Positions 1 to 61,096 of a stretch of DNA of 61,096 nt are shown piece after piece (position 1 is the stretch's first letter; each line of letters starts with the position of its first letter). The translations under genes were made by a program, and so were the position numbers. The notes beneath the pieces were generated by a model. That model ran no database searches, was not told the DNA's origin, and worked only from the letters and a program-made list of their open reading frames with translations. The DNA comes from Fidelibacterota bacterium (lineage in GTDB: Bacteria; Fidelibacterota; Marinisomatia; Marinisomatales; TCS55), in the NCBI GenBank assembly GCA_014381755.1, contig JACNLB010000083.1, forward strand, positions 1 to 61,096, in the 5' to 3' direction.

Positions 1-1443
1 AAAGTCGCGGCTGACTTCATCGGCCTTGATACAGTATATACGTTAGCTAATGGTAAAAAAAGTCAGCGTATTTATTTGGATTCTACCGCATCCACATTAA
101 TGATGGGTGCTGCCCACGATGCCGTTGAAGCATTCTATGAACATTACGCCAATACCCACAGCATACTTCATTTTTCCGCACATATTTCTTCAAAACAGTA
201 CCAATGGGCACACGAACGAATTTTGTCATTTCTCAAAGCAGATCCGGACATATACACATGCTTTTTCACTGGGAGCGGTACAACAGCCGGAATAAACCGA
301 TTGGCCAGAGTTTTCCGTGATTATCGCCCAGACCAACATATTGCTTTAATTTCACTTATGGAGCACCATTCCAATGATCTTCCCCATAGAAAGCATGCTG
401 AAAAAGTGATTCATATTCCCCTCAATAGCCATGAAGGACGAGCGGGTTGTATTAACTTGAATGCCCTTGAATCTGAATTACAAAAAAACAAAGGAAACGT
501 CAATTATGTTGCAGTAACCGGTGTTAGCAATGTGACGGGAATTATTAATCCCATTTATGATATCGCTGAACTTGCCCATGAATACGGCGCTCTTATTTTA
601 ATTGATGGCGCCCAATTGGTTGCCCATTTGCCCGTGCAGATGAGCGGTCATAAAAATCCGAACAGAAATATAGATGCTCTCGTTTTTTCAGGTCATAAAA
701 CTTATGTCCCCGGTTCACCGGGAGCAGTTATCTGCCGCAAAGAAATATTGGAAAATATTGAGCCGGAGGAAGTGGGCGGCGGCATGGTTGAAAATGTTTA
801 TGTGGAGCGCTATGAAGTCAAAACTAATTTTCCTGATCGTGAAGAAGCGGGCACACCTAATATTCCCGGAGCTATCGGTCTTGCTACGGCTATTGACGTT
901 TTAGACCGCATTGGTATGGAAGAAATTTTTGAAGATGAAGAAGAACTTGTTTTAAATGCATTAGATAAATTACAGAAAATTCCCGGTATTCTTATTTACG
1001 GTGAACTCGATTACAAAATTTGTCCGCGTGCGGCATCGATTTCCTTTAATATTAAAGGCATGGATCATGGACTCACTGCCGCCATCTTGAATGACTATCA
1101 TAACATTGCTGTAAGAAATGAATGTTTTTGCGCTCACCCCTACGTTAAGGAAATGATCTTGGATGATTTGCTGGAAGCCACCGAAACAATTGATGAAGAA
1201 AACTTTGAAGATGCATTTAAACTGAAGTCGGGAATGGTACGAGCGTCTTTTGGATTGTATAATACACTGTCAGATATTGACGCTTTAGAAAAAGCATTAA
1301 TTGATATAACAGAAAATACTGAATCTTATTCGGCGCAGTATCATGTAGATGAAAGTGATAATTATCGCCACAATACATTTAATCTTGCATTCAAAAACCA
1401 CTTTTCCGTAGCCGATTTCATCGATAAATACGTCAACGGTTAA
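1..1443 (+). CDS. Aminotransferase class V / cysteine desulfurase-like PLP enzyme, 5' truncated by window edge
   Basis: Frame is open to base 1 (KVAADFIGLDTVYTLANGKKSQRIYLDSTAST...); motifs YLDSTAS, DGAQLVAHLPV, FSGHKTYVPGSPG (PLP lysine region). Confidence 0.85.
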   Translation, partial: KVAADFIGLDTVYTLANGKKSQRIYLDSTASTLMMGAAHDAVEAFYEHYANTHSILHFSAHISSKQYQWAHERILSFLKADPDIYTCFFTGSGTTAGINRLARVFRDYRPDQHIALISLMEHHSNDLPHRKHAEKVIHIPLNSHEGRAGCINLNALESELQKNKGNVNYVAVTGVSNVTGIINPIYDIAELAHEYGALILIDGAQLVAHLPVQMSGHKNPNRNIDALVFSGHKTYVPGSPGAVICRKEILENIEPEEVGGGMVENVYVERYEVKTNFPDREEAGTPNIPGAIGLATAIDVLDRIGMEEIFEDEEELVLNALDKLQKIPGILIYGELDYKICPRAASISFNIKGMDHGLTAAILNDYHNIAVRNECFCAHPYVKEMILDDLLEATETIDEENFEDAFKLKSGMVRASFGLYNTLSDIDALEKALIDITENTESYSAQYHVDESDNYRHNTFNLAFKNHFSVADFIDKYVNG

Positions 1444-1451
1444 TCAATATC

Positions 1452-4482
<3,031 letters not shown>

Positions 4483-4521
4483 TTCAGGGAATTAGAAAAG
4501 ATTGAGATTATATAAAAGATT

Positions 4522-4566
4522 TTAGGAGGTCTCCTGACCTCCTAATCAAAGTCGGAAGACTTTGAT
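4522..4566. repeat. Two back-to-back perfect hairpins (REP/BIME-like or double terminator)
   Basis: TTAGGAGGTC-TCCT-GACCTCCTAA (4522-4545) and ATCAAAGTC-GGAA-GACTTTGAT (4545-4566). Confidence 0.75.
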
Positions 4567-4588
4567 CATCTTTTGTTTAATTTCTCCT

Positions 4589-5785
4589 ATGTTAAAAAGA
4601 ATTATATTATTTTTTCCATTAGTATTATTTACCCAAACGCCCTCCATTTCGTCAATCCAAATCGCCGACGGTTTTTCCAAACCGGTTTACATCTGCCAAC
4701 CACCCGGAGATAATAAACGATTGTTTGTCCTTGAGCAAAAGGGTGTCGTCAAAATGATCAAAAACGGGGAAAAGGTCCGGAAACCATTCGCTGACATCCG
4801 CGATCGAGTACATAATCCAGTTATGCCGGGAGATGAAAGAGGCCTTCTTGGTTTAGCCTTTCATCCTAATTATCAATCAAATGGTTTTGTTTTCATTAAT
4901 TATATAGATGAAGATGATCATACCATTATTTCAAGATTTAGTGTTAGTAAAAACACGGATAAATTGGATGTTGATTCTGAAAAAGTACTCATAAAACTAA
5001 AACAACCTTTTTCGAATCATAACGGCGGACACATGGTTTTTGGCCCTGATGGCTATCTTTATATTTCTGTTGGTGATGGTGGAAAATGGGGTGACCCATT
5101 TAATAATGCCCAAAATCTGGAAACTCTTTTTGGAAAGATTCTGCGAATCGATGTGGATAATGGTGAACCATTTTCCTATGCCATTCCAGAAGATAATCCC
5201 TTTTATCCCCATATAAAAATAAAAGAAGAAATCTGGCTATATGGTTTACGCAATGTATGGAGGTTTTCCTTTGATCGAGAAACGGGAGATATTTATCTGG
5301 GAGATGTGGGACAGGACATGTGGGAAGAAATCGATTTCGTGGCCGCAAAAGAAGCAGGGGGACAAAATTTCGGTTGGCGAATCATGGAAGGGAATCACTG
5401 TTATAATCCAAAAGAAAATTGTGAACCAACCGGTGTTTTACCCATTTTTGAATATCCGAATGATGCAAATTACATGAAAGTTTTAACTGGAATGGATGAG
5501 CCTAACGTTGATGGGTGTTCTGTCACTGGAGGCTATGTATATCGCGGTTCTGCAATCCCGGAATTGCAGGGAACGTATTTTTTTGCTGATTACTGTTCCG
5601 GAAACATTTGGACGTTTAAAGAAATAAATGGCAAAGCCACTAAATTTCAAAACAGGACTGAAGAGATCAATTTGGGCGGGGGTGATTTCACGAATTATAT
5701 CTCCTCTTTTGGAGAAGACAATGATGGTGAATTATATATTATAGATTATAACGGTGCAGTTTATAAAATTGTAGGAAAAAATTGA
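4589..5785 (+). CDS. PQQ-dependent sugar dehydrogenase / glucose-sorbosone dehydrogenase family
   Basis: GLLGLAFHPNY, NHNGGHMVFGPDGYLYISVGDGG, YGLRNVWRFSFD; signal peptide. Confidence 0.9.
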   Translation: MLKRIILFFPLVLFTQTPSISSIQIADGFSKPVYICQPPGDNKRLFVLEQKGVVKMIKNGEKVRKPFADIRDRVHNPVMPGDERGLLGLAFHPNYQSNGFVFINYIDEDDHTIISRFSVSKNTDKLDVDSEKVLIKLKQPFSNHNGGHMVFGPDGYLYISVGDGGKWGDPFNNAQNLETLFGKILRIDVDNGEPFSYAIPEDNPFYPHIKIKEEIWLYGLRNVWRFSFDRETGDIYLGDVGQDMWEEIDFVAAKEAGGQNFGWRIMEGNHCYNPKENCEPTGVLPIFEYPNDANYMKVLTGMDEPNVDGCSVTGGYVYRGSAIPELQGTYFFADYCSGNIWTFKEINGKATKFQNRTEEINLGGGDFTNYISSFGEDNDGELYIIDYNGAVYKIVGKN

Positions 5786-5788
5786 ATT

Positions 5789-7021
5789 TTATTTTTTAAA
5801 TCGTTTGATTTTTATTCCCAAAACCACCACCAGAAATGTAATGATCAATGAAAAATAAAATAGTCCTTTACGACGAAAGCTCAATTCATTTAAACTGGCT
5901 TTAGCTCCCAATATTGCCGCTTGGGATGCTTTAAATCCAGGTGCAGCATTCGTATCAACATATGTTATATTGAAACTATGAATATTCGTCCGAGTATGAA
6001 TTAATACTTTTCGGGCTTCTTCCAGATCAAAGAATAAGTCACTTACAATCATCCCTTTATTCTCTGCTGAATCTACTATACTATGAGCTAGTTGAAGATT
6101 TTGTTTCAAGCTATCAATAATTGTATAAAAATGGTCTGCCATTAGTTTTGCTGAACCGCCGTCGAGATGACATTTTATACATACAGAATTCTCTGACCAG
6201 TCTAAAAAACTATCATTAGGTTTCAATACAGCATGATTTTCATGGCATGCTTCGCATTGCCCAAAACCTTCTTTCGATAAAACAGAAAAAAGGTGACTCT
6301 TCTGAAATAAATCACGGTTATTCACATGACATGTGCCGCAAATATCTTTTACATGAACAACATCAGGTGGCGCGGCACCATGATTTCCATGACAATCATT
6401 ACAAGCTGGAGCAGAAATATCTTCCCTCTCCAGTAATGCTTCTCCATGTACTGAATTTTTAAATTGAATTAACTGGTCTGTGGGCAGCCCTGAATCTTTC
6501 ATATATTGCCCATCTGCATGACATCGAGCGCACGTAACAGGAACATTCAGTGCATAGACTTTTGAACGAGGATCTTTTACGGGTAAAATACCATGATTGC
6601 TGTGACAGTCTGAACAAACAGCGACTTTTTGATTCCCTTTTACCAGGGACTTCCCATGGTCACTCGTCAAATATTGACTGACCTGATCTGTCTTTATGGA
6701 AGCTGAAAACATTCTCATATATTGGGGATCACTATGGCATTTCCCACACATGTCCAATTGGTCTTGTTTTTCCATGTCAGCCAGAAAATCATCTACATCC
6801 CACATGGCTTCATCTTCATCATCAAACGCTTCCGGATCGCCGCCATGGCAGTCGGCACAACCCACATCTTTCTTGGCATGGATTCCTGTCATATATCCTA
6901 CAACTATTTTATCACCGTCATCCCGTTCTTCGTCTAATTCAGTATGACAGGAAATACAACTATCTTCCGCAGATAAAATTGTCATCAACATGAAAAGAAT
7001 AATGACATAGAAGCGCATCAT
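5789..7021 (-). CDS. Nonaheme c-type cytochrome with C-terminal TM anchor
   Basis: Nine CxxCH motifs counted (CISCH, CADCH, CGKCH, CSDCH, CARCH, CNDCH, CGTCH, CEACH, CIKCH); C-terminal TM helix; start chosen at MMRFYVI, overlapping the cyt b stop. Confidence 0.9.
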   Translation of the reverse strand: MMRFYVIILFMLMTILSAEDSCISCHTELDEERDDGDKIVVGYMTGIHAKKDVGCADCHGGDPEAFDDEDEAMWDVDDFLADMEKQDQLDMCGKCHSDPQYMRMFSASIKTDQVSQYLTSDHGKSLVKGNQKVAVCSDCHSNHGILPVKDPRSKVYALNVPVTCARCHADGQYMKDSGLPTDQLIQFKNSVHGEALLEREDISAPACNDCHGNHGAAPPDVVHVKDICGTCHVNNRDLFQKSHLFSVLSKEGFGQCEACHENHAVLKPNDSFLDWSENSVCIKCHLDGGSAKLMADHFYTIIDSLKQNLQLAHSIVDSAENKGMIVSDLFFDLEEARKVLIHTRTNIHSFNITYVDTNAAPGFKASQAAILGAKASLNELSFRRKGLFYFSLIITFLVVVLGIKIKRFKK

Positions 7022-8085
7022 ACTAAATACCCCCAGATTGTTAAGACAATTATATACACCACCAAAAATATTCCAAACCAAGTCCAGAATCGGGATCGAA
7101 TCCCAACATGAGCTTTTTTATCTAAGAAGGGGACAAAAAACCAAATTAATCCTCCTATTGCAAAAAACATTACACCCACTAATTCCCCTTCTAAAAATAA
7201 CACATGAGCCGGAATCATCTTTAACGTCTGAAACATAAACATAAAATACCACTCCGGCCGAATACCTGCAGGAGCTGGTGCCAAAGCATCAGCTTTTTGA
7301 CCTAATTCCCAAGGGAAGAAAACAGCTAATAATGCAATAACATTCAACACGATTAACCAAATCATAAAATCGCGTAAAACAAAATCGGGGAAAAAGGGAA
7401 TTGTTTTTCGATCTTTTTCCGGAATTTTTTCAATTTCCGGTGGAACGCTCATCCCCTGGAATTGAACCATCATAAGATGCATGACTAATAATATTGTAAA
7501 AATACCCGGGAGAATGGCAATATGAATTCCGTAAAAACGGGTTAGAGTTGCACCGGTAACTTCATCTCCAGCCCGTAAAACCCGTAACATAAATTCACCG
7601 ACCCAAGGAATAGCTCCTGCAATATCTGATCCAACCTTTGTTGCAAAATAGGCCAATTCATTCCAAGGTAATAAATATCCTGAAAATCCAAAAGCGAGTC
7701 CTAAAACCAATAAGAGCATTCCCGTAATCCATGTCATTTCTCTTGGTTTGCGATACGCTTTTGCAAAAAATACTGTAAACATGTGAAAAAAGACAAACAG
7801 GATAAACAAATTTGCTGACCAACTGTGAATTTCCCGAATGAGCCATCCAAATTCTACTTTACTTACGATGAACTTTACACTTTCAAAAGCAGTTTCAGCT
7901 CCGGGCTGGTAATACAAAACGAGAAGGATTCCCGTTACGAGTTGAATAGCAAAAAGAAAGAGTGAAACACCTCCTAAATAATACCAAACAGTTCCATAAA
8001 AAACGGGGACTCGTTTTTTCTTGGCAAATTTAATTGCATCATCCAGTTCCAATCGTTCATTAATCCATTGATAAATATTGCTCAT
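7018..8085 (-). CDS. Cytochrome b of a bc/b6f-type quinol oxidoreductase
   Basis: TM-rich; REIHSWSANLFILFVFFHMF, GFSGYLLPWNE, RFYGIHIAILPG, PEWYFMFMFQ motifs. Confidence 0.95.
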   Translation of the reverse strand: MSNIYQWINERLELDDAIKFAKKKRVPVFYGTVWYYLGGVSLFLFAIQLVTGILLVLYYQPGAETAFESVKFIVSKVEFGWLIREIHSWSANLFILFVFFHMFTVFFAKAYRKPREMTWITGMLLLVLGLAFGFSGYLLPWNELAYFATKVGSDIAGAIPWVGEFMLRVLRAGDEVTGATLTRFYGIHIAILPGIFTILLVMHLMMVQFQGMSVPPEIEKIPEKDRKTIPFFPDFVLRDFMIWLIVLNVIALLAVFFPWELGQKADALAPAPAGIRPEWYFMFMFQTLKMIPAHVLFLEGELVGVMFFAIGGLIWFFVPFLDKKAHVGIRSRFWTWFGIFLVVYIIVLTIWGYLV

Positions 8086-8522
8086 GCTAAATCTTTCTTC
8101 GTAATGATAACTTTATCATCTTTCAATGTAACATTAAACTGTCCCAACGGTCGGGGAGGCGGGCCTGATATGTTTCTTCCTTCTACATCATAAAAACCAT
8201 TATGACAGGCGCACCAAATTTGTTCGGTATCTGTTTTAAATTGCACTGTACAGTCTAAATGAGTACACGTTGCTTCCAATGCTTTGAAATCACCCTTCTT
8301 TTTTCGCAGTACAATTACAGGAGTTCTGCCCATGCGAATGATCTTAGAAGACCCCTTTGGAAAATCAGATAACGTACCCGCTTCAATTTGACTAATATTT
8401 AATTCCGGAGCATCCGGAGGAATCATATACTTGAAAACCGGATAAATAATACTGGCAAACCAAGCAGTCAACCCACCTCGTAATAGCCAATCTAAAAAAG
8501 TTCGTCTGCTTTGTTTTGTCAT
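8082..8522 (-). CDS. Rieske [2Fe-2S] protein
   Basis: CTHLDC and CACHNGFYD cluster-binding motifs; N-terminal TAT/TM-like segment. Confidence 0.95.
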   Translation of the reverse strand: MTKQSRRTFLDWLLRGGLTAWFASIIYPVFKYMIPPDAPELNISQIEAGTLSDFPKGSSKIIRMGRTPVIVLRKKKGDFKALEATCTHLDCTVQFKTDTEQIWCACHNGFYDVEGRNISGPPPRPLGQFNVTLKDDKVIITKKDLA

Positions 8523-8526
8523 GGGT

Positions 8527-9123
8527 TTACTTCTTTTTCATTTTTTCACGAAAACCTTCAGGATACGGATGGGAAATTCTAGTGTAAAATGATTCATAAT
8601 CGAAAAGAGCAAAAGTAGGGCTTTCCTCATTATGACATTTCACGCACGTTTTTTCCGATGGTATTAACAACCCCACAGATTCCATGGTGATATTTTCATG
8701 AAAAATAGCATTCATTTTCTTTTTAGATTTATATTCACTGCCGGGACCATGACAAACCTCGCATCCCACATGTTGCAATGCTGTCATGCGTTTTACTTCT
8801 TTGGTTGGTTTACCTTTCTCTGTTTTTTGCCCCCAAAAAGCAGCCTCTTTGATTTCATACCCACCTTCACCATAACCGGTTGTATGGCATTTTACACATT
8901 GGGGTGTTTCCCATGGATTGGTTTCAATTCCCAACTCTTCTGCAGTTTTTTTGGCTTCGGGTGTTTTTAAAACTTCAAACGAATTCGCATGGGCAGTTTC
9001 TTCCCAAATTTTATACTGGGCACCGCTGGATTTCTTTTTATGGCAGGATTTACATTTTTTACTACCAACATAGTCCTGTCCAAATAATATTGTCAGTATT
9101 AGAAAGAATACTATTTTTTTCAT
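8527..9123 (-). CDS. Tetraheme cytochrome c554-like protein
   Basis: Four CxxCH (CKSCH, CVKCH, CEVCH, CVKCH); YVGSKKCKSCHKK...W...HANSF pattern; signal peptide. Confidence 0.88.
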   Translation of the reverse strand: MKKIVFFLILTILFGQDYVGSKKCKSCHKKKSSGAQYKIWEETAHANSFEVLKTPEAKKTAEELGIETNPWETPQCVKCHTTGYGEGGYEIKEAAFWGQKTEKGKPTKEVKRMTALQHVGCEVCHGPGSEYKSKKKMNAIFHENITMESVGLLIPSEKTCVKCHNEESPTFALFDYESFYTRISHPYPEGFREKMKKK

Positions 9124-9153
9124 TTTATTTCTCTATTTTTTACTAAATAATAA

Positions 9154-9179
9154 GAATGCCTTACCGAAGTAAGGCATTC
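9154..9179 (-). terminator. Intercistronic hairpin with cUUCGg tetraloop on the minus strand
   Basis: Minus strand GAATGCCTTAC-TTCG-GTAAGGCATTC, followed by TTATTATTTAG. Confidence 0.7.
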
Positions 9180-9209
9180 AAATTACGATATAATTATCAT
9201 TTCTATAAT

Positions 9210-10481
9210 TTACTTAAATAGTTTGGAGAAAAATCCTTCATTGTCTTCACGGATTTCTTCTGCCATGTGTTTAATCTCGGTCAAATCCATAACCATTTCA
9301 TTCCAGCCGTACCATAATGTATAATCTGGGTTATTATGAAATGCGCCCTGAAACAACCGCATACGGTGTTTCAAATGCATGACAAACAATGTTTGTTCGA
9401 TAGGAGTTGGAGCATCATGAAATGCCAACAGGTCCGGAAAATCATAGGTATAATGATCTGGTTTTTCCAATAGACCTTCTTTATAAAGATCAGCGATGAT
9501 ACGAATCGCTTCGGCAAGTAATTCATCGCCCCTGCGAATAATTTCATCTCCTTTTTCCATTTCGGCACGTGCAAAATTTTCCGAGTGGCACTGGGAGCAG
9601 GTTTGAATCATTTTATTACGTTCTACGTCAAATGCTTCTGCGCTTAAACGAGCCACATCAGCGCCGGCAACAACATCTAGACGTGGTGTCGGATTTCCAT
9701 CTGGATCCAATACACCCAATGCTTGCAAAATCGTCACACGGTCCGCCCACCATTCATCGCTTTCGCCAGGGTATGGTGCTAATCCATCTGTCCGGACAGC
9801 TAAAAATCCCCAAGCGGTTCTGACTTCATGATTCCCTTCCTGCATGTGACAGGTCTGACATGTAGGAGCAGAAGCTTCTTTTGGCAACACGCCATTCTGC
9901 TTTAATAAATATCGAACACCGTGTTTTGATGAAGAATACATTTCCCATTGAGGATGGTCGAAGCCCATATGGCATGTCTGGCACGCTTGGGGCTGACGCG
10001 CTTCTTCCAATGAAAAAATATGACGTGTATGGCAAGCATCACAGGACGCATAGCCAAATGTATGTCCATCAGCTTTTAACTGCTGGATTTCATCTTCGCT
10101 TTTCAAACCAATTTTATGGCAGCCACCGCATCCTTTTCCACCATCAATCAATTCCATGGGTTTAAAGTGGGTCGTAGGCATCGCTTTTAAGGCGGCCCAG
10201 GCGATGGAATGTTTCCCCTTTTTGTATTGCTCTACTTGGTCTTCATGGCAGGATGCACATGTTTCTGCCGTTGGTATTTCTGTCAGGGCAAAATCTTCCA
10301 TTGTGTTATGATCTTCACCATGACAAGATTCACAACCAACTTCTTCATCAAAGTGTTTGCTGATTTTCCAGTCAGTAACAGCGCCTGGTGTGATTTTTGT
10401 GTGGCATTGAACACACGTATCAACAGCATACACTGCAGTCATTGTTAGGAAGAAGAATGATAGTAGTAATATCCGTTTCAT
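9210..10481 (-). CDS. Octaheme c-type cytochrome, HAO-like family
   Basis: Eight CxxCH (CVQCH, CESCH, CASCH, CGGCH, CDACH, CQTCH, CQTCH, CSQCH); CDACHTRHIFSLEEARQPQACQTCHMGFDHPQWEMYSSSKHG resembles the HAO core; start placed at MKRILLL behind GGAG. Confidence 0.82.
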   Translation of the reverse strand: MKRILLLSFFFLTMTAVYAVDTCVQCHTKITPGAVTDWKISKHFDEEVGCESCHGEDHNTMEDFALTEIPTAETCASCHEDQVEQYKKGKHSIAWAALKAMPTTHFKPMELIDGGKGCGGCHKIGLKSEDEIQQLKADGHTFGYASCDACHTRHIFSLEEARQPQACQTCHMGFDHPQWEMYSSSKHGVRYLLKQNGVLPKEASAPTCQTCHMQEGNHEVRTAWGFLAVRTDGLAPYPGESDEWWADRVTILQALGVLDPDGNPTPRLDVVAGADVARLSAEAFDVERNKMIQTCSQCHSENFARAEMEKGDEIIRRGDELLAEAIRIIADLYKEGLLEKPDHYTYDFPDLLAFHDAPTPIEQTLFVMHLKHRMRLFQGAFHNNPDYTLWYGWNEMVMDLTEIKHMAEEIREDNEGFFSKLFK

Positions 10482-10508
10482 TATTTTCTCCATTATATGT
10501 TTTTATCG

Positions 10509-10534
10509 TTTAGAAAGAATATATTATTTCTAAA
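10509..10534. promoter_or_regulatory. 26-bp near-perfect palindrome upstream of the HAO-like gene, candidate operator
   Basis: TTTAGAAAgAATATATTaTTTCTAAA; one mismatched base pair. Confidence 0.45.
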
Positions 10535-10686
10535 GTGTTGAGAATTTACTTAACTATAATAGGATATATCAATCCCATAATACATATTTAACCATAAAAT
10601 AATAATTTCAAGTTAGATAATTAGACCGTATCAGAATTCGGCTACATCATTTAACTTTGTGATTCAATTTAGGAGACATTACAGGT

Positions 10687-11007
10687 ATGATGAAAATAGA
10701 AGAAATTGTTGATGACATTGTTTTACTCATTCTTTCAGAACATGATCCATTAAAAGAGCTGGGTATAGATCAAAATAAACTGTTTGCTAAAGTTGTGGGC
10801 TATGATGAAAACGGTGTTTGGATTGAAAATCCAGATTTTCAATTACCCGATCCATCTAAAAAAAAACCAAAGGCGTATAAGTCTGTGACCGTTTCTATAT
10901 TAATTCCGTGGGCTTATCTTTCTTCCATTGTTCATTTTCCCAATGTGGAGGGGTTTGATTTTCCAAGTCCTTTTGATTCTAAAATAGGGTTTGATTTAGA
11001 CAATTGA
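10687..11007 (+). CDS. Hypothetical protein
   Basis: ORF with upstream AGGAGA; stop overlaps the following ABC gene. Confidence 0.65.
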   Translation: MMKIEEIVDDIVLLILSEHDPLKELGIDQNKLFAKVVGYDENGVWIENPDFQLPDPSKKKPKAYKSVTVSILIPWAYLSSIVHFPNVEGFDFPSPFDSKIGFDLDN

Positions 11008-11927
11008 ACAATCCTGCTGTTCATATTTCCGGTCTTCATAAATCTTATGAAGATACGATGGCTCTTTGTGGGGTTGACCTGACAATTGAAGATGGCCAAT
11101 TTTACGGTTTGTTGGGACCCAACGGCGCAGGTAAAACGACTACGATTCATATTTTGACTGGGCTAGTATTAAAAAATCAAGGCGTCACAGAAATTTATGG
11201 AAAAGATACGGTTAAAGACTATCGGTTTACCCGATCACAACTGGGGATCGCTCACCAGGAACTGCCCATAGATTGGTTTTTCCCTCTTGAAAAATTGCTC
11301 TATTTCCATGCGGGATATTACGGTATAACTCAAAAAAAGGCCAAACCACGAGTGGAAGAATTGTTGAAACGTTTAGGTTTACAGGATAAACGTTCGGCGA
11401 GATTACGTCAATTATCCGGTGGGATGAAACGCCGCTACCAGCTGGCAAAAGCTTTGGTTCATGATCCCAAAATTATCATCCTGGACGAACCCACAGCTGG
11501 AGTTGATGTAGAACTGCGACATGAACTTTGGGATTATTTACGAGAACTCCATCAAAACGGAAAAACCCTTTTACTGACCACCCATTACATTGAAGAAGCT
11601 GAATTACTTTGCGAAAAAGTGGGTATAATTGATAAGGGGAAAATTATTAAAGAAGGATCTCCTGATGATTTAACCAGGGAATTAGGGAAAGCAGGAATCA
11701 ATGTTCACATTACAGGATGGAATGATGAATTAAACAATGCCTTAGATGATTTTTCATTCATACTTGAAGATAACCGTCTTCACTTCACCGTTCGTGATCC
11801 TGAAGAAGTCATGGCCAGTATTATCCAAATTTTATCAAATCACGGATGTCATATTCACAGCGTTTCCACAGAAAAATCTTCATTGGAAGATGTGTTCTTA
11901 AGTCTTACTGGGAAAGGAATCAATTGA
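11004..11927 (+). CDS. ABC transporter ATP-binding protein
   Basis: Walker A GPNGAGKTTT, signature LSGGMKRR, Walker B IIILDEPTAGVD. Confidence 0.96.
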   Translation: MNNPAVHISGLHKSYEDTMALCGVDLTIEDGQFYGLLGPNGAGKTTTIHILTGLVLKNQGVTEIYGKDTVKDYRFTRSQLGIAHQELPIDWFFPLEKLLYFHAGYYGITQKKAKPRVEELLKRLGLQDKRSARLRQLSGGMKRRYQLAKALVHDPKIIILDEPTAGVDVELRHELWDYLRELHQNGKTLLLTTHYIEEAELLCEKVGIIDKGKIIKEGSPDDLTRELGKAGINVHITGWNDELNNALDDFSFILEDNRLHFTVRDPEEVMASIIQILSNHGCHIHSVSTEKSSLEDVFLSLTGKGIN

Positions 11928-12697
11928 TGAGAGGTATGAATTGGGTTGGGCTGTATACTCTGACAAGGAGAGAAGTCGGGCGGTTTTTTTCAGTCTATCG
12001 ACAAACGGTTTTGCCCGGACTCATTTCATCAGGATTATATATTCTAATTTTTGGTTTTACACTTGAACAGCGCATCAGGGAAATCGATGGGGTTCCTTAT
12101 ACTCTCTTTATCCTGCCGGGATTGATTATGATGAATACACTTACCAATGCCAGTTCAAATGCCTCCTCATCCATGCTGCAGATGAAACTCCTGCAGCAAT
12201 TGCCTGATATTCTCACTGCTCCCTTATCTAGCCTGGAGCTTTCTTTGGCATATATCATCGGCGGTGCCGTCCGGGGAATGGTAAACGGAATATTGGTTTT
12301 ACTCTTGGGAGTTTTGCTCATTGATATGCCCGTCCAGCAACCGATGGCAACGCTTGGATTTATTTTTCTGGTTAGCTGGGCTTTTTCGAGCATGGGTCTA
12401 TTGCTGGGGCAACTGGCTGATACCTGGGATCAACTTGCCATGATGCAGAATTTTTTTTTAACACCTTTAAGTTTTTTAGGCGGTATTTTTTATTCCATTC
12501 ACATGCTGCCGGACTGGGCTCAGCAATTATCATTGGTGAATCCCATTTATTATATGATTAATGGTATACGATATACTGTCCTAGGTGTTTCCGATTCATC
12601 TCCCTTAAACAGTTTTCTCATGGCATTATTTATGACAATTTTATTTACATCGTCTGCAATTTTATTAATGAAAAGTGGTAAAAAAATCAAGCAATGA
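11927..12697 (+). CDS. ABC-2 type transporter permease
   Basis: Multiple TM segments; ATGA overlap with the ATPase; NFFLTPLSFLGGIFY motif. Confidence 0.92.
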   Translation: MRGMNWVGLYTLTRREVGRFFSVYRQTVLPGLISSGLYILIFGFTLEQRIREIDGVPYTLFILPGLIMMNTLTNASSNASSSMLQMKLLQQLPDILTAPLSSLELSLAYIIGGAVRGMVNGILVLLLGVLLIDMPVQQPMATLGFIFLVSWAFSSMGLLLGQLADTWDQLAMMQNFFLTPLSFLGGIFYSIHMLPDWAQQLSLVNPIYYMINGIRYTVLGVSDSSPLNSFLMALFMTILFTSSAILLMKSGKKIKQ

Positions 12698-13377
12698 AAT
12701 TTCTTTTAATATTTTTTATTATCACTCTGTTGTCTGGAGCAGAAAACGCTGATACAGCCATTTGGGCTCAATACGCTCGAGTTGGATTATCCCACGATCA
12801 GGATGTAAACGGTATACATGGTTACTATCGAATAAATCGAAAAACAACAAATACCTTTCGCGATCTTCGATTATTTGGTTATGAACTGGGAGATGATTCC
12901 TATATTTATTTACGCTATAAAAGCAGCATGAAATATTCACACCATGGCAAATTATATAATTTTACCACTGCTTCTTATCAGAAAAACACCCGTGTTGAGT
13001 TGGCTATGCGTTACCACTTCAATCAGGGATTTGGATATTTTATAAAAGAAAACAAGTTTGGGCATGTGAATGGGGAATTGGGACATGCTTATGATATGTC
13101 TGACTATCTCAATGATACTCGAAAAACATCCTACTTAAAGAGTGGTGTTTTTTGGGATCATAATTTGTGGATAATTAAAACCAAGTTGGAAATAGAATGG
13201 TTCAAGCAAATTAGCGAAGTGGTGACGACCGATTTATCACGTATACAGATTTTTGCTGAAATATCGCATCAATTAACTAATTCACTTTCATTCATTATGG
13301 GGTTTGAACAAGATTACTACACTTCAAACAATCAGCAACCCCTATCATATTATTTTTCATTGGATTGGGAGAAGTAA
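12694..13377 (+). CDS. Hypothetical secreted or outer-membrane protein
   Basis: Signal peptide; alternating beta-strand-like pattern. Confidence 0.6.
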   Translation: MKFLLIFFIITLLSGAENADTAIWAQYARVGLSHDQDVNGIHGYYRINRKTTNTFRDLRLFGYELGDDSYIYLRYKSSMKYSHHGKLYNFTTASYQKNTRVELAMRYHFNQGFGYFIKENKFGHVNGELGHAYDMSDYLNDTRKTSYLKSGVFWDHNLWIIKTKLEIEWFKQISEVVTTDLSRIQIFAEISHQLTNSLSFIMGFEQDYYTSNNQQPLSYYFSLDWEK

Positions 13378-13444
13378 TTCTGTGATATTCAACACAAACA
13401 TAAAGTTCATATCATTTTAAATTTACGGTTAGCTTAAACGAATT

Positions 13445-14887
13445 ATGATTAAACATATTGTCTTCTATACCCTTTTTTCTTTCTCTATACTTGTTTCCCA
13501 GGCAATCGCTCCTGAGGTTACGGATGAAAAGAAACGCCTTCTTGTATTGACGGCAGATGAGTCTAAACCGGATGATGCATTAGATCGTAAAATATCTAAA
13601 ATTGTTGCAGAAGTCGCAACCAATTTGGGGCGATATGAAGTCATTGACCGTAATCAATTAGAATCCATCATAAATGAACAAGCTCTCCAGCAGACGGGAA
13701 TTATCGCTGAAAGCGATATAATTAAACTCGGTGGTATCGCATCTGCAAAAGAGGCCATGAAAGTTCAAATTACCCATTATAGCCAAAAGGGTGTCCCTCC
13801 TGAAGACGACGATGATGATGACGATGATGATCGTGGTTTTTGGGAAATGGTTGTTTATGAATCAGTGAAGGGCGCCATTCGTTTAGCAACAACTCCAAAA
13901 GACGAAGAACCTTATGCCAACAACATGGAAACGATAATTCACGCTGATATCATATTTCTGGATATAGAATCAGGTAAAACATTGAACACGTTCCCAATCA
14001 GCGCAATGCATACCGGCGGGAGTCGCGGTGAATCATTATCCAAAGCATTAACAATCGTGCGGTGGAACGTTTCTCGTTCATTAAGGGAATTATACACGAT
14101 TACTTCAGAAGTTTTAGATGTGGACGGAAGCAATGTTACCCTGTACCTGGGATCGGAAATGGGAGTCAAAAAAGGCATTGTGTATGAAATTTCCCGTCTG
14201 GATAAAAAGAAAACATTAAGAGATCGTGAAGTTATTATACCCGGAAAATCTGTTGGTTTAGTACGGATTGACAGAGTAAGCGGAGATGCAAGCACCGGAA
14301 AAATTGTACGTAAATGGGGACGAGTTAAAGAAGGCTATAAAGCAGTGGAAATGATTCATCCGCCGAATGCAGCCTTTGGTTTATACGCTGCATATAACTA
14401 TGAAAGACAAAGGTTCGACAGGGGTGGCATTTTCTTTCAAATTAAACCATTTAGCCGCTGGTCCTTCAATGGCTTACTGGGCGGCGGTTCTATTATTGAC
14501 AGTCGCAATAGGCACGACGGAATGTTTACGATTGGAGGAGGATTAATTTACCGTTTTCTTTATACACCAAAGTTCAATTTGTGTGCTACGGTTGATGTTC
14601 CGTTTAATGTCGTATTACGCAGTGATGATAAAGGACATAATGTTTCTACATTGTTAATATCTTCTCAATTTGGTTTACAAACTGAAATAATGCTGAACCG
14701 CAAACTGGATATCGTTTTTCAGGCAGGTTTCAGCAGTTCCGGTGTACATGGAAATTGGCAGTATAATGAAGGCGAAGGCGATGATATGAAAAATATTGAT
14801 GCTGAATGGGGTGATTTAGGTGAACCGACCCTGGATGCTAGCGCAATGTATGTGAATATTAGTATCCGGTTTTTAAATATAGATTAG
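13445..14887 (+). CDS. CsgG/FlgT-like secreted protein with Asp9 run
   Basis: CsgG-like N-terminus (VATNLGRYEVIDRNQLESIINEQALQQTGII); FlgT_C-like SEMGVKKGIVYEISR; beta-rich C-terminus. Confidence 0.7.
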   Translation: MIKHIVFYTLFSFSILVSQAIAPEVTDEKKRLLVLTADESKPDDALDRKISKIVAEVATNLGRYEVIDRNQLESIINEQALQQTGIIAESDIIKLGGIASAKEAMKVQITHYSQKGVPPEDDDDDDDDDRGFWEMVVYESVKGAIRLATTPKDEEPYANNMETIIHADIIFLDIESGKTLNTFPISAMHTGGSRGESLSKALTIVRWNVSRSLRELYTITSEVLDVDGSNVTLYLGSEMGVKKGIVYEISRLDKKKTLRDREVIIPGKSVGLVRIDRVSGDASTGKIVRKWGRVKEGYKAVEMIHPPNAAFGLYAAYNYERQRFDRGGIFFQIKPFSRWSFNGLLGGGSIIDSRNRHDGMFTIGGGLIYRFLYTPKFNLCATVDVPFNVVLRSDDKGHNVSTLLISSQFGLQTEIMLNRKLDIVFQAGFSSSGVHGNWQYNEGEGDDMKNIDAEWGDLGEPTLDASAMYVNISIRFLNID

Positions 14888-16101
14888 TCTTTTAGCAAAT
14901 CTCTTACTTCTTCCAACTTCCCATCGATTTTTTCATAGGGTGTTAGTCCCAATATTTCTGCAATCAGCGGATAGATGTGGATATTTTTTACTGTCGGTCT
15001 AGTATAACCATCCTTGAACGCCGGGCCGTCTGCTAAAAATATTGCGTGCATACTTCTCAATTCATTATCATAGCCGTGAGTACCGCCTTGGAGGAATTTC
15101 AAACTTAATTTATCCGCGCCATAATATTTTTTATCCAATATATACCAACCTTCATCCGCCACAAGCAGAATATCCTTTATTCGATAGTGATTTTTAAAAT
15201 GATAGCGATCGGGAATTTCATCTTTTTTATACACACTTAAATGAGGAATCGATTTCAGTTTAGATACAATGTGATCCAACTTTCGTTTCTCTTTGCTGTA
15301 AAGGAAGGCGTAAGGGCCTGAACTTTCTTGGGTGATACCCTTTAGATTTACATAGTCTGTTAAATCGATAGCTCGTTCAGGGCTGATGGCGGCCATACCA
15401 TGATCTGCAACTATAATAATATTCAATTTTGAATAAATATCCAGAGCTTCCATTGAAGAAATTATTTTTCCCATAATGGCATCCATTGAGTCAACCATGG
15501 CTTCTGCTTCCGTTGATTTTGGACCATAACTATGACCGGCATCGTCTGGTTCATGGAAATACAGCATGATTAAATGCGGTCGTTTTTCTTCCGGAAAATT
15601 GAACCATTTTGCCACTGAATCGATTCGGGCGTTGAAAGGAAAATCATGATCATATTTTTTCCAAATGCTGGATTGAACACCACCAATAGGAGCTTCTGTT
15701 CCAACCCAAAAATATGAAGCTGTTTTAACTCCTTGTTTCTCCGCAGTGACCCAAATAGGTTCCCCGCCATAAAATCGAGCATCCTCTACTTTCGAGCGAT
15801 CAGACAAAGTATAAAATTCATCCAACTTCTCATCGTAAAAATGATTCCCAATTAGACCATGATTTTCAATATACAACCCAGTAGCAATGCTGTAATGATT
15901 TGGAAATGTCTTGGAAACAAACACTGGTTTCAAGCCATCCGCTTTTACTCCATATTCAGCCAAACGGTCAAAGTTGGGTGTATCATACCAATCCAAATAG
16001 TCTGCCCTAAAACCGTCAAATGAGATAAGCAGCACGTACGAATCTTTTGGGGTATTGCTTAAAAGGAATGTTAATAGAAATAAATGAAGATATTTTTTCA
16101 T
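14884..16101 (-). CDS. Type I phosphodiesterase / nucleotide pyrophosphatase family (ENPP-like)
   Basis: LLISFDGFRADYL, KTFPNHYSIATGLY, IIVADHGMA, GTHGYDN motifs. Confidence 0.93.
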   Translation of the reverse strand: MKKYLHLFLLTFLLSNTPKDSYVLLISFDGFRADYLDWYDTPNFDRLAEYGVKADGLKPVFVSKTFPNHYSIATGLYIENHGLIGNHFYDEKLDEFYTLSDRSKVEDARFYGGEPIWVTAEKQGVKTASYFWVGTEAPIGGVQSSIWKKYDHDFPFNARIDSVAKWFNFPEEKRPHLIMLYFHEPDDAGHSYGPKSTEAEAMVDSMDAIMGKIISSMEALDIYSKLNIIIVADHGMAAISPERAIDLTDYVNLKGITQESSGPYAFLYSKEKRKLDHIVSKLKSIPHLSVYKKDEIPDRYHFKNHYRIKDILLVADEGWYILDKKYYGADKLSLKFLQGGTHGYDNELRSMHAIFLADGPAFKDGYTRPTVKNIHIYPLIAEILGLTPYEKIDGKLEEVRDLLKD

Positions 16102-17069
16102 TCTAAATCCTTAGGGACAAACCCTAATAATGAACCGGGAAATTTGTCTGTCGCTATCAAAAATCCTTTTTTATCTAATCGAACAAGTCCTTCCCAATTT
16201 CTTGAACCATCTTCATCCAATTCAATTTCAATCGGTTCTCTCTCAGTCAACTGTATCATTCCATTTCTTAATTCAAATTGTATTAATCGTTCAACCGCTT
16301 CAGACTTTTGATGGGATGTTCCTTTTCCATATCTTTCTGATATGGTATCTTTTGCAGGTTTTAGCCTCTTTTTGTCACCCGGCCATAGATAATTAATCGC
16401 CCAAAAAGTGTTATTGGTGTCGAGTCTGGTTACGTCGGTAATACGAAACTCGATATGAGGATGCTCAATCTTTGAAACTGTTTTTTCCATTGACACAACT
16501 GGTTGCCAAGCGGAATCACGGATGTTTTTTCCATTCGCCTCATAAAAAAGAATAACATTTCCTCCATCGATGAGAGCACTTTCATAGGTCATATTATTTA
16601 TTTGAACCGGCATGGGTATCTCTAAAGGTTCTTGTTCGACTATTTTCGCTTCCTTTGTTTTCGGGTCTATCACTCCCCATGCAATATATCCATGCATGTC
16701 TCCCTCATGTTTAGCCTCAAGAGTGATCACAAACTGATTTCCATAAAACGCGATGGATTCTAATCCTTCAAAGCCGGGAATGAGTTTTGAATAATCTGGG
16801 GTTATAAATGGAGTTTGCTTTGGTTCGATCGGTTTTGGGTTTTTTGATTGAATAGATGAGTATAATTCATCTTTTGTAATCATAAATAAATATCCGCCCA
16901 AGTTCTCCGGAAGGAGGACAAGGTCATCCCCATACCAATCTAATCCTGAAATTTCCTGTTTCGGATTTGTTATCAATCCAGTTAATGGAATATTTCTGTG
17001 TTTTATTTCCTGTGAACATAGGAATGAAATGATAAATATGATTATCGGGGATAAATATCTTGGCTTCAT
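16098..17069 (-). CDS. Secreted beta-propeller-like protein, possibly phytase-like/esterase-like
   Basis: Signal peptide MKPRYLSPIIIFIISFLCS; ISGLDWYGDDLVLLPEN, GFEGLESIAFYGNQFVITLEA, NWEGLVRLDKKGFLIATDK. Confidence 0.6.
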   Translation of the reverse strand: MKPRYLSPIIIFIISFLCSQEIKHRNIPLTGLITNPKQEISGLDWYGDDLVLLPENLGGYLFMITKDELYSSIQSKNPKPIEPKQTPFITPDYSKLIPGFEGLESIAFYGNQFVITLEAKHEGDMHGYIAWGVIDPKTKEAKIVEQEPLEIPMPVQINNMTYESALIDGGNVILFYEANGKNIRDSAWQPVVSMEKTVSKIEHPHIEFRITDVTRLDTNNTFWAINYLWPGDKKRLKPAKDTISERYGKGTSHQKSEAVERLIQFELRNGMIQLTEREPIEIELDEDGSRNWEGLVRLDKKGFLIATDKFPGSLLGFVPKDLE

Positions 17070-17176
17070 AAAATAATATACAAATATGTTTAGATAATGG
17101 AAATTACCGTTCGGAAACATAAAATAGAATGCACATTTAATCCGTTATATTTTTTCTTAACTTTTTAAACGTATTT

Positions 17177-17803
17177 ATGGAAAAACTTCGCCATCAAATG
17201 GTAGTTCAACAACTTCGAAATCGTGGGATAAAAGACAAAAATGTAATAAATGCCATGGGCACCGTTCCACGTCATCTCTTTGTAAATGATGATTTACAAG
17301 AAGATGCATACAATGACGGTCCCCTGCCCATCGGTTTTGAACAAACTATCAGCCAACCTTACATTGTGGCGTTTATGACGGAAGTCTTAAAAGTTGAACA
17401 GCAGCATTCCGTTTTGGAAATAGGAACGGGTTGTGGTTATCAGTCAGCCGTTTTGTCTACATTAGCCAAGCATGTTATTTCATTGGAACGAATTAAAGAA
17501 TTGGCAGAATCTGCTCAACGCCGATTAACGGAATTGGGTTATTCAAATATAGATGTTGTCCATGATAATGGCTGGAATGGGTATAAACAAAATGCTCCTT
17601 ATGATAGAATCATTGTTACTGCTGGAGCAAAAGCGATTCCAAAACCCTTAATAAACCAATTAGCGAATGGTGGTATCATGGTTATTCCCGTTGGTAAAAT
17701 AATGTTCAGCCAAACGCTTCTTATCATAAGTAAAGACGGACATGGAAACGTTAATAAAGAAACATCATTACCTGTCAGGTTTGTACGTTTAGTCAATAAA
17801 TGA
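17177..17803 (+). CDS. pcm: Protein-L-isoaspartate O-methyltransferase
   Basis: VPRHLFV, QTISQPYIVAFMTE, VLEIGTGCGYQSAVLS motifs. Confidence 0.95.
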   Translation: MEKLRHQMVVQQLRNRGIKDKNVINAMGTVPRHLFVNDDLQEDAYNDGPLPIGFEQTISQPYIVAFMTEVLKVEQQHSVLEIGTGCGYQSAVLSTLAKHVISLERIKELAESAQRRLTELGYSNIDVVHDNGWNGYKQNAPYDRIIVTAGAKAIPKPLINQLANGGIMVIPVGKIMFSQTLLIISKDGHGNVNKETSLPVRFVRLVNK

Positions 17804-20547
17804 AAAATATATTTTTAATATTATTTTTATTATTCCCCCTCAGTGGCGCCGATTCAGAAGTGTCACCACCAGATCATTTTGGGCCTGTTTCGGTTACACG
17901 TATTCAAGCTGAATTCGGCGAAAAGAGCATTATTTACGTTGATGATGCCCTAGGTTCAGCTCATAGAATTATCCCCCAATTTGATCCGCACGATCAGGAA
18001 TTAGATTTTCAACGTCGGTCTATAAAATATATTACCGAAAATCCGGAAATTTTCAGAACGCCCGGGGATGAAATCAAACTTGAAGTCCATGAAAAATATG
18101 GACATGTAGATTATATTATTTTCCGTCAAACATACGAACGCATTCCTGTCTACCAATCGCGAATCGATTTTCGCTACAGTAAAAATCATCTTGTGTGGTT
18201 TGGCGCAGATACATATCCGGACATAGATATTAACGTAACTCCAAGCATATTTAGTGATGTTGCACTTCTATTAGCTGAAGGAGAATTAGAATTTGATTTG
18301 GACAATGAAGATTTTATTATTGATGAACCTGAACTTTTTATTTATGCACACAATCTCGGAGAATATCGATTGGCCTGGCGGTTAGGGCTTTTTGTTCATC
18401 ATAACGATCCCAACCGTTTTGAACATTCTGTCAGCAATTATTTGATTTGGGTAGATGCTCATACTGGCGAAATCTTTTCAATCTTTGATCGCGTGGAAGA
18501 ACTGGAAATACAGGGAATGATTACAGGAATGGTAAAGGATGTCCCCTATGGAATAGAAACACTACGACCCCTTGAAGATGTGAAAGTCGTTGTGGCAAAC
18601 GTGGGTAATACGTACACCGATGAAAATGGGTATTATAGTATCGAAGCAGGGACTGCCCAACAGCAAGTTTCTGTTGAGTTTTTAGGAAACTGGTTAAACG
18701 TGAATGCCAGTAATACCAATGATGCATACGTAGCATCTGTGGTCACACCCGGGGATACATTCAACATACATTTTGACAATCTCAATTCCATCGCCGGCGA
18801 ACGGGATACTTATTTTCACGCCAATGTAATTCACGACTGGATCAAAGATATTGATTTCTCTTTTTCCGGGGCAGACTACGTGATGCCGGCGGCTGTTAAT
18901 ATCGCTGATAATTGCAATGCTTATTGGGACGGAACGGGAATTAATATGTATTCTGCCGGTGGCGGCTGCAGCGCCACCGATCAAATGGCTGATGTAATTT
19001 ATCACGAGTACCAACATGGAATAACACAATTTGCTTACGATCCATTTGATTCACCTTACAGTTCGGGGATGGGTGAAGGATTAAGTGATTATTCAGCTAT
19101 GACTCTGCGCAATTCTCCCTGTCTTGGAGATGGCTTCTTTGGCACGCCGGGTGACTGTTTGCGGGATGGTGAAAATACACTTCAATTTCCCGGTGATGAA
19201 TGTGGCGGCGGTGTTCACTGTTTAGGACAATTATCCATGGGTTCTCTTTGGCAAATGCGAAAAAACCTTATAACTACTTTTGGTGATACTACCACAGGCG
19301 CAGCTCATTCTGATTCATTGTTCAGATTTGCCATGGTGGGGCGGCCTTATACAGTACCGGACCTTTTAATCGAAGTGTTAACTGCAGATGATGACGATGG
19401 CAATATCATGAACGGGACGCCTTATTTTCAGGAGATTATAGATGGTTTCGATCAGCATAGTGTTCCTTCACCTTTACCTGAATTTGGAATTATCCATGCA
19501 CCCATACAGAATATGGAAACAGCGGTTGACCCTATTCCAATTGAAGCAATTATTCTATCAATTAATCCAACCATTACTACAACTGAATTGGTGTATTCGT
19601 TTGGCGTTGGTGACATTACAACTGCGTTGACTCCCGGTACAGGATCAAATGAATATTTCGGTACAATTCCTGCACAACCGCCGGGGACAGTTATAACGTA
19701 TTATATACACGCCGTAGATGGAGATGGAAATGAATATTTTTCACCTCAAACAGCTCCGGATATTCAACATTTCTTTTTAATCGGCAATACTATGTCTTTC
19801 CCGGCACTATTTACGGATGACAGCGAAGCCGATCAAGGTTGGACGCTGGGCGTTCCATCAGACAGTGCTTCTGCCGGTATTTGGGTTAGGGAAGATCCCA
19901 ACGGTACAACAAATAATGGCCAGCCATTACAACCTGAAGATGACCACACGATTGATGGAATTACTGCTTTTGTTACCGGAAACGCTCCTTTTGACGGTAC
20001 CAATGCCGGGGATGATGATGTGGATGACGGTGAAACAACACTTATTACTCCAGCTATGAATTTAATCGGAGCCGTAAATCCGGTGCTCGGTTACTGGCGC
20101 TGGTATTCCAATAACCTGGGAAATGAACCCAATGTAGATGAGTGGGTGGTACAGGTTACTGCTGATGGTCTAAATTGGATTGACTTGGAACGGACGAGTC
20201 AGTCTGAAGCATCCTGGATATATAAACAATTTTTATTAAATCAGTATATCGAAATGTCAGATCAAGTACAGGTGCGCTTTATCGCTGACGACAGTGGTGA
20301 TGGTTCTTTGGTAGAAGCTGCTGTGGATGATGTATTTATACTCAATGGCATTAGCGTAGATATCATACTTGGGGATGTGGATTTCGATGGGGAAGTTTCC
20401 ATCAATGATGTACTGCAAATTGTAGATTATATATTTGGAGCTACTCAGCCAAACGGTATTCAAGTTTATGTGGCTGATCTTAACCAGGATGGTAATTTAA
20501 ATATTATTGATGCCCTGGTACTTATTCAGATGATCTTGAATCCTTAA
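17800..20547 (+). CDS. Secreted M36/fungalysin-like metallopeptidase with FTP-like propeptide and C-terminal dockerin-like repeats
   Basis: VIYHEYQHGITQF (HExxH) and GMGEGLSDYSA; C-terminus GDVDFDGEVSINDVLQIVDYIF...ADLNQDGNLNIIDALVLIQMIL. Confidence 0.85.
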   Translation: MKNIFLILFLLFPLSGADSEVSPPDHFGPVSVTRIQAEFGEKSIIYVDDALGSAHRIIPQFDPHDQELDFQRRSIKYITENPEIFRTPGDEIKLEVHEKYGHVDYIIFRQTYERIPVYQSRIDFRYSKNHLVWFGADTYPDIDINVTPSIFSDVALLLAEGELEFDLDNEDFIIDEPELFIYAHNLGEYRLAWRLGLFVHHNDPNRFEHSVSNYLIWVDAHTGEIFSIFDRVEELEIQGMITGMVKDVPYGIETLRPLEDVKVVVANVGNTYTDENGYYSIEAGTAQQQVSVEFLGNWLNVNASNTNDAYVASVVTPGDTFNIHFDNLNSIAGERDTYFHANVIHDWIKDIDFSFSGADYVMPAAVNIADNCNAYWDGTGINMYSAGGGCSATDQMADVIYHEYQHGITQFAYDPFDSPYSSGMGEGLSDYSAMTLRNSPCLGDGFFGTPGDCLRDGENTLQFPGDECGGGVHCLGQLSMGSLWQMRKNLITTFGDTTTGAAHSDSLFRFAMVGRPYTVPDLLIEVLTADDDDGNIMNGTPYFQEIIDGFDQHSVPSPLPEFGIIHAPIQNMETAVDPIPIEAIILSINPTITTTELVYSFGVGDITTALTPGTGSNEYFGTIPAQPPGTVITYYIHAVDGDGNEYFSPQTAPDIQHFFLIGNTMSFPALFTDDSEADQGWTLGVPSDSASAGIWVREDPNGTTNNGQPLQPEDDHTIDGITAFVTGNAPFDGTNAGDDDVDDGETTLITPAMNLIGAVNPVLGYWRWYSNNLGNEPNVDEWVVQVTADGLNWIDLERTSQSEASWIYKQFLLNQYIEMSDQVQVRFIADDSGDGSLVEAAVDDVFILNGISVDIILGDVDFDGEVSINDVLQIVDYIFGATQPNGIQVYVADLNQDGNLNIIDALVLIQMILNP

Positions 20548-20641
20548 ATAATCATATACTAACCTGAATAATTCACAATCATACGCACTAACTAATGTAT
20601 GTTCATAAATAATGATGTTTAAAGGAATCATGGCACTAAAT

Positions 20642-20693
20642 AAATATGTAAAACGTAATTATTTAATCGGTCGGTCTTACGTTTTACATATTT
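20642..20693. repeat. 17-bp perfect inverted repeat between convergent genes
   Basis: AAATATGTAAAACGTAA (20642-20658) / TTACGTTTTACATATTT (20677-20693), 18-nt loop. Confidence 0.7.
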
Positions 20694-20916
20694 ACGTTTT
20701 ATCGTCGTTAGTCGCACAAACATTATGATGGATTTTTCACAAAATTACAAAGCGGGTGAATTAAAGAGGCTAATAACATGTCTGTTAAAGATCGAATGGG
20801 GATAAATCCCATCTTATTGCGTTTTTTTACTCCCTGCCATAAATGACGGGGTAAGTAACAAATATTTTTACAAGAAACGGAAAATTACTTACAGTAAGCA
20901 GAATAAATTTTTCAGT

Positions 20917-23874
20917 TTAAAACGGATTTACCAGCGTCAATCGTAGATAATTATTGGGAATTTCTTTATCTTTCCAAAGATTAAAATCTTGGGCTGTTCC
21001 GTAAGCAACGAGAAAACCCAATACATTTACCCGCAGTTCATAACCACCGGTGAATAGCCAATCATTTTTTTCTCCATCTGAAAACCAGGCATTTCCAAAA
21101 TCTAAAAATGCAGCAACTGATGCCTGTGGAGACCCAATTCGTGATTCAAGCGTTCCAAAAACCAGCCGATCACCCAACCGCCAGTCATTCCAGCCCCGCA
21201 AGTGAACAACCTCATCCGTACCCAAAATATTGTTGCCGCCTATATAGATTGGTGTATCATTTGTAATCGCCGGCATATCCTGGGGCGGAGGAGTATCTCC
21301 CAGCATGGTTACTGACTTTACACGGCCGAATAAAACAAACGGACTTTTTTTATGAGGCAGAAAATTGATAAAAGCATCCGTTGTAATCCGTGTATAATCA
21401 AAATCTCCGAATAAACTGGAGTTAGCATATTCTAGTTGAAAATTTAATCCATGTCCTTGTTTGGGTATCATAAAATTTTGCTTATGAGGCCTTCGATCCA
21501 AAAATGTATAGGAAAAACTAATCAATCCTTCCTTCCCGGAAACAGGCATGGGTAAATAACGGGTTGAATCCAACGTAATATATTCATCCGTTTCAGGATC
21601 AATGTCCCGGATAACAATTGCATCCCTGTCTGTGAATTTTAATCCTGCACCAAACGAATGATTGGTAGACATGCTGTTTCCAGCATTGTAAGGCAAAACT
21701 GTATTGAAAGAAAGACTGGTATTTTCTTCTAACAATCCCCATTTTGAGCGATCGTAGGATTTGGCTAAAAAATCTAATTCTGAAGCAAACGTAACGAACC
21801 ACATGGGACCACTCATTGCATTGACATATTGCAGCAGCATGCGGTGAGTACCATTTTCCGTAAGGTCAATAAGTCCAAGCCCAAAAAATATATGACGACT
21901 CATGGCATCCGCCCATTGAGTCATTCCAAGAATCTCATAACCCAATGGTAATACCAATGTTGTCATATGCTTAATTCCCAGCAAGGGTGTATAATCATGT
22001 ATTTCTACAATATGTACATCTTTCTTTGGATGTATATCCTGCAGCAACACCTCGGGAGCGGCGTTGCGCCAATCGGTGTAATGTTCTCTTAAAACAAGAT
22101 TTTTTGTCGTAATCTCACGGTGGGGGTCCACATTTACTATTCGTATCGTATCTACGTCGGGGAGTGTCGTGGCCATAATTGTACTGTCTACAGGTGACCA
22201 TTGGGCTGCCCAAACAGCATCGCCAACATCGGACACTTGTTTTGATTCGCCGGTAGCTACATCCACTGTATGAATATTGGGCGTAGAACCGGCGTGAGAC
22301 GTATAGGAAACAAAATCACCACCGGGATGCCAGACGGGATTATAGTCCGCTGCAGGATGGACTGTCAATCTGCGAACGTCTCCGCTAGCCAAGTCCAGAA
22401 TGTGTAAATCCAGGTTAGCTTGCTGATCTGCCATGGCAAAAACGATTGAATTCCCATCAGGAGAAAAGTGGGGATTAATAATCTGGGTGTCATAATCGTA
22501 TTGAGTAATCTGCTGCTTTTCCGTTCCGTCTGCCTTCATTAATAATAAATTTGCTACACTGTTTTCATGGGTCACATATACAATTTGATTTCCATCAGGA
22601 GACCAATCCGGATACGTTGCCCGTGCAGATTTAGTAAGCCAAACGGTTTTTTCAGAATCCAAATCATATACCTTAATGTCATTAACCATGGATTGGTTTT
22701 TTCCAAAATGGTATTTAGCATACGCCAGTTTTCGGCCGTCCGGTGACCAATTCATGTATTTATGAAACTTTCCATAATCCACTTCATCTTTATCCCAAAT
22801 GACAATGGGTTTAGGCTTTTTCTTTTTCTTCTCTTCTTTTTTATCCTTGCCAAATAATTTCGCAAAAAACCCAGGTTTTTTTCCTTCATCCTTATCCTTC
22901 AATAAGGCTTCTTGCCTTTCTTCCCGTTTTTCACGCTCCTTGGTCGTATCGCGTTGCAAAACATATAAAGACATATCACGTTGGTCTTTATTGTCAATTC
23001 CTGCCATGGCAATCTGGGTACTATCACTGAAAAATGAAAAACCAAGAATTTTCTTCATTGGCAGTGTCACTACTTTACCAATTTCTTCGATAGCTTCTTT
23101 CTGTGCTCTGTAGCCATAATAATACGTATTCATGTGCCGACGCCAGTCTTCGTTGAACTGCTCAACTGTAATACCCGTGTGTTTTTTAAATGCTTCGTCA
23201 AACATGAATAAACCCATTCCATTGCGTTCGGATAAAGTATTGACGATAGTTGAGTCGCCAAACCTGTCTGACCAGTACAGCAGTTTGGAATAACCGTCAT
23301 GATGGGGATCCATTTCATCCATCTTATTTTTTAATACATGAAATTTGTGGCTGATGTCTGCACGATATGGCCGCCAATGTTCTGTTTCATATTCAGCAAG
23401 GCCTTCCACGACCCAGCCGGGTATTTGTGATATTAAAAATGACCAAGGTTCCGGCAGCCATGTTTTAACTCTATGAAAAAAGACGATGTGCTGCAGTTCG
23501 TGTGATAGAACCTGATACAGCCATTTTTCATCTTCCAGCCAGATAGCAGCATCGTTCTGATCCACCCAAATAAAGGTCGTATATGTCCATAAGGCGAAAC
23601 CATTCATGATTTCATCTTCGGTTGTAAAAATGATATCAATTGTGGGAATATCCTCCAAGTCCATTTGTTTTAACAGAGTCGAACGAACTTGTTCAGCCAT
23701 GGAAGCACCTTCCCTGGCAATGTCTTCGATTCCCTGATGGTGATGGATACGAAAATGTTCTGTTTCGATCGTAGTCCATTCCAGTTCACCGTGGGTTCTG
23801 CCGGTCCACTGCCATGTTTGTGCCCAACCAATGGATAAGATAAGAAGTAATGCTATTCGGTGTATAATTTTCAT
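20917..23874 (-). CDS. Peptidase-MA-like HExxH domain + TolB-like beta-propeller + Omp85-like C-terminal barrel
   Basis: VLSHELQHIVFF; repeated WSPDG.K..Y blades; C-terminal LRGWNDWRLGDRLVFGTLESRIGSPQASVAAFLDFGNAW. Confidence 0.75.
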   Translation of the reverse strand: MKIIHRIALLLILSIGWAQTWQWTGRTHGELEWTTIETEHFRIHHHQGIEDIAREGASMAEQVRSTLLKQMDLEDIPTIDIIFTTEDEIMNGFALWTYTTFIWVDQNDAAIWLEDEKWLYQVLSHELQHIVFFHRVKTWLPEPWSFLISQIPGWVVEGLAEYETEHWRPYRADISHKFHVLKNKMDEMDPHHDGYSKLLYWSDRFGDSTIVNTLSERNGMGLFMFDEAFKKHTGITVEQFNEDWRRHMNTYYYGYRAQKEAIEEIGKVVTLPMKKILGFSFFSDSTQIAMAGIDNKDQRDMSLYVLQRDTTKEREKREERQEALLKDKDEGKKPGFFAKLFGKDKKEEKKKKKPKPIVIWDKDEVDYGKFHKYMNWSPDGRKLAYAKYHFGKNQSMVNDIKVYDLDSEKTVWLTKSARATYPDWSPDGNQIVYVTHENSVANLLLMKADGTEKQQITQYDYDTQIINPHFSPDGNSIVFAMADQQANLDLHILDLASGDVRRLTVHPAADYNPVWHPGGDFVSYTSHAGSTPNIHTVDVATGESKQVSDVGDAVWAAQWSPVDSTIMATTLPDVDTIRIVNVDPHREITTKNLVLREHYTDWRNAAPEVLLQDIHPKKDVHIVEIHDYTPLLGIKHMTTLVLPLGYEILGMTQWADAMSRHIFFGLGLIDLTENGTHRMLLQYVNAMSGPMWFVTFASELDFLAKSYDRSKWGLLEENTSLSFNTVLPYNAGNSMSTNHSFGAGLKFTDRDAIVIRDIDPETDEYITLDSTRYLPMPVSGKEGLISFSYTFLDRRPHKQNFMIPKQGHGLNFQLEYANSSLFGDFDYTRITTDAFINFLPHKKSPFVLFGRVKSVTMLGDTPPPQDMPAITNDTPIYIGGNNILGTDEVVHLRGWNDWRLGDRLVFGTLESRIGSPQASVAAFLDFGNAWFSDGEKNDWLFTGGYELRVNVLGFLVAYGTAQDFNLWKDKEIPNNYLRLTLVNPF

Positions 23875-24004
23875 TTATTGAAATTCCTTTTTTCGATGAT
23901 TCAGTTTAGGACAAAGATGAAAAAGTTAAGTTGTCAAAAATTGTAAAACGTGATTTTTGTTCCATTGATTGTTTGGTAACGATCATAAACAAATTGACTT
24001 TATA

Positions 24005-24622
24005 TCATGTGTATAATTTAATTCCATTTTCAGCAAGTTCTATTAATGTGCTTTCATGATTATTGTAGAGAATTGTTTTAAACCCCCGTTTCTGCGCCTG
24101 TTCAATATTTACTTCCACATCGTCTATGAATAATGATTCTTCCGGCATAGCACCGGCCAATTTTAATGCTTTTAAATAAATATTTTCATCCGGCTTCCTG
24201 CAGCCTAGGTCAAAGGAATAAAATGCCCGAGTAACATTATTTTGAAAACTAAATCGACTTGCTACTTCATACTTAATGTGTCGGGGATTTGTATTAGATA
24301 GCAGAAAAACATTATACAATTGTTTTAAGATTGGAAGTAGCTTTACTGTTTCTGTTTCTGCCACAATCAATTTATTCCAGCCTCGCCAGAAATCATTTTC
24401 TTTCAAACAATTTGGTTGGGGAAGAGCATCTTTCACAGCTCGAAAAAAATCATGATCGGTTAACTTACCAATTTCGTATTGATCATGAACTTCATGGGGG
24501 AAATTGTCTTTAATAACATCAATTGACAAATCTGTACAGTCGCTCCAATATTGTAATGCACGCACATGGTCGATCTCCAGCAATACACCGCCGATGTCAA
24601 AGAAAATGTGTTTAATTACCAC
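24005..24622 (-). CDS. HAD-superfamily hydrolase
   Basis: FFDIGGVLLEID, LLSNTNPRH, ESLFIDDVEVNIEQAQKRGFKTI. Confidence 0.92.
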   Translation of the reverse strand: MVIKHIFFDIGGVLLEIDHVRALQYWSDCTDLSIDVIKDNFPHEVHDQYEIGKLTDHDFFRAVKDALPQPNCLKENDFWRGWNKLIVAETETVKLLPILKQLYNVFLLSNTNPRHIKYEVASRFSFQNNVTRAFYSFDLGCRKPDENIYLKALKLAGAMPEESLFIDDVEVNIEQAQKRGFKTILYNNHESTLIELAENGIKLYT

Positions 24623-25227
24623 TCAAAAGGCCCCTCCACTAAACGCCACAAATACCAGGATGCCAGTGTCCGATAGGGTCGCCACGGTTTTGCTGTTTTG
24701 GTCATGAAATCAGCATCGGGTAATTCATCCAGTCCACAGAATAACTGCAACCCTTTTCGGATGCCCAAATCAGTTACCGGAAATATATCAGGGCGATATA
24801 ATGTGAACATCAAAAACATTTCCGCAGTCCAAGGACCCACACCTTTAATGGATGTTAGTTTTTCAATGATTTCTTCATCCTTCAAAGTATCTATATTTTG
24901 AGTCACAGTTTGTGAATCAAAAGCCGTTGCAATATTATGTATATATGCTGCTTTCTGATTTGATAAACCAACTGCACGAAGTTGATCATGTGTTTTAGTA
25001 AGGACGTCTTGTGGGGATGGATATTTATCCCCAGGAAACAAATCTTTAAACCGATTATAGATGGTAAATGCCGCTTTTCCACTCAACTGTTGATAAACAA
25101 TGGCGCGAACCAAAGCTTCAAAATAATTTGATTCCTTTCGAAATTCCGGTTTTTCAAATTTATCAATCAGGCGAGCCATTTTTACATCAGCATCCCGTAA
25201 ATAAATTAGTCCTTTTTTAATGTTCAT
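24616..25227 (-). CDS. DNA-3-methyladenine glycosylase II (AlkA/HhH-GPD family)
   Basis: YFEALVRAIVYQQLSGKAA, SIKGVGPWTAEMFLMF, D in VTDLGIRKGL. Confidence 0.92.
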   Translation of the reverse strand: MNIKKGLIYLRDADVKMARLIDKFEKPEFRKESNYFEALVRAIVYQQLSGKAAFTIYNRFKDLFPGDKYPSPQDVLTKTHDQLRAVGLSNQKAAYIHNIATAFDSQTVTQNIDTLKDEEIIEKLTSIKGVGPWTAEMFLMFTLYRPDIFPVTDLGIRKGLQLFCGLDELPDADFMTKTAKPWRPYRTLASWYLWRLVEGPFEW

Positions 25228-25964
25228 TTTCCGCACGTATAAATTTGCAACTGACTTTCCGGACCCAAAGGTGTTTTTTCATAATCTCCGTATTTTTCCT
25301 TAATCTTTAGACCCGCATCCATTAACAGCCGATCCATTGTATCAGGGAAAATCATATGCATATCAAATGTGAATACTTCAGGTTCATCTTTGCCCTCATA
25401 ATTGAAAAACCAGTTAATGTGATTTATCTGTGATTCAGTATGATAATCATTTGTTTCGCTCACAATACAATTCATACCATCTGGTGTATCAAATTCCATT
25501 ACATAATATTTTTGCTTGTCACGATACAGAAAAAGAGGGTCAGGAATGAAAGTATCAATTAAAAATGTTCCATCATCTGTTAAATGCTTTTTGATACACT
25601 TGAAAAATGATAGCACATCTTTTTCATTCATTAAATGGAAAATGGAATTAAAGCCAATAAAAATGAAATTGAATTTTTGATCAAGATCAAAGCTCCTCAT
25701 GTCTCCTTCCAATACTGTTGCTTTGTCTCCAAATGATTCTAACTTATTTTTTGCGCATTTAACAAATGATGAACTGGACTCAATCCCGGTGTAATTATGG
25801 CTTTGGTTCAATAGAGGTAATGCCAAGCGTCCCGTTCCTGAACCAAGTTCAAGCACAGGACTACCATATTCATTGGCTGCATTGGTAATAAATTCTATAT
25901 CATTTGTTTTCCAAGTGTGTGCCGCATCGTATAGATCTGGATCAGAATAAATATCTTTAATCAA
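25224..25964 (-). CDS. SAM-dependent class I methyltransferase
   Basis: VLELGSGTGRLALPL motif I. Confidence 0.9.
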   Translation of the reverse strand: MIKDIYSDPDLYDAAHTWKTNDIEFITNAANEYGSPVLELGSGTGRLALPLLNQSHNYTGIESSSSFVKCAKNKLESFGDKATVLEGDMRSFDLDQKFNFIFIGFNSIFHLMNEKDVLSFFKCIKKHLTDDGTFLIDTFIPDPLFLYRDKQKYYVMEFDTPDGMNCIVSETNDYHTESQINHINWFFNYEGKDEPEVFTFDMHMIFPDTMDRLLMDAGLKIKEKYGDYEKTPLGPESQLQIYTCGK

Positions 25965-26061
25965 AATTGATTTCTTTGTTTTTTATTCATATAACTAATT
26001 GATGGTTCTACTACTTAATACTTTAAGCATATTTTTCTGATTTACCCTGTTCTTTTATTTT

Positions 26062-26214
26062 GTCGCCTTGGGAAATTTTATCTAATAAATCAAGGTGGAG
26101 TAAAGGATTAGAATGATTTAGTGTCTGAATACCCGTCCGCCCACTGGCGGATCGGGGATGAGTTTAAATCATTCCCTGAACGACACCGCAGATAGATAAA
26201 TTTTCCACAGCGAC
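26062..26214. repeat. Nested inverted-repeat element (MITE/REP-like or structured RNA)
   Basis: Outer imperfect arms 26062-26083 / 26194-26214; middle GAATGATTTA (26111-26120) / TAAATCATTC (26165-26174); core CCCGTCCGCC-CACT-GGCGGA-T-CGGG (26132-26156). Confidence 0.6.
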
Positions 26215-26303
26215 TGTTTCTTTTGCAGCTGTTTTCTTTGCGTCAAAGAAAAGAGCGAAACTTCATTATAAGATTAGTATTTAGACTTTCTTTCATTAAA
26301 TCG

Positions 26304-27386
26304 TTAGGTAAGCACCACCAATTCCTTGGTGGTTTTATTCAACACTTCACAGCTGTCTTCATGAATAATTACATCATCTTCAATTCGAACACCGCCCCAG
26401 CCTGCTAAATATATTCCCGGCTCAATCGTGACTACATTATTCGCTTCTAGCGTTTGGGTGCTCAATTGACTCAATCGTGGTTCGGTATGAATCTCTAAAC
26501 CCAATCCGTGTCCTGTGCCATGATTGAAATATTCTCCATAACCACATTCAGTAATATAATCCCGTGTAATACTATCTACCTCTTTGCAAGTCATTCCCGC
26601 TTTGGCTGAGTCACATCCTGCCTGCTGCGCTTCCTTAACAGCATTATAAATTTCACGATGCTTATCTGTTGCTTCACCTACGACAGGCGTCCGGGTCATA
26701 TCGGCATGGTAACCGGCAATTTTAGCTGCTGCATCGATAACAATAAAATCCCCTTTTTCAAATGGCCTGTCTCCCGGCACCGCATGGGGCAATGCGCTAT
26801 TCGGACCGCCGGCAACAATGGGAGAATACGCCTCGCCATTGCTTTCCTGGCGATAGCGAGTGACCAGTTGAATTGCCACTTCTTTTTCAGTGGTGCCAAT
26901 TTTAAGCATAGGTAAAATTTCTTCATAAATTGCATCGGTAATTTCTACAGCGGTTCGAATTGCGTCAAGCTCTGATTGATCTTTTACTGCTTGTAGATTT
27001 TCCATGAGCATTGTAGTAGATTCCCAATTAACATTAGAAAACGTGTCCTGCATGGCTTTGAATTGACTAACGCTAGTATGATCACCTTCAAATCCTAACT
27101 TTAAGTTGTTTTGTATCAAGTTATTATTTTTGATTATGGAAAGATGCGTACCAAAATCAATGAACCGCTCCAAACTCTTAACTTGATCTTTAGACTGAAC
27201 ATCATAACGGCCATCAGAAATAAAGTATGATCCGTCAGTCGTAATGAGACATGAAGCAGCAGAGCCGGTAAACCCACAAAGATAACGGATGCTGGTCAGG
27301 TTTGTAAGCAGGATGCCATCCACACCCATTTCAGCCAGTTTATTTTTTAAATTATCTTGCCGTTTGGCAAATATGTGTTCACTCAT
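26304..27386 (-). CDS. Xaa-Pro aminopeptidase (M24 family)
   Basis: FIVIDAAAKIAGYHADMTRT, FNHGTGHGLGLEIHTEPRL, NVVTIEPGIYL. Confidence 0.94.
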   Translation of the reverse strand: MSEHIFAKRQDNLKNKLAEMGVDGILLTNLTSIRYLCGFTGSAASCLITTDGSYFISDGRYDVQSKDQVKSLERFIDFGTHLSIIKNNNLIQNNLKLGFEGDHTSVSQFKAMQDTFSNVNWESTTMLMENLQAVKDQSELDAIRTAVEITDAIYEEILPMLKIGTTEKEVAIQLVTRYRQESNGEAYSPIVAGGPNSALPHAVPGDRPFEKGDFIVIDAAAKIAGYHADMTRTPVVGEATDKHREIYNAVKEAQQAGCDSAKAGMTCKEVDSITRDYITECGYGEYFNHGTGHGLGLEIHTEPRLSQLSTQTLEANNVVTIEPGIYLAGWGGVRIEDDVIIHEDSCEVLNKTTKELVVLT

Positions 27387-27387
27387 G

Positions 27388-28023
27388 CTATTCTTTTAAC
27401 AATTCTAAAATATCTTGTTTTTCACTATTAACACGTTTCTTATCCGATCCCTTTTTCTCCAATATATTCAAGACAGTTAACGCTTGATGGTGAAGACCTT
27501 GATTGCGCAAAACAGCAACCATTGTAAATGTTGCCAGTCTGGGGCTTATTTCTATACTATCAAATTGTTTTTGAGGATGTACTTTTTTAACCTTTTTCTT
27601 TTTTGTTCTTTGGAGTGGTTTTTTTGCTGTTTTGTTCTCCACCCAATCATGGGCCGTTTTGTTACTCGGATCCCACTTCAATACTTGTTGCCATGTTTTA
27701 AGAAGGATGGTATCCGAACGTTCTAATTCAGTTTGTAATTCAGCCAAATTTGTAGCCGCCAGAAAATGTATTGTACCATTTTTTAACACAGATTTAAAGG
27801 ATTGTTCAGCTTTCTTGAGTTCCCCATCCCTACGATCCGTTTTACCCAGTATAAAGAGACCGTCAGCATTCTCTGGATGGTATTCTAAACCAATTTGACA
27901 GACTTTTCTAGCACGATTCAAGTCGCCGTCTTTTAAATAATGCTCTGCCAGGACAGAAAATAAATGAGTCTCAAAATTATCAGCAAAATGAAGCTCCATG
28001 GCTGTGCGGCTGGACAAGTCCAT
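27388..28023 (-). CDS. TPR-repeat protein
   Basis: AEHYLKDGDLNRARKVCQIGLEYHPENADGLFILGKTDRRDGELKKAEQSFKSVLK repeats. Confidence 0.8.
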   Translation of the reverse strand: MDLSSRTAMELHFADNFETHLFSVLAEHYLKDGDLNRARKVCQIGLEYHPENADGLFILGKTDRRDGELKKAEQSFKSVLKNGTIHFLAATNLAELQTELERSDTILLKTWQQVLKWDPSNKTAHDWVENKTAKKPLQRTKKKKVKKVHPQKQFDSIEISPRLATFTMVAVLRNQGLHHQALTVLNILEKKGSDKKRVNSEKQDILELLKE

Positions 28024-28025
28024 GT

Positions 28026-28430
28026 TTAACGGCGATTGGTCTGCACCCAATCTTCAATATAATCGATTGTGTCCTGAACAGGTGTCCCGGGGCCAAATAA
28101 TTTACCTACTCCCACACTGGCCAAAGCTGCCATATCTTTTTCAGGAATAATGCCTCCTCCGGTAAGCAGAACATCATCCAACCCTTTGTGCTTCATTAAT
28201 TCCATCACTTTAGTAAAGATAGTCATATGAGCATTATTCAGGCTGGATAGGGCAATAACATCTGCATCTTCCTGTAGGGCTGCGGAGACGATCATTTCCG
28301 GAGTCTGGCGGAGACCAAGGTAAATCACTTCCATACCGGCATCTCTATAAGCAGACGCCAAAACCTTGATTCCTCGATCATGGCCATCAAGCCCGGGTTT
28401 TGCCATTAATATTCTTATTTTTCGTTCCAT
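28026..28430 (-). CDS. Cobalamin-binding domain protein (methylmalonyl-CoA mutase small/C-terminal type)
   Basis: [36 protein letters not shown]: DxHxxG-type B12-binding signature. Confidence 0.92.
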
Positions 28431-28515
28431 AGTCTTTAACTCGATATATTGAAAATTACGACTCTATTGGTGTTGGTTTCAGCCAAATTCCGATATTGCA
28501 TTTTTCTAAAAATGA

Positions 28516-28959
28516 TTATTTTTTGCTATCCAATACAATCGTAACAGGTCCATAGTTTTGGATATTTACTTTCATCATGGCACCAAATTCTCCTGATTGG
28601 ATCGGAACACCTTTATTTTCCAATTTCCTCATAAAATCTTCATATAATGCTTTGCCTTTTTCCGGCGGTGCTGCATGAATAAAACTCGGCCGGCGGCCTT
28701 TTTGTGTATCCGCGCATAATGTAAACTGGCTTACCACCAACGCTGATCCATTTACATCTTTGATTGATAAATTCATTTTTTCATTTTCATCATTGAAAAT
28801 TCGCAAGGCGAAAATTTTATTTACCAAATAATCCGTATCGTTCTTATCATCATCACCCATGACACCCAAGAGGATAACAAGCCCCTGATCTATTTGACCG
28901 ACAACATTATCATCAATCGTTACGTTACCGGTTGTTACCCGTTGTAAAACAGCGATCAA
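28516..28959 (-). CDS. dtd: D-aminoacyl-tRNA deacylase
   Basis: MIAVLQRVTTGNVTI, VVSQFTLCADTQKGRRPSF, GEFGAMMKVNIQNYGPVTIVLDS. Confidence 0.97.
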   Translation of the reverse strand: MIAVLQRVTTGNVTIDDNVVGQIDQGLVILLGVMGDDDKNDTDYLVNKIFALRIFNDENEKMNLSIKDVNGSALVVSQFTLCADTQKGRRPSFIHAAPPEKGKALYEDFMRKLENKGVPIQSGEFGAMMKVNIQNYGPVTIVLDSKK

Positions 28960-31900
28960 TTAGACACCCAGACATTATCTTTACCATAAACATCTCTGAG
29001 CTTTTTAATGAATTCCCGTCCGGATGAAACTCGAATATTATGGGCAAAAATGCGCTGGTCTTTACCTCCGTTTCCTGACATGTGAAACATCAAACCACAA
29101 CTACCGTGATATTTTTGTGCCAATGTATTAAAATCATCCACATCTTTTGGGTTCATTTGATCAAGCTCAAATTTTATATTTACATGTTTGGTATAATAAT
29201 CGCGTGCTTTATCCAGAGTAACAATTTCATCTGCAATGATTTTCAGATCACTGAAATCAGATGTGTCTGTTGGCCGGCCGCTGACAAAAACAATTTCGTC
29301 ATCATCCAATATGTCTTTAAACTTATCAAACACTGAACTGAATGCAAGTATTTCGGCTTGACCTCCAAGACATTCCAATTTGAAAAAAGCCATCTGATTG
29401 TTCTTGCGGTCAAAATGAAGTCTGAATTCCTGAATAGATCCACCAATTCGGACTGTATCCAGTTTTAATTCCTCTACATTTTCAGAGAAATCAAAATTAC
29501 TGAATTCCTCCAAGTCTTCAGCATACTTCAACAAAGGATGACCTGAAAGATATAAACCCAATACTTCTTTTTCCTTTTGTAAAGAAACGCTGTCTGTCCA
29601 ACTTTCAGCACTAACTAACTCAGGAATCATGGATGATTCACCATTGGTTGCCTGGCCAAAAAGATCCACTTGATTGCGGTGCCTATTTTCCTGGATTTGC
29701 TGACCGTACCTTAGGGAAATATCAATGGTTGCAAATTTTTCTGACCTTGTTCCTGCTAAACTATCCATGGCTCCGGCCATGATCAAGCTTTCCAGCACTC
29801 TTTTATTGACCGCTCGCAAATCCACACGAGACGTAAAATCAAATAAAGACTCAAAAGGTCCATCTTTATCGCGAGTAGCCAGGATATGCTCCAGAGCTTT
29901 TGATCCAACATTTTTAATGGCGTTTAGACCAAAGGAAATCGTTTTTTTATCCACCGGACGAAAGTTTATATCAGATACATTTACATCCGGCGCATCCACA
30001 GACATTCTTTGCTTTCGGCATTCATTAATCAAAATAACCACGCGGTCAATATTGGACATTTCGCTTGTCAGATTCGCGGACATGAATTCTGCCGGATAAT
30101 GGGTCTTGAGCCAAGCCGTCTGGTAGGCTACGTACGCATAGGCAGTTGAGTGACTTTTATTAAATCCATACTCTGCAAATTTTTCAATAAGGGCATAAAT
30201 TTCTTCGGCCGTTTTTCGGCCGATATCGTTCCCTTGCGCACCTTCTACAAATTTAACCTTCATTTCATCCATGAGCTTTTTAATCTTTTTCCCCATGGCA
30301 CGACGCATAATATCCGCTTCAGCAAGAGTAAATTTGGCAATCTCATGGGCGATCTGCATCACCTGCTCTTGGTATACAATAATGCCGTAGGTTTCATCCA
30401 ATATATGCTCCAGTGCAGGATGGATATAGGTGATCTTTTTCTTGCCGTGCTTGCGTTTGATAAAATTATCGATATTTTCCATGGGTCCTGGGCGATACAA
30501 GGCATTCATGGCGATGAGGTCTTCGATTTGAGTGGGTTTCAATTTTTTCAAAAATTCGCGCATTCCTGAAGATTCAAACTGGAAAACGCCTATGGTCATT
30601 CCTTTTGCAAACAACTTATACACTTTTGAGTCTTCCATATCAATTTTGGCGATATCTACCTTTTCACCGCGATTTTTCAACAACTTCAGAGCGTGATCAA
30701 TCACCGTCAAATTGCGGAGACCAAGGAAATCCATTTTTAATAAGCCCAGGTCTTCCAGTCCTTTCATATCATACTGACTGGTAATATCGCCCGTATTGGA
30801 TTTGAAAAGGGGTGTGTAGTCTGTCAAGTCTCCCGGTGTAACCACAACACCGGCAGCGTGAGTGGATGCGTGACGATTCATGCCTTCCAGCGTGAGTGCA
30901 TGTTCAATTAATTCTTTATATCTTCCATCGGCAGCTTCCCGCATTTCAGGATTTTGTTTCAATGCTTGATCTAAAGTTACAAACGGTCCAACGGGGATCA
31001 TTTTGGCAATTTTATCCACGTCGCCAAACGAAAAACCAAGTACTCGTCCTACATCACGGACTGCTTGGCGGGCTTTCATTTTTCCAAACGTAATAATTTG
31101 CGTTACGGAATTATCGCCATATTGCTCTTTGATATAATCGATAACTTCACCTCGACGTTCGATGCAAAAATCAATATCAATATCCGGCAGGCTGATTCGG
31201 TTCGGATTTAGAAATCGTTCAAAGAGTAAATCGTGTTTCATGGGATCTATGGTTGTGATATCCAAGGCATAAGACGCCAGGCTTCCCGCAGCAGAACCTC
31301 GACCCGGTCCAACAGGAATACCATTGTCTTTTGCATATTTTACAAAATCCATGGTAATGAGGAAATATCCTGCAAAGCCCATTTTTTTAATTACACCTAA
31401 TTCATGATCCAATCGGCCTTGGAGATCCGGTGTCATATCACCATAAATGTTGCGAACACCATCTTCACATAAATAGCGTAAATAATCATCCGGATCTTGG
31501 GATTGGGCATCTTCAGGGATCGGAAATGAAGGCAGATGATAATCGCCCATGGGTAATTCAAGATCGATGCTATCGGCAATTTTTCGTGTATTTTCCAGGG
31601 CATCGGGAAACTCCTTGAACAAATTATACATTTCATCTTGCGTTTTGAAGTAGAACTCCGGCGTGGCATAGCGCAGGCGGTTGGGATCATCTCTTTCCTT
31701 GCCGGTTCCTAAACAAATATGCACATCATGGGCTTCCGAGTGCTCCCGCTTGGCGTAATGGGCATCGTTTGTTGCAACCAGCGGCAAATCTAATTCCCTT
31801 GCTAATTTTGTAATGAGCTCCACATTGCGTTTTTCCTCATCAATACCATGATTTTGAATTTCCAGGTAATACCGCTCTGGAAACATTTCTGCATATTCTA

Positions 31901-32387
31901 AGGCTGTTTCTTTAGCGCCTTCCCAATCATTATTTATTAATTTTTCAGTCACTTCTCCTTTTAAACACCCGGAAGAACAAATTAACCCTTCACTGTGTTC
32001 CTTAAGCAATTCTTTATCCACCCGAGGACGATAATAAAACCCTTCCAAATAACCATGAGTGACTAACTTCATCAAGTTGCGGTAACCGGTAATATTTTGT
32101 GCCAGTAATATGAGATGATTATTCCCCCAGCCGCCTTCCGCTCTTGGTTTCTTGTCAAAACGGCTGCCATGTGCAACGTAGATTTCACAACCGATGATGG
32201 GTTTTACACCTGCATTTTTTGCAGATTTATAATAGGGAATTACACTGAACATATTGCCATGTTCCGTGAGCGCCACCGAATCCATCTTCAAATCGTCAAT
32301 GGTATTCACCAGCGTCTGAACGGTCTGGGCGCCGTCTAAGAGACTGTAATCTGAATGATTATGTAAATGGACGAATTCAGCGGACAT
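28956..32387 (-). CDS. dnaE: DNA polymerase III alpha subunit
   Basis: PHP domain FVHLHNHSDYSLLDGA; PDIDIDFCIERRGEVI; GPGRGSAAGSL; NKSHSTAYA. Confidence 0.98.
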   Translation of the reverse strand: MSAEFVHLHNHSDYSLLDGAQTVQTLVNTIDDLKMDSVALTEHGNMFSVIPYYKSAKNAGVKPIIGCEIYVAHGSRFDKKPRAEGGWGNNHLILLAQNITGYRNLMKLVTHGYLEGFYYRPRVDKELLKEHSEGLICSSGCLKGEVTEKLINNDWEGAKETALEYAEMFPERYYLEIQNHGIDEEKRNVELITKLARELDLPLVATNDAHYAKREHSEAHDVHICLGTGKERDDPNRLRYATPEFYFKTQDEMYNLFKEFPDALENTRKIADSIDLELPMGDYHLPSFPIPEDAQSQDPDDYLRYLCEDGVRNIYGDMTPDLQGRLDHELGVIKKMGFAGYFLITMDFVKYAKDNGIPVGPGRGSAAGSLASYALDITTIDPMKHDLLFERFLNPNRISLPDIDIDFCIERRGEVIDYIKEQYGDNSVTQIITFGKMKARQAVRDVGRVLGFSFGDVDKIAKMIPVGPFVTLDQALKQNPEMREAADGRYKELIEHALTLEGMNRHASTHAAGVVVTPGDLTDYTPLFKSNTGDITSQYDMKGLEDLGLLKMDFLGLRNLTVIDHALKLLKNRGEKVDIAKIDMEDSKVYKLFAKGMTIGVFQFESSGMREFLKKLKPTQIEDLIAMNALYRPGPMENIDNFIKRKHGKKKITYIHPALEHILDETYGIIVYQEQVMQIAHEIAKFTLAEADIMRRAMGKKIKKLMDEMKVKFVEGAQGNDIGRKTAEEIYALIEKFAEYGFNKSHSTAYAYVAYQTAWLKTHYPAEFMSANLTSEMSNIDRVVILINECRKQRMSVDAPDVNVSDINFRPVDKKTISFGLNAIKNVGSKALEHILATRDKDGPFESLFDFTSRVDLRAVNKRVLESLIMAGAMDSLAGTRSEKFATIDISLRYGQQIQENRHRNQVDLFGQATNGESSMIPELVSAESWTDSVSLQKEKEVLGLYLSGHPLLKYAEDLEEFSNFDFSENVEELKLDTVRIGGSIQEFRLHFDRKNNQMAFFKLECLGGQAEILAFSSVFDKFKDILDDDEIVFVSGRPTDTSDFSDLKIIADEIVTLDKARDYYTKHVNIKFELDQMNPKDVDDFNTLAQKYHGSCGLMFHMSGNGGKDQRIFAHNIRVSSGREFIKKLRDVYGKDNVWVSN

Positions 32388-33222
32388 AATTATCGATGAA
32401 AAAAGCCATTAATCCTGCAATAGTACTGAATTTTAATACCTCGGAAAATCGTTTCGCCGGCTTAATTGCCGGCGATTTCAGAAACGAAAATACAATGATT
32501 GCCAAAGGTATTTCCACTCCTAAAACAAGGATAATCAAATAAGGAAAACCATAATAATTTTTAAAAAAAGGAATTAACGCTCCTACGCCAATTATACATG
32601 CTGCGGATATAGTAACTCTAGCTGATTTTTCTAGTCCGGCTTTTACGGGAAATGTTTTTAATCCTGCTTGTGCGTCGCCTTCAATGTCGGCCATATCCTT
32701 AACCAGTTCTCGTACAAATGTGAGTCCAAAGGCCAAACATGCCGGAATGATCATAATGTTTATTTGTTCAAAGGCAGCGCCGGAAAAAATGAATGCCAGT
32801 CCCAAAATTGCAGCTACTGCAGCATTACCAATCAACGGAGTCCCTTTAAGGAATTTGCTGTAAATAACCATAGCAGGAAGCGCCAAACCAACGGCAATGA
32901 ATTGAGCCATAGGGTTTAATTCTAATGTCAATACACTGCCAATCACGAATAAAATTATTGCCAAATACAAGGCTGTTCTTTTTTTCACATGTCCCGTCAC
33001 CAAAGGGCGTTTGGGACGATTTATAACATCCGTTTTATAGTCCAAGACATCATTATATGCATTTGAGGCGGCATTATAACACACCACAACAAGAATAGTT
33101 ATTAAAAGTGTTTTTGTATCATTTAGTTCATTCAAAATACTGGCACACACCACCATGGCAAAAGCGGATGTAAGTAAATTTAAAGGACGTAATAGTATTA
33201 TATGCTGCCAGAAATTCTTCAT
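32377..33222 (-). CDS. UbiA-family prenyltransferase, DGGGP-synthase-like
   Basis: NAYNDVLDYKTDVINRPKRPLVTG and RELVKDMADIEGDAQAGLKTFPV (Asp-rich motifs); TM-rich. Confidence 0.85.
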   Translation of the reverse strand: MKNFWQHIILLRPLNLLTSAFAMVVCASILNELNDTKTLLITILVVVCYNAASNAYNDVLDYKTDVINRPKRPLVTGHVKKRTALYLAIILFVIGSVLTLELNPMAQFIAVGLALPAMVIYSKFLKGTPLIGNAAVAAILGLAFIFSGAAFEQINIMIIPACLAFGLTFVRELVKDMADIEGDAQAGLKTFPVKAGLEKSARVTISAACIIGVGALIPFFKNYYGFPYLIILVLGVEIPLAIIVFSFLKSPAIKPAKRFSEVLKFSTIAGLMAFFIDNYVR

Positions 33223-34082
33223 AAAATTTGAACCTTGAGGATGCGCTCATCTGAATTAAAATCCGAAATAAGTTCCAAATGTTCAAAACCCTCTTTATCA
33301 AAACATTCCTTTACTTTTTGTGGATGATTGCCGAGTCCCGCTTCCATAATGAGCCAACCACTGGGGTGAACCCATTTATTGGCCGTTTCAGCCAAATGCT
33401 GATAAAATAATAAACCGTTTCCATTATCCGTTAATGCCAAATTCGGTTCATGATCCCGGACTTCTGTTGTAAGGGAAGACATTTCTTTTTCCGGAATATA
33501 AGGCGGATTCATTAACAAGCCATCGTATATAGGTTTAGGAGGATTGAATCTCAAAAAATCTGTTTGTAAAAATTGGACATTGGCTACATTGTTTATTGAG
33601 GCATTTTCTTCGGCGATTGCTAATGCGCGTCCGGAAATATCCAAACCTAGAACCGTTGCATTTGGAATTTCAGCGGCGACTGAAATTGCAATACATCCGG
33701 ATCCTGTTCCAATATCCACAATTTGAGGGCGATCTATTTCCCGGAGCGTATAAATAGCTACATCTACCAATCGTTCTGTTTCAGGCCGGGGAATGAGTAC
33801 GGATGTATTTACATTAAATCTGCGCCCGTAAAATTCTGTCCAACCGGTTATATATTGGGCTGGAATGCCATGTGCTCGGTTTCTGATCCACTGCTGAAAA
33901 AGTTCTCTTTGCTGATTAGTTAATTCATTTTCCTGAATGTATAATTCAGATTTTGTACAGTTTAATAATGAGGATAAAAGCCACTCGGCTTCTTGGGTAT
34001 TGTCTTCCAGGGTAAGTGCAAGTTCAGCTGCTGACCACTTCAGCCAATTGTTGATTTGGCTATCTTGGGGAACAGTGCCCAC
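33219..34082 (-). CDS. prmC: Peptide chain release factor N5-glutamine methyltransferase
   Basis: TEFYGRRFNVNTSVLIPRPETE, DIGTGSGCIAISV, LLMNPPYIP. Confidence 0.95.
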   Translation of the reverse strand: MGTVPQDSQINNWLKWSAAELALTLEDNTQEAEWLLSSLLNCTKSELYIQENELTNQQRELFQQWIRNRAHGIPAQYITGWTEFYGRRFNVNTSVLIPRPETERLVDVAIYTLREIDRPQIVDIGTGSGCIAISVAAEIPNATVLGLDISGRALAIAEENASINNVANVQFLQTDFLRFNPPKPIYDGLLMNPPYIPEKEMSSLTTEVRDHEPNLALTDNGNGLLFYQHLAETANKWVHPSGWLIMEAGLGNHPQKVKECFDKEGFEHLELISDFNSDERILKVQIL

Positions 34083-35144
34083 TTAATCCCCAGCCAGTTG
34101 TTCCTGCTGTTCCGCCAATTTCAACTGTTCAATTAATTCAGAAATATCACCATCTAAAACAGCATCAAGATTATATGCTGTATAATTTATACGGTGATCT
34201 GTAATCCGTCCTTGTGAAAAATTATATGTGCGAATCTTTGCTGACCTATCCCCTGTGGATACCATAGATTTCCGAGCGGATGCCCGTTCTTGAGCCAAGC
34301 GTTCCTGTTCTTGTGCCAATAATCTTGAGCGTAATACTTTCATGGCCAACAGACGATTCTGATGCTGGGATTTTTCATCTTGACACGAAACAACCAAACC
34401 TGAAGGTAAATGTGTTATCCGAATGGCAGATTCAGTTTTATTAACGTGCTGACCTCCGGCACCACTGGCGCGGAATGTATCAATTTTCAAATCGCCTTCA
34501 TTAATGTCAATTTCTGCTTCTTCTGCTTCAGGAAGAACGGCCACGGTTGCTGCTGACGTATGAACTCGTCCGCCGGCTTCTGTTTTTGGTACACGTTGTA
34601 CACGATGAACACCACTCTCAAATTTCATCAGTCCATAAGCACCCTTACCTGTAATTGAAAAAATAACCTCTTTATATCCGCCAATTCCCGTATCATTCAT
34701 TTCCATGATTTCACGGGTCCAGTTGTTGCGTTCGGCAAAACGTGAATATAACCGAAACAAATCCGCTGCAAATAAAGCTGCTTCATCACCGCCAGTACCT
34801 GCCCTTATTTCAACAATTGTATTTTTATCATCATTGGGGTCTTTTGGAATAAGCATAACTTTTAATTCATTTTCAAGTGATCCCTTTTTTGCCTTCAGTT
34901 CAGATAATTCTTCCTGGACTATCTCCTTCAACTCTTGATCCTCACCCTTAAGTATATCTTCATCATCCGCTATTTGTTGTAAAACGTCGAGATATTCCTG
35001 ACCCTTCAAAACGATGGGGCCTAATTGGCTGTGTTCCTGGGCAGTAACTTTTAACTTATTATGATCATTCATTACCTCAGGGTCAGCTAATAGTTTGTTT
35101 AATTCTTCTTGGCGGGCAATGACAGTTTCTATCTTATTTTTCAC
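34083..35144 (-). CDS. prfA: Peptide chain release factor 1
   Basis: [20 protein letters not shown] (GGQ motif), [20 protein letters not shown]. Confidence 0.97.
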
Positions 35145-36079
35145 CCGATGGCCTCTGCTGTATATTCTTTACCAACCATTTCATCATATTTTTCACCAAA
35201 GGCATTCTGCAACGCAGTAATCGCTACAGCTATCATTTCATCTTCCGGCGGTTGCGTTGTAATTCGCTGTAACCATAATCCGGGAGTTCTTAAAGCGCGG
35301 AAGAAATATGATTTATCTTTTCGTGCTGTAATTTTTATTACCTCATACGAAATTCCTGCAACGAGGGGCATAAGGGGCAAATGAAAAGCCAAGCGATGAA
35401 AAATGGTAATTTCACCAAAAATGATCATGACAATTGTATCTATCAAAGCAAAAACGAGTATGGCAGATAAAAGGACAATGAATAAGAAGCTCGTTCCACA
35501 GCGGGGATGATAGGTAGAAAAAGATTGTGCATTATCAATATTCACATCTTTACCGGATTCAAAATTGAACACCACACGATGCTCCGCCCCATGGTATCTA
35601 AATAAGCGTTTAACATCTTTCATCAACGAAATAGCAAGTAAATACAGAATGAAGAAGGTTATACGAAACAGCCCCGAAACTAGGTTAAAGACCAATGCTT
35701 CCTTTTCTATATCCATCAACCATGTGGTTAATCCTAAAGGAGCGACGAGAAACATTCCCACTGCTAATAAAATAGCAAAAAAAGTTGTAAAGAAATTAGC
35801 CAGTTTACCTGGTGGATTTTCTGCTTCTTCCGGCATGGCTATATCTGCTGACCACTGTAAGGTTTTCATACCCATTTTCATGGATTCGAATAAAGCCATC
35901 ATACCTCTGAGGATAGGTTTTTTCCAAAACCCTGATGTTTCAACTCGCGATGTAAATTCATGTTTATCCACGTGCACTGTTCCTTCCGGATCGCGTACAG
36001 CTGTTGCGAAGGCGCCGGGAACACGCATCATAACACCTTCAATGACAGCTTGACCGCCAACAAGGATAGATGGTTTCAT
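35141..36079 (-). CDS. DUF1385 family membrane protein
   Basis: [41 protein letters not shown] motifs. Confidence 0.92.
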
Positions 36080-36112
36080 TATGGTTAAAAGTAGATGTTT
36101 CATAGGGTTCAG

Positions 36113-36159
36113 GCAAAAAAAATGGCTCCAAAAAGGATGTACCTGTTCACGGAGCCATT
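36113..36159 (-). terminator. Intrinsic terminator after rpmE, probably bidirectional
   Basis: AATGGCTCC (36121-36129) / GGAGCCATT (36151-36159), A-run on plus before the stem (T-run on minus). Confidence 0.8.
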
Positions 36160-36175
36160 ATATTTTTCTATATAG

Positions 36176-36382
36176 TTACTGGGCTATTTTTCCGTATTTC
36201 TCCTTGAATTTTTCAATTCGTCCAGCTGTATCCACCAGTTTCTGCTTACCTGAAAAGAATGGATGGCAGACAGAACATATTTCAATCCGCTGATCACCCA
36301 ACGTGCTGTACACTTCGAATGAATGGCCACAAGCACAATGTACCTTGCCTAGTTTATAATCGGGATGTATTCCCTGTTTCAT
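36176..36382 (-). CDS. rpmE: 50S ribosomal protein L31 (zinc-binding type)
   Basis: [59 protein letters not shown]. Confidence 0.97.
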
Positions 36383-36395
36383 GATAAAACTCCTT

Positions 36396-37607
36396 TTATA
36401 TCAATTTTTCTAAAGCGCTTGCCACCTTCGAAATACCGCGCTTAATTGTTTCTTTGTCAGTGGCACACGAAAATCTTATATGTCCTGGTGCTCCAAAACC
36501 ATCTCCAGGCACCGTAACTACAGCCTCCGAATTTAATATATAATCACTCAGGTCGAAAGAATCCTGAATAACTTTTCCATTGGCTTTTTTACCCATATAT
36601 TCTGAAAAATTCGGGAATGTATAAAAAGCACCGCCCGGTACCGCACAGGACACTCTTGGGATATCATTTAACAGTTTAACCATCAAATCCCTCCGTTCCA
36701 TAAATTGTAAACGCATATCTTCTACGGGCTGTTGATCTCCCGACAGTGCTGCAATACCGGCTCGCTGGCCAATGGAATTAGCGCAGGATGTTGCCTGGCC
36801 TTGAATTTTACTCATGGCCTTAATGATCGTTTTGTCTCCAGCTGCATACCCAATTCGCCAACCCGTCATAGCGTAGGTTTTTGAAAGACTCAAACATGTG
36901 ATTACTCTAGCCCCGATATTTTGGTCACGGTTTAGTTTTTCAGTGCTGACAAATTCTCCATCAAACACGAGACGTTCATAACATTCATCGGAGATCACAG
37001 TCCAATCGTGTTTTACGGCCAGTTTTAGTAATTGAACAAGCGCTTCTGCGCTCCAAAGACCTCCGGTTGGATTTGAAGGTGAATTGACGATCACTCCTTT
37101 TATATCAGGTGTTATCTTATTTTCAAGATCAGCGAAATCTGCTTCAAACTGCTTATCCGGCAGTGTATCTACTAAAATCGGTTCTGCATCTGCAAGACGT
37201 ACAAATTCAGGAAATGATACCCAATATGGAGAAAACACAACTACTTTATCTCCCTTATCAAACAGCACTTGGCAGGCGTTGTATAAACTTTGCTTTTCAC
37301 CATTGGAAACAAGAATTTCAGTTGGTACATAATCCAAGCCATTTTCCCGTTTCAATTTTTCACAAATTGCTTGACGCAGTTCAATCATCCCCGGGCCGGC
37401 AGTATATTTTGTAAAACCGTCATCCATAGCCGTTTTCCCTGCAGCAATGATATGGTCTGGTGTATTGAAATCCGGTTCGCCAACACTGAAGTTAATCACA
37501 TCGATTCCCTGGGATCTCATTTCTGCTGCCTTGGAAGCCATTTCCAAGGTAAAGGAAGGCTTAACCCGCGCAACGCGGGATGCCAGTTTTACAGTTTGGG
37601 ATGTCAC
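36396..37607 (-). CDS. Class I/II PLP aminotransferase (aspartate aminotransferase-like)
   Basis: [41 protein letters not shown]. Confidence 0.95.
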
Positions 37608-38606
37608 TTATAGTTCGTGTTGTTTTTTGTGAAATTCAGGGCTGTTAAATTTGTCATCTTCTGAATTTGGAATTTTCTTCTTGGGTCGTCCGGGTTTTTT
37701 TGGTTTTTTAGCCATTGGTTGTTCTTCCTCTTCAATGTCAAATTCTTCTGAAAGTACTTTTTTAGTACTTTTTTTAGGTTTACGATTTTTAACCTTGTGG
37801 CGTTTTGGTTTTGGAACATCTTCTACAGAAACCCCTTCCAAATCTGATTCAGCCATTGCGTTAGATAGAGATTCTTCTCCATCCTCTGCTTTTCCTTTTA
37901 AGCTTTCTTCATCAAACGAGAATGATTGTGGGTTAAACATACCGTACACTGCTCCATAACCGCGGGTAATTCCATTGCCAATACCCAAATAATTTGGTAA
38001 TAGAAAATTGGTTCTGAATTCACCTGAAAACGCTCCCCAATTACGTTCATCTACCGGTTTGGGGAACATGGATGTGAGGTTCACTTTTGTGAATATTTTT
38101 TCTTGGAGCTCCACTCCCATCTCTCGGGATAAAAAGACAATATTTTGGCCAAGCAAGCGATTCAAAAAACCGATACGTTCCATATTATTCAAAAATCGAT
38201 ATCGGCTTCCTGTTGTTTGATTCAGCGCTACCCACGGCGTCAACAACCGATAGCGAATCAATCGGTCCACAGGCCTAAACTGGTCATCTTTTACGTCAAC
38301 TTCCGTATCAAAGACTTGAAACGTTATATTCCCAAAATCCAAGATATCCAAATGTTTGGCTATCTCAACAATGGGATCTACACCTTCATTTATACCAATC
38401 ATATATACTTGCTCATTCAGTATTTTTATTTGAACACGCGGGTATAAAAACCGGTTTCTATAAGTACCATCCATCATAGGTACTATTTCTAAATCAGGAT
38501 ATTGGCGCATAAATACACCTTTGACCTGATAGGGTGTTTTTCTAACAGGTTTATCAGTTATTACTCGAGCAATAACTGTCCGAATTGGAGGACTGCTATA
38601 TTCCAT
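37608..38606 (-). CDS. Cas6b-like RAMP-fold protein with Lys-rich AT-hook-like tail, not near any CRISPR locus seen
   Basis: FLYPRVQIKILNEQVYMIGINEGVDPI and LLTPWVALNQ match Cas6b N-terminal/middle motifs as remembered; GAFSGEFRTNFLLPNYLGIGNGITRGYGAVYG matches the Cas6 C-terminal Gly-rich loop; tail KPKKPGRPKKK. Confidence 0.72.
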   Translation of the reverse strand: MEYSSPPIRTVIARVITDKPVRKTPYQVKGVFMRQYPDLEIVPMMDGTYRNRFLYPRVQIKILNEQVYMIGINEGVDPIVEIAKHLDILDFGNITFQVFDTEVDVKDDQFRPVDRLIRYRLLTPWVALNQTTGSRYRFLNNMERIGFLNRLLGQNIVFLSREMGVELQEKIFTKVNLTSMFPKPVDERNWGAFSGEFRTNFLLPNYLGIGNGITRGYGAVYGMFNPQSFSFDEESLKGKAEDGEESLSNAMAESDLEGVSVEDVPKPKRHKVKNRKPKKSTKKVLSEEFDIEEEEQPMAKKPKKPGRPKKKIPNSEDDKFNSPEFHKKQHEL

Positions 38607-38668
38607 GTATATACCTCTTACACTTGTTTATAATTGAAAAGCGCTACACTTTTCACTGGAAGTTAAAC

Positions 38669-39916
38669 CTATTGGTTCATTGTTTCCATAAATTCTTCAT
38701 TGGATTTGGTACGCTTCATTCGTTCATGCATGAACTGCATTGCCTCAATAACATTCATCTCGTTTAGCAGTTTACGCAAGATCCACATTCGAGCCAGTGT
38801 TTTTTTATCCAACAATAATTCTTCTTTTCTTGTCCCCGAGCGAATAATGTCAAAGGAAGGGTAAATCCTGCGATCGCTTAAACGCCTATCTAACACCAGT
38901 TCCATATTGCCGGTTCCTTTAAACTCTTCAAAAATGACTTCATCCATTCGACTGCCTGTGTCAATTAGGGCTGTAGATACAATGGTAAGACTACCGCTTT
39001 CCTCAGTATTTCGAGCCGCTCCGAAGAATTGCTTTGGCTTTTTCAGCGCATTTGCATCTACTCCTCCGGAAAGAATTTTACCGCTATGAGGAATAACTGC
39101 ATTATGTGCTCGCCCCAAACGCGTTAAGCTATCCAGCAGAATAACGACATCATCGCCATATTCCACCATGCGCCTTGCTTTCTGAAGAACCATGTCAGCT
39201 ACGGCAACGTGGCGTTCAGGCGGTTCATCAAATGTTGAGCTAACCACCTCAGCCTCTACATGACGTTTCATATCTGTCACTTCTTCAGGCCGTTCATCAA
39301 TGAGTAAAATGATTAATTTTACGTTTGAATGATTTTTCAAAATTGAATTAGCAATTTTTTGAAGTAATATTGTTTTACCTGTTTTTGGCTGGGCAACAAT
39401 CAGTCCTCGCTGACCTTTGCCAATAGGTGAGACAAGATCCATTATTCGAGTAGATAAATCTTTTGGATCCGCTTCTAGGTTAAATTTTTCTTCAGGATAA
39501 AGCGGCGTCAGGTTATCAAAAAGAATAGCTTGTTTAACGTGATCCGGACTTTTATCATTGACCGTTTCCATTTTTAATAGTGCATAAAACCGTTCTTTCT
39601 CTTTCGGTTTACGAATCTGTCCATAAATGGAATGACCGGTTCTTAACCCAAATCGTTTGATTTGGGATGGGCTTACGTAAATATCGTCGGGACCGGGTAA
39701 ATAATTAAAGTCTGGACTGCGTAAAAAACCGTATCCTTCTTTTAATACTTCCAGAACACCTTTGGCGTGTAATACACCTTCTTTTTCATTTTGTGTTTCA
39801 AGAATTTTGACAATTAATTCCTGTTTATTCAAACCGGAAAACCCTGGGATTTCCAGCTCATGGGCCTTTTTTGCCAATTCCTTGATGTTTAATGATTGTA
39901 GTTGATTAACATCCAT
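38669..39916 (-). CDS. rho: Transcription termination factor Rho
   Basis: [45 protein letters not shown]-terminal OB/RNA-binding [32 protein letters not shown]. Confidence 0.98.
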
Positions 39917-39974
39917 ATATAAATAACTCCAATATAATATGTACTAATGTTGAATTGTTGAAATCTGTTTTAAA

Positions 39975-40001
39975 AAATGATGCCCCTGCGGGAGCAGGTG
40001 C
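39975..40001 (-). terminator. Intrinsic terminator between folC and rho
   Basis: Minus strand GCACCTGC-TCCC-GCAGGGGC-ATCATTTTTTAAAA. Confidence 0.78.
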
Positions 40002-40025
40002 TTGCTTACGATACTGGAAATTACT

Positions 40026-41276
40026 CTAAATCCTTCCATAGTCAAAGGAAAATTGAAAATGCCCAAAAACAGGTTTAGCAATGTAATGGGAACCAAAAAT
40101 AATTCCAGGATTATCGTCATGCAAGTAGGGTGCGAAATCTGTAATTTGTTTTAGAGGCATTGCTTCTATTCCAAGTTTACTTAAGTTTGATGATAACACT
40201 TCAGATTTCATTAGCAATCCTTTTTCATCATCCACAACAAACAGTTTTTCAAAATAACCTCGAATAGCGTTTGATATAATATCAAGTTCCTTATCTTCCT
40301 TAAGAGCAAATAATCCAATTGGCTTTTTTTTGAAGATTTGATTTGCTGTTTTTAGAAGAGTTCTGATTCCATCTTCGTTATGCGCAACATCGTAAATAAT
40401 GTATGGATCACGAGATAATACCTGAAATCTACCCGGCCAAAGGGCATTGTATAAACCGGTTCTAATGTGATTTTCAGAAATGTCTTCACTAAAATGATTT
40501 ATTACTGCAATAGCCAGCGCTGCATTCTGTGCCTGATGTTCACCCATAAGGGATAATTGATAGTGTGAACCTCCCTGCTGAAAAACTGTTCCTTCCACCG
40601 AAACTGTATACTTTTCAGGCGGGTCAACTAACATAAGTTGAGCGTTCATTTCTGCGGTTTTTTGATCCAATACCTCATATACAGGTTTTTTTTGTTTGGC
40701 AGTAATTACAGGAATGTTTTCCTTAATAATTCCTGCTTTTTCCTGAGCAACGGTTTTTAAATCATCCCCCAACAAATCAAGATGGTCAAGGCTCACCGGA
40801 GTGATAACAACCATTTCTGGAGTAATAACATTGGTAGAATCCAACCGACCGCCTAATCCTGTTTCTATAACAGCAATATCAACTTTTTCCTGTTCAAAAT
40901 ACCAAAAAGCCATTACGGATGTTGTTTCAAAAAATGTGCTTTCGATGCGTTGAATATCAGCGGAATATGCTTGCATGAATTCAACAATTTTTTCATTAGT
41001 AATTGGAATTCCATTGACTCTAATTCGCTCATTAAATCGCACCAAATGCGGTGATGTATACAACCCAACACTTAATCCGGATGTGCGCAAAATCGAATCA
41101 ATGAATGCAGCCGTTGACCCTTTCCCATTGGTCCCTGCCAAGTGAATAAATTTTAAGTGATTATGAGGATTTTGACAGGCCTCAAGTAATTGATGAGTAT
41201 GTTTCAGCCCTGTTTTAATTCCCAAGCGCTGTAAACTATATAAATCTTGTAGAAGAGATTGAAAATCAGATGTCAT
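40026..41276 (-). CDS. folC: Folylpolyglutamate synthase / dihydrofolate synthase
   Basis: FIHLAGTNGKGSTAAFI, VIETGLGGRLDSTNV, YDVAHNEDGI. Confidence 0.95.
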   Translation of the reverse strand: MTSDFQSLLQDLYSLQRLGIKTGLKHTHQLLEACQNPHNHLKFIHLAGTNGKGSTAAFIDSILRTSGLSVGLYTSPHLVRFNERIRVNGIPITNEKIVEFMQAYSADIQRIESTFFETTSVMAFWYFEQEKVDIAVIETGLGGRLDSTNVITPEMVVITPVSLDHLDLLGDDLKTVAQEKAGIIKENIPVITAKQKKPVYEVLDQKTAEMNAQLMLVDPPEKYTVSVEGTVFQQGGSHYQLSLMGEHQAQNAALAIAVINHFSEDISENHIRTGLYNALWPGRFQVLSRDPYIIYDVAHNEDGIRTLLKTANQIFKKKPIGLFALKEDKELDIISNAIRGYFEKLFVVDDEKGLLMKSEVLSSNLSKLGIEAMPLKQITDFAPYLHDDNPGIIFGSHYIAKPVFGHFQFSFDYGRI

Positions 41277-42069
41277 GTACAGTCTGGACATGGTCCATGG
41301 GAGAACCTAAAAATCGCTGGCCTACATCTTCAAATCGCATAGGAATATCTGTTACAAAACAGGTCAGCCTTCCTTTTTCATCCATATCATTCAGTTGATT
41401 TGTGTCCAAAAGGTTCTTCTTAACTGCTCTGGCAACTGCGGAAGCTGAATCAATTAATATTGTTTCATCATTTACCTGATTTGCAATTACATCTTTTAAT
41501 AGAGGATAGTGCGTACACCCTAAAATAAGTGTATCAATCTTGTTATTATTCAATGGTGATAAATAATGATTCACAATTGAATTTGTTACTTCGCCTTCCA
41601 ACCATCCTTCTTCAGCCAAAGGCACCAATAATGGGCAAGCGTGTGAACTCGTTTGTATTTCTGCATTTAAATCTTCCATCGCTTTTTCATACGCCTTGGA
41701 TGAAATGGTTGCCACTGTTCCAATAATGCCAATATGATTATTTCTTGTTGTTTTAACCGCTTCTGCTGCTCCCGGATTTATTACGCCGATCACGGGTATT
41801 GTGCAATGTTGTTGTAATTCATCCAAGGCTAAAGCTGAAGCTGTATTGCAGGCTACAACAATCAATTTTGCATCATGCTTCATTAAAAAATCTGCGATTT
41901 CAAGGGAATATTCTTTGATCAATTCACTACTTTTATTTCCGTAGGGGACTCGAGCGGTATCGCCAAAATAGACGATGGATTCATTTGGTAAAAGTGATCG
42001 TAACGCCTTGGCAACCGTCAAACCGCCCAGCCCGGAATCAAATACGCCAATGGGTCGTGAATCGGCCAT
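41266..42069 (-). CDS. murI: Glutamate racemase
   Basis: IGVFDSGLGGLTVAKAL, VACNTASA, LILGCTHYPLL. Confidence 0.97.
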   Translation of the reverse strand: MADSRPIGVFDSGLGGLTVAKALRSLLPNESIVYFGDTARVPYGNKSSELIKEYSLEIADFLMKHDAKLIVVACNTASALALDELQQHCTIPVIGVINPGAAEAVKTTRNNHIGIIGTVATISSKAYEKAMEDLNAEIQTSSHACPLLVPLAEEGWLEGEVTNSIVNHYLSPLNNNKIDTLILGCTHYPLLKDVIANQVNDETILIDSASAVARAVKKNLLDTNQLNDMDEKGRLTCFVTDIPMRFEDVGQRFLGSPMDHVQTVHDI

Positions 42070-43556
42070 TATCCTTCAGCCAATAATTCTTCTCGAAGGG
42101 AACGAAATTTTACAATAGCACTAAAAATCCCTTCCGCTATTTTTTGACGGTATGATGCTTGTTTTAAGCGTTTTTCTTCCGTTGGGTTCGACAGGAATCC
42201 TGTTTCTATTAATACGTTTGGCATACTGGCTCCTATCAAAACAACGAATCCTGCCTGCTTCACCCCGCGGTTAGGTGAATTCAGTCTGTTGCCAAGTTCC
42301 TCTTGAATAAAGGCAGCCAGTTCCTCGCTCTCTTTTAAAAACATGGATTGTGCCATGGTCGCCATTATCAGGTTTTCACCTGTTAATTCTTTATATTTAT
42401 CTCCACTGTGTTCTTCAAGTTTAATGACGGCATTTTCCCGAGAAGCCAAGGCAATCGCATCATCTGATTTCCCTTGTTTGAGTAAATAAGATTCAAACCC
42501 TCTTGCTGTTCGATTGGGATTACTGTTGGCGTGAATACTGACAAATATTTTACCATTGCTTTCATTGGCAATTTTAGTCCGTTTCCAAAGGGGAATAAAA
42601 ATATCTTCTTCTCTCGTATAAACAACATTAATATTTGTTTTTTTCTCCAAAAGCAAACCCAATCGTTTACTGATATCCAGTACAATATCTTTTTCTCTTG
42701 TACCGCTCCTTCCAACTGTGCCTCCATCTTTTCCGCCGTGGCCGGCATCCAACACAACCGTATCCAACCGCCAACGGTTTCGCAATTTACGTATACGTTC
42801 TGCGCTCTTGTCAAATGGAGTACGCAGTGTAATTACAATTGCATTAGGATCGGGGCTTTGAAATACTTCATGGCCGATGATACTTGATCGTAAACGGATC
42901 GCTATTTGAGCGGATTCCGAAAATTGGTTTGCAGTCACTTTAGCAACCACACCTCGCGTATCGGCTTTGTTGATTCGTGTTGTATCTACAATGCCATCTT
43001 GTACTGTTAAATAAAACCAACCGTTATCATGTTCAAATGAACTAATATGTCCTTCTAAAAATCTTTCTCGTGTATAAATGGTTAAAATTGTGCCGTTGGC
43101 TTTTTGGTCAATATCAAGACCTGTAATATTGAACTTTACAACATCAATATCCAGTCGTTGTTTTATAGGATCATAGGTTAATCCAGGTAAAACAGTTTGC
43201 TTTAAAATGTTGAAAATAGGCACAGCAGGTAGGTAAATATCATCGCCGCTATCTATGGCGTAAACTGGCATATGATATACTTCTTCATCCACAAGGATAT
43301 AACTGGAATTGCTTGAAATTTTGATGCGAGTATCAGAAAAATACAAGACCATCTTCATACGTTCTTTATTAATAAACGGCAGTCGTGAAGTCAAAACTCT
43401 GGATAAATCATTTGCAGAAACATACGTTACATTCGAATTATCTAATATGTGCAGTTCATTTTCTTTTTGATTCACTCTATTGACAACCAGAATAGTTGCT
43501 GATAGGTGAGCGCTCAAGAAGAATGCTATAATTATGGTTTTATAAAACGTAAACAT
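42069..43556 (-). CDS. N-acetylmuramoyl-L-alanine amidase with N-terminal beta-rich domain
   Basis: VVLDAGHGGKDGGTVG, SIHANSN, LIETGFLSNPTEEKRL; signal peptide. Confidence 0.94.
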   Translation of the reverse strand: MFTFYKTIIIAFFLSAHLSATILVVNRVNQKENELHILDNSNVTYVSANDLSRVLTSRLPFINKERMKMVLYFSDTRIKISSNSSYILVDEEVYHMPVYAIDSGDDIYLPAVPIFNILKQTVLPGLTYDPIKQRLDIDVVKFNITGLDIDQKANGTILTIYTRERFLEGHISSFEHDNGWFYLTVQDGIVDTTRINKADTRGVVAKVTANQFSESAQIAIRLRSSIIGHEVFQSPDPNAIVITLRTPFDKSAERIRKLRNRWRLDTVVLDAGHGGKDGGTVGRSGTREKDIVLDISKRLGLLLEKKTNINVVYTREEDIFIPLWKRTKIANESNGKIFVSIHANSNPNRTARGFESYLLKQGKSDDAIALASRENAVIKLEEHSGDKYKELTGENLIMATMAQSMFLKESEELAAFIQEELGNRLNSPNRGVKQAGFVVLIGASMPNVLIETGFLSNPTEEKRLKQASYRQKIAEGIFSAIVKFRSLREELLAEG

Positions 43557-43600
43557 ACGTGGGAAATTATTGTATCAAAGTTAACTCTGGTAATGATGCA

Positions 43601-45394
43601 CTAGAAAATTATTTGGATTGCTAACGCATATCGTTGGTCGGGAGTTCCAGAAAAATTCATTGTTTTCCATGCAGACCTCCAACGTACGTATATCTGATAG
43701 TTATTTTTACTCTTCATCTTAATTTTAAAGCCTAACAATTGTTTATTATCTGATACAGCCAAGCTGCGCATTTCTCCGGGAAGGTTCAGATTCCAAAAAT
43801 AGACACGCCCGTTATAATCATCAACATTAGCTGTAATCCAGCTTCCCGTAATAACGAAGTTAGGTATTTTCCAATTAAACCGTGTTTCAATTCCCAACCC
43901 CTGAGATTCATTATTATAAAATGTTGAATTTATTTGCCAACGTAAATCTAAATCTTTAGTGGCTTGAAACTGGTATTGACCTTTAGCTGTTGTGCGATTG
44001 ATATTGTAATTAATTGAATTTGGAAAATACATTTGATTCATCTGTAATTGATTGCTTACCCTGTATTGAGTTTTGAATCGATGTTTTTTGCTGTGCCATT
44101 GCCATCGTATACCTGATTCATATTTTATATTATTGCTTGTTGTTAGTGTGTTATCTTCAATTTTTTCAGCTATATCACTGTAAAGTGAAATAATATGTTT
44201 TTCATATTTTAACTGTACATTTTGAAAAATTCCTTTTTCACCTTCTTCCTGACCTTGCCATTCTGAAAAAGGTTGTGTTCTATACGTTCTGAAATTAGTA
44301 GGATAATAGCGTAGAGAAATAAGATATTTTATTGAACCAGTTCTATAAAAAGCTCCCCCCAATACAGCCGTAGATGAATGATTATTTAATGCAGTTTCTC
44401 CAAACCAATGCAATTCATTTTGTCTGCCAGACGTAAAAATGGATACCGACCTTTGCTGAATTTTTCCACCTTCATTATCTTCAACGCTTTGTGCATTCAG
44501 TAAAGCACCCAGCTGATATGAAGTGTAATTATTATTCCACATAACTGTCGCTGCATTTTCCACTAATTGATTTTGCTTTAACAAGTCGTTTTGGGTTAAA
44601 TGCAAACCTGTTTTATCCAATTTGATTTCCTCTCCCGATAAGTAACCGTCCTGATAAGTTCTGCCCAAGGAATACGTAAATTTACCAAACTGTGTTTGCT
44701 GTTCACCGCCAAAACCCCGAGTACTCCAATATTCATTGCTTGAGCGATAACCCTTTATTCCTTTCCCTTGGCGGGGAAGTGTATTTACAGTTTCAAATCC
44801 TTTATGAACCGATGTTGATCGCCAAGCAATCAATCCATAACCTCCAATCAGCTGGTGATCACCTGCAATGAAATTCATGTTGAGGGAATTCCATTTTAGA
44901 TAAATACTATTATGATCAACTATATGCTGCTCGCCCGGATCTTTTTCGAGAAGAATTCCAAAACCATATTTTCCGAAACTCCCAATTGCCCGCCAATCAT
45001 GGCGAACACCATCCTGAAATGATATTTTCTCCTTAATGGATAATTTTAATGGATTCGTAACAACAATACGAATGCTATTTATCAGTTGTTGAGTTGCGAT
45101 TGATAAATGATTATTTGATTTAAGATCGTTCATGTCTTTTGCTTTAAGAATGATATCTAGATCAGACACAGGCAAGACAGATGTCCCAGTCAATATTGAT
45201 ACAACATCAGCATAAGCAACAGGTGTGTTGATTAAGTGTTGAATATCATTCAAATCTTCTTCAGGAATAGACGACTCTGCGTCATAACCCAATAAGACAA
45301 ACCAATCTTCCGCTGAATGAATTTTTTCAGCGGATGGTAAGCCCCACACCAAACCAGTGAGACAAATCCAAATGACTATGTGATGATACCGCAT
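43601..45394 (-). CDS. Outer-membrane beta-barrel-like protein with N-terminal HhH-like region
   Basis: Signal peptide MRYHHIVIWICLTGLVWG; INTPVAYADVVSILTGTSVLPVSDLDIILKAKD; beta-rich body ending YALAIQIIF. Confidence 0.65.
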   Translation of the reverse strand: MRYHHIVIWICLTGLVWGLPSAEKIHSAEDWFVLLGYDAESSIPEEDLNDIQHLINTPVAYADVVSILTGTSVLPVSDLDIILKAKDMNDLKSNNHLSIATQQLINSIRIVVTNPLKLSIKEKISFQDGVRHDWRAIGSFGKYGFGILLEKDPGEQHIVDHNSIYLKWNSLNMNFIAGDHQLIGGYGLIAWRSTSVHKGFETVNTLPRQGKGIKGYRSSNEYWSTRGFGGEQQTQFGKFTYSLGRTYQDGYLSGEEIKLDKTGLHLTQNDLLKQNQLVENAATVMWNNNYTSYQLGALLNAQSVEDNEGGKIQQRSVSIFTSGRQNELHWFGETALNNHSSTAVLGGAFYRTGSIKYLISLRYYPTNFRTYRTQPFSEWQGQEEGEKGIFQNVQLKYEKHIISLYSDIAEKIEDNTLTTSNNIKYESGIRWQWHSKKHRFKTQYRVSNQLQMNQMYFPNSINYNINRTTAKGQYQFQATKDLDLRWQINSTFYNNESQGLGIETRFNWKIPNFVITGSWITANVDDYNGRVYFWNLNLPGEMRSLAVSDNKQLLGFKIKMKSKNNYQIYVRWRSAWKTMNFSGTPDQRYALAIQIIF

Positions 45395-46124
45395 AATTGA
45401 TATTTAATTGTTTATATAATATTTCAAAACCTGCTGTAGTCTGGCCAGGATATGAAGCGTGCCCTGTATGAATTACAACCCATGGCAAGAGTTTTAATTC
45501 TCCACCAAACTTCAATCGGCTTTTATATGAAGTGTCTTGTTCCCATTCCATGACTAACGTTGCTTTTGGTATTGGATTATATACCAATGCTGAAACGATG
45601 ACTTGAGGAATAGCATCCTTTGATTTTCCTATAGTAGGTCTATTTATATTTCGCCAAATTCCTCGCCAGCGTAAAGATTCATTCAGTTCCATTCGCCACC
45701 CGATATTGATTCCCACACTACTGGCACTGCCATAATTTTTGATTTGTAAATTATAGACCATTATTCCCATACCAATATTTAATTTATCCGAAAGCGATCT
45801 GCCCATTGCTAAACACCAAATTGTTTCACCATACAGCTTATCTCCAAGAAAGCTGGCTCCTACAGCAATAAACCCTTTTTTAAATGGCTGTGCTATTGCT
45901 GTGCTGTGGTGCCGAAGGAGGTTTAGCCCAAACCGTTTCCCGGATGAAATAGCAACGTTTCTTTTTTTAAATGCCGTAACACTCGCTGGGTCTGAAAACA
46001 CACCTATTGCATGTGCATATATATTGACATTGAGTAGGCCAGACCCCACCGCTGCTGGATTAGAAGGATAATGTTCAAATGCTGCAAATAAAAATGTACT
46101 TAAGGACAGCACATACATAATCAA
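45327..46124 (-). CDS. Hypothetical outer-membrane protein (PorV-like size and pattern)
   Basis: Signal peptide MIMYVLSLSTFLFAAFEHYPSNPAAVGSG; beta-rich; 68-nt overlap with the next gene. Confidence 0.6.
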   Translation of the reverse strand: MIMYVLSLSTFLFAAFEHYPSNPAAVGSGLLNVNIYAHAIGVFSDPASVTAFKKRNVAISSGKRFGLNLLRHHSTAIAQPFKKGFIAVGASFLGDKLYGETIWCLAMGRSLSDKLNIGMGIMVYNLQIKNYGSASSVGINIGWRMELNESLRWRGIWRNINRPTIGKSKDAIPQVIVSALVYNPIPKATLVMEWEQDTSYKSRLKFGGELKLLPWVVIHTGHASYPGQTTAGFEILYKQLNINYAVSSHSHLDLSHWFGVGLTIR

Positions 46125-46238
46125 TCTTGTTTTACGTAATGTATTTTTAATTTCTATTACCTATCAATCAAAGTGTAACATAGTGGATTATAAAAGTTTA
46201 AACAATATAAATAATTGCTAGAAAGTCTATATAAACAA

Positions 46239-46263
46239 CTGCGCCCCGTCAAGCGGGGCGCAG
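46239..46263 (-). terminator. Strong GC-rich intrinsic terminator
   Basis: CTGCGCCCCG-TCAAG-CGGGGCGCAG; minus-strand downstream TTGTTTATATAG. Confidence 0.8.
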
Positions 46264-46289
46264 TAAGTAAAATGGATATTGGTTGTAGA

Positions 46290-46502
46290 TTACTTTTTGG
46301 AGTTCATAGCAACGAGAAAAATCAGTGCCAACAGACCGGCAAGGCCTGCGTCACCAAATTGTCCCATTATTCTACCAACTCCTGCAATCACGCCAAATGG
46401 ATCGTCAAATAAAATTCCAATGACGATACCGAGGACCACCAGCGTTTTCAGCAGGTCGGTTATTTTGGCTATCCATTCATTTACGCTGTCAAAAGCATTC
46501 AT
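46290..46502 (-). CDS. Small hydrophobic two-TM-like protein, paralogue of 46582-46788
   Basis: 70 aa; AGGAGG SD upstream; shares DPFG/GV...F.D.GLAGLLALIFLVAM with its neighbour. Confidence 0.75.
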   Translation of the reverse strand: MNAFDSVNEWIAKITDLLKTLVVLGIVIGILFDDPFGVIAGVGRIMGQFGDAGLAGLLALIFLVAMNSKK

Positions 46503-46525
46503 ATTTCCTCCTATGATGAGGTTAG

Positions 46526-46574
46526 CAGGATACAGGGTTTCGATTTTAAAAAAGAAACCCTGTTAGTTATCCTG
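46526..46574 (-). promoter_or_regulatory. Intercistronic stem-loop between the two small hydrophobic genes
   Basis: CAGGAT + CAGGGTTTC (46533-46541) / GAAACCCTG (46554-46562) + ATCCTG. Confidence 0.6.
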
Positions 46575-46581
46575 TTAATTA

Positions 46582-46788
46582 TCACGCCATCGATACGAGA
46601 AATAGCAGTGCTAATAATCCAGCTAATCCGCCATCTAGAAATGTATTTACCAGATCGACTACACCACCTACAGGATCAAATCCTGTTGAGTATAGGATAT
46701 TAGCAAAAACAAAGAATACGATTAAGCCTTTAATTAGACTTACGATTCCTGAGATGACGCTATTGACAGTTGAACTCACATCAGCCAT
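46582..46788 (-). CDS. Small hydrophobic two-TM-like protein, paralogue of 46290-46502
   Basis: 68 aa; AAGGAGG SD; C-terminus DGGLAGLLALLFLVSMA. Confidence 0.75.
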   Translation of the reverse strand: MADVSSTVNSVISGIVSLIKGLIVFFVFANILYSTGFDPVGGVVDLVNTFLDGGLAGLLALLFLVSMA

Positions 46789-46814
46789 GATGTTCCTCCT
46801 TGGTTTGGTTATTA

Positions 46815-46843
46815 GAAAAAACGGAGACAGTCCGCCCCCGTTT
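46815..46843 (-). terminator. Intrinsic terminator/attenuator-like hairpin just upstream of the small-protein operon
   Basis: Minus strand AAACGGGG-GCGGACTGT-CTCCGTTTTTT; 8-bp stem with one GU pair and a T6 tract. Confidence 0.65.
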
Positions 46844-46961
46844 GGTATGTTCTTCGTTTAGATTTGACTTATATACCTTCAAATCCCTTGAATTTAAGCA
46901 CAATTCGATATTTGTCAACATTTTTATTATAATAAGTAAATATTGTGTTGAATTTCCTTTT

Positions 46962-47867
46962 TCACCGACGATAAACCAATCTTGCACCCTGAATGACCGC
47001 ATCAATGACTTGATACCGAGACAGCCAATAACTATTACAAAAATGACGTGTTTTTGCTACCCAAAAACGTACGATAGGATTAAAAAGTAGATATCCTTTT
47101 ATTGATTTAATCCACTGGCCTCCTAACTCTGCTTTATGCTGGGGAAATTGCTCTAATAACGACGGTAGATTTGTTTTTCCATAGCCATGCATTGAATGAC
47201 AATAATCATTTAATTCACGGGGATGATGATGTTCACAAGCGGCAGAAAACGAAAAACGCAATCCTTCTGGATATGCTTCCCAAAGTCGTATTGCCAATTC
47301 CGTATCTTCTCCTCCATAAGACATTATATTTTCATCAAAAAACTCAATAACATCAAATACTGAACGCTTCAATGATGTATTATTCAGTAAAAAATAGGGG
47401 AATCGGATGGGTATTCCCTCCCCAAAACGCCGAGCACCTCTTCGTGTATCATATAAATATCCATCAAGTTCGTTGGGTATGTGTCCTAGTGGTAGTTGTG
47501 AATCACCAATAACACCCACAACATCATTATCACTTAATATGTTTAGATGTTCTGAAATCCAATTTGATTGAACAGTCATATCGCTATCCAGAAAAATAAT
47601 AACCTCTCCCGTTCCCGATTTTATCCCTGTGTTGCGAGCTGTAGACAAACCTCTATTTTTTTCAAGATGAATTATATTTACATGTTGATGGTGCAAAAAA
47701 GAATCAAGTATTTTTCCGGTTGCATCTGTAGACCCGTCATTAATCAAGTAAATTGAAATTTTATTTTCATCGTATTGCTGTTTTAATAAACTGATTACGC
47801 ATTTTTCAACAACATGAGCCACATTATAGCATGGAACTACAATATCTACTGTAGGTGACCAATTCAA
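46962..47867 (-). CDS. Glycosyltransferase family 2
   Basis: VDIVVPCYNVAHVVEKCVISLLKQQY, INDGSTDAT, LDSDMTV. Confidence 0.94.
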   Translation of the reverse strand: MNWSPTVDIVVPCYNVAHVVEKCVISLLKQQYDENKISIYLINDGSTDATGKILDSFLHHQHVNIIHLEKNRGLSTARNTGIKSGTGEVIIFLDSDMTVQSNWISEHLNILSDNDVVGVIGDSQLPLGHIPNELDGYLYDTRRGARRFGEGIPIRFPYFLLNNTSLKRSVFDVIEFFDENIMSYGGEDTELAIRLWEAYPEGLRFSFSAACEHHHPRELNDYCHSMHGYGKTNLPSLLEQFPQHKAELGGQWIKSIKGYLLFNPIVRFWVAKTRHFCNSYWLSRYQVIDAVIQGARLVYRR

Positions 47868-48949
47868 ATCAAACCTCGATCATTATAATATCTATATAAA
47901 ACTTCAGATGTATTATGTATATCATGATATTTAATAATCCATTCACGGCCTTTTTTTCTATGCTCCATGATCTTTGCCGGATTTGTTACTAATCCTTCCA
48001 ACGTTTCTTGTAGGCTGTCTCCATTTACATTTACAAAGGGGTGATCGGGAATAAATTCAACGTACTCATTCACTAGTTCTGTGACGCAACACAAACCCAT
48101 AGACAACGCTTCCACAGAATTCATACCATAACCCCAGCCGCCGCGGTTATGAACTTGATCGATTAATATATCGCATGACTGTTTAATCCTTTGACTTGTA
48201 GCATGGGGCATATTTTCAATCAACACAAATTCCACATTATCCTTTTCAGCTAATTCTTCACAGATGGGTATTATTGTTTCACTGCCCTTATAATAACGGT
48301 CTGTTGGACTGTGACATATTCTAATCGTCTCATTCATTTTGAAAAAAGGTTGGTGCTGTTTTGTGTCAAATGGTAAAAACAGGTATTGAATGTCCGAGTG
48401 TTTTTTTAATAAATCAAGTTCACTGGTTACGTTGAGGTTGCTGGCTTTATCTATAGCAGGAATAACGCCTCTGGTACGTAAATCCTGTCCATGATATGTG
48501 CATATAATCGGTTTCCCAGCTTCTTTCAATCTTTTCACAAAACGACCATCACGGTAAAATTCCAATCCCCAGTCCAAATGTATTATGTCATAATCCAACA
48601 AGTTGTATTCTTCAATTGCTTTTTCGACTTTGAAGCTCCACAACCAGTCACGAAATTGAAAGTACTTCTCTTCTAAAAATGAATTGGGTTTCCACATAGG
48701 AGGATAGCCTTCTTTTTCCTGGTAATCTCCTTTTCCTCCTCGTGTTAGTTTATAATATTGATGACGGCCTTTCATATACAATGGATTGGCTTTTACCAAC
48801 GGAAGATTTAGGCAAATTCCAGGATCATAATCGTGTTTTGTTGGATATAGGGTAATGAATGTGCATTCATTTCCCCGGGCTTCATGAGCCTGTTTCCAGA
48901 GACTTAATGTTCCAACTGTGTTTTCAGGGGCGATAATTAATATTTTCAT
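47864..48949 (-). CDS. Glycosyltransferase (GT4/GT-B-like)
   Basis: IICTYHGQDLRTRG, GGWGYGMNSVEALSMGLCCVTE. Confidence 0.8.
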   Translation of the reverse strand: MKILIIAPENTVGTLSLWKQAHEARGNECTFITLYPTKHDYDPGICLNLPLVKANPLYMKGRHQYYKLTRGGKGDYQEKEGYPPMWKPNSFLEEKYFQFRDWLWSFKVEKAIEEYNLLDYDIIHLDWGLEFYRDGRFVKRLKEAGKPIICTYHGQDLRTRGVIPAIDKASNLNVTSELDLLKKHSDIQYLFLPFDTKQHQPFFKMNETIRICHSPTDRYYKGSETIIPICEELAEKDNVEFVLIENMPHATSQRIKQSCDILIDQVHNRGGWGYGMNSVEALSMGLCCVTELVNEYVEFIPDHPFVNVNGDSLQETLEGLVTNPAKIMEHRKKGREWIIKYHDIHNTSEVLYRYYNDRGLI

Positions 48950-49024
48950 ATTTTACTATATTGATTCAGAATATAATCTGTAATGTCCAATAAAATTAAT
49001 ACACTTTAATGATATAATAATTCT

Positions 49025-50770
49025 ATGAAGCCGCAAAATATAATTCCTCAAATTATTACGTTATTTAAATCCACGTTTGAAAATGTGCATATAATTGGCC
49101 TTTTAGGAATAATTTTTACACATACGTTTTTTCTTATAGAAATTGTAGAATTTGTTGGGTTTAATTTTTTTCGCATTATTTTTTCAATCGTTGCTTTGAC
49201 AAATTTCAGTTTACTGCTCTTTTCCATTTTTCAGAATTACCGGCTACGAGTTTTTGGTACAACCGTCTATCTTTTAATACTATGGTCGAATGTACTCCAT
49301 TTTAGATACTTCGGTTCCACGATGCATCTTGGTACATTATTGAATATAGAATTTCTACCGGTTCTTGGATCACAAATAGTATATCTAATTCGATGGGTTG
49401 ATATTGTCTATTTATTATCATTAATTGCTGGAATCTTCTTTTTCAGAAAATCAAAGAAAACACATATCACTAATCGTATTTCTGCAATTTCATTTTTCGC
49501 CGGTGCGTGGCTGTTTTTACAAGTATTTCATTATTATGCATCAACACAAAGCCCGATTAACTCTGCCAAAAGATATAACGAACCATATACTCGGTGGGGT
49601 GTTTACAGTGAAATCCGTTTTGAAAGCCGTGATCATACAGGCAGTGTATTGTATTTTGGTTTTCTCTGGACATATGGTCTTGATTTATACAGAATTAATA
49701 AAAACCCCGGTGTTGGCGTTGAAATTCCCAAATCCAATTTTACAGTTACTATACCTGAAAATAAAAAAAGGAATATTATTGCCATTCAAGTCGAATCTCT
49801 TGATAACAATGTAATTCATCACACTGTAGACGGTAAACCTGTCATGCCTTTTTTACACCATTTAACACAGCAGTCAATATATTTTCCAAAAATATTTGCC
49901 CAGCACACTAGTGTAGGCGGTACATCCGATGCGGAGTTTTGTGTGCTTACTTCCCAATATCCTTTAGGCCATAAAGGCACATTTTTCGCTATTGGATTAG
50001 AAAAACTTCCTGCTATTCCCGTTATTATGAATAATAACGAATACATTACATTAGCATTTCATGGTAATAACGGTTCATTCTTTAATCGTAAACAGGGTTT
50101 ATTAAAACTTGGGTTTCAACAAACATATTTCAAAAATGATTTTATCATAAACAACCCTGACAAATGGCACGCTTTGAAGGATATGGATTTCTTACTTCAG
50201 GTTCAACAAAAGCTCGCTGATGTAGAGACTCCCTACTTTGCTTACATTCTTACATTAACCAGCCATACACCGTTTGACCTTATTGATGAGAACGATTATA
50301 TAAGTGATTTTCATACGGAAGATCCGATTGTGAAAAATTATCTGAATTCTATGGCTTATGTAGATACAGCTTTGGAAAAATTCATAACGACTATACAGCA
50401 AGTTGACCCCAATTCGCTTATCATTCTTTTTGGGGATCACTGCGCTAATATCAATGAACCAGAATATGCTTCCTACTCGATTAAAGGACTGGAGCCAATT
50501 CCTTTTTTCATATTGGATCCTATGAACCCATCACATAAAGTAATATCAGTTGCCGGAACAACCATTGATTTTGGACCAACATTGTTTGATTTCCTTGGAG
50601 TAGATATTCCAGAATTTTGGCAGGGAAAATCACTATTTGATGAACATAATAAAAATACATTCATTCTTAATTCACCGTACTATTTTGACACACAAAGTAA
50701 AATGCAAAAAATATCGGATCAGTCAGTTGATACAGAGGAAATGTACAGAATACAGAATTATATCTGGTAA
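49025..50770 (+). CDS. LTA synthase-like / sulfatase-fold membrane phosphoglycerol transferase family
   Basis: N-terminal TM segments; QVESLDNNVI, HTSVGGTSDAEF, HGNNGSFFNR, LFGDHCANI motifs. Confidence 0.87.
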   Translation: MKPQNIIPQIITLFKSTFENVHIIGLLGIIFTHTFFLIEIVEFVGFNFFRIIFSIVALTNFSLLLFSIFQNYRLRVFGTTVYLLILWSNVLHFRYFGSTMHLGTLLNIEFLPVLGSQIVYLIRWVDIVYLLSLIAGIFFFRKSKKTHITNRISAISFFAGAWLFLQVFHYYASTQSPINSAKRYNEPYTRWGVYSEIRFESRDHTGSVLYFGFLWTYGLDLYRINKNPGVGVEIPKSNFTVTIPENKKRNIIAIQVESLDNNVIHHTVDGKPVMPFLHHLTQQSIYFPKIFAQHTSVGGTSDAEFCVLTSQYPLGHKGTFFAIGLEKLPAIPVIMNNNEYITLAFHGNNGSFFNRKQGLLKLGFQQTYFKNDFIINNPDKWHALKDMDFLLQVQQKLADVETPYFAYILTLTSHTPFDLIDENDYISDFHTEDPIVKNYLNSMAYVDTALEKFITTIQQVDPNSLIILFGDHCANINEPEYASYSIKGLEPIPFFILDPMNPSHKVISVAGTTIDFGPTLFDFLGVDIPEFWQGKSLFDEHNKNTFILNSPYYFDTQSKMQKISDQSVDTEEMYRIQNYIW

Positions 50771-50773
50771 AAA

Positions 50774-51880
50774 CTATTTGAGCAGGGTTGTGTAAATTTC
50801 AAACAATTGCTTTTCCTGAGCTTCCCAATAACATTTTTCAACAAAGGAATTGTAGCCATTGAACGTATACGTAGAATATGCTTCCCTGTTTTCAAACATG
50901 TTCATGATACCTTCAGCTAAGGCATGGTGAGAATCAGGTTCTACGCAAATACCACATTTGATACCATCAATATATTTTTTGGAAGGTGGCAAATCAAAAG
51001 AAACAATCGGCAGTTTACACGCACTATACTCAAACATCTTTATTACTATATTATTGCGGAATTTGTCAATATTATAAAAGGGTAAAAGGCCAACAGTACT
51101 TTGGGCTATTCTATTGGGAATTTCCAAATGAGGTATTGATGCAGAAATATTAATATTATCTGTTAAGCCATACTGTTCCAAAAGCTTGTGACTTAATTCT
51201 TCTTCAGTGGAGTAGGAAAAATGTCCCACTAAATCCAGATAAGCATCGGGATATTTTTCCGCAATTAATTTCATAGCTTCGATCATCAAAAACAAACCCC
51301 GTTCCTTGCGCAATTGTCCATGGTGAACACACGAAAAAGGTCTACGAGATACAGAATCTATATCAATGGAAAAAATATCCTGATTGGGATAATTGTAAAT
51401 CAGTGTACTTGGACCTTTAGCTTTGTAATAATCATACAACCAATCATCGCTGGCAATGAAATAATCCATTTGGGAAAGAAACCAATTTTCATATTGACGT
51501 ATCCCAAATCCCAGTAATTGAGGAATGGGTGGTGGTTTTCTTGAAAATTCTCTGTACATGGCACGCCAGTCTTCCGCAGGATCATAAATAATTTTTACAC
51601 TTGTGTAGGATTTGTATTTAACTGCGGGAGAAAGCAATAATGGTTCTGTGACCTGAATAATTTCCGGTTTTATCGTTTTGAGTTGTTCAAGTATCCATGA
51701 TGAATTACTGATCGGTGTTGTACTATCATTTCCTATAATTGCAACACCATCAATTTTTTCGGAAGAAACGCTAGGATTAATTATTGATACATCAGCTATT
51801 TTTTTCAATGATCTTGCCAGCTTATAATAAATACGATCATCGTATGGATTTGGATTCGAAGTTAAAAGACAGATTTTCAT
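50774..51880 (-). CDS. Glycosyltransferase family 4-like
   Basis: MKICLLTSNPNPYDDRIYYKLARSL; VHHGQLRKERGLFLMIEAMKLI; KMFEYSACKLPIVSFD. Confidence 0.86.
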   Translation of the reverse strand: MKICLLTSNPNPYDDRIYYKLARSLKKIADVSIINPSVSSEKIDGVAIIGNDSTTPISNSSWILEQLKTIKPEIIQVTEPLLLSPAVKYKSYTSVKIIYDPAEDWRAMYREFSRKPPPIPQLLGFGIRQYENWFLSQMDYFIASDDWLYDYYKAKGPSTLIYNYPNQDIFSIDIDSVSRRPFSCVHHGQLRKERGLFLMIEAMKLIAEKYPDAYLDLVGHFSYSTEEELSHKLLEQYGLTDNINISASIPHLEIPNRIAQSTVGLLPFYNIDKFRNNIVIKMFEYSACKLPIVSFDLPPSKKYIDGIKCGICVEPDSHHALAEGIMNMFENREAYSTYTFNGYNSFVEKCYWEAQEKQLFEIYTTLLK

Positions 51881-53319
51881 TTTTTGAATTTGAATTTTGA
51901 TTGAATAAACTGTTTTTCGTTTGTTGTAAAAAATGGGGCAATCCACAACAGAATTGGATATAAGCCAATATTGATTAATCCAACAATCCAATATTCTCCG
52001 GAGAATTTCCAAACAATAAAAAGGATTCCTGAAATAATTGTAATGATTAGCACTCGCTTCCATTCCCACGTTAAAGGATAAAAGCGCTTGATGACATAAT
52101 ATTGTAAAACAACCATAACACTATAGCCAAGTAGCGTAGCCACTGCAGCCGATTTATATCCATATTTCGGTATGAGTATAAAATTTGCCGAAATGTTTAT
52201 GAGCGCAGCTATCCCGTTCAAAATTGGAATCCAACCATTTTTCTTTTTAATATATATCCCCGGGAGCTGCACAAGAAATACTCCTAGAAAAATATATGCA
52301 AGGAGCACTATCGGAACTATGCTCAGGCTATCCCAGTAAACGGGATTTATTACCGGACTACCACCGATGGGAATTTGAACCAAATATTCAATAAAGAATG
52401 ATAAAAAGAGAAAAAGAAAAGTGGTAACCAATAGAAAATAAGTTCCAGTTTGTGCAAACAATTGTGGCGCATCTTTTTTATCGGCTTGGCCTAAATAGTA
52501 AGGTTGCCAGGCAAATTTGAACGCCATAACGACGATCAGCATAAAAATTCCAAGTCGATAACTTGCGCTGTAAAGTCCAACAGCATTTTCATCAACCAGC
52601 CAATTAATCATATAACGGTCAATGAGTTCATTGAGGATACTGGCAAGGCCGGAAGGAATGTAGGGCAGGGCAAAAATGAACAACCCTTTCCACCATCCAG
52701 GGTTGAAACGAAATTCAATAGTTTTTATAATTTTGGGTACAATCAGTAAAAAAGTGATCCCTGATGCAATAAGATTGCTGATAAAGATATAATTAATGCT
52801 TAACTGCTGTATTCCTATCCACCAAATATTCAGACCCAAAACAATTATCACATGAGATAATTCCAGAAAGACAAAATGATATGGTTTATTCTCCAACCGC
52901 AGTAACACTTTCGGCAACGCAATTAACGTATCAAAAGCCAGTATCCCAATGGCAAGTTGAATAAGTTTAGTATACTTGATTCCGACCGTTAATGTGGCAA
53001 GATTTTGTGAAACAAAATACATAAGACTGCCCAACAGCAACGTTGACATGAGAAGCCAAATAAAGCTAGTGGAAAAAATAGTTTTTTTATTTTCTTCTGT
53101 TTTTTCCAGACCTTGAAAACGCATGTATGCCACGTCCATTCCATGAGTGAAAAGGATATTCGCAAACGCAATAAAAGCATAAATGAGTGAAACGACTCCA
53201 TATTCTTCCGGGGACAAACGATGTGTGTATAGGGGGAGTAAAAGAAAATTAATAAAACGTGTTATGAAATGACCGAAGCCATAAACAACACTTTGTTTTC
53301 CGAGTTGGATTAAAGACAT
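51877..53319 (-). CDS. Polysaccharide flippase (MATE/Wzx-like)
   Basis: ~12-14 TM segments; FINFLLLPLYTHRLSPEEYGVVSLIYAF. Confidence 0.92.
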   Translation of the reverse strand: MSLIQLGKQSVVYGFGHFITRFINFLLLPLYTHRLSPEEYGVVSLIYAFIAFANILFTHGMDVAYMRFQGLEKTEENKKTIFSTSFIWLLMSTLLLGSLMYFVSQNLATLTVGIKYTKLIQLAIGILAFDTLIALPKVLLRLENKPYHFVFLELSHVIIVLGLNIWWIGIQQLSINYIFISNLIASGITFLLIVPKIIKTIEFRFNPGWWKGLFIFALPYIPSGLASILNELIDRYMINWLVDENAVGLYSASYRLGIFMLIVVMAFKFAWQPYYLGQADKKDAPQLFAQTGTYFLLVTTFLFLFLSFFIEYLVQIPIGGSPVINPVYWDSLSIVPIVLLAYIFLGVFLVQLPGIYIKKKNGWIPILNGIAALINISANFILIPKYGYKSAAVATLLGYSVMVVLQYYVIKRFYPLTWEWKRVLIITIISGILFIVWKFSGEYWIVGLINIGLYPILLWIAPFFTTNEKQFIQSKFKFKK

Positions 53320-53337
53320 AAAAATAAATTGAATTAT

Positions 53338-54300
53338 TTACAATTTGATTTCCAGTGTGTCCCGATATTGACCACTAGCACCAAAGTTTTCTTTAAAACG
53401 GGCTAATCCATAATTGGGTTCTTCGTTTACAGTAAAAATACCAAAATCAAATACACTAAATTTTTTCTGTATTGCCCATTCGAAAATTTTATAGAATAGT
53501 AAATTAATCGGACGAACTTCCTGGTAATTCTCGTCATGGCTAATGTAAAACGCCAATACCACATTGTCCGTTGCAATAAAGTTTACGACACCGGCAACCA
53601 TTTTCCCCTCTATGTATGCACCAAATAAATTGATTTTATCCGGAAATATTTCTTTAAGATATAATAGTTCAGCTAATGAATGTGTGGGCTTTACATCATG
53701 GCGAATACTCAAATTCTTTTCAAGAATTTCGTAAAAGGATGCAAAATCATCTGTTTGCTTTACGATCACTCCTGATTTTTCAGCTTTGCGGACAGCAGTG
53801 CGGTGGGTAGATTTAAACTTGGCTAAATTTTCATCTATGGATTTTTCAAGAAAAAGAATACTGGAAATTTCTCTTTTTGCATACTGAAATCCATTTTTCT
53901 GAAGTGCAAAATCTATATAATGAGAAAGACGTTTGCTGTAAATCGTGGGTGGTTGTGTTAATTTAATACCGTCGAAACCTTCCTTCTTCGAATATTCTAT
54001 TAACCGTTCTACCATTTCCAACGCATCTGCAAAAGCCAGATCCTCCGGTACCACAAACGAACCAACAGAAGCACCGGGATGAGATACCAATGTGCGGATG
54101 GATTCAGTTTCAATAAGCGCGGCTGGAAAAACACTAACTAATTTTTCTTTCTTATAAAACTCTAAACTATAATCATTAAACCGCTCCTCGGGATGATAGT
54201 TTAAAAATCGGCGTGTATGAAATAACGTGCCGTTATTTGCCGAGGAGACGAAGTTATCCCACGCAGGAGAATTGTTATTGAATCGTTTAACTGTTATCAT
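53338..54300 (-). CDS. GNAT/FemAB-like acyltransferase
   Basis: FKSTHRTAVRKAEKSGVIVKQ, YIEGKMVAGVVNFIATDNVVLAFYISHDENYQEVRPINLLFYKIFEWAI. Confidence 0.85.
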   Translation of the reverse strand: MITVKRFNNNSPAWDNFVSSANNGTLFHTRRFLNYHPEERFNDYSLEFYKKEKLVSVFPAALIETESIRTLVSHPGASVGSFVVPEDLAFADALEMVERLIEYSKKEGFDGIKLTQPPTIYSKRLSHYIDFALQKNGFQYAKREISSILFLEKSIDENLAKFKSTHRTAVRKAEKSGVIVKQTDDFASFYEILEKNLSIRHDVKPTHSLAELLYLKEIFPDKINLFGAYIEGKMVAGVVNFIATDNVVLAFYISHDENYQEVRPINLLFYKIFEWAIQKKFSVFDFGIFTVNEEPNYGLARFKENFGASGQYRDTLEIKL

Positions 54301-54417
54301 ACGAAAAATTCAAACGAAAATTAGGGGGAGATGTTTCCAGAAACAAATCCTGATTGATTTGCGTTTGCAACGATAAAATCAACTCTCTAACTTGTTTACC
54401 TGATAAAAGGATAATTC

Positions 54418-55698
54418 ATGTCGGATACTCATATAACACACATTCACGCCCGGGAAATACTGGATTCCCGCGGAAATCCAACCGTCGAAGTTGATTTACA
54501 ATTAAATGACGGAAGCTTTGGTCGGGCAGCTGTTCCTTCCGGGGCATCCACCGGAGAACACGAAGCGGTTGAATTACGCGATGGCGAAGATCGATACATG
54601 GGAAAAGGTACACAACAGGCCGTTCATAATGTAAATGAAACAATAGGACCAGTATTAAAGGGTCAAAATGCCTTGGACCAACGTAGAGTAGATCATCTAA
54701 TGATAGAATTAGATGGAACTGATAATAAATCCAAGCTTGGAGCAAATGCTCTTCTAGGAGTTTCCATGGCTGCCGCACGAGCTGCAGCAGACCATAAAGG
54801 GTTACCTCTGTTTCAATCATTGGGCGATGAGAATGCTTCGACCTTACCCATCCCCATGATGAATATTTTGAATGGAGGAAGCCATGCGGACAACAATGTA
54901 GATATCCAGGAATTCATGGTATTTCCTATTGGCGCAGAATCATTTTCGCAGGCATTGCAAATGGGGACTGAAATTTTCCACAATCTAAAATCTGTACTTA
55001 AAGCGAAAGGATTAAATACTGCTGTGGGAGATGAAGGCGGTTTTGCTCCTAACCTTCGCAGCAATGAAGAAGCAATAGAAGTTATTTTAGAGGCGATAGA
55101 AAAAACCGGTTATTCATCCGGGGAAGATATTTTTCTGGCATTGGATGTTGCTGCGAGTGAAATATATAATAATGGAGCATATCATTTAGATTCAGAAAAT
55201 AAAGTTTTATCTGCAGAAGAAATGGTTAGTTATTACAAAGACCTTTTGAATAAATATCCAATTGTATCTATTGAAGATGGTCTCGATGAAAATGATTGGG
55301 GCGGATGGCAGAAAATGAATGCTGAATTAGGTAACGGCACTCAAATTGTTGGTGATGATTTAACCGTTACTAACATACCCCGATTACAACGGGCTATTGA
55401 TGAAAAATCCATGAATGCGATTTTGATTAAATTAAATCAAATTGGTACGGTGAGTGAAACGATTGACACCATCGCTTTAGCCAAAGCCAATAATTATGGT
55501 ACAATTATTTCCCATCGTTCCGGTGAAACAGAAGATACAATCATTGCGGATTTTGCAGTGGCAATGAATGCTGGGCAAATTAAAACAGGATCCGCCTCCC
55601 GGACAGATCGGATCTGTAAATACAATCAACTTTTAAGAATTGAAGAAAAATTGGGGAATAGAGCACATTTTCCAGGGAATGAGGTTTTGGGAAAATAA
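54418..55698 (+). CDS. eno: Enolase
   Basis: [53 protein letters not shown]. Confidence 0.98.
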
Positions 55699-56048
55699 TG
55701 AGACGTTATTCCTCCATGCAACGCAAACGCAAGAAGCGCCCAAACCAAGCTCTTGAACTTCAAAAAAAACTGGTGCGTATCGTGTTAATTCTTGGTGCTA
55801 TAGTACTGTTAATCATTTTCTTTTTTGGAGATCACGGTGTTTATCAGCTTTATCGCTTACAACAAGAAAAATCTGAAATTCAGCAGGCTATTGTTGAATT
55901 GCGGGATGAGAAACTGAAATTGGAGGCTGAAAAAACACGCTTGGAAACAGACTTTGAATATATTGAGCAACTGGCTCGAGAAAAATACCGTATGGCAAAA
56001 CCAGGGGAAAAAGTGTTTAAGGTGGTTCCGAAAAATACGGGTGAGTGA
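55698..56048 (+). CDS. FtsB/DivIC septum formation initiator family
   Basis: Single TM then coiled coil; ELRDEKLKLEAEKTRLETDFEYIEQLAREKYRMAKPGEKVFKVV; directly follows eno. Confidence 0.88.
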   Translation: MRRYSSMQRKRKKRPNQALELQKKLVRIVLILGAIVLLIIFFFGDHGVYQLYRLQQEKSEIQQAIVELRDEKLKLEAEKTRLETDFEYIEQLAREKYRMAKPGEKVFKVVPKNTGE

Positions 56049-56070
56049 GCTGATTTTTGGTATCGAATTT

Positions 56071-56649
56071 TTAGAATCCTAAATTATAATATACTCGATC
56101 TCCATTTAATTTGCCGGTGCAGATCAATTCTACATTTTTTGGTTTTGATTTGAAATCATAAACCAATTCAGCTGTGACTGATGCATTAGGTTTAATAATC
56201 GCAAGACCTTGGTGCTTTCCTTCAAATGGATTTAGCTCGCCTTTATTTTCTCCCTTGCCAATAACTTTCACAAAAGCCATCGCTGAAAAATCTAGTTCTT
56301 TGTTCGCATGAGCATTTTTTATTTGAAGCGATATTTTTATCCTTTTCCCCTCTCGTGTTGATTTTAAAAGTGTGTATTTGGCATTATCCGCAATCTGTTC
56401 CACACCTGCGAAATGTGATACCCGACCTTCTTCAAGAGATTCAATTGGAATATAAAATTCAATTGTCGCTTTTATGAATTTCCCAGATTTATCTTTCTTC
56501 AGTTTTGTAACTTTTGTTCCGGGAAATAATTGTCCGATAGACAGCTTTTTAGATTCTTTAGGTGAAGAATATATTTCTGTTTTTTTGATTGTTTCTGTTT
56601 CTTGAGCCAAAATAAATATTGGTACAAGAATGATAAATATTTTTTTCAA
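56071..56649 (-). CDS. Hypothetical secreted protein
   Basis: Signal peptide MKKIFIILVPIFILAQ; SH3-like N-terminal region. Confidence 0.6.
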   Translation of the reverse strand: MKKIFIILVPIFILAQETETIKKTEIYSSPKESKKLSIGQLFPGTKVTKLKKDKSGKFIKATIEFYIPIESLEEGRVSHFAGVEQIADNAKYTLLKSTREGKRIKISLQIKNAHANKELDFSAMAFVKVIGKGENKGELNPFEGKHQGLAIIKPNASVTAELVYDFKSKPKNVELICTGKLNGDRVYYNLGF

Positions 56650-56655
56650 ATTGGA

Positions 56656-57381
56656 TTAAAGTGTTAGAGTATTTGTTTTTATAAAAGCATCCAGATAAAT
56701 TTCTACTCTTCGATTTTTTGCTCTAGCTTCATTAACGTCTAATCGGTTTTTCCCAACTGTATTCATATTAACAACCGGGCGATATTCTCCGTAACCCATT
56801 GCAGAAAATTTATTTTCCGGTATTCGAGAAAATTCGCTCAATAATTTTACAATATTGAGTGCGCGAGCAGTTGATAAATCCCAGTTACTTACAAAATTCT
56901 TATTACTAGGAAGGGGTAAATCATCCGTATGTCCTTCACATCTAATTTCTACATTCAAAAAACCCCCTCGTTTTTCGATAGCTACTAGCAATTTATCATA
57001 TTTTGGATCGTCATCTACATTTAATACCTTTGACACGCGTATAATACCACCTATTTGCTGTAATAGTGGATAAACCATTTTTTGTACTTCAGCATCCATC
57101 GATTGGAACAGTTTACCGCTGGCCATGGTTATTTTCACCCCTTTTGTCACCCGCTCCACTGCCACGTAAGACGATTCCACACTTTCCTTGAGTTCTTCGT
57201 ATGTTTCGTCCAAAAGTAAGTTAATGACGCGGTCAATGTGCTTTTCTGCATCATTCAAAATAACCAGCAGCAAAATAAAAAACGTTAAAAGTAATGTAAC
57301 CATATCTGCATATGTCATTGCCCATGCAGTGCTTTTTGCCCGTGCTTCTTCAGCAGAGACAGCAATCGATTTTTGTACCAT
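56656..57381 (-). CDS. motB: MotB-like stator protein with OmpA domain
   Basis: WAMTYADMVTLLLTFFILLLVI; VEIRCEGHTDDLPLPSNKNFVSNWDLSTARALNIVKLL. Confidence 0.93.
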   Translation of the reverse strand: MVQKSIAVSAEEARAKSTAWAMTYADMVTLLLTFFILLLVILNDAEKHIDRVINLLLDETYEELKESVESSYVAVERVTKGVKITMASGKLFQSMDAEVQKMVYPLLQQIGGIIRVSKVLNVDDDPKYDKLLVAIEKRGGFLNVEIRCEGHTDDLPLPSNKNFVSNWDLSTARALNIVKLLSEFSRIPENKFSAMGYGEYRPVVNMNTVGKNRLDVNEARAKNRRVEIYLDAFIKTNTLTL

Positions 57382-57384
57382 GGA

Positions 57385-58200
57385 TTACGCCTCTTGTTGA
57401 CGTTCTTTCCTAGGAACAAACGTCATCAATTTTTCTCTGATAAGTATCGGATGATCTTTTTTGTGAATGCTAATTATACCTTCCACAACAATATTTTTCA
57501 GCATCATTTCATTTTCAGATTTTCTTTTAAGTTTTCCACCTATAGGCAGAAAAAGAAGGTTGGCAAGTAGGACGCCATAAAATGTTGTAATAAGAGCCAA
57601 TCCCATTCCAGAAAGTAATTGTGCAAATTTCTGGGCAACGTCAAAGGACATGGCGTCAATTTCCTGTCCGTTTCCGGCACCGGAAAAATTATTCATCATA
57701 ATAATTAAACCAATAATCGTTCCCAGCATTCCAAAAGCAGGAGCATATGCACCCATATAAAAGAATATTTCTTGCCCCATGGAATGCCGTCTTTCAATAT
57801 TGCTCAACTCAAGACGTAAATATGTGCGCAATAACCCCGAGTCCCTCTCATTGATGGCTAATTCTATACCATTTCTCAAAAAAGTATCCTCTATTTTTGG
57901 TAAATCAGCTTCCAAGGCAAGAACACCGTTTTTACGAGCTTTTTCAGCCTTTTCCACGATTTGCTCAATCATATTTTGATAATCATAATCTTCACTGGTG
58001 AATACATTTTTTACTACCCGAAAAATGTTCATTACATTCTTCAAAGGATAATTCACCAACGTAGCGGAAAACGTCCCTCCAAATACGATCAAGATTGAAT
58101 TCAAATTAAAAAACCAAAATAAATCCCCGCCGTTACGCACAACACCAACTGCAATTATCGCCATCCCGGCTAAAAGACCAATAGCTGTTCCAAAATCCAT
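57385..58200 (-). CDS. motA: MotA-like stator protein
   Basis: FGTAIGLLAGMAII, GGTFSATLVNYPL, APAFGMLGTIIGLIIMM, GMGLALITTFYGVLLANLLFLPI. Confidence 0.94.
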   Translation of the reverse strand: MDFGTAIGLLAGMAIIAVGVVRNGGDLFWFFNLNSILIVFGGTFSATLVNYPLKNVMNIFRVVKNVFTSEDYDYQNMIEQIVEKAEKARKNGVLALEADLPKIEDTFLRNGIELAINERDSGLLRTYLRLELSNIERRHSMGQEIFFYMGAYAPAFGMLGTIIGLIIMMNNFSGAGNGQEIDAMSFDVAQKFAQLLSGMGLALITTFYGVLLANLLFLPIGGKLKRKSENEMMLKNIVVEGIISIHKKDHPILIREKLMTFVPRKERQQEA

Positions 58201-58370
58201 ATATCTTCCTTTGTTTAACTAAATATTATTACCAAAAACCCTATTTGTTCTATTTTAAGTTAAGAAATATTTTATGTGGAATGGGTTGATATTGTTTACA
58301 TTAATATATATACTACTGCTATTAAAAATGTCTGTTTTAAGAAAATAACCCGTTTTCTAACAATCAACTT

Positions 58371-61094
58371 ATGAATAGTATCAAATATACAGGATTTATC
58401 TTTTTGCATATATCCTTATATCTTTCAAGTATTAGCGCACAAACAGCCGGAACAGGTTTTTCCCTCATTCAAGAAATTGAAGTTGGCAGTGCATCTACAG
58501 GTGGAATAAATGATCTTTTAACTGGGATTGATTTGGATGGTGATGGAAATGGGGAGATTATTATTCAGATTGGTCAATCTTCAAACGCAAAAACAAAAAT
58601 TTATGAGTGGGATGGCACTGATTCTTACGATGAAATCTGGTCTGTCTCTCTTGCTGTTAATAATTCCAGTTCAGATCAGATTCAACGCCTTCTAGCGGTT
58701 GATGATACAGATAATGATGGTAATCTTGAACTTTTCGTGGCTTCATCAACGACTACCAGTGCAAATGCCCGTGTCTATTGTTTCGAAATGGCCAGCGGCG
58801 CACTTTCATCCAGCAATCCGTCTACAACATCAAAGGGTCCTGATGGTAGTAACGGATATTTCCAAGCCAATACCCGTATAAGGGCAATTGTAACAGGTAA
58901 TGCCGATAATGATACTTATGGCGAACTCTATGTTGGCAACGCTGGCAATTCAACCAGCTTAGAAGTGTGGGAAGCGAGTGGTGACGATTCCTGGTCCAGT
59001 ATTACATTAACCGGCAGTGAAGATGACGTTGGCGATGGCATTATGGATATGGCTCCGCCCACAGACCTGGATAACGATGGGAATGATGATGATATAGCTA
59101 TTTGTGAAGAACAAGGGGCCTTGAATGTTATTGATTTTTCTACCCTGGCAGACCCATCTGAAAAAACAGTCAACAACAAAAATGATACAGGCTCAAATAC
59201 AACGGGGCGGGTAATGACTTATAATCTAGACAATACGGGAAGTGCAGAAATAATCATTTCCAACAATGGTGATGATGGTATACTTATTTATGAATGGGTA
59301 TCGGGTTCCAGTGCTTATGACAGGGATAAAACAGATGCCGTATTGTTTTCAATTGGAGCAGATATCAATGGCCTTGGTCTTTCTGATTATGATAACGATG
59401 GAGCCGGGGAGATTTTTTACACTTATGAAGATGATATAAAATATTATGAATATGCAAGCAGCAGCGGTGATTTCAATGCATCTTCAGATTTTTCATCATC
59501 AAGTGACATGATCACTGGTTTATCTAATAATGCATTTTTATTCAGACCTTCTGCAAATATCAGTACTACTTTGTTAGACGGTGACCAATACAGGGATTTT
59601 GTTATAGGAACCGATGGTAGCGCAACAAGTGGAAGAGGAGAAATTTTTATCGTTGAAAGCGGTACAAAATCAATTATTCCAAAAGTGTCTATTTCCGGCA
59701 ATTCCGGTTTTCGTATGATGTCGAGTCCTGTCGCTGGTACTGTATATGATGATATTCTTGATCCCTTGTGGATACAGGGTATGACCAATGGCGACGTTAC
59801 CAATGGAACCGCCAATGTTTGGACATTTAATGTGTCGGATCAGAGTTGGACAGCCTTATCGAATTTGAATACAGCATCGCAAACAGCAGGAGAGGGATTT
59901 CTGGTCTATGTTTTTGCCGATACAGATAATGATGGTGATGATGATTTACCAGTGTCACTTGCTGTAACGGGGACGGTAAACAGCAGTAGTGCAACAGTTG
60001 GCAGTATAGCTGATACAAAATGGGCATTAACAGGTAATCCATTTGCGTCTACAATTGATTGGGATTTGGTAACACAAACAGCTGTTACAACGTCTTGTTA
60101 TGTGTGGGATGATGCAACATCCGCCTATAAAACGTGGAATGGCTCTACCGGAAGTTTAACGGATGGTCTTATTGCTCCGTATCAAGGGTTTTGGGTACAA
60201 GGTTCCGGAGGAACAGGTTCACTTACCATAGAAACAGCTGATAAATCAAGTACAGCCGGAACGTTTTACAAAACAATGAATGACAGCACAGGGAGTATTA
60301 GTTTTACTGTTACATCGGGAAATAACAGCGACCAGACATTTGTCTCATTTATGAATAACGGTGAAGTGGGAATGGATAATTCAGATGCCTATAAACTTCT
60401 TCCCATGTCACCATCCGAAAGAGTGTTGGGAATTTCTTACGCTGAAAACAACGGACTGGATATAAACAATCTTCCCTTTGCTCATGACGGAATAATAGAT
60501 ATTCCATTTGATGTTATGTATTTAACATTAGATGAAGATTATAACTTTGTCACCAACGAAAATGAAGTAACCATGAACTGGGATTTGTCCAGTTTACCGG
60601 AAACGATCATTGGACTGACTCTGACAAACAATGTAACAAATGAATCAACAGACTTACTTCAAACTGATGAACTGTCCTTTACAACACAATCAAAGGAAAG
60701 TTTCCCTGCCTATGGATCCGGTGGAGTAAACATTTACCCGGAAGTAGGAGAAAGTCAGTTTACGCTCACTGTGGCTTATAATGCATTATCAACAAATGAT
60801 GAATCAACATTCCCCACAGAATATGCATTACACCAAGCGTATCCCAATCCCTTTAACCCCAGTACAACTATTTCGTTTGATGTTCCTGTAGAAGCGTCCG
60901 CCATCGGCGGGGCAACGTCTCTACAGATATTTAACATCAAAGGCCAACTGGTGGAAACGCTCATTAATAAACACATGGAACCGGGGACACACAAACTACA
61001 ATGGAATCCCACAAACATATCCAGTGGTATTTATATCGTTCAGCTCAAGGCTGGAGAGAAAGTATTCAATCAGAAAATAACATACATTAAATAA
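58371..61094 (+). CDS. Large secreted FG-GAP/VCBS-like repeat protein with T9SS-type C-terminal sorting domain
   Basis: Repeated DxDxDG motifs (DLDGDGNGE, DTDNDGNLE, DYDNDGAGE); C-terminus YPNPFNPSTTISFDVP...LQIFNIKGQLVETL...GTHKLQWNPTNISSGIYIVQLKAGEKVFNQKITYIK. Confidence 0.85.
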   Translation: MNSIKYTGFIFLHISLYLSSISAQTAGTGFSLIQEIEVGSASTGGINDLLTGIDLDGDGNGEIIIQIGQSSNAKTKIYEWDGTDSYDEIWSVSLAVNNSSSDQIQRLLAVDDTDNDGNLELFVASSTTTSANARVYCFEMASGALSSSNPSTTSKGPDGSNGYFQANTRIRAIVTGNADNDTYGELYVGNAGNSTSLEVWEASGDDSWSSITLTGSEDDVGDGIMDMAPPTDLDNDGNDDDIAICEEQGALNVIDFSTLADPSEKTVNNKNDTGSNTTGRVMTYNLDNTGSAEIIISNNGDDGILIYEWVSGSSAYDRDKTDAVLFSIGADINGLGLSDYDNDGAGEIFYTYEDDIKYYEYASSSGDFNASSDFSSSSDMITGLSNNAFLFRPSANISTTLLDGDQYRDFVIGTDGSATSGRGEIFIVESGTKSIIPKVSISGNSGFRMMSSPVAGTVYDDILDPLWIQGMTNGDVTNGTANVWTFNVSDQSWTALSNLNTASQTAGEGFLVYVFADTDNDGDDDLPVSLAVTGTVNSSSATVGSIADTKWALTGNPFASTIDWDLVTQTAVTTSCYVWDDATSAYKTWNGSTGSLTDGLIAPYQGFWVQGSGGTGSLTIETADKSSTAGTFYKTMNDSTGSISFTVTSGNNSDQTFVSFMNNGEVGMDNSDAYKLLPMSPSERVLGISYAENNGLDINNLPFAHDGIIDIPFDVMYLTLDEDYNFVTNENEVTMNWDLSSLPETIIGLTLTNNVTNESTDLLQTDELSFTTQSKESFPAYGSGGVNIYPEVGESQFTLTVAYNALSTNDESTFPTEYALHQAYPNPFNPSTTISFDVPVEASAIGGATSLQIFNIKGQLVETLINKHMEPGTHKLQWNPTNISSGIYIVQLKAGEKVFNQKITYIK

Positions 61095-61096
61095 AT

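Follow-up and report, generated by a model that had tools for sequence, protein, structure and literature searches.

The window, that is, the whole stretch of DNA analyzed (61,096 nucleotides), is contig C103 of a 2.19-Mb genome assembly (G000) that consists of 160 contigs and is 89.4% complete. ORF calling identified a single long open reading frame with an ATG start on the minus strand at 37608..38606, which encodes a protein of 332 amino acids; we gave the label cas6L to this gene and CAS6L to its protein. Directly upstream on the same strand, across a gap of 62 bp, lies rho (38669..39916; Pfam Rho_N, Rho_RNA_bind, and ATP-synt_ab), and the start codon of a class I/II aminotransferase gene (aspC-like; 36396..37607, minus strand) follows right after the stop codon of cas6L. 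The protein is composed of a Cas6b core (residues 1–225; 37932..38606, minus strand) and a charged, mostly disordered C-terminal tail (residues 226–332; 37611..37931, minus strand), and a profile search revealed one cas6L copy only in the genome.

The first-pass annotation had read the first ~225 residues as a Cas6b-type protein, and every motif quoted for that reading was present in this minus-strand frame. Pfam, PADLOC, PDB sequence, and fold all agreed with it. In particular, Cas6b_N matched residues 8–107 (E = 3.7e-11, 43.5 bits against a curated cut-off of 25), and Cas6b_C matched residues 114–220 (E = 4.1e-24, 85.4 bits against 39.4); PADLOC reported Cas6 (1.5e-42) and Cas6b (1.4e-39), and the NCBIfam profiles gave no match. 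The sole meaningful sequence match in the PDB was the Methanococcus maripaludis Cas6b 4z7k (E = 6.6e-28, residues 27–220); a match of the tail to a SET-domain peptide (E = 0.008) was attributed to low complexity and set aside. An AlphaFold (AF2) model built from 73 homologues showed a pLDDT of about 85–97 by block over residues ~11–220, and the top PDB matches of this model in Foldseek were the Cas6b chains (4z7k/4z7l; TM by target 0.80–0.86), with 4z7k as the best, followed by other Cas6 structures and Csf5. Both the profile and the structural matches to Cas6 were strong, and the model, the Foldseek search, and the alignment indicated that CAS6L has the double ferredoxin (RAMP) fold and retains the glycine-rich loop (GIGNGITRGYGA, residues 208–219; 37950..37985, minus strand), including G210, G216, and G218.

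No CRISPR context was found for this gene. Neither a CRISPR-like array nor an Rfam RNA was found in the window, and a CRISPR-repeat-like sequence was rejected as being at chance level. Profile searches of G000 for Cas1, Cas3_HD, DevR/Cas7, and the Cas10 palm gave no match, and the control genomes did give matches. Thus, the earlier observation that neither an array nor another cas gene lies around cas6L held for the window and, as far as Cas1, Cas3, Cas7, and Cas10 are concerned, for the genome, in which no cas locus was found elsewhere. The CRISPR-linked Cas6b copies, on the other hand, sit with Cas8 (TM1802), Cas7, Cas5, Cas3, Cas1, Cas2, and Cas4. In other phyla, which were thinly sampled, Cas6b matches were observed in 8 genomes of about 145; cas genes were present at the loci examined, none of which adjoins rho, and H-x-H was kept in all seven of the readable proteins.

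We compared the active-site region between 50 rho-linked proteins and 16 CRISPR-linked Cas6b proteins, the latter being that of M. maripaludis (Mm), eight from the same phylum, and seven from other phyla. In the alignment, the columns of Mm H38 and Mm H40, which we take to be the two catalytic histidines of the M. maripaludis protein, were occupied by His in 15/16 and 16/16 CRISPR-linked copies, respectively, but in 0/50 rho-linked copies. The column of Mm Y47 was Tyr in 15 of the 16 CRISPR-linked copies and mostly Phe in the rho-linked ones. One CRISPR-linked copy carried N-x-H instead of H-x-H, and no rho-linked copy carried H-x-H. In CAS6L, the segment at which CRISPR Cas6b has H-x-H...Y is degenerate (PMMDGTYRNRFL, residues 43–54; 38445..38480, minus strand), and no histidine is aligned with Mm H38 or H40; thus, the histidines have been lost. 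Residues common to the two groups were Y119, P124, W125, N155, F193, G195, N200, P204, G210, G216, and G218, of which the three glycines were invariant in rho-linked copies and nearly invariant in CRISPR copies; G47, R50, and R57 were near-invariant residues peculiar to the rho-linked copies. Two histidines are located at the active site of M. maripaludis Cas6b (PMC3652601), and, because both were missing from all 50 rho-linked proteins, canonical Cas6-type RNA processing by CAS6L is unlikely as judged from sequence. As cas6L lacks both the catalytic histidines and a cas context, we refer to it as a Cas6b-derived protein and not as a CRISPR Cas6b.

The carriers of cas6L, as determined by a scan of the genome collection, belong to Candidatus Neomarinimicrobiota (Marinimicrobia), for which the sample consisted mostly of fragmentary metagenome assemblies. 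A Cas6b-family match was present in 131 of 245 genomes of this phylum, and cas6L in 127 after exclusion of G021, G023, G209, and G218, whose sole match was CRISPR-linked. A Cas1 match was observed in 12 of the 127 carriers and was lacking in the other 115, as in all six genomes of the genus of the window. When the small-genome family f9 is set aside, 100 of the 106 genomes in the order of the window carry cas6L; because the rho match of the six noncarriers (G079, G080, G099, G109, G136, and G142) was absent, weak and unrelated, or truncated, their lack of cas6L probably reflects assembly gaps. Five genomes (G084, G179, G071, G006, and G007) contain a second, histidine-bearing Cas6b within a cas locus. 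In an unrooted tree, a branch with support of 99/96 separated the CRISPR copies from the rho-linked ones, and the f25 group (L080–L082) comprised the rho-linked copies nearest to CRISPR Cas6b; because of this position and the lack of a root, the rho-linked form probably, but not certainly, arose only once. The deep-branching rho-linked copies of f30/f31 (L074, L076, and L077) and f25 are tailless and show 24–32% identity to CAS6L. Compared with four congeneric genomes, dN/dS was 0.015–0.038 for the core and 0.08–0.14 for the tail, and the identity of the core within the order was comparable with that of aspC and prfA; the core, including the glycine loop and the fold, is under strong purifying selection. 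Further matches were noted: a contig in a Sulfurimonas MAG with a Neomarinimicrobiota-type cas6L (L161, 50% identity) is almost certainly mis-binned; the two complete and divergent rho-cas6L operons on separate contigs of G118 (L058 and L059; 5% contamination) may represent two organisms binned together; and a weak profile match in L243 was rejected as an ABC transporter ATPase.

The position of cas6L was constant. In each of the 113 loci that were placed on one contig, cas6L followed rho immediately and in the same orientation, with a gap of 7–413 bp (median 50 bp) and without a transposed copy, which is the consistent linkage expected of the proposed Rho cofactor. Among the remaining 16 loci, the same order was observed in several of the neighborhoods examined, and the others stop at a contig edge. 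The usual gene order was amiC-murI-folC-rho-cas6L-aspC-rpmE-DUF1385-prfA-prmC-ubiA, in which aspC is the usual but not an invariant neighbor of cas6L; in family f23 (L072, L075, and L078), neither aspC nor prfA is found beside rho, and cas6L still follows rho in this different neighborhood. The first-pass annotation had described an orphan, stand-alone gene, and this description is apt in that the gene lies outside CRISPR, but a gene found phylum-wide and fixed behind rho is not a stray one. The linkage to rho, the missing catalytic histidines, and the charged tail of the last ~105 residues with its conserved end had escaped that annotation. In 24 rho loci of genomes without cas6L, aspC, rpmE, or other genes were found behind rho and no Cas6-like open reading frame was observed, which points to single-gene gain or clean loss rather than the decay of a CRISPR locus. 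The same absence from many rho-bearing lineages indicated that cas6L is not required by Rho as such.

Several other features of this region were recorded. The rho-cas6L gap contained no terminator-like site in the direction of the two genes, and no Rho residues were found to track the presence of cas6L, so that a signal of co-variation was absent. Long open frames that hinted at rho-cas6L fusions in G063, G064, and G005 proved to be separate genes upon ORF calling. In one congeneric genome (L002; G107:C62:17611-18024), the rho-cas6L gap is 413 bp, compared with about 60 bp. A terminator-like hairpin (GCTCCCGCAGGGGCA) followed by T-rich sequence is located in the folC-rho gap (39981-39996, minus strand); since it is conserved in the genus of the window and in genus g5, and no further, rho may be the first gene of a separate transcript, or its expression may be attenuated at this hairpin. 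The Rho proteins of family f9 (L246, L247, and L248, from G046, G049, and G058), a family without cas6L, contain an extra Lys-rich stretch of about 20–30 residues that separates Rho_N from the RNA-binding domain. In cas6L carriers, Rho has no such stretch; families f16 and f18 have neither cas6L nor this stretch.

The tail of CAS6L contains 24 K+R and 21 D+E within 98 residues and was assigned a pLDDT mostly below 50 in the AF2 model, in which its ordered parts were a short strand (residues 257–260) and a terminal helix (residues 323–331). Within the order of the window, the tail ranges from roughly 55 to 130 residues and is rich in acidic and basic residues, with VPKPR and KKVLSEEFDIEE recurring in many members, and it ends in the motif FN(S/T)xx(Y/F)HKKQH, that is, a conserved N-x4-H-x3-H. 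In CAS6L, this end motif is FNSPEFHKKQHEL (residues 320–332; 37611..37649, minus strand; predicted short helix), and in the 73 aligned sequences N321 and H326 were invariant and H330 was nearly so. A search for YHKKQH on other proteins of the genome gave only out-of-context matches. A linker that is charged and variable but ends in a conserved stretch would be typical of a docking peptide. The tail is restricted to part of the phylum, and the other rho-linked classes do not have it; therefore, it cannot be an ancestral docking device.

Taken together, the results indicated that cas6L is a Cas6b exapted out of CRISPR. The suggestion of a domesticated CRISPR RNA-processing or RNA-binding factor was borne out as far as co-option is concerned, given the 115 of 127 carriers without Cas1, the separate true Cas6b in the same genomes, the 99/96 split, and the invariant position behind rho; of the two functions suggested, RNA binding is favored, and canonical RNA processing is disfavored by the loss of the histidines. 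We further proposed, with a probability of about 0.5, that the exapted protein is a noncatalytic RNA-binding partner or regulator that acts with Rho, because an RNA-holding fold has been kept under constraint while catalysis appears to have been lost, cas genes are absent, and the bond to rho is fixed. According to this proposal, a Cas6b would have separated from a CRISPR-Cas system at an early stage of Neomarinimicrobiota evolution and become fixed behind rho; the elements with which Cas6 proteins hold RNA, namely the two-lobed RAMP fold and the glycine-rich loop, have been kept. Made together with Rho, CAS6L would bind RNA without cleaving it; its Cas6 groove may hold nascent or Rho-bound transcripts and may thereby tune the sites of Rho loading or termination, and the charged tail with its conserved end helix might be an arm that docks onto Rho, RNA polymerase, or RNA. 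The partnership with Rho, be it physical or functional, is suggested by gene order, and the binding of RNA, the absence of cleavage, and the role of the tail are likewise putative. A more specific version, which we put forward tentatively and consider somewhat doubtful, is that a single exaptation close to the root of the phylum made Cas6 a dedicated component of Rho termination, and that in one order the histidines of the tail motif may replace the lost ones, in trans or in cis.

Several alternatives were weighed against the role as a noncatalytic Rho factor. CAS6L could be an endoribonuclease with a histidine-free active site, whose substrates would be transcripts of the cell, perhaps the mRNA of the rho operon. 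There is a precedent in Sulfolobus solfataricus Cas6, which cleaves without an active-site histidine by means of lysines and an arginine (PMC3652601); in addition, R50 and R57 are ~90% conserved near the lost site in rho-linked but not in CRISPR copies, and lysines 19, 23, and 29 of CAS6L are nearly invariant within the order of the window. We nevertheless regard this serious alternative as unlikely, since the active-site Tyr has been replaced too, mostly by Phe, and neither the rho leader nor the gap between rho and cas6L showed a conserved RNA element, although the substrate could lie elsewhere. The other serious alternative is that CAS6L is a housekeeping RNA-binding factor unconnected to Rho, acting for example on the ribosome or tRNA, with the linkage surviving from an old insertion through operon inertia. 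The genes folC, rho, aspC, rpmE, DUF1385, prfA, and prmC, among them genes of translation, are conserved together even without cas6L, and thus part of the rho-cas6L linkage could indeed be inertia; we gave this reading a low probability, because in family f23 cas6L stays with rho and not with aspC, rpmE, or prfA, and because adjacency was complete in the 113 placed loci and no copy was transposed. Rho levels are commonly autoregulated, and CAS6L might bind the rho-cas6L-aspC mRNA and set Rho levels by autoregulation of the operon; the tight spacing, with aspC beginning at the cas6L stop, would suit such a role, which is nonetheless improbable in that no conserved motif stood out across the family in the rho leader or intergenic region. 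Finally, that CAS6L is still part of a CRISPR locus missed in an assembly that is 89% complete is highly improbable, for even if Cas1 occurs in 12 carriers, it is lacking in 115 and throughout the genus, and genomes with CRISPR can hold their own histidine-bearing Cas6b inside the cas locus.

The recruitment of Cas proteins to nondefence functions has often been proposed but seldom documented on such a scale: cas6L is a Cas6 without catalytic residues and free of CRISPR that occupies a fixed place across much of an abundant ocean phylum. If the link to Rho is functional, part of the core machinery of transcription has come from CRISPR, and a major uncultivated group of marine bacteria would employ in Rho termination a factor not seen elsewhere. 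The genuine Cas6b and cas6L of the same genomes, together with the sister lineages without cas6L, provide a natural contrast that makes the idea testable. No published description of cas6L was found in the literature covered, which left out most subscription journals.

Among known systems, NusG, Hfq, and YaeO are RNA-binding partners of Rho that modulate Rho-dependent termination; they resemble the mode of working proposed for CAS6L, whose interaction with Rho is putative, but their folds are unrelated to it. The pre-crRNA endoribonuclease Cas6b of type I-B systems (M. maripaludis, 4z7k/4z7l; PF17955 and PF17262) shares with CAS6L the double RAMP fold, TPW, N155, N200, P204, and the glycine-rich loop, whereas CAS6L has no equivalents of H38, H40, and Tyr47, no cas locus, a place beside rho, and a charged C-terminal tail. 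The canonical histidine is missing from both S. solfataricus Cas6 and CAS6L, but the former is CRISPR-linked and cleaves by a network of basic residues, whereas the latter is not CRISPR-linked and its activity is putative. The nearest precedent is the TTV1 nucleocapsid protein TP1, which was derived from Cas4 (PMC4625639) and is, like CAS6L, a Cas nuclease exapted after the loss of catalytic residues; TP1 is a viral structural protein, whereas CAS6L is chromosomal, phylum-wide, and part of an operon.

Follow-up and report, generated by a model that had tools for sequence, protein, structure and literature searches.

The window, by which we mean the whole 61,096-nt stretch of Fidelibacterota DNA analysed here, encodes directly after rho a 332-aa protein. 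Its sequence, profile matches and predicted fold all show it to be a genuine Cas6b homologue, and it is no part of a CRISPR system but sits by rho instead. We consider it very probable that this protein, cas6L, is a domesticated Cas6b that works outside CRISPR and without histidine catalysis. Its sequence and those of its orthologues show that it has retained the double-RAMP fold and the glycine-rich loop, has lost the HxH motif and the catalytic Tyr, and is both rho-adjacent and strongly conserved.

A Cas6b homologue

37608..38606, minus strand: cas6L coding sequence, rho-linked Cas6b-like protein of 332 aa (Pfam and PADLOC)
37932..38606, minus strand: Cas6b core, residues 1-225, two RAMP/RRM-type domains (AlphaFold2 and Foldseek)

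The 332-aa ORF matches both Pfam families, Cas6b_C at 4.1e-24 and Cas6b_N at 3.7e-11 (PF17955 and PF17262, both above the curated cut-off), as well as the PADLOC profile Cas6b at 1.4e-39, and a phmmer search of the PDB relates the protein to M. maripaludis Cas6b, 4z7k, with an E-value of 6.6e-28. The AlphaFold2 model of the core (pLDDT 96, pTM 0.90) has the double RAMP fold of the 4z7k type, and its top PDB match in Foldseek is 4z7k_A (TM 0.80, E 4.6e-19), followed by other Cas6 proteins. At the family level, the profile aligns with that of CRISPR-linked Cas6b at E 2e-43. Besides the fold, cas6L shares with the M. maripaludis protein (4z7k/4z7l) the glycine-rich loop, YPxxQxK, YxFxTPW, N155 and FxGxFxxN; it differs in the absence of H38, H40 and Y47, in an Asn where the loop has Lys/Arg, in lying beside rho rather than in a CRISPR locus, and, in the window's order, in a long tail.

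For the comparisons below we took every Cas6b_C match from 199 phylum genomes and read the loci, which fall into two kinds, rho-linked and CRISPR-type. The rho-linked set comprises 93 sequences, namely 92 distinct rho-linked proteins and the window protein, all of the same phylum.

Loss of the catalytic histidines

38466..38489, minus strand: EIVPMMDG, residues 40-47, site of the deleted HNH holding H38/H40 of M. maripaludis (phmmer, profile alignment and orthologues)
38448..38450, minus strand: Phe-53, aligned with Tyr-47, a catalytic residue of M. maripaludis Cas6b (phmmer alignment and orthologue counts)

A preliminary description of this DNA had placed catalytic histidines near residues 38-40 of the Methanococcus Cas6b and had noted that no His is present at the equivalent stretch here, and both statements hold. 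His-38, Tyr-47 and the His that aligns with Haloferax His-41 (H40) are named for catalysis by M. maripaludis Cas6b (PMC3945376), and the two histidines together with Tyr-47 are described as mattering for it (PMC3652601). In the phmmer alignment, H38-N39-H40 of 4z7k lie opposite P43 and a gap/M, with Y47 opposite F53, while the profile-profile alignment sets VP--MMDG of the rho-linked family against IHNHLQDN of CRISPR-linked Cas6b, so that both place the HNH site within EIVPMMDG. The catalytic set H38, H40 and Y47 is replaced in cas6L by Pro-43, a two-residue deletion and Phe-53. Across orthologues, HxH is found in none of the 93 distinct rho-linked proteins and the two-residue deletion is common to all of them, and the loss is therefore not a sequencing accident. 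Position 53 is Phe in 65/93 and Tyr in 14/93 of the rho-linked set, and Tyr in 8/9 CRISPR-type sequences.

We also considered whether a catalytic His has been relocated within the core, and reject this, since no His column is conserved among the 93 rho-linked sequences and 13 of the cores contain no His at all. The single His of the window protein's Cas6 domain is H85, in AKHLDIL, as the preliminary description had it; its column is not conserved (K in 47/93). Outside this domain the full-length protein has His at 270, 326 and 330, of which the tail residues 326 and 330 are unlikely to serve as a general catalyst, the tail being absent from orthologues of other classes. A sub-group of rho-linked proteins (e.g. 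L048, L095, L113) carries a His four residues upstream of P43, in D/N-H-P-I-V-P or similar (DHPIVP), which is not conserved in other rho-linked members.

The further prediction that canonical cleavage is absent stands only in part. The loss of His catalysis is well supported, with H38, H40 and Y47 missing and no substitute His in the core, but an absence of all cleavage is not implied, because Sulfolobus Cas6 (Sso1437) cleaves without an active-site His through Lys/Arg residues (PMC3652601) and basic residues are conserved here too: R50 in 89/93, R57 in 88/93, K61 in 87/93 and R/K215 in 91/93. These four are at most candidate counterparts of the Sso1437-type network K25/K28/K51/R231. A Lys/Arg-based nuclease like that of Sulfolobus remains a serious rival explanation, in which cas6L would be a His-independent endoribonuclease that uses these residues in place of HxH/Tyr to process an RNA of the cell, perhaps that of its own leader, whose dedicated motif (see below) would be a candidate substrate. 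We nevertheless regard it as unlikely: the Y47 position is mostly Phe, Asn stands in for the loop Lys in 85/93, the analysis turned up no defined cleavage signal, and K61 and R215 are conserved in HxH-bearing Cas6b as well and are therefore not replacements as such. The crenarchaeal Sso1437 shares with cas6L the lack of His near the active site, yet it is a dimer that actively processes crRNA in an organism with CRISPR, whereas cas6L has no linked array and any cleavage by it would be hypothetical. P. furiosus PfuCas6nc (3ufc; Foldseek match E 2e-7) likewise has a non-catalytic Cas6 fold, but is a paralogue in a CRISPR-bearing archaeon, while cas6L has become fixed beside rho in a phylum of bacteria.

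Core surface and C-terminal tail

37947..37997, minus strand: glycine-rich loop PNYLGIGNGITRGYGAV, residues 204-220 (glycines retained; the CRISPR-type Lys at 211 is Asn)
37611..37931, minus strand: charged low-complexity C-terminal tail, residues 226-332 (tails in the window's order only)
37617..37649, minus strand: C-terminal linear motif FNSPEFHKKQH, residues 320-330 (tailed orthologues)

The loop glycines G210, G216 and G218 are present in all complete sequences and YPxxQxK is conserved in the rho-linked family. The loop Lys is present in 8/9 CRISPR-type sequences and has given way to the Asn mentioned above in the rho-linked set, and the core is less basic than that of CRISPR-type Cas6b, with a charge of +4 in the window protein and a rho-linked mean of +2.8, against +7 to +13 in CRISPR-linked Cas6b. 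As fold and glycine-rich loop are retained, it is plausible that the core still binds RNA; with a less basic core and the Lys lost, this binding could also be weak or gone, and the lower positive charge argues against strong RNA binding of a general kind.

In the window's order the tail is charged and 40-157 residues long, and it is absent from the other classes. It ends in a motif, [FY]N..[YFH]H...[HL], in all 66 tailed orthologues; this motif was found in no other protein of the window's genome. It is conceivable that RNA binding has been lost altogether and that cas6L is a structural or protein-protein scaffold, for instance for Rho or the aminotransferase encoded next to it, docking by the tail motif. 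The drop in core charge, the lost loop Lys, the invariable presence of the motif in tailed members and the constant gene neighbourhood all fit such a role, but the glycine-rich loop and YPxxQxK are still conserved and a leader motif is dedicated to cas6L, and we judge the scaffold, too, to be improbable.

A motif in the cas6L leader

38643..38649, minus strand: leader motif GTGTAGC, some 37-43 nt upstream of the ATG (enrichment in rho-cas6L spacers)

The sequence GTGTAG is present in 20 of the 92 distinct rho-cas6L spacers, where 0.76 would be expected from dinucleotide shuffles (maximum 4 in 200), compared with 1/381 at other gene starts; the sequences are related, and the 20 spacers are thus not independent events. 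They span families f1, f5, f6, f10 and f11, all of one order, and GTGTAG is also found in the spacers of two later genomes (L151, L155). The longer form [AG]GTGTAGC occurs 22 times in 692 kb of loci, 11 times in sense orientation in a cas6L leader (ten found automatically, plus L066) and never in the leader of any other gene in these loci. A genome-wide regulon sharing the motif is not supported: AGGTGTAGCA gave 28 matches in seven whole genomes, as against 37 for the reversed control, and those clearly inside a leader belong to five cas6L genes only. In some families the motif and the ribosome-binding region coincide, as in GAGGTGTAGCA-ATG of L054 and L055.

Although the window's sequence around GTGTAGC can be drawn as a 9-bp hairpin, folding energies of the leaders are no better than those of shuffles (z -1.1 to +0.3). 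We therefore reject a conserved leader hairpin and claim only a linear motif; nor does the window contain an Rfam match. Given that the motif is seen in five families only and that the leaders fold no better than shuffles, it could also act at the DNA level or be the binding site of a different protein.

Residence beside rho and absence of a CRISPR link

38669..39916, minus strand: rho, directly upstream of cas6L, 62-nt spacer (adjacency in orthologues)
36396..37607, minus strand: aspartate aminotransferase family gene, abutting cas6L (gene order)

In all 95 copies with upstream sequence on the contig, the rho-linked gene follows immediately after rho on the same strand, mostly at a distance of 7-92 nt; two more copies lie at contig ends. 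The aspartate aminotransferase gene is usually found downstream, in many relatives with a 4-nt overlap, and beyond it the order runs DUF1385, prfA, prmC, ubiA, dnaE. Adjacency to rho does not by itself show that the two proteins act jointly.

No link of rho-linked cas6L to cas genes or a CRISPR array was found. Cas1 occurs in 31 of the 199 genomes of the phylum, and none was detected in the window's genome (a draft 89% complete, with type III effector genes outside the search). Among the 40 genomes of the window's family, none has Cas7 (PF05107) and 36 are matched by the rho-linked profile, and the window itself is free of CRISPR-like repeats. A role for cas6L in trans, as a Cas6-like factor serving CRISPR arrays at other places in the genome, is very unlikely: it has the Cas6 domain and type III systems mostly appear to take Cas6 in trans (PMC12669027), but Cas1, Cas7 and repeats are lacking within the scope just given, the examined type I-B operons of the phylum encode their own Cas6b, and every known catalytic residue is lost.

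Evolution and proposed role

In comparisons of close relatives that allowed dS to be estimated, dN/dS is 0.015-0.05 in the core and 0.08-0.16 in the tail. Some of the dS values lie above 1, close to saturation, but in the two closest comparisons (dS 0.3 and 0.5) the core value is 0.015-0.02. These ratios point to strong purifying selection on the core. A pseudogene or random decay is rejected, as the ORFs are intact and core dN/dS is low. In the tree, 36 diverse rho-linked cores lie on one side of a branch and 14 CRISPR-type sequences on the other (bootstrap 91, SH-aLRT 71), which is supportive of a split between the two kinds, not decisive. Groups inside the rho-linked set broadly match genome groups, as expected for vertical descent.

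A permanent Cas6 at the side of rho, devoid of the three catalytic residues of its best-studied relative and in a mostly CRISPR-free group, suggests recruitment to a new RNA role. As a whole, we lean towards an explanation in which an ancestor within the phylum acquired, probably a single time, a Cas6b of type I-B-like character, which settled after rho as a resident gene with no CRISPR role and became an RNA-binding regulator, perhaps of its own mRNA too. RNA cutting by the His mechanism would have been lost and a specific RNA would be bound; cas6L would be expressed together with Rho by co-transcription and act as a post-transcriptional regulator or adaptor. Taken alone, regulation by RNA binding is for us an evenly balanced proposition. 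More tentatively, cas6L may bind its own leader at GTGTAG(C), a site that overlaps the ribosome-binding site in some families, and thereby regulate its own abundance. The C-terminal motif seen in the window's order is probably a docking site for a partner protein, and the gene order makes Rho the first candidate. A wider reading, which we find rather unlikely, would make the dead Cas6 a core expression regulator of the phylum: it would be co-expressed with Rho, use the former crRNA-repeat surface to bind selected transcripts, control its own synthesis at the repeat-like GTGTAG leader site, and modulate Rho through the tail.

His-less or non-catalytic Cas6 proteins are known from CRISPR-bearing archaea, and where CRISPR components are reported to have taken on other functions, these are for the most part entire effector modules, mobile elements or crRNAs. 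In the present case it was one RNA-processing subunit that parted from CRISPR. It lost the active site known for such proteins and is now a near-constant gene in several classes of a marine phylum (Marinimicrobia, now Fidelibacterota) that is widespread and for the most part uncultured. The new element is this fixed, non-CRISPR, rho-linked setting; the open-access literature, a scope that leaves aside preprints and most subscription papers, yielded no rho-linked or domesticated Cas6 and no Cas6 in this phylum. A 'Cas6' label from automatic annotation would mislead, wrongly implying CRISPR activity for these genomes, and the leader motif private to cas6L offers a concrete candidate RNA target.

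Distribution and CRISPR-type copies

The rho-linked profile matches 130 of 245 phylum genomes, a few of them through CRISPR-type copies only. A wider draw of 297 genomes, about 50 of them from other phyla, gave one match in the latter, with CRISPR-type sequence and neighbours, and rho-linked cas6L is likely to be restricted to the phylum, as far as this small sample of other phyla goes. No viral relatives were found. In the streamlined genomes (about 1 Mb) of family f2 (G028, G103; L147, L148) cas6L is absent and rho abuts the aminotransferase gene, so the gene is dispensable in that lineage. Other lineages devoid of cas6L have after rho either the aminotransferase or an L31-like ORF; the latter, which resembles ribosomal protein L31 (rpmE, by eye), is seen in L138-L140 and L145, with DUF1385 next in L138-L140.

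There are nine CRISPR-type copies in the phylum, eight with a complete N-terminus, of which seven have HNH and one, L122, has NNH. The majority of the nine are located in type I-B operons. The type I-B Cas6b proteins of the phylum (e.g. L118, L119, L124-L126) belong to the same Pfam families as the rho-linked proteins, at about 25% mean identity, but lie in cas8b-cas7b-cas5b-cas3 operons and keep HNH. Typing identified all four operon genes for L119; for L118 and L123-L126 it identified cas7b. Five genomes (G005, G011, G135, G165, G167) hold both kinds of Cas6b. Elsewhere, Cas6b in CRISPR loci on Bacteroidota plasmids (Runella, Aureispira, Persicobacter) has HNH, and that of G282, a genome of another phylum, HGH.

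Some individual loci deserve mention. The CRISPR-linked Cas6b at L123:4954-5403 (G034 C10) is N-terminally truncated, with an in-frame TGA in the homology, in an otherwise ordinary type I-B operon. L120 and L122 are orphan CRISPR-type copies outside any type I-B operon. At L120:358-1571 (G165 C148), an orphan with intact IHNHL adjoins an ORF6N-like gene with no cas operon, in a genome that also has a rho-linked copy. At L122:7244-12714 (G135 C18), a Cas12a gene (PADLOC Cas12a, 967 aa read) follows a short way downstream of the orphan (INNH), with ORF6N-like and transposase-like ORFs, judged by eye, between the two. Finally, L117 (G096 C12) encodes a third, divergent Cas6-type protein of 227 aa, followed by a reverse-transcriptase-looking ORF, on a contig stretch that also holds a Cas1 match (PF01867).
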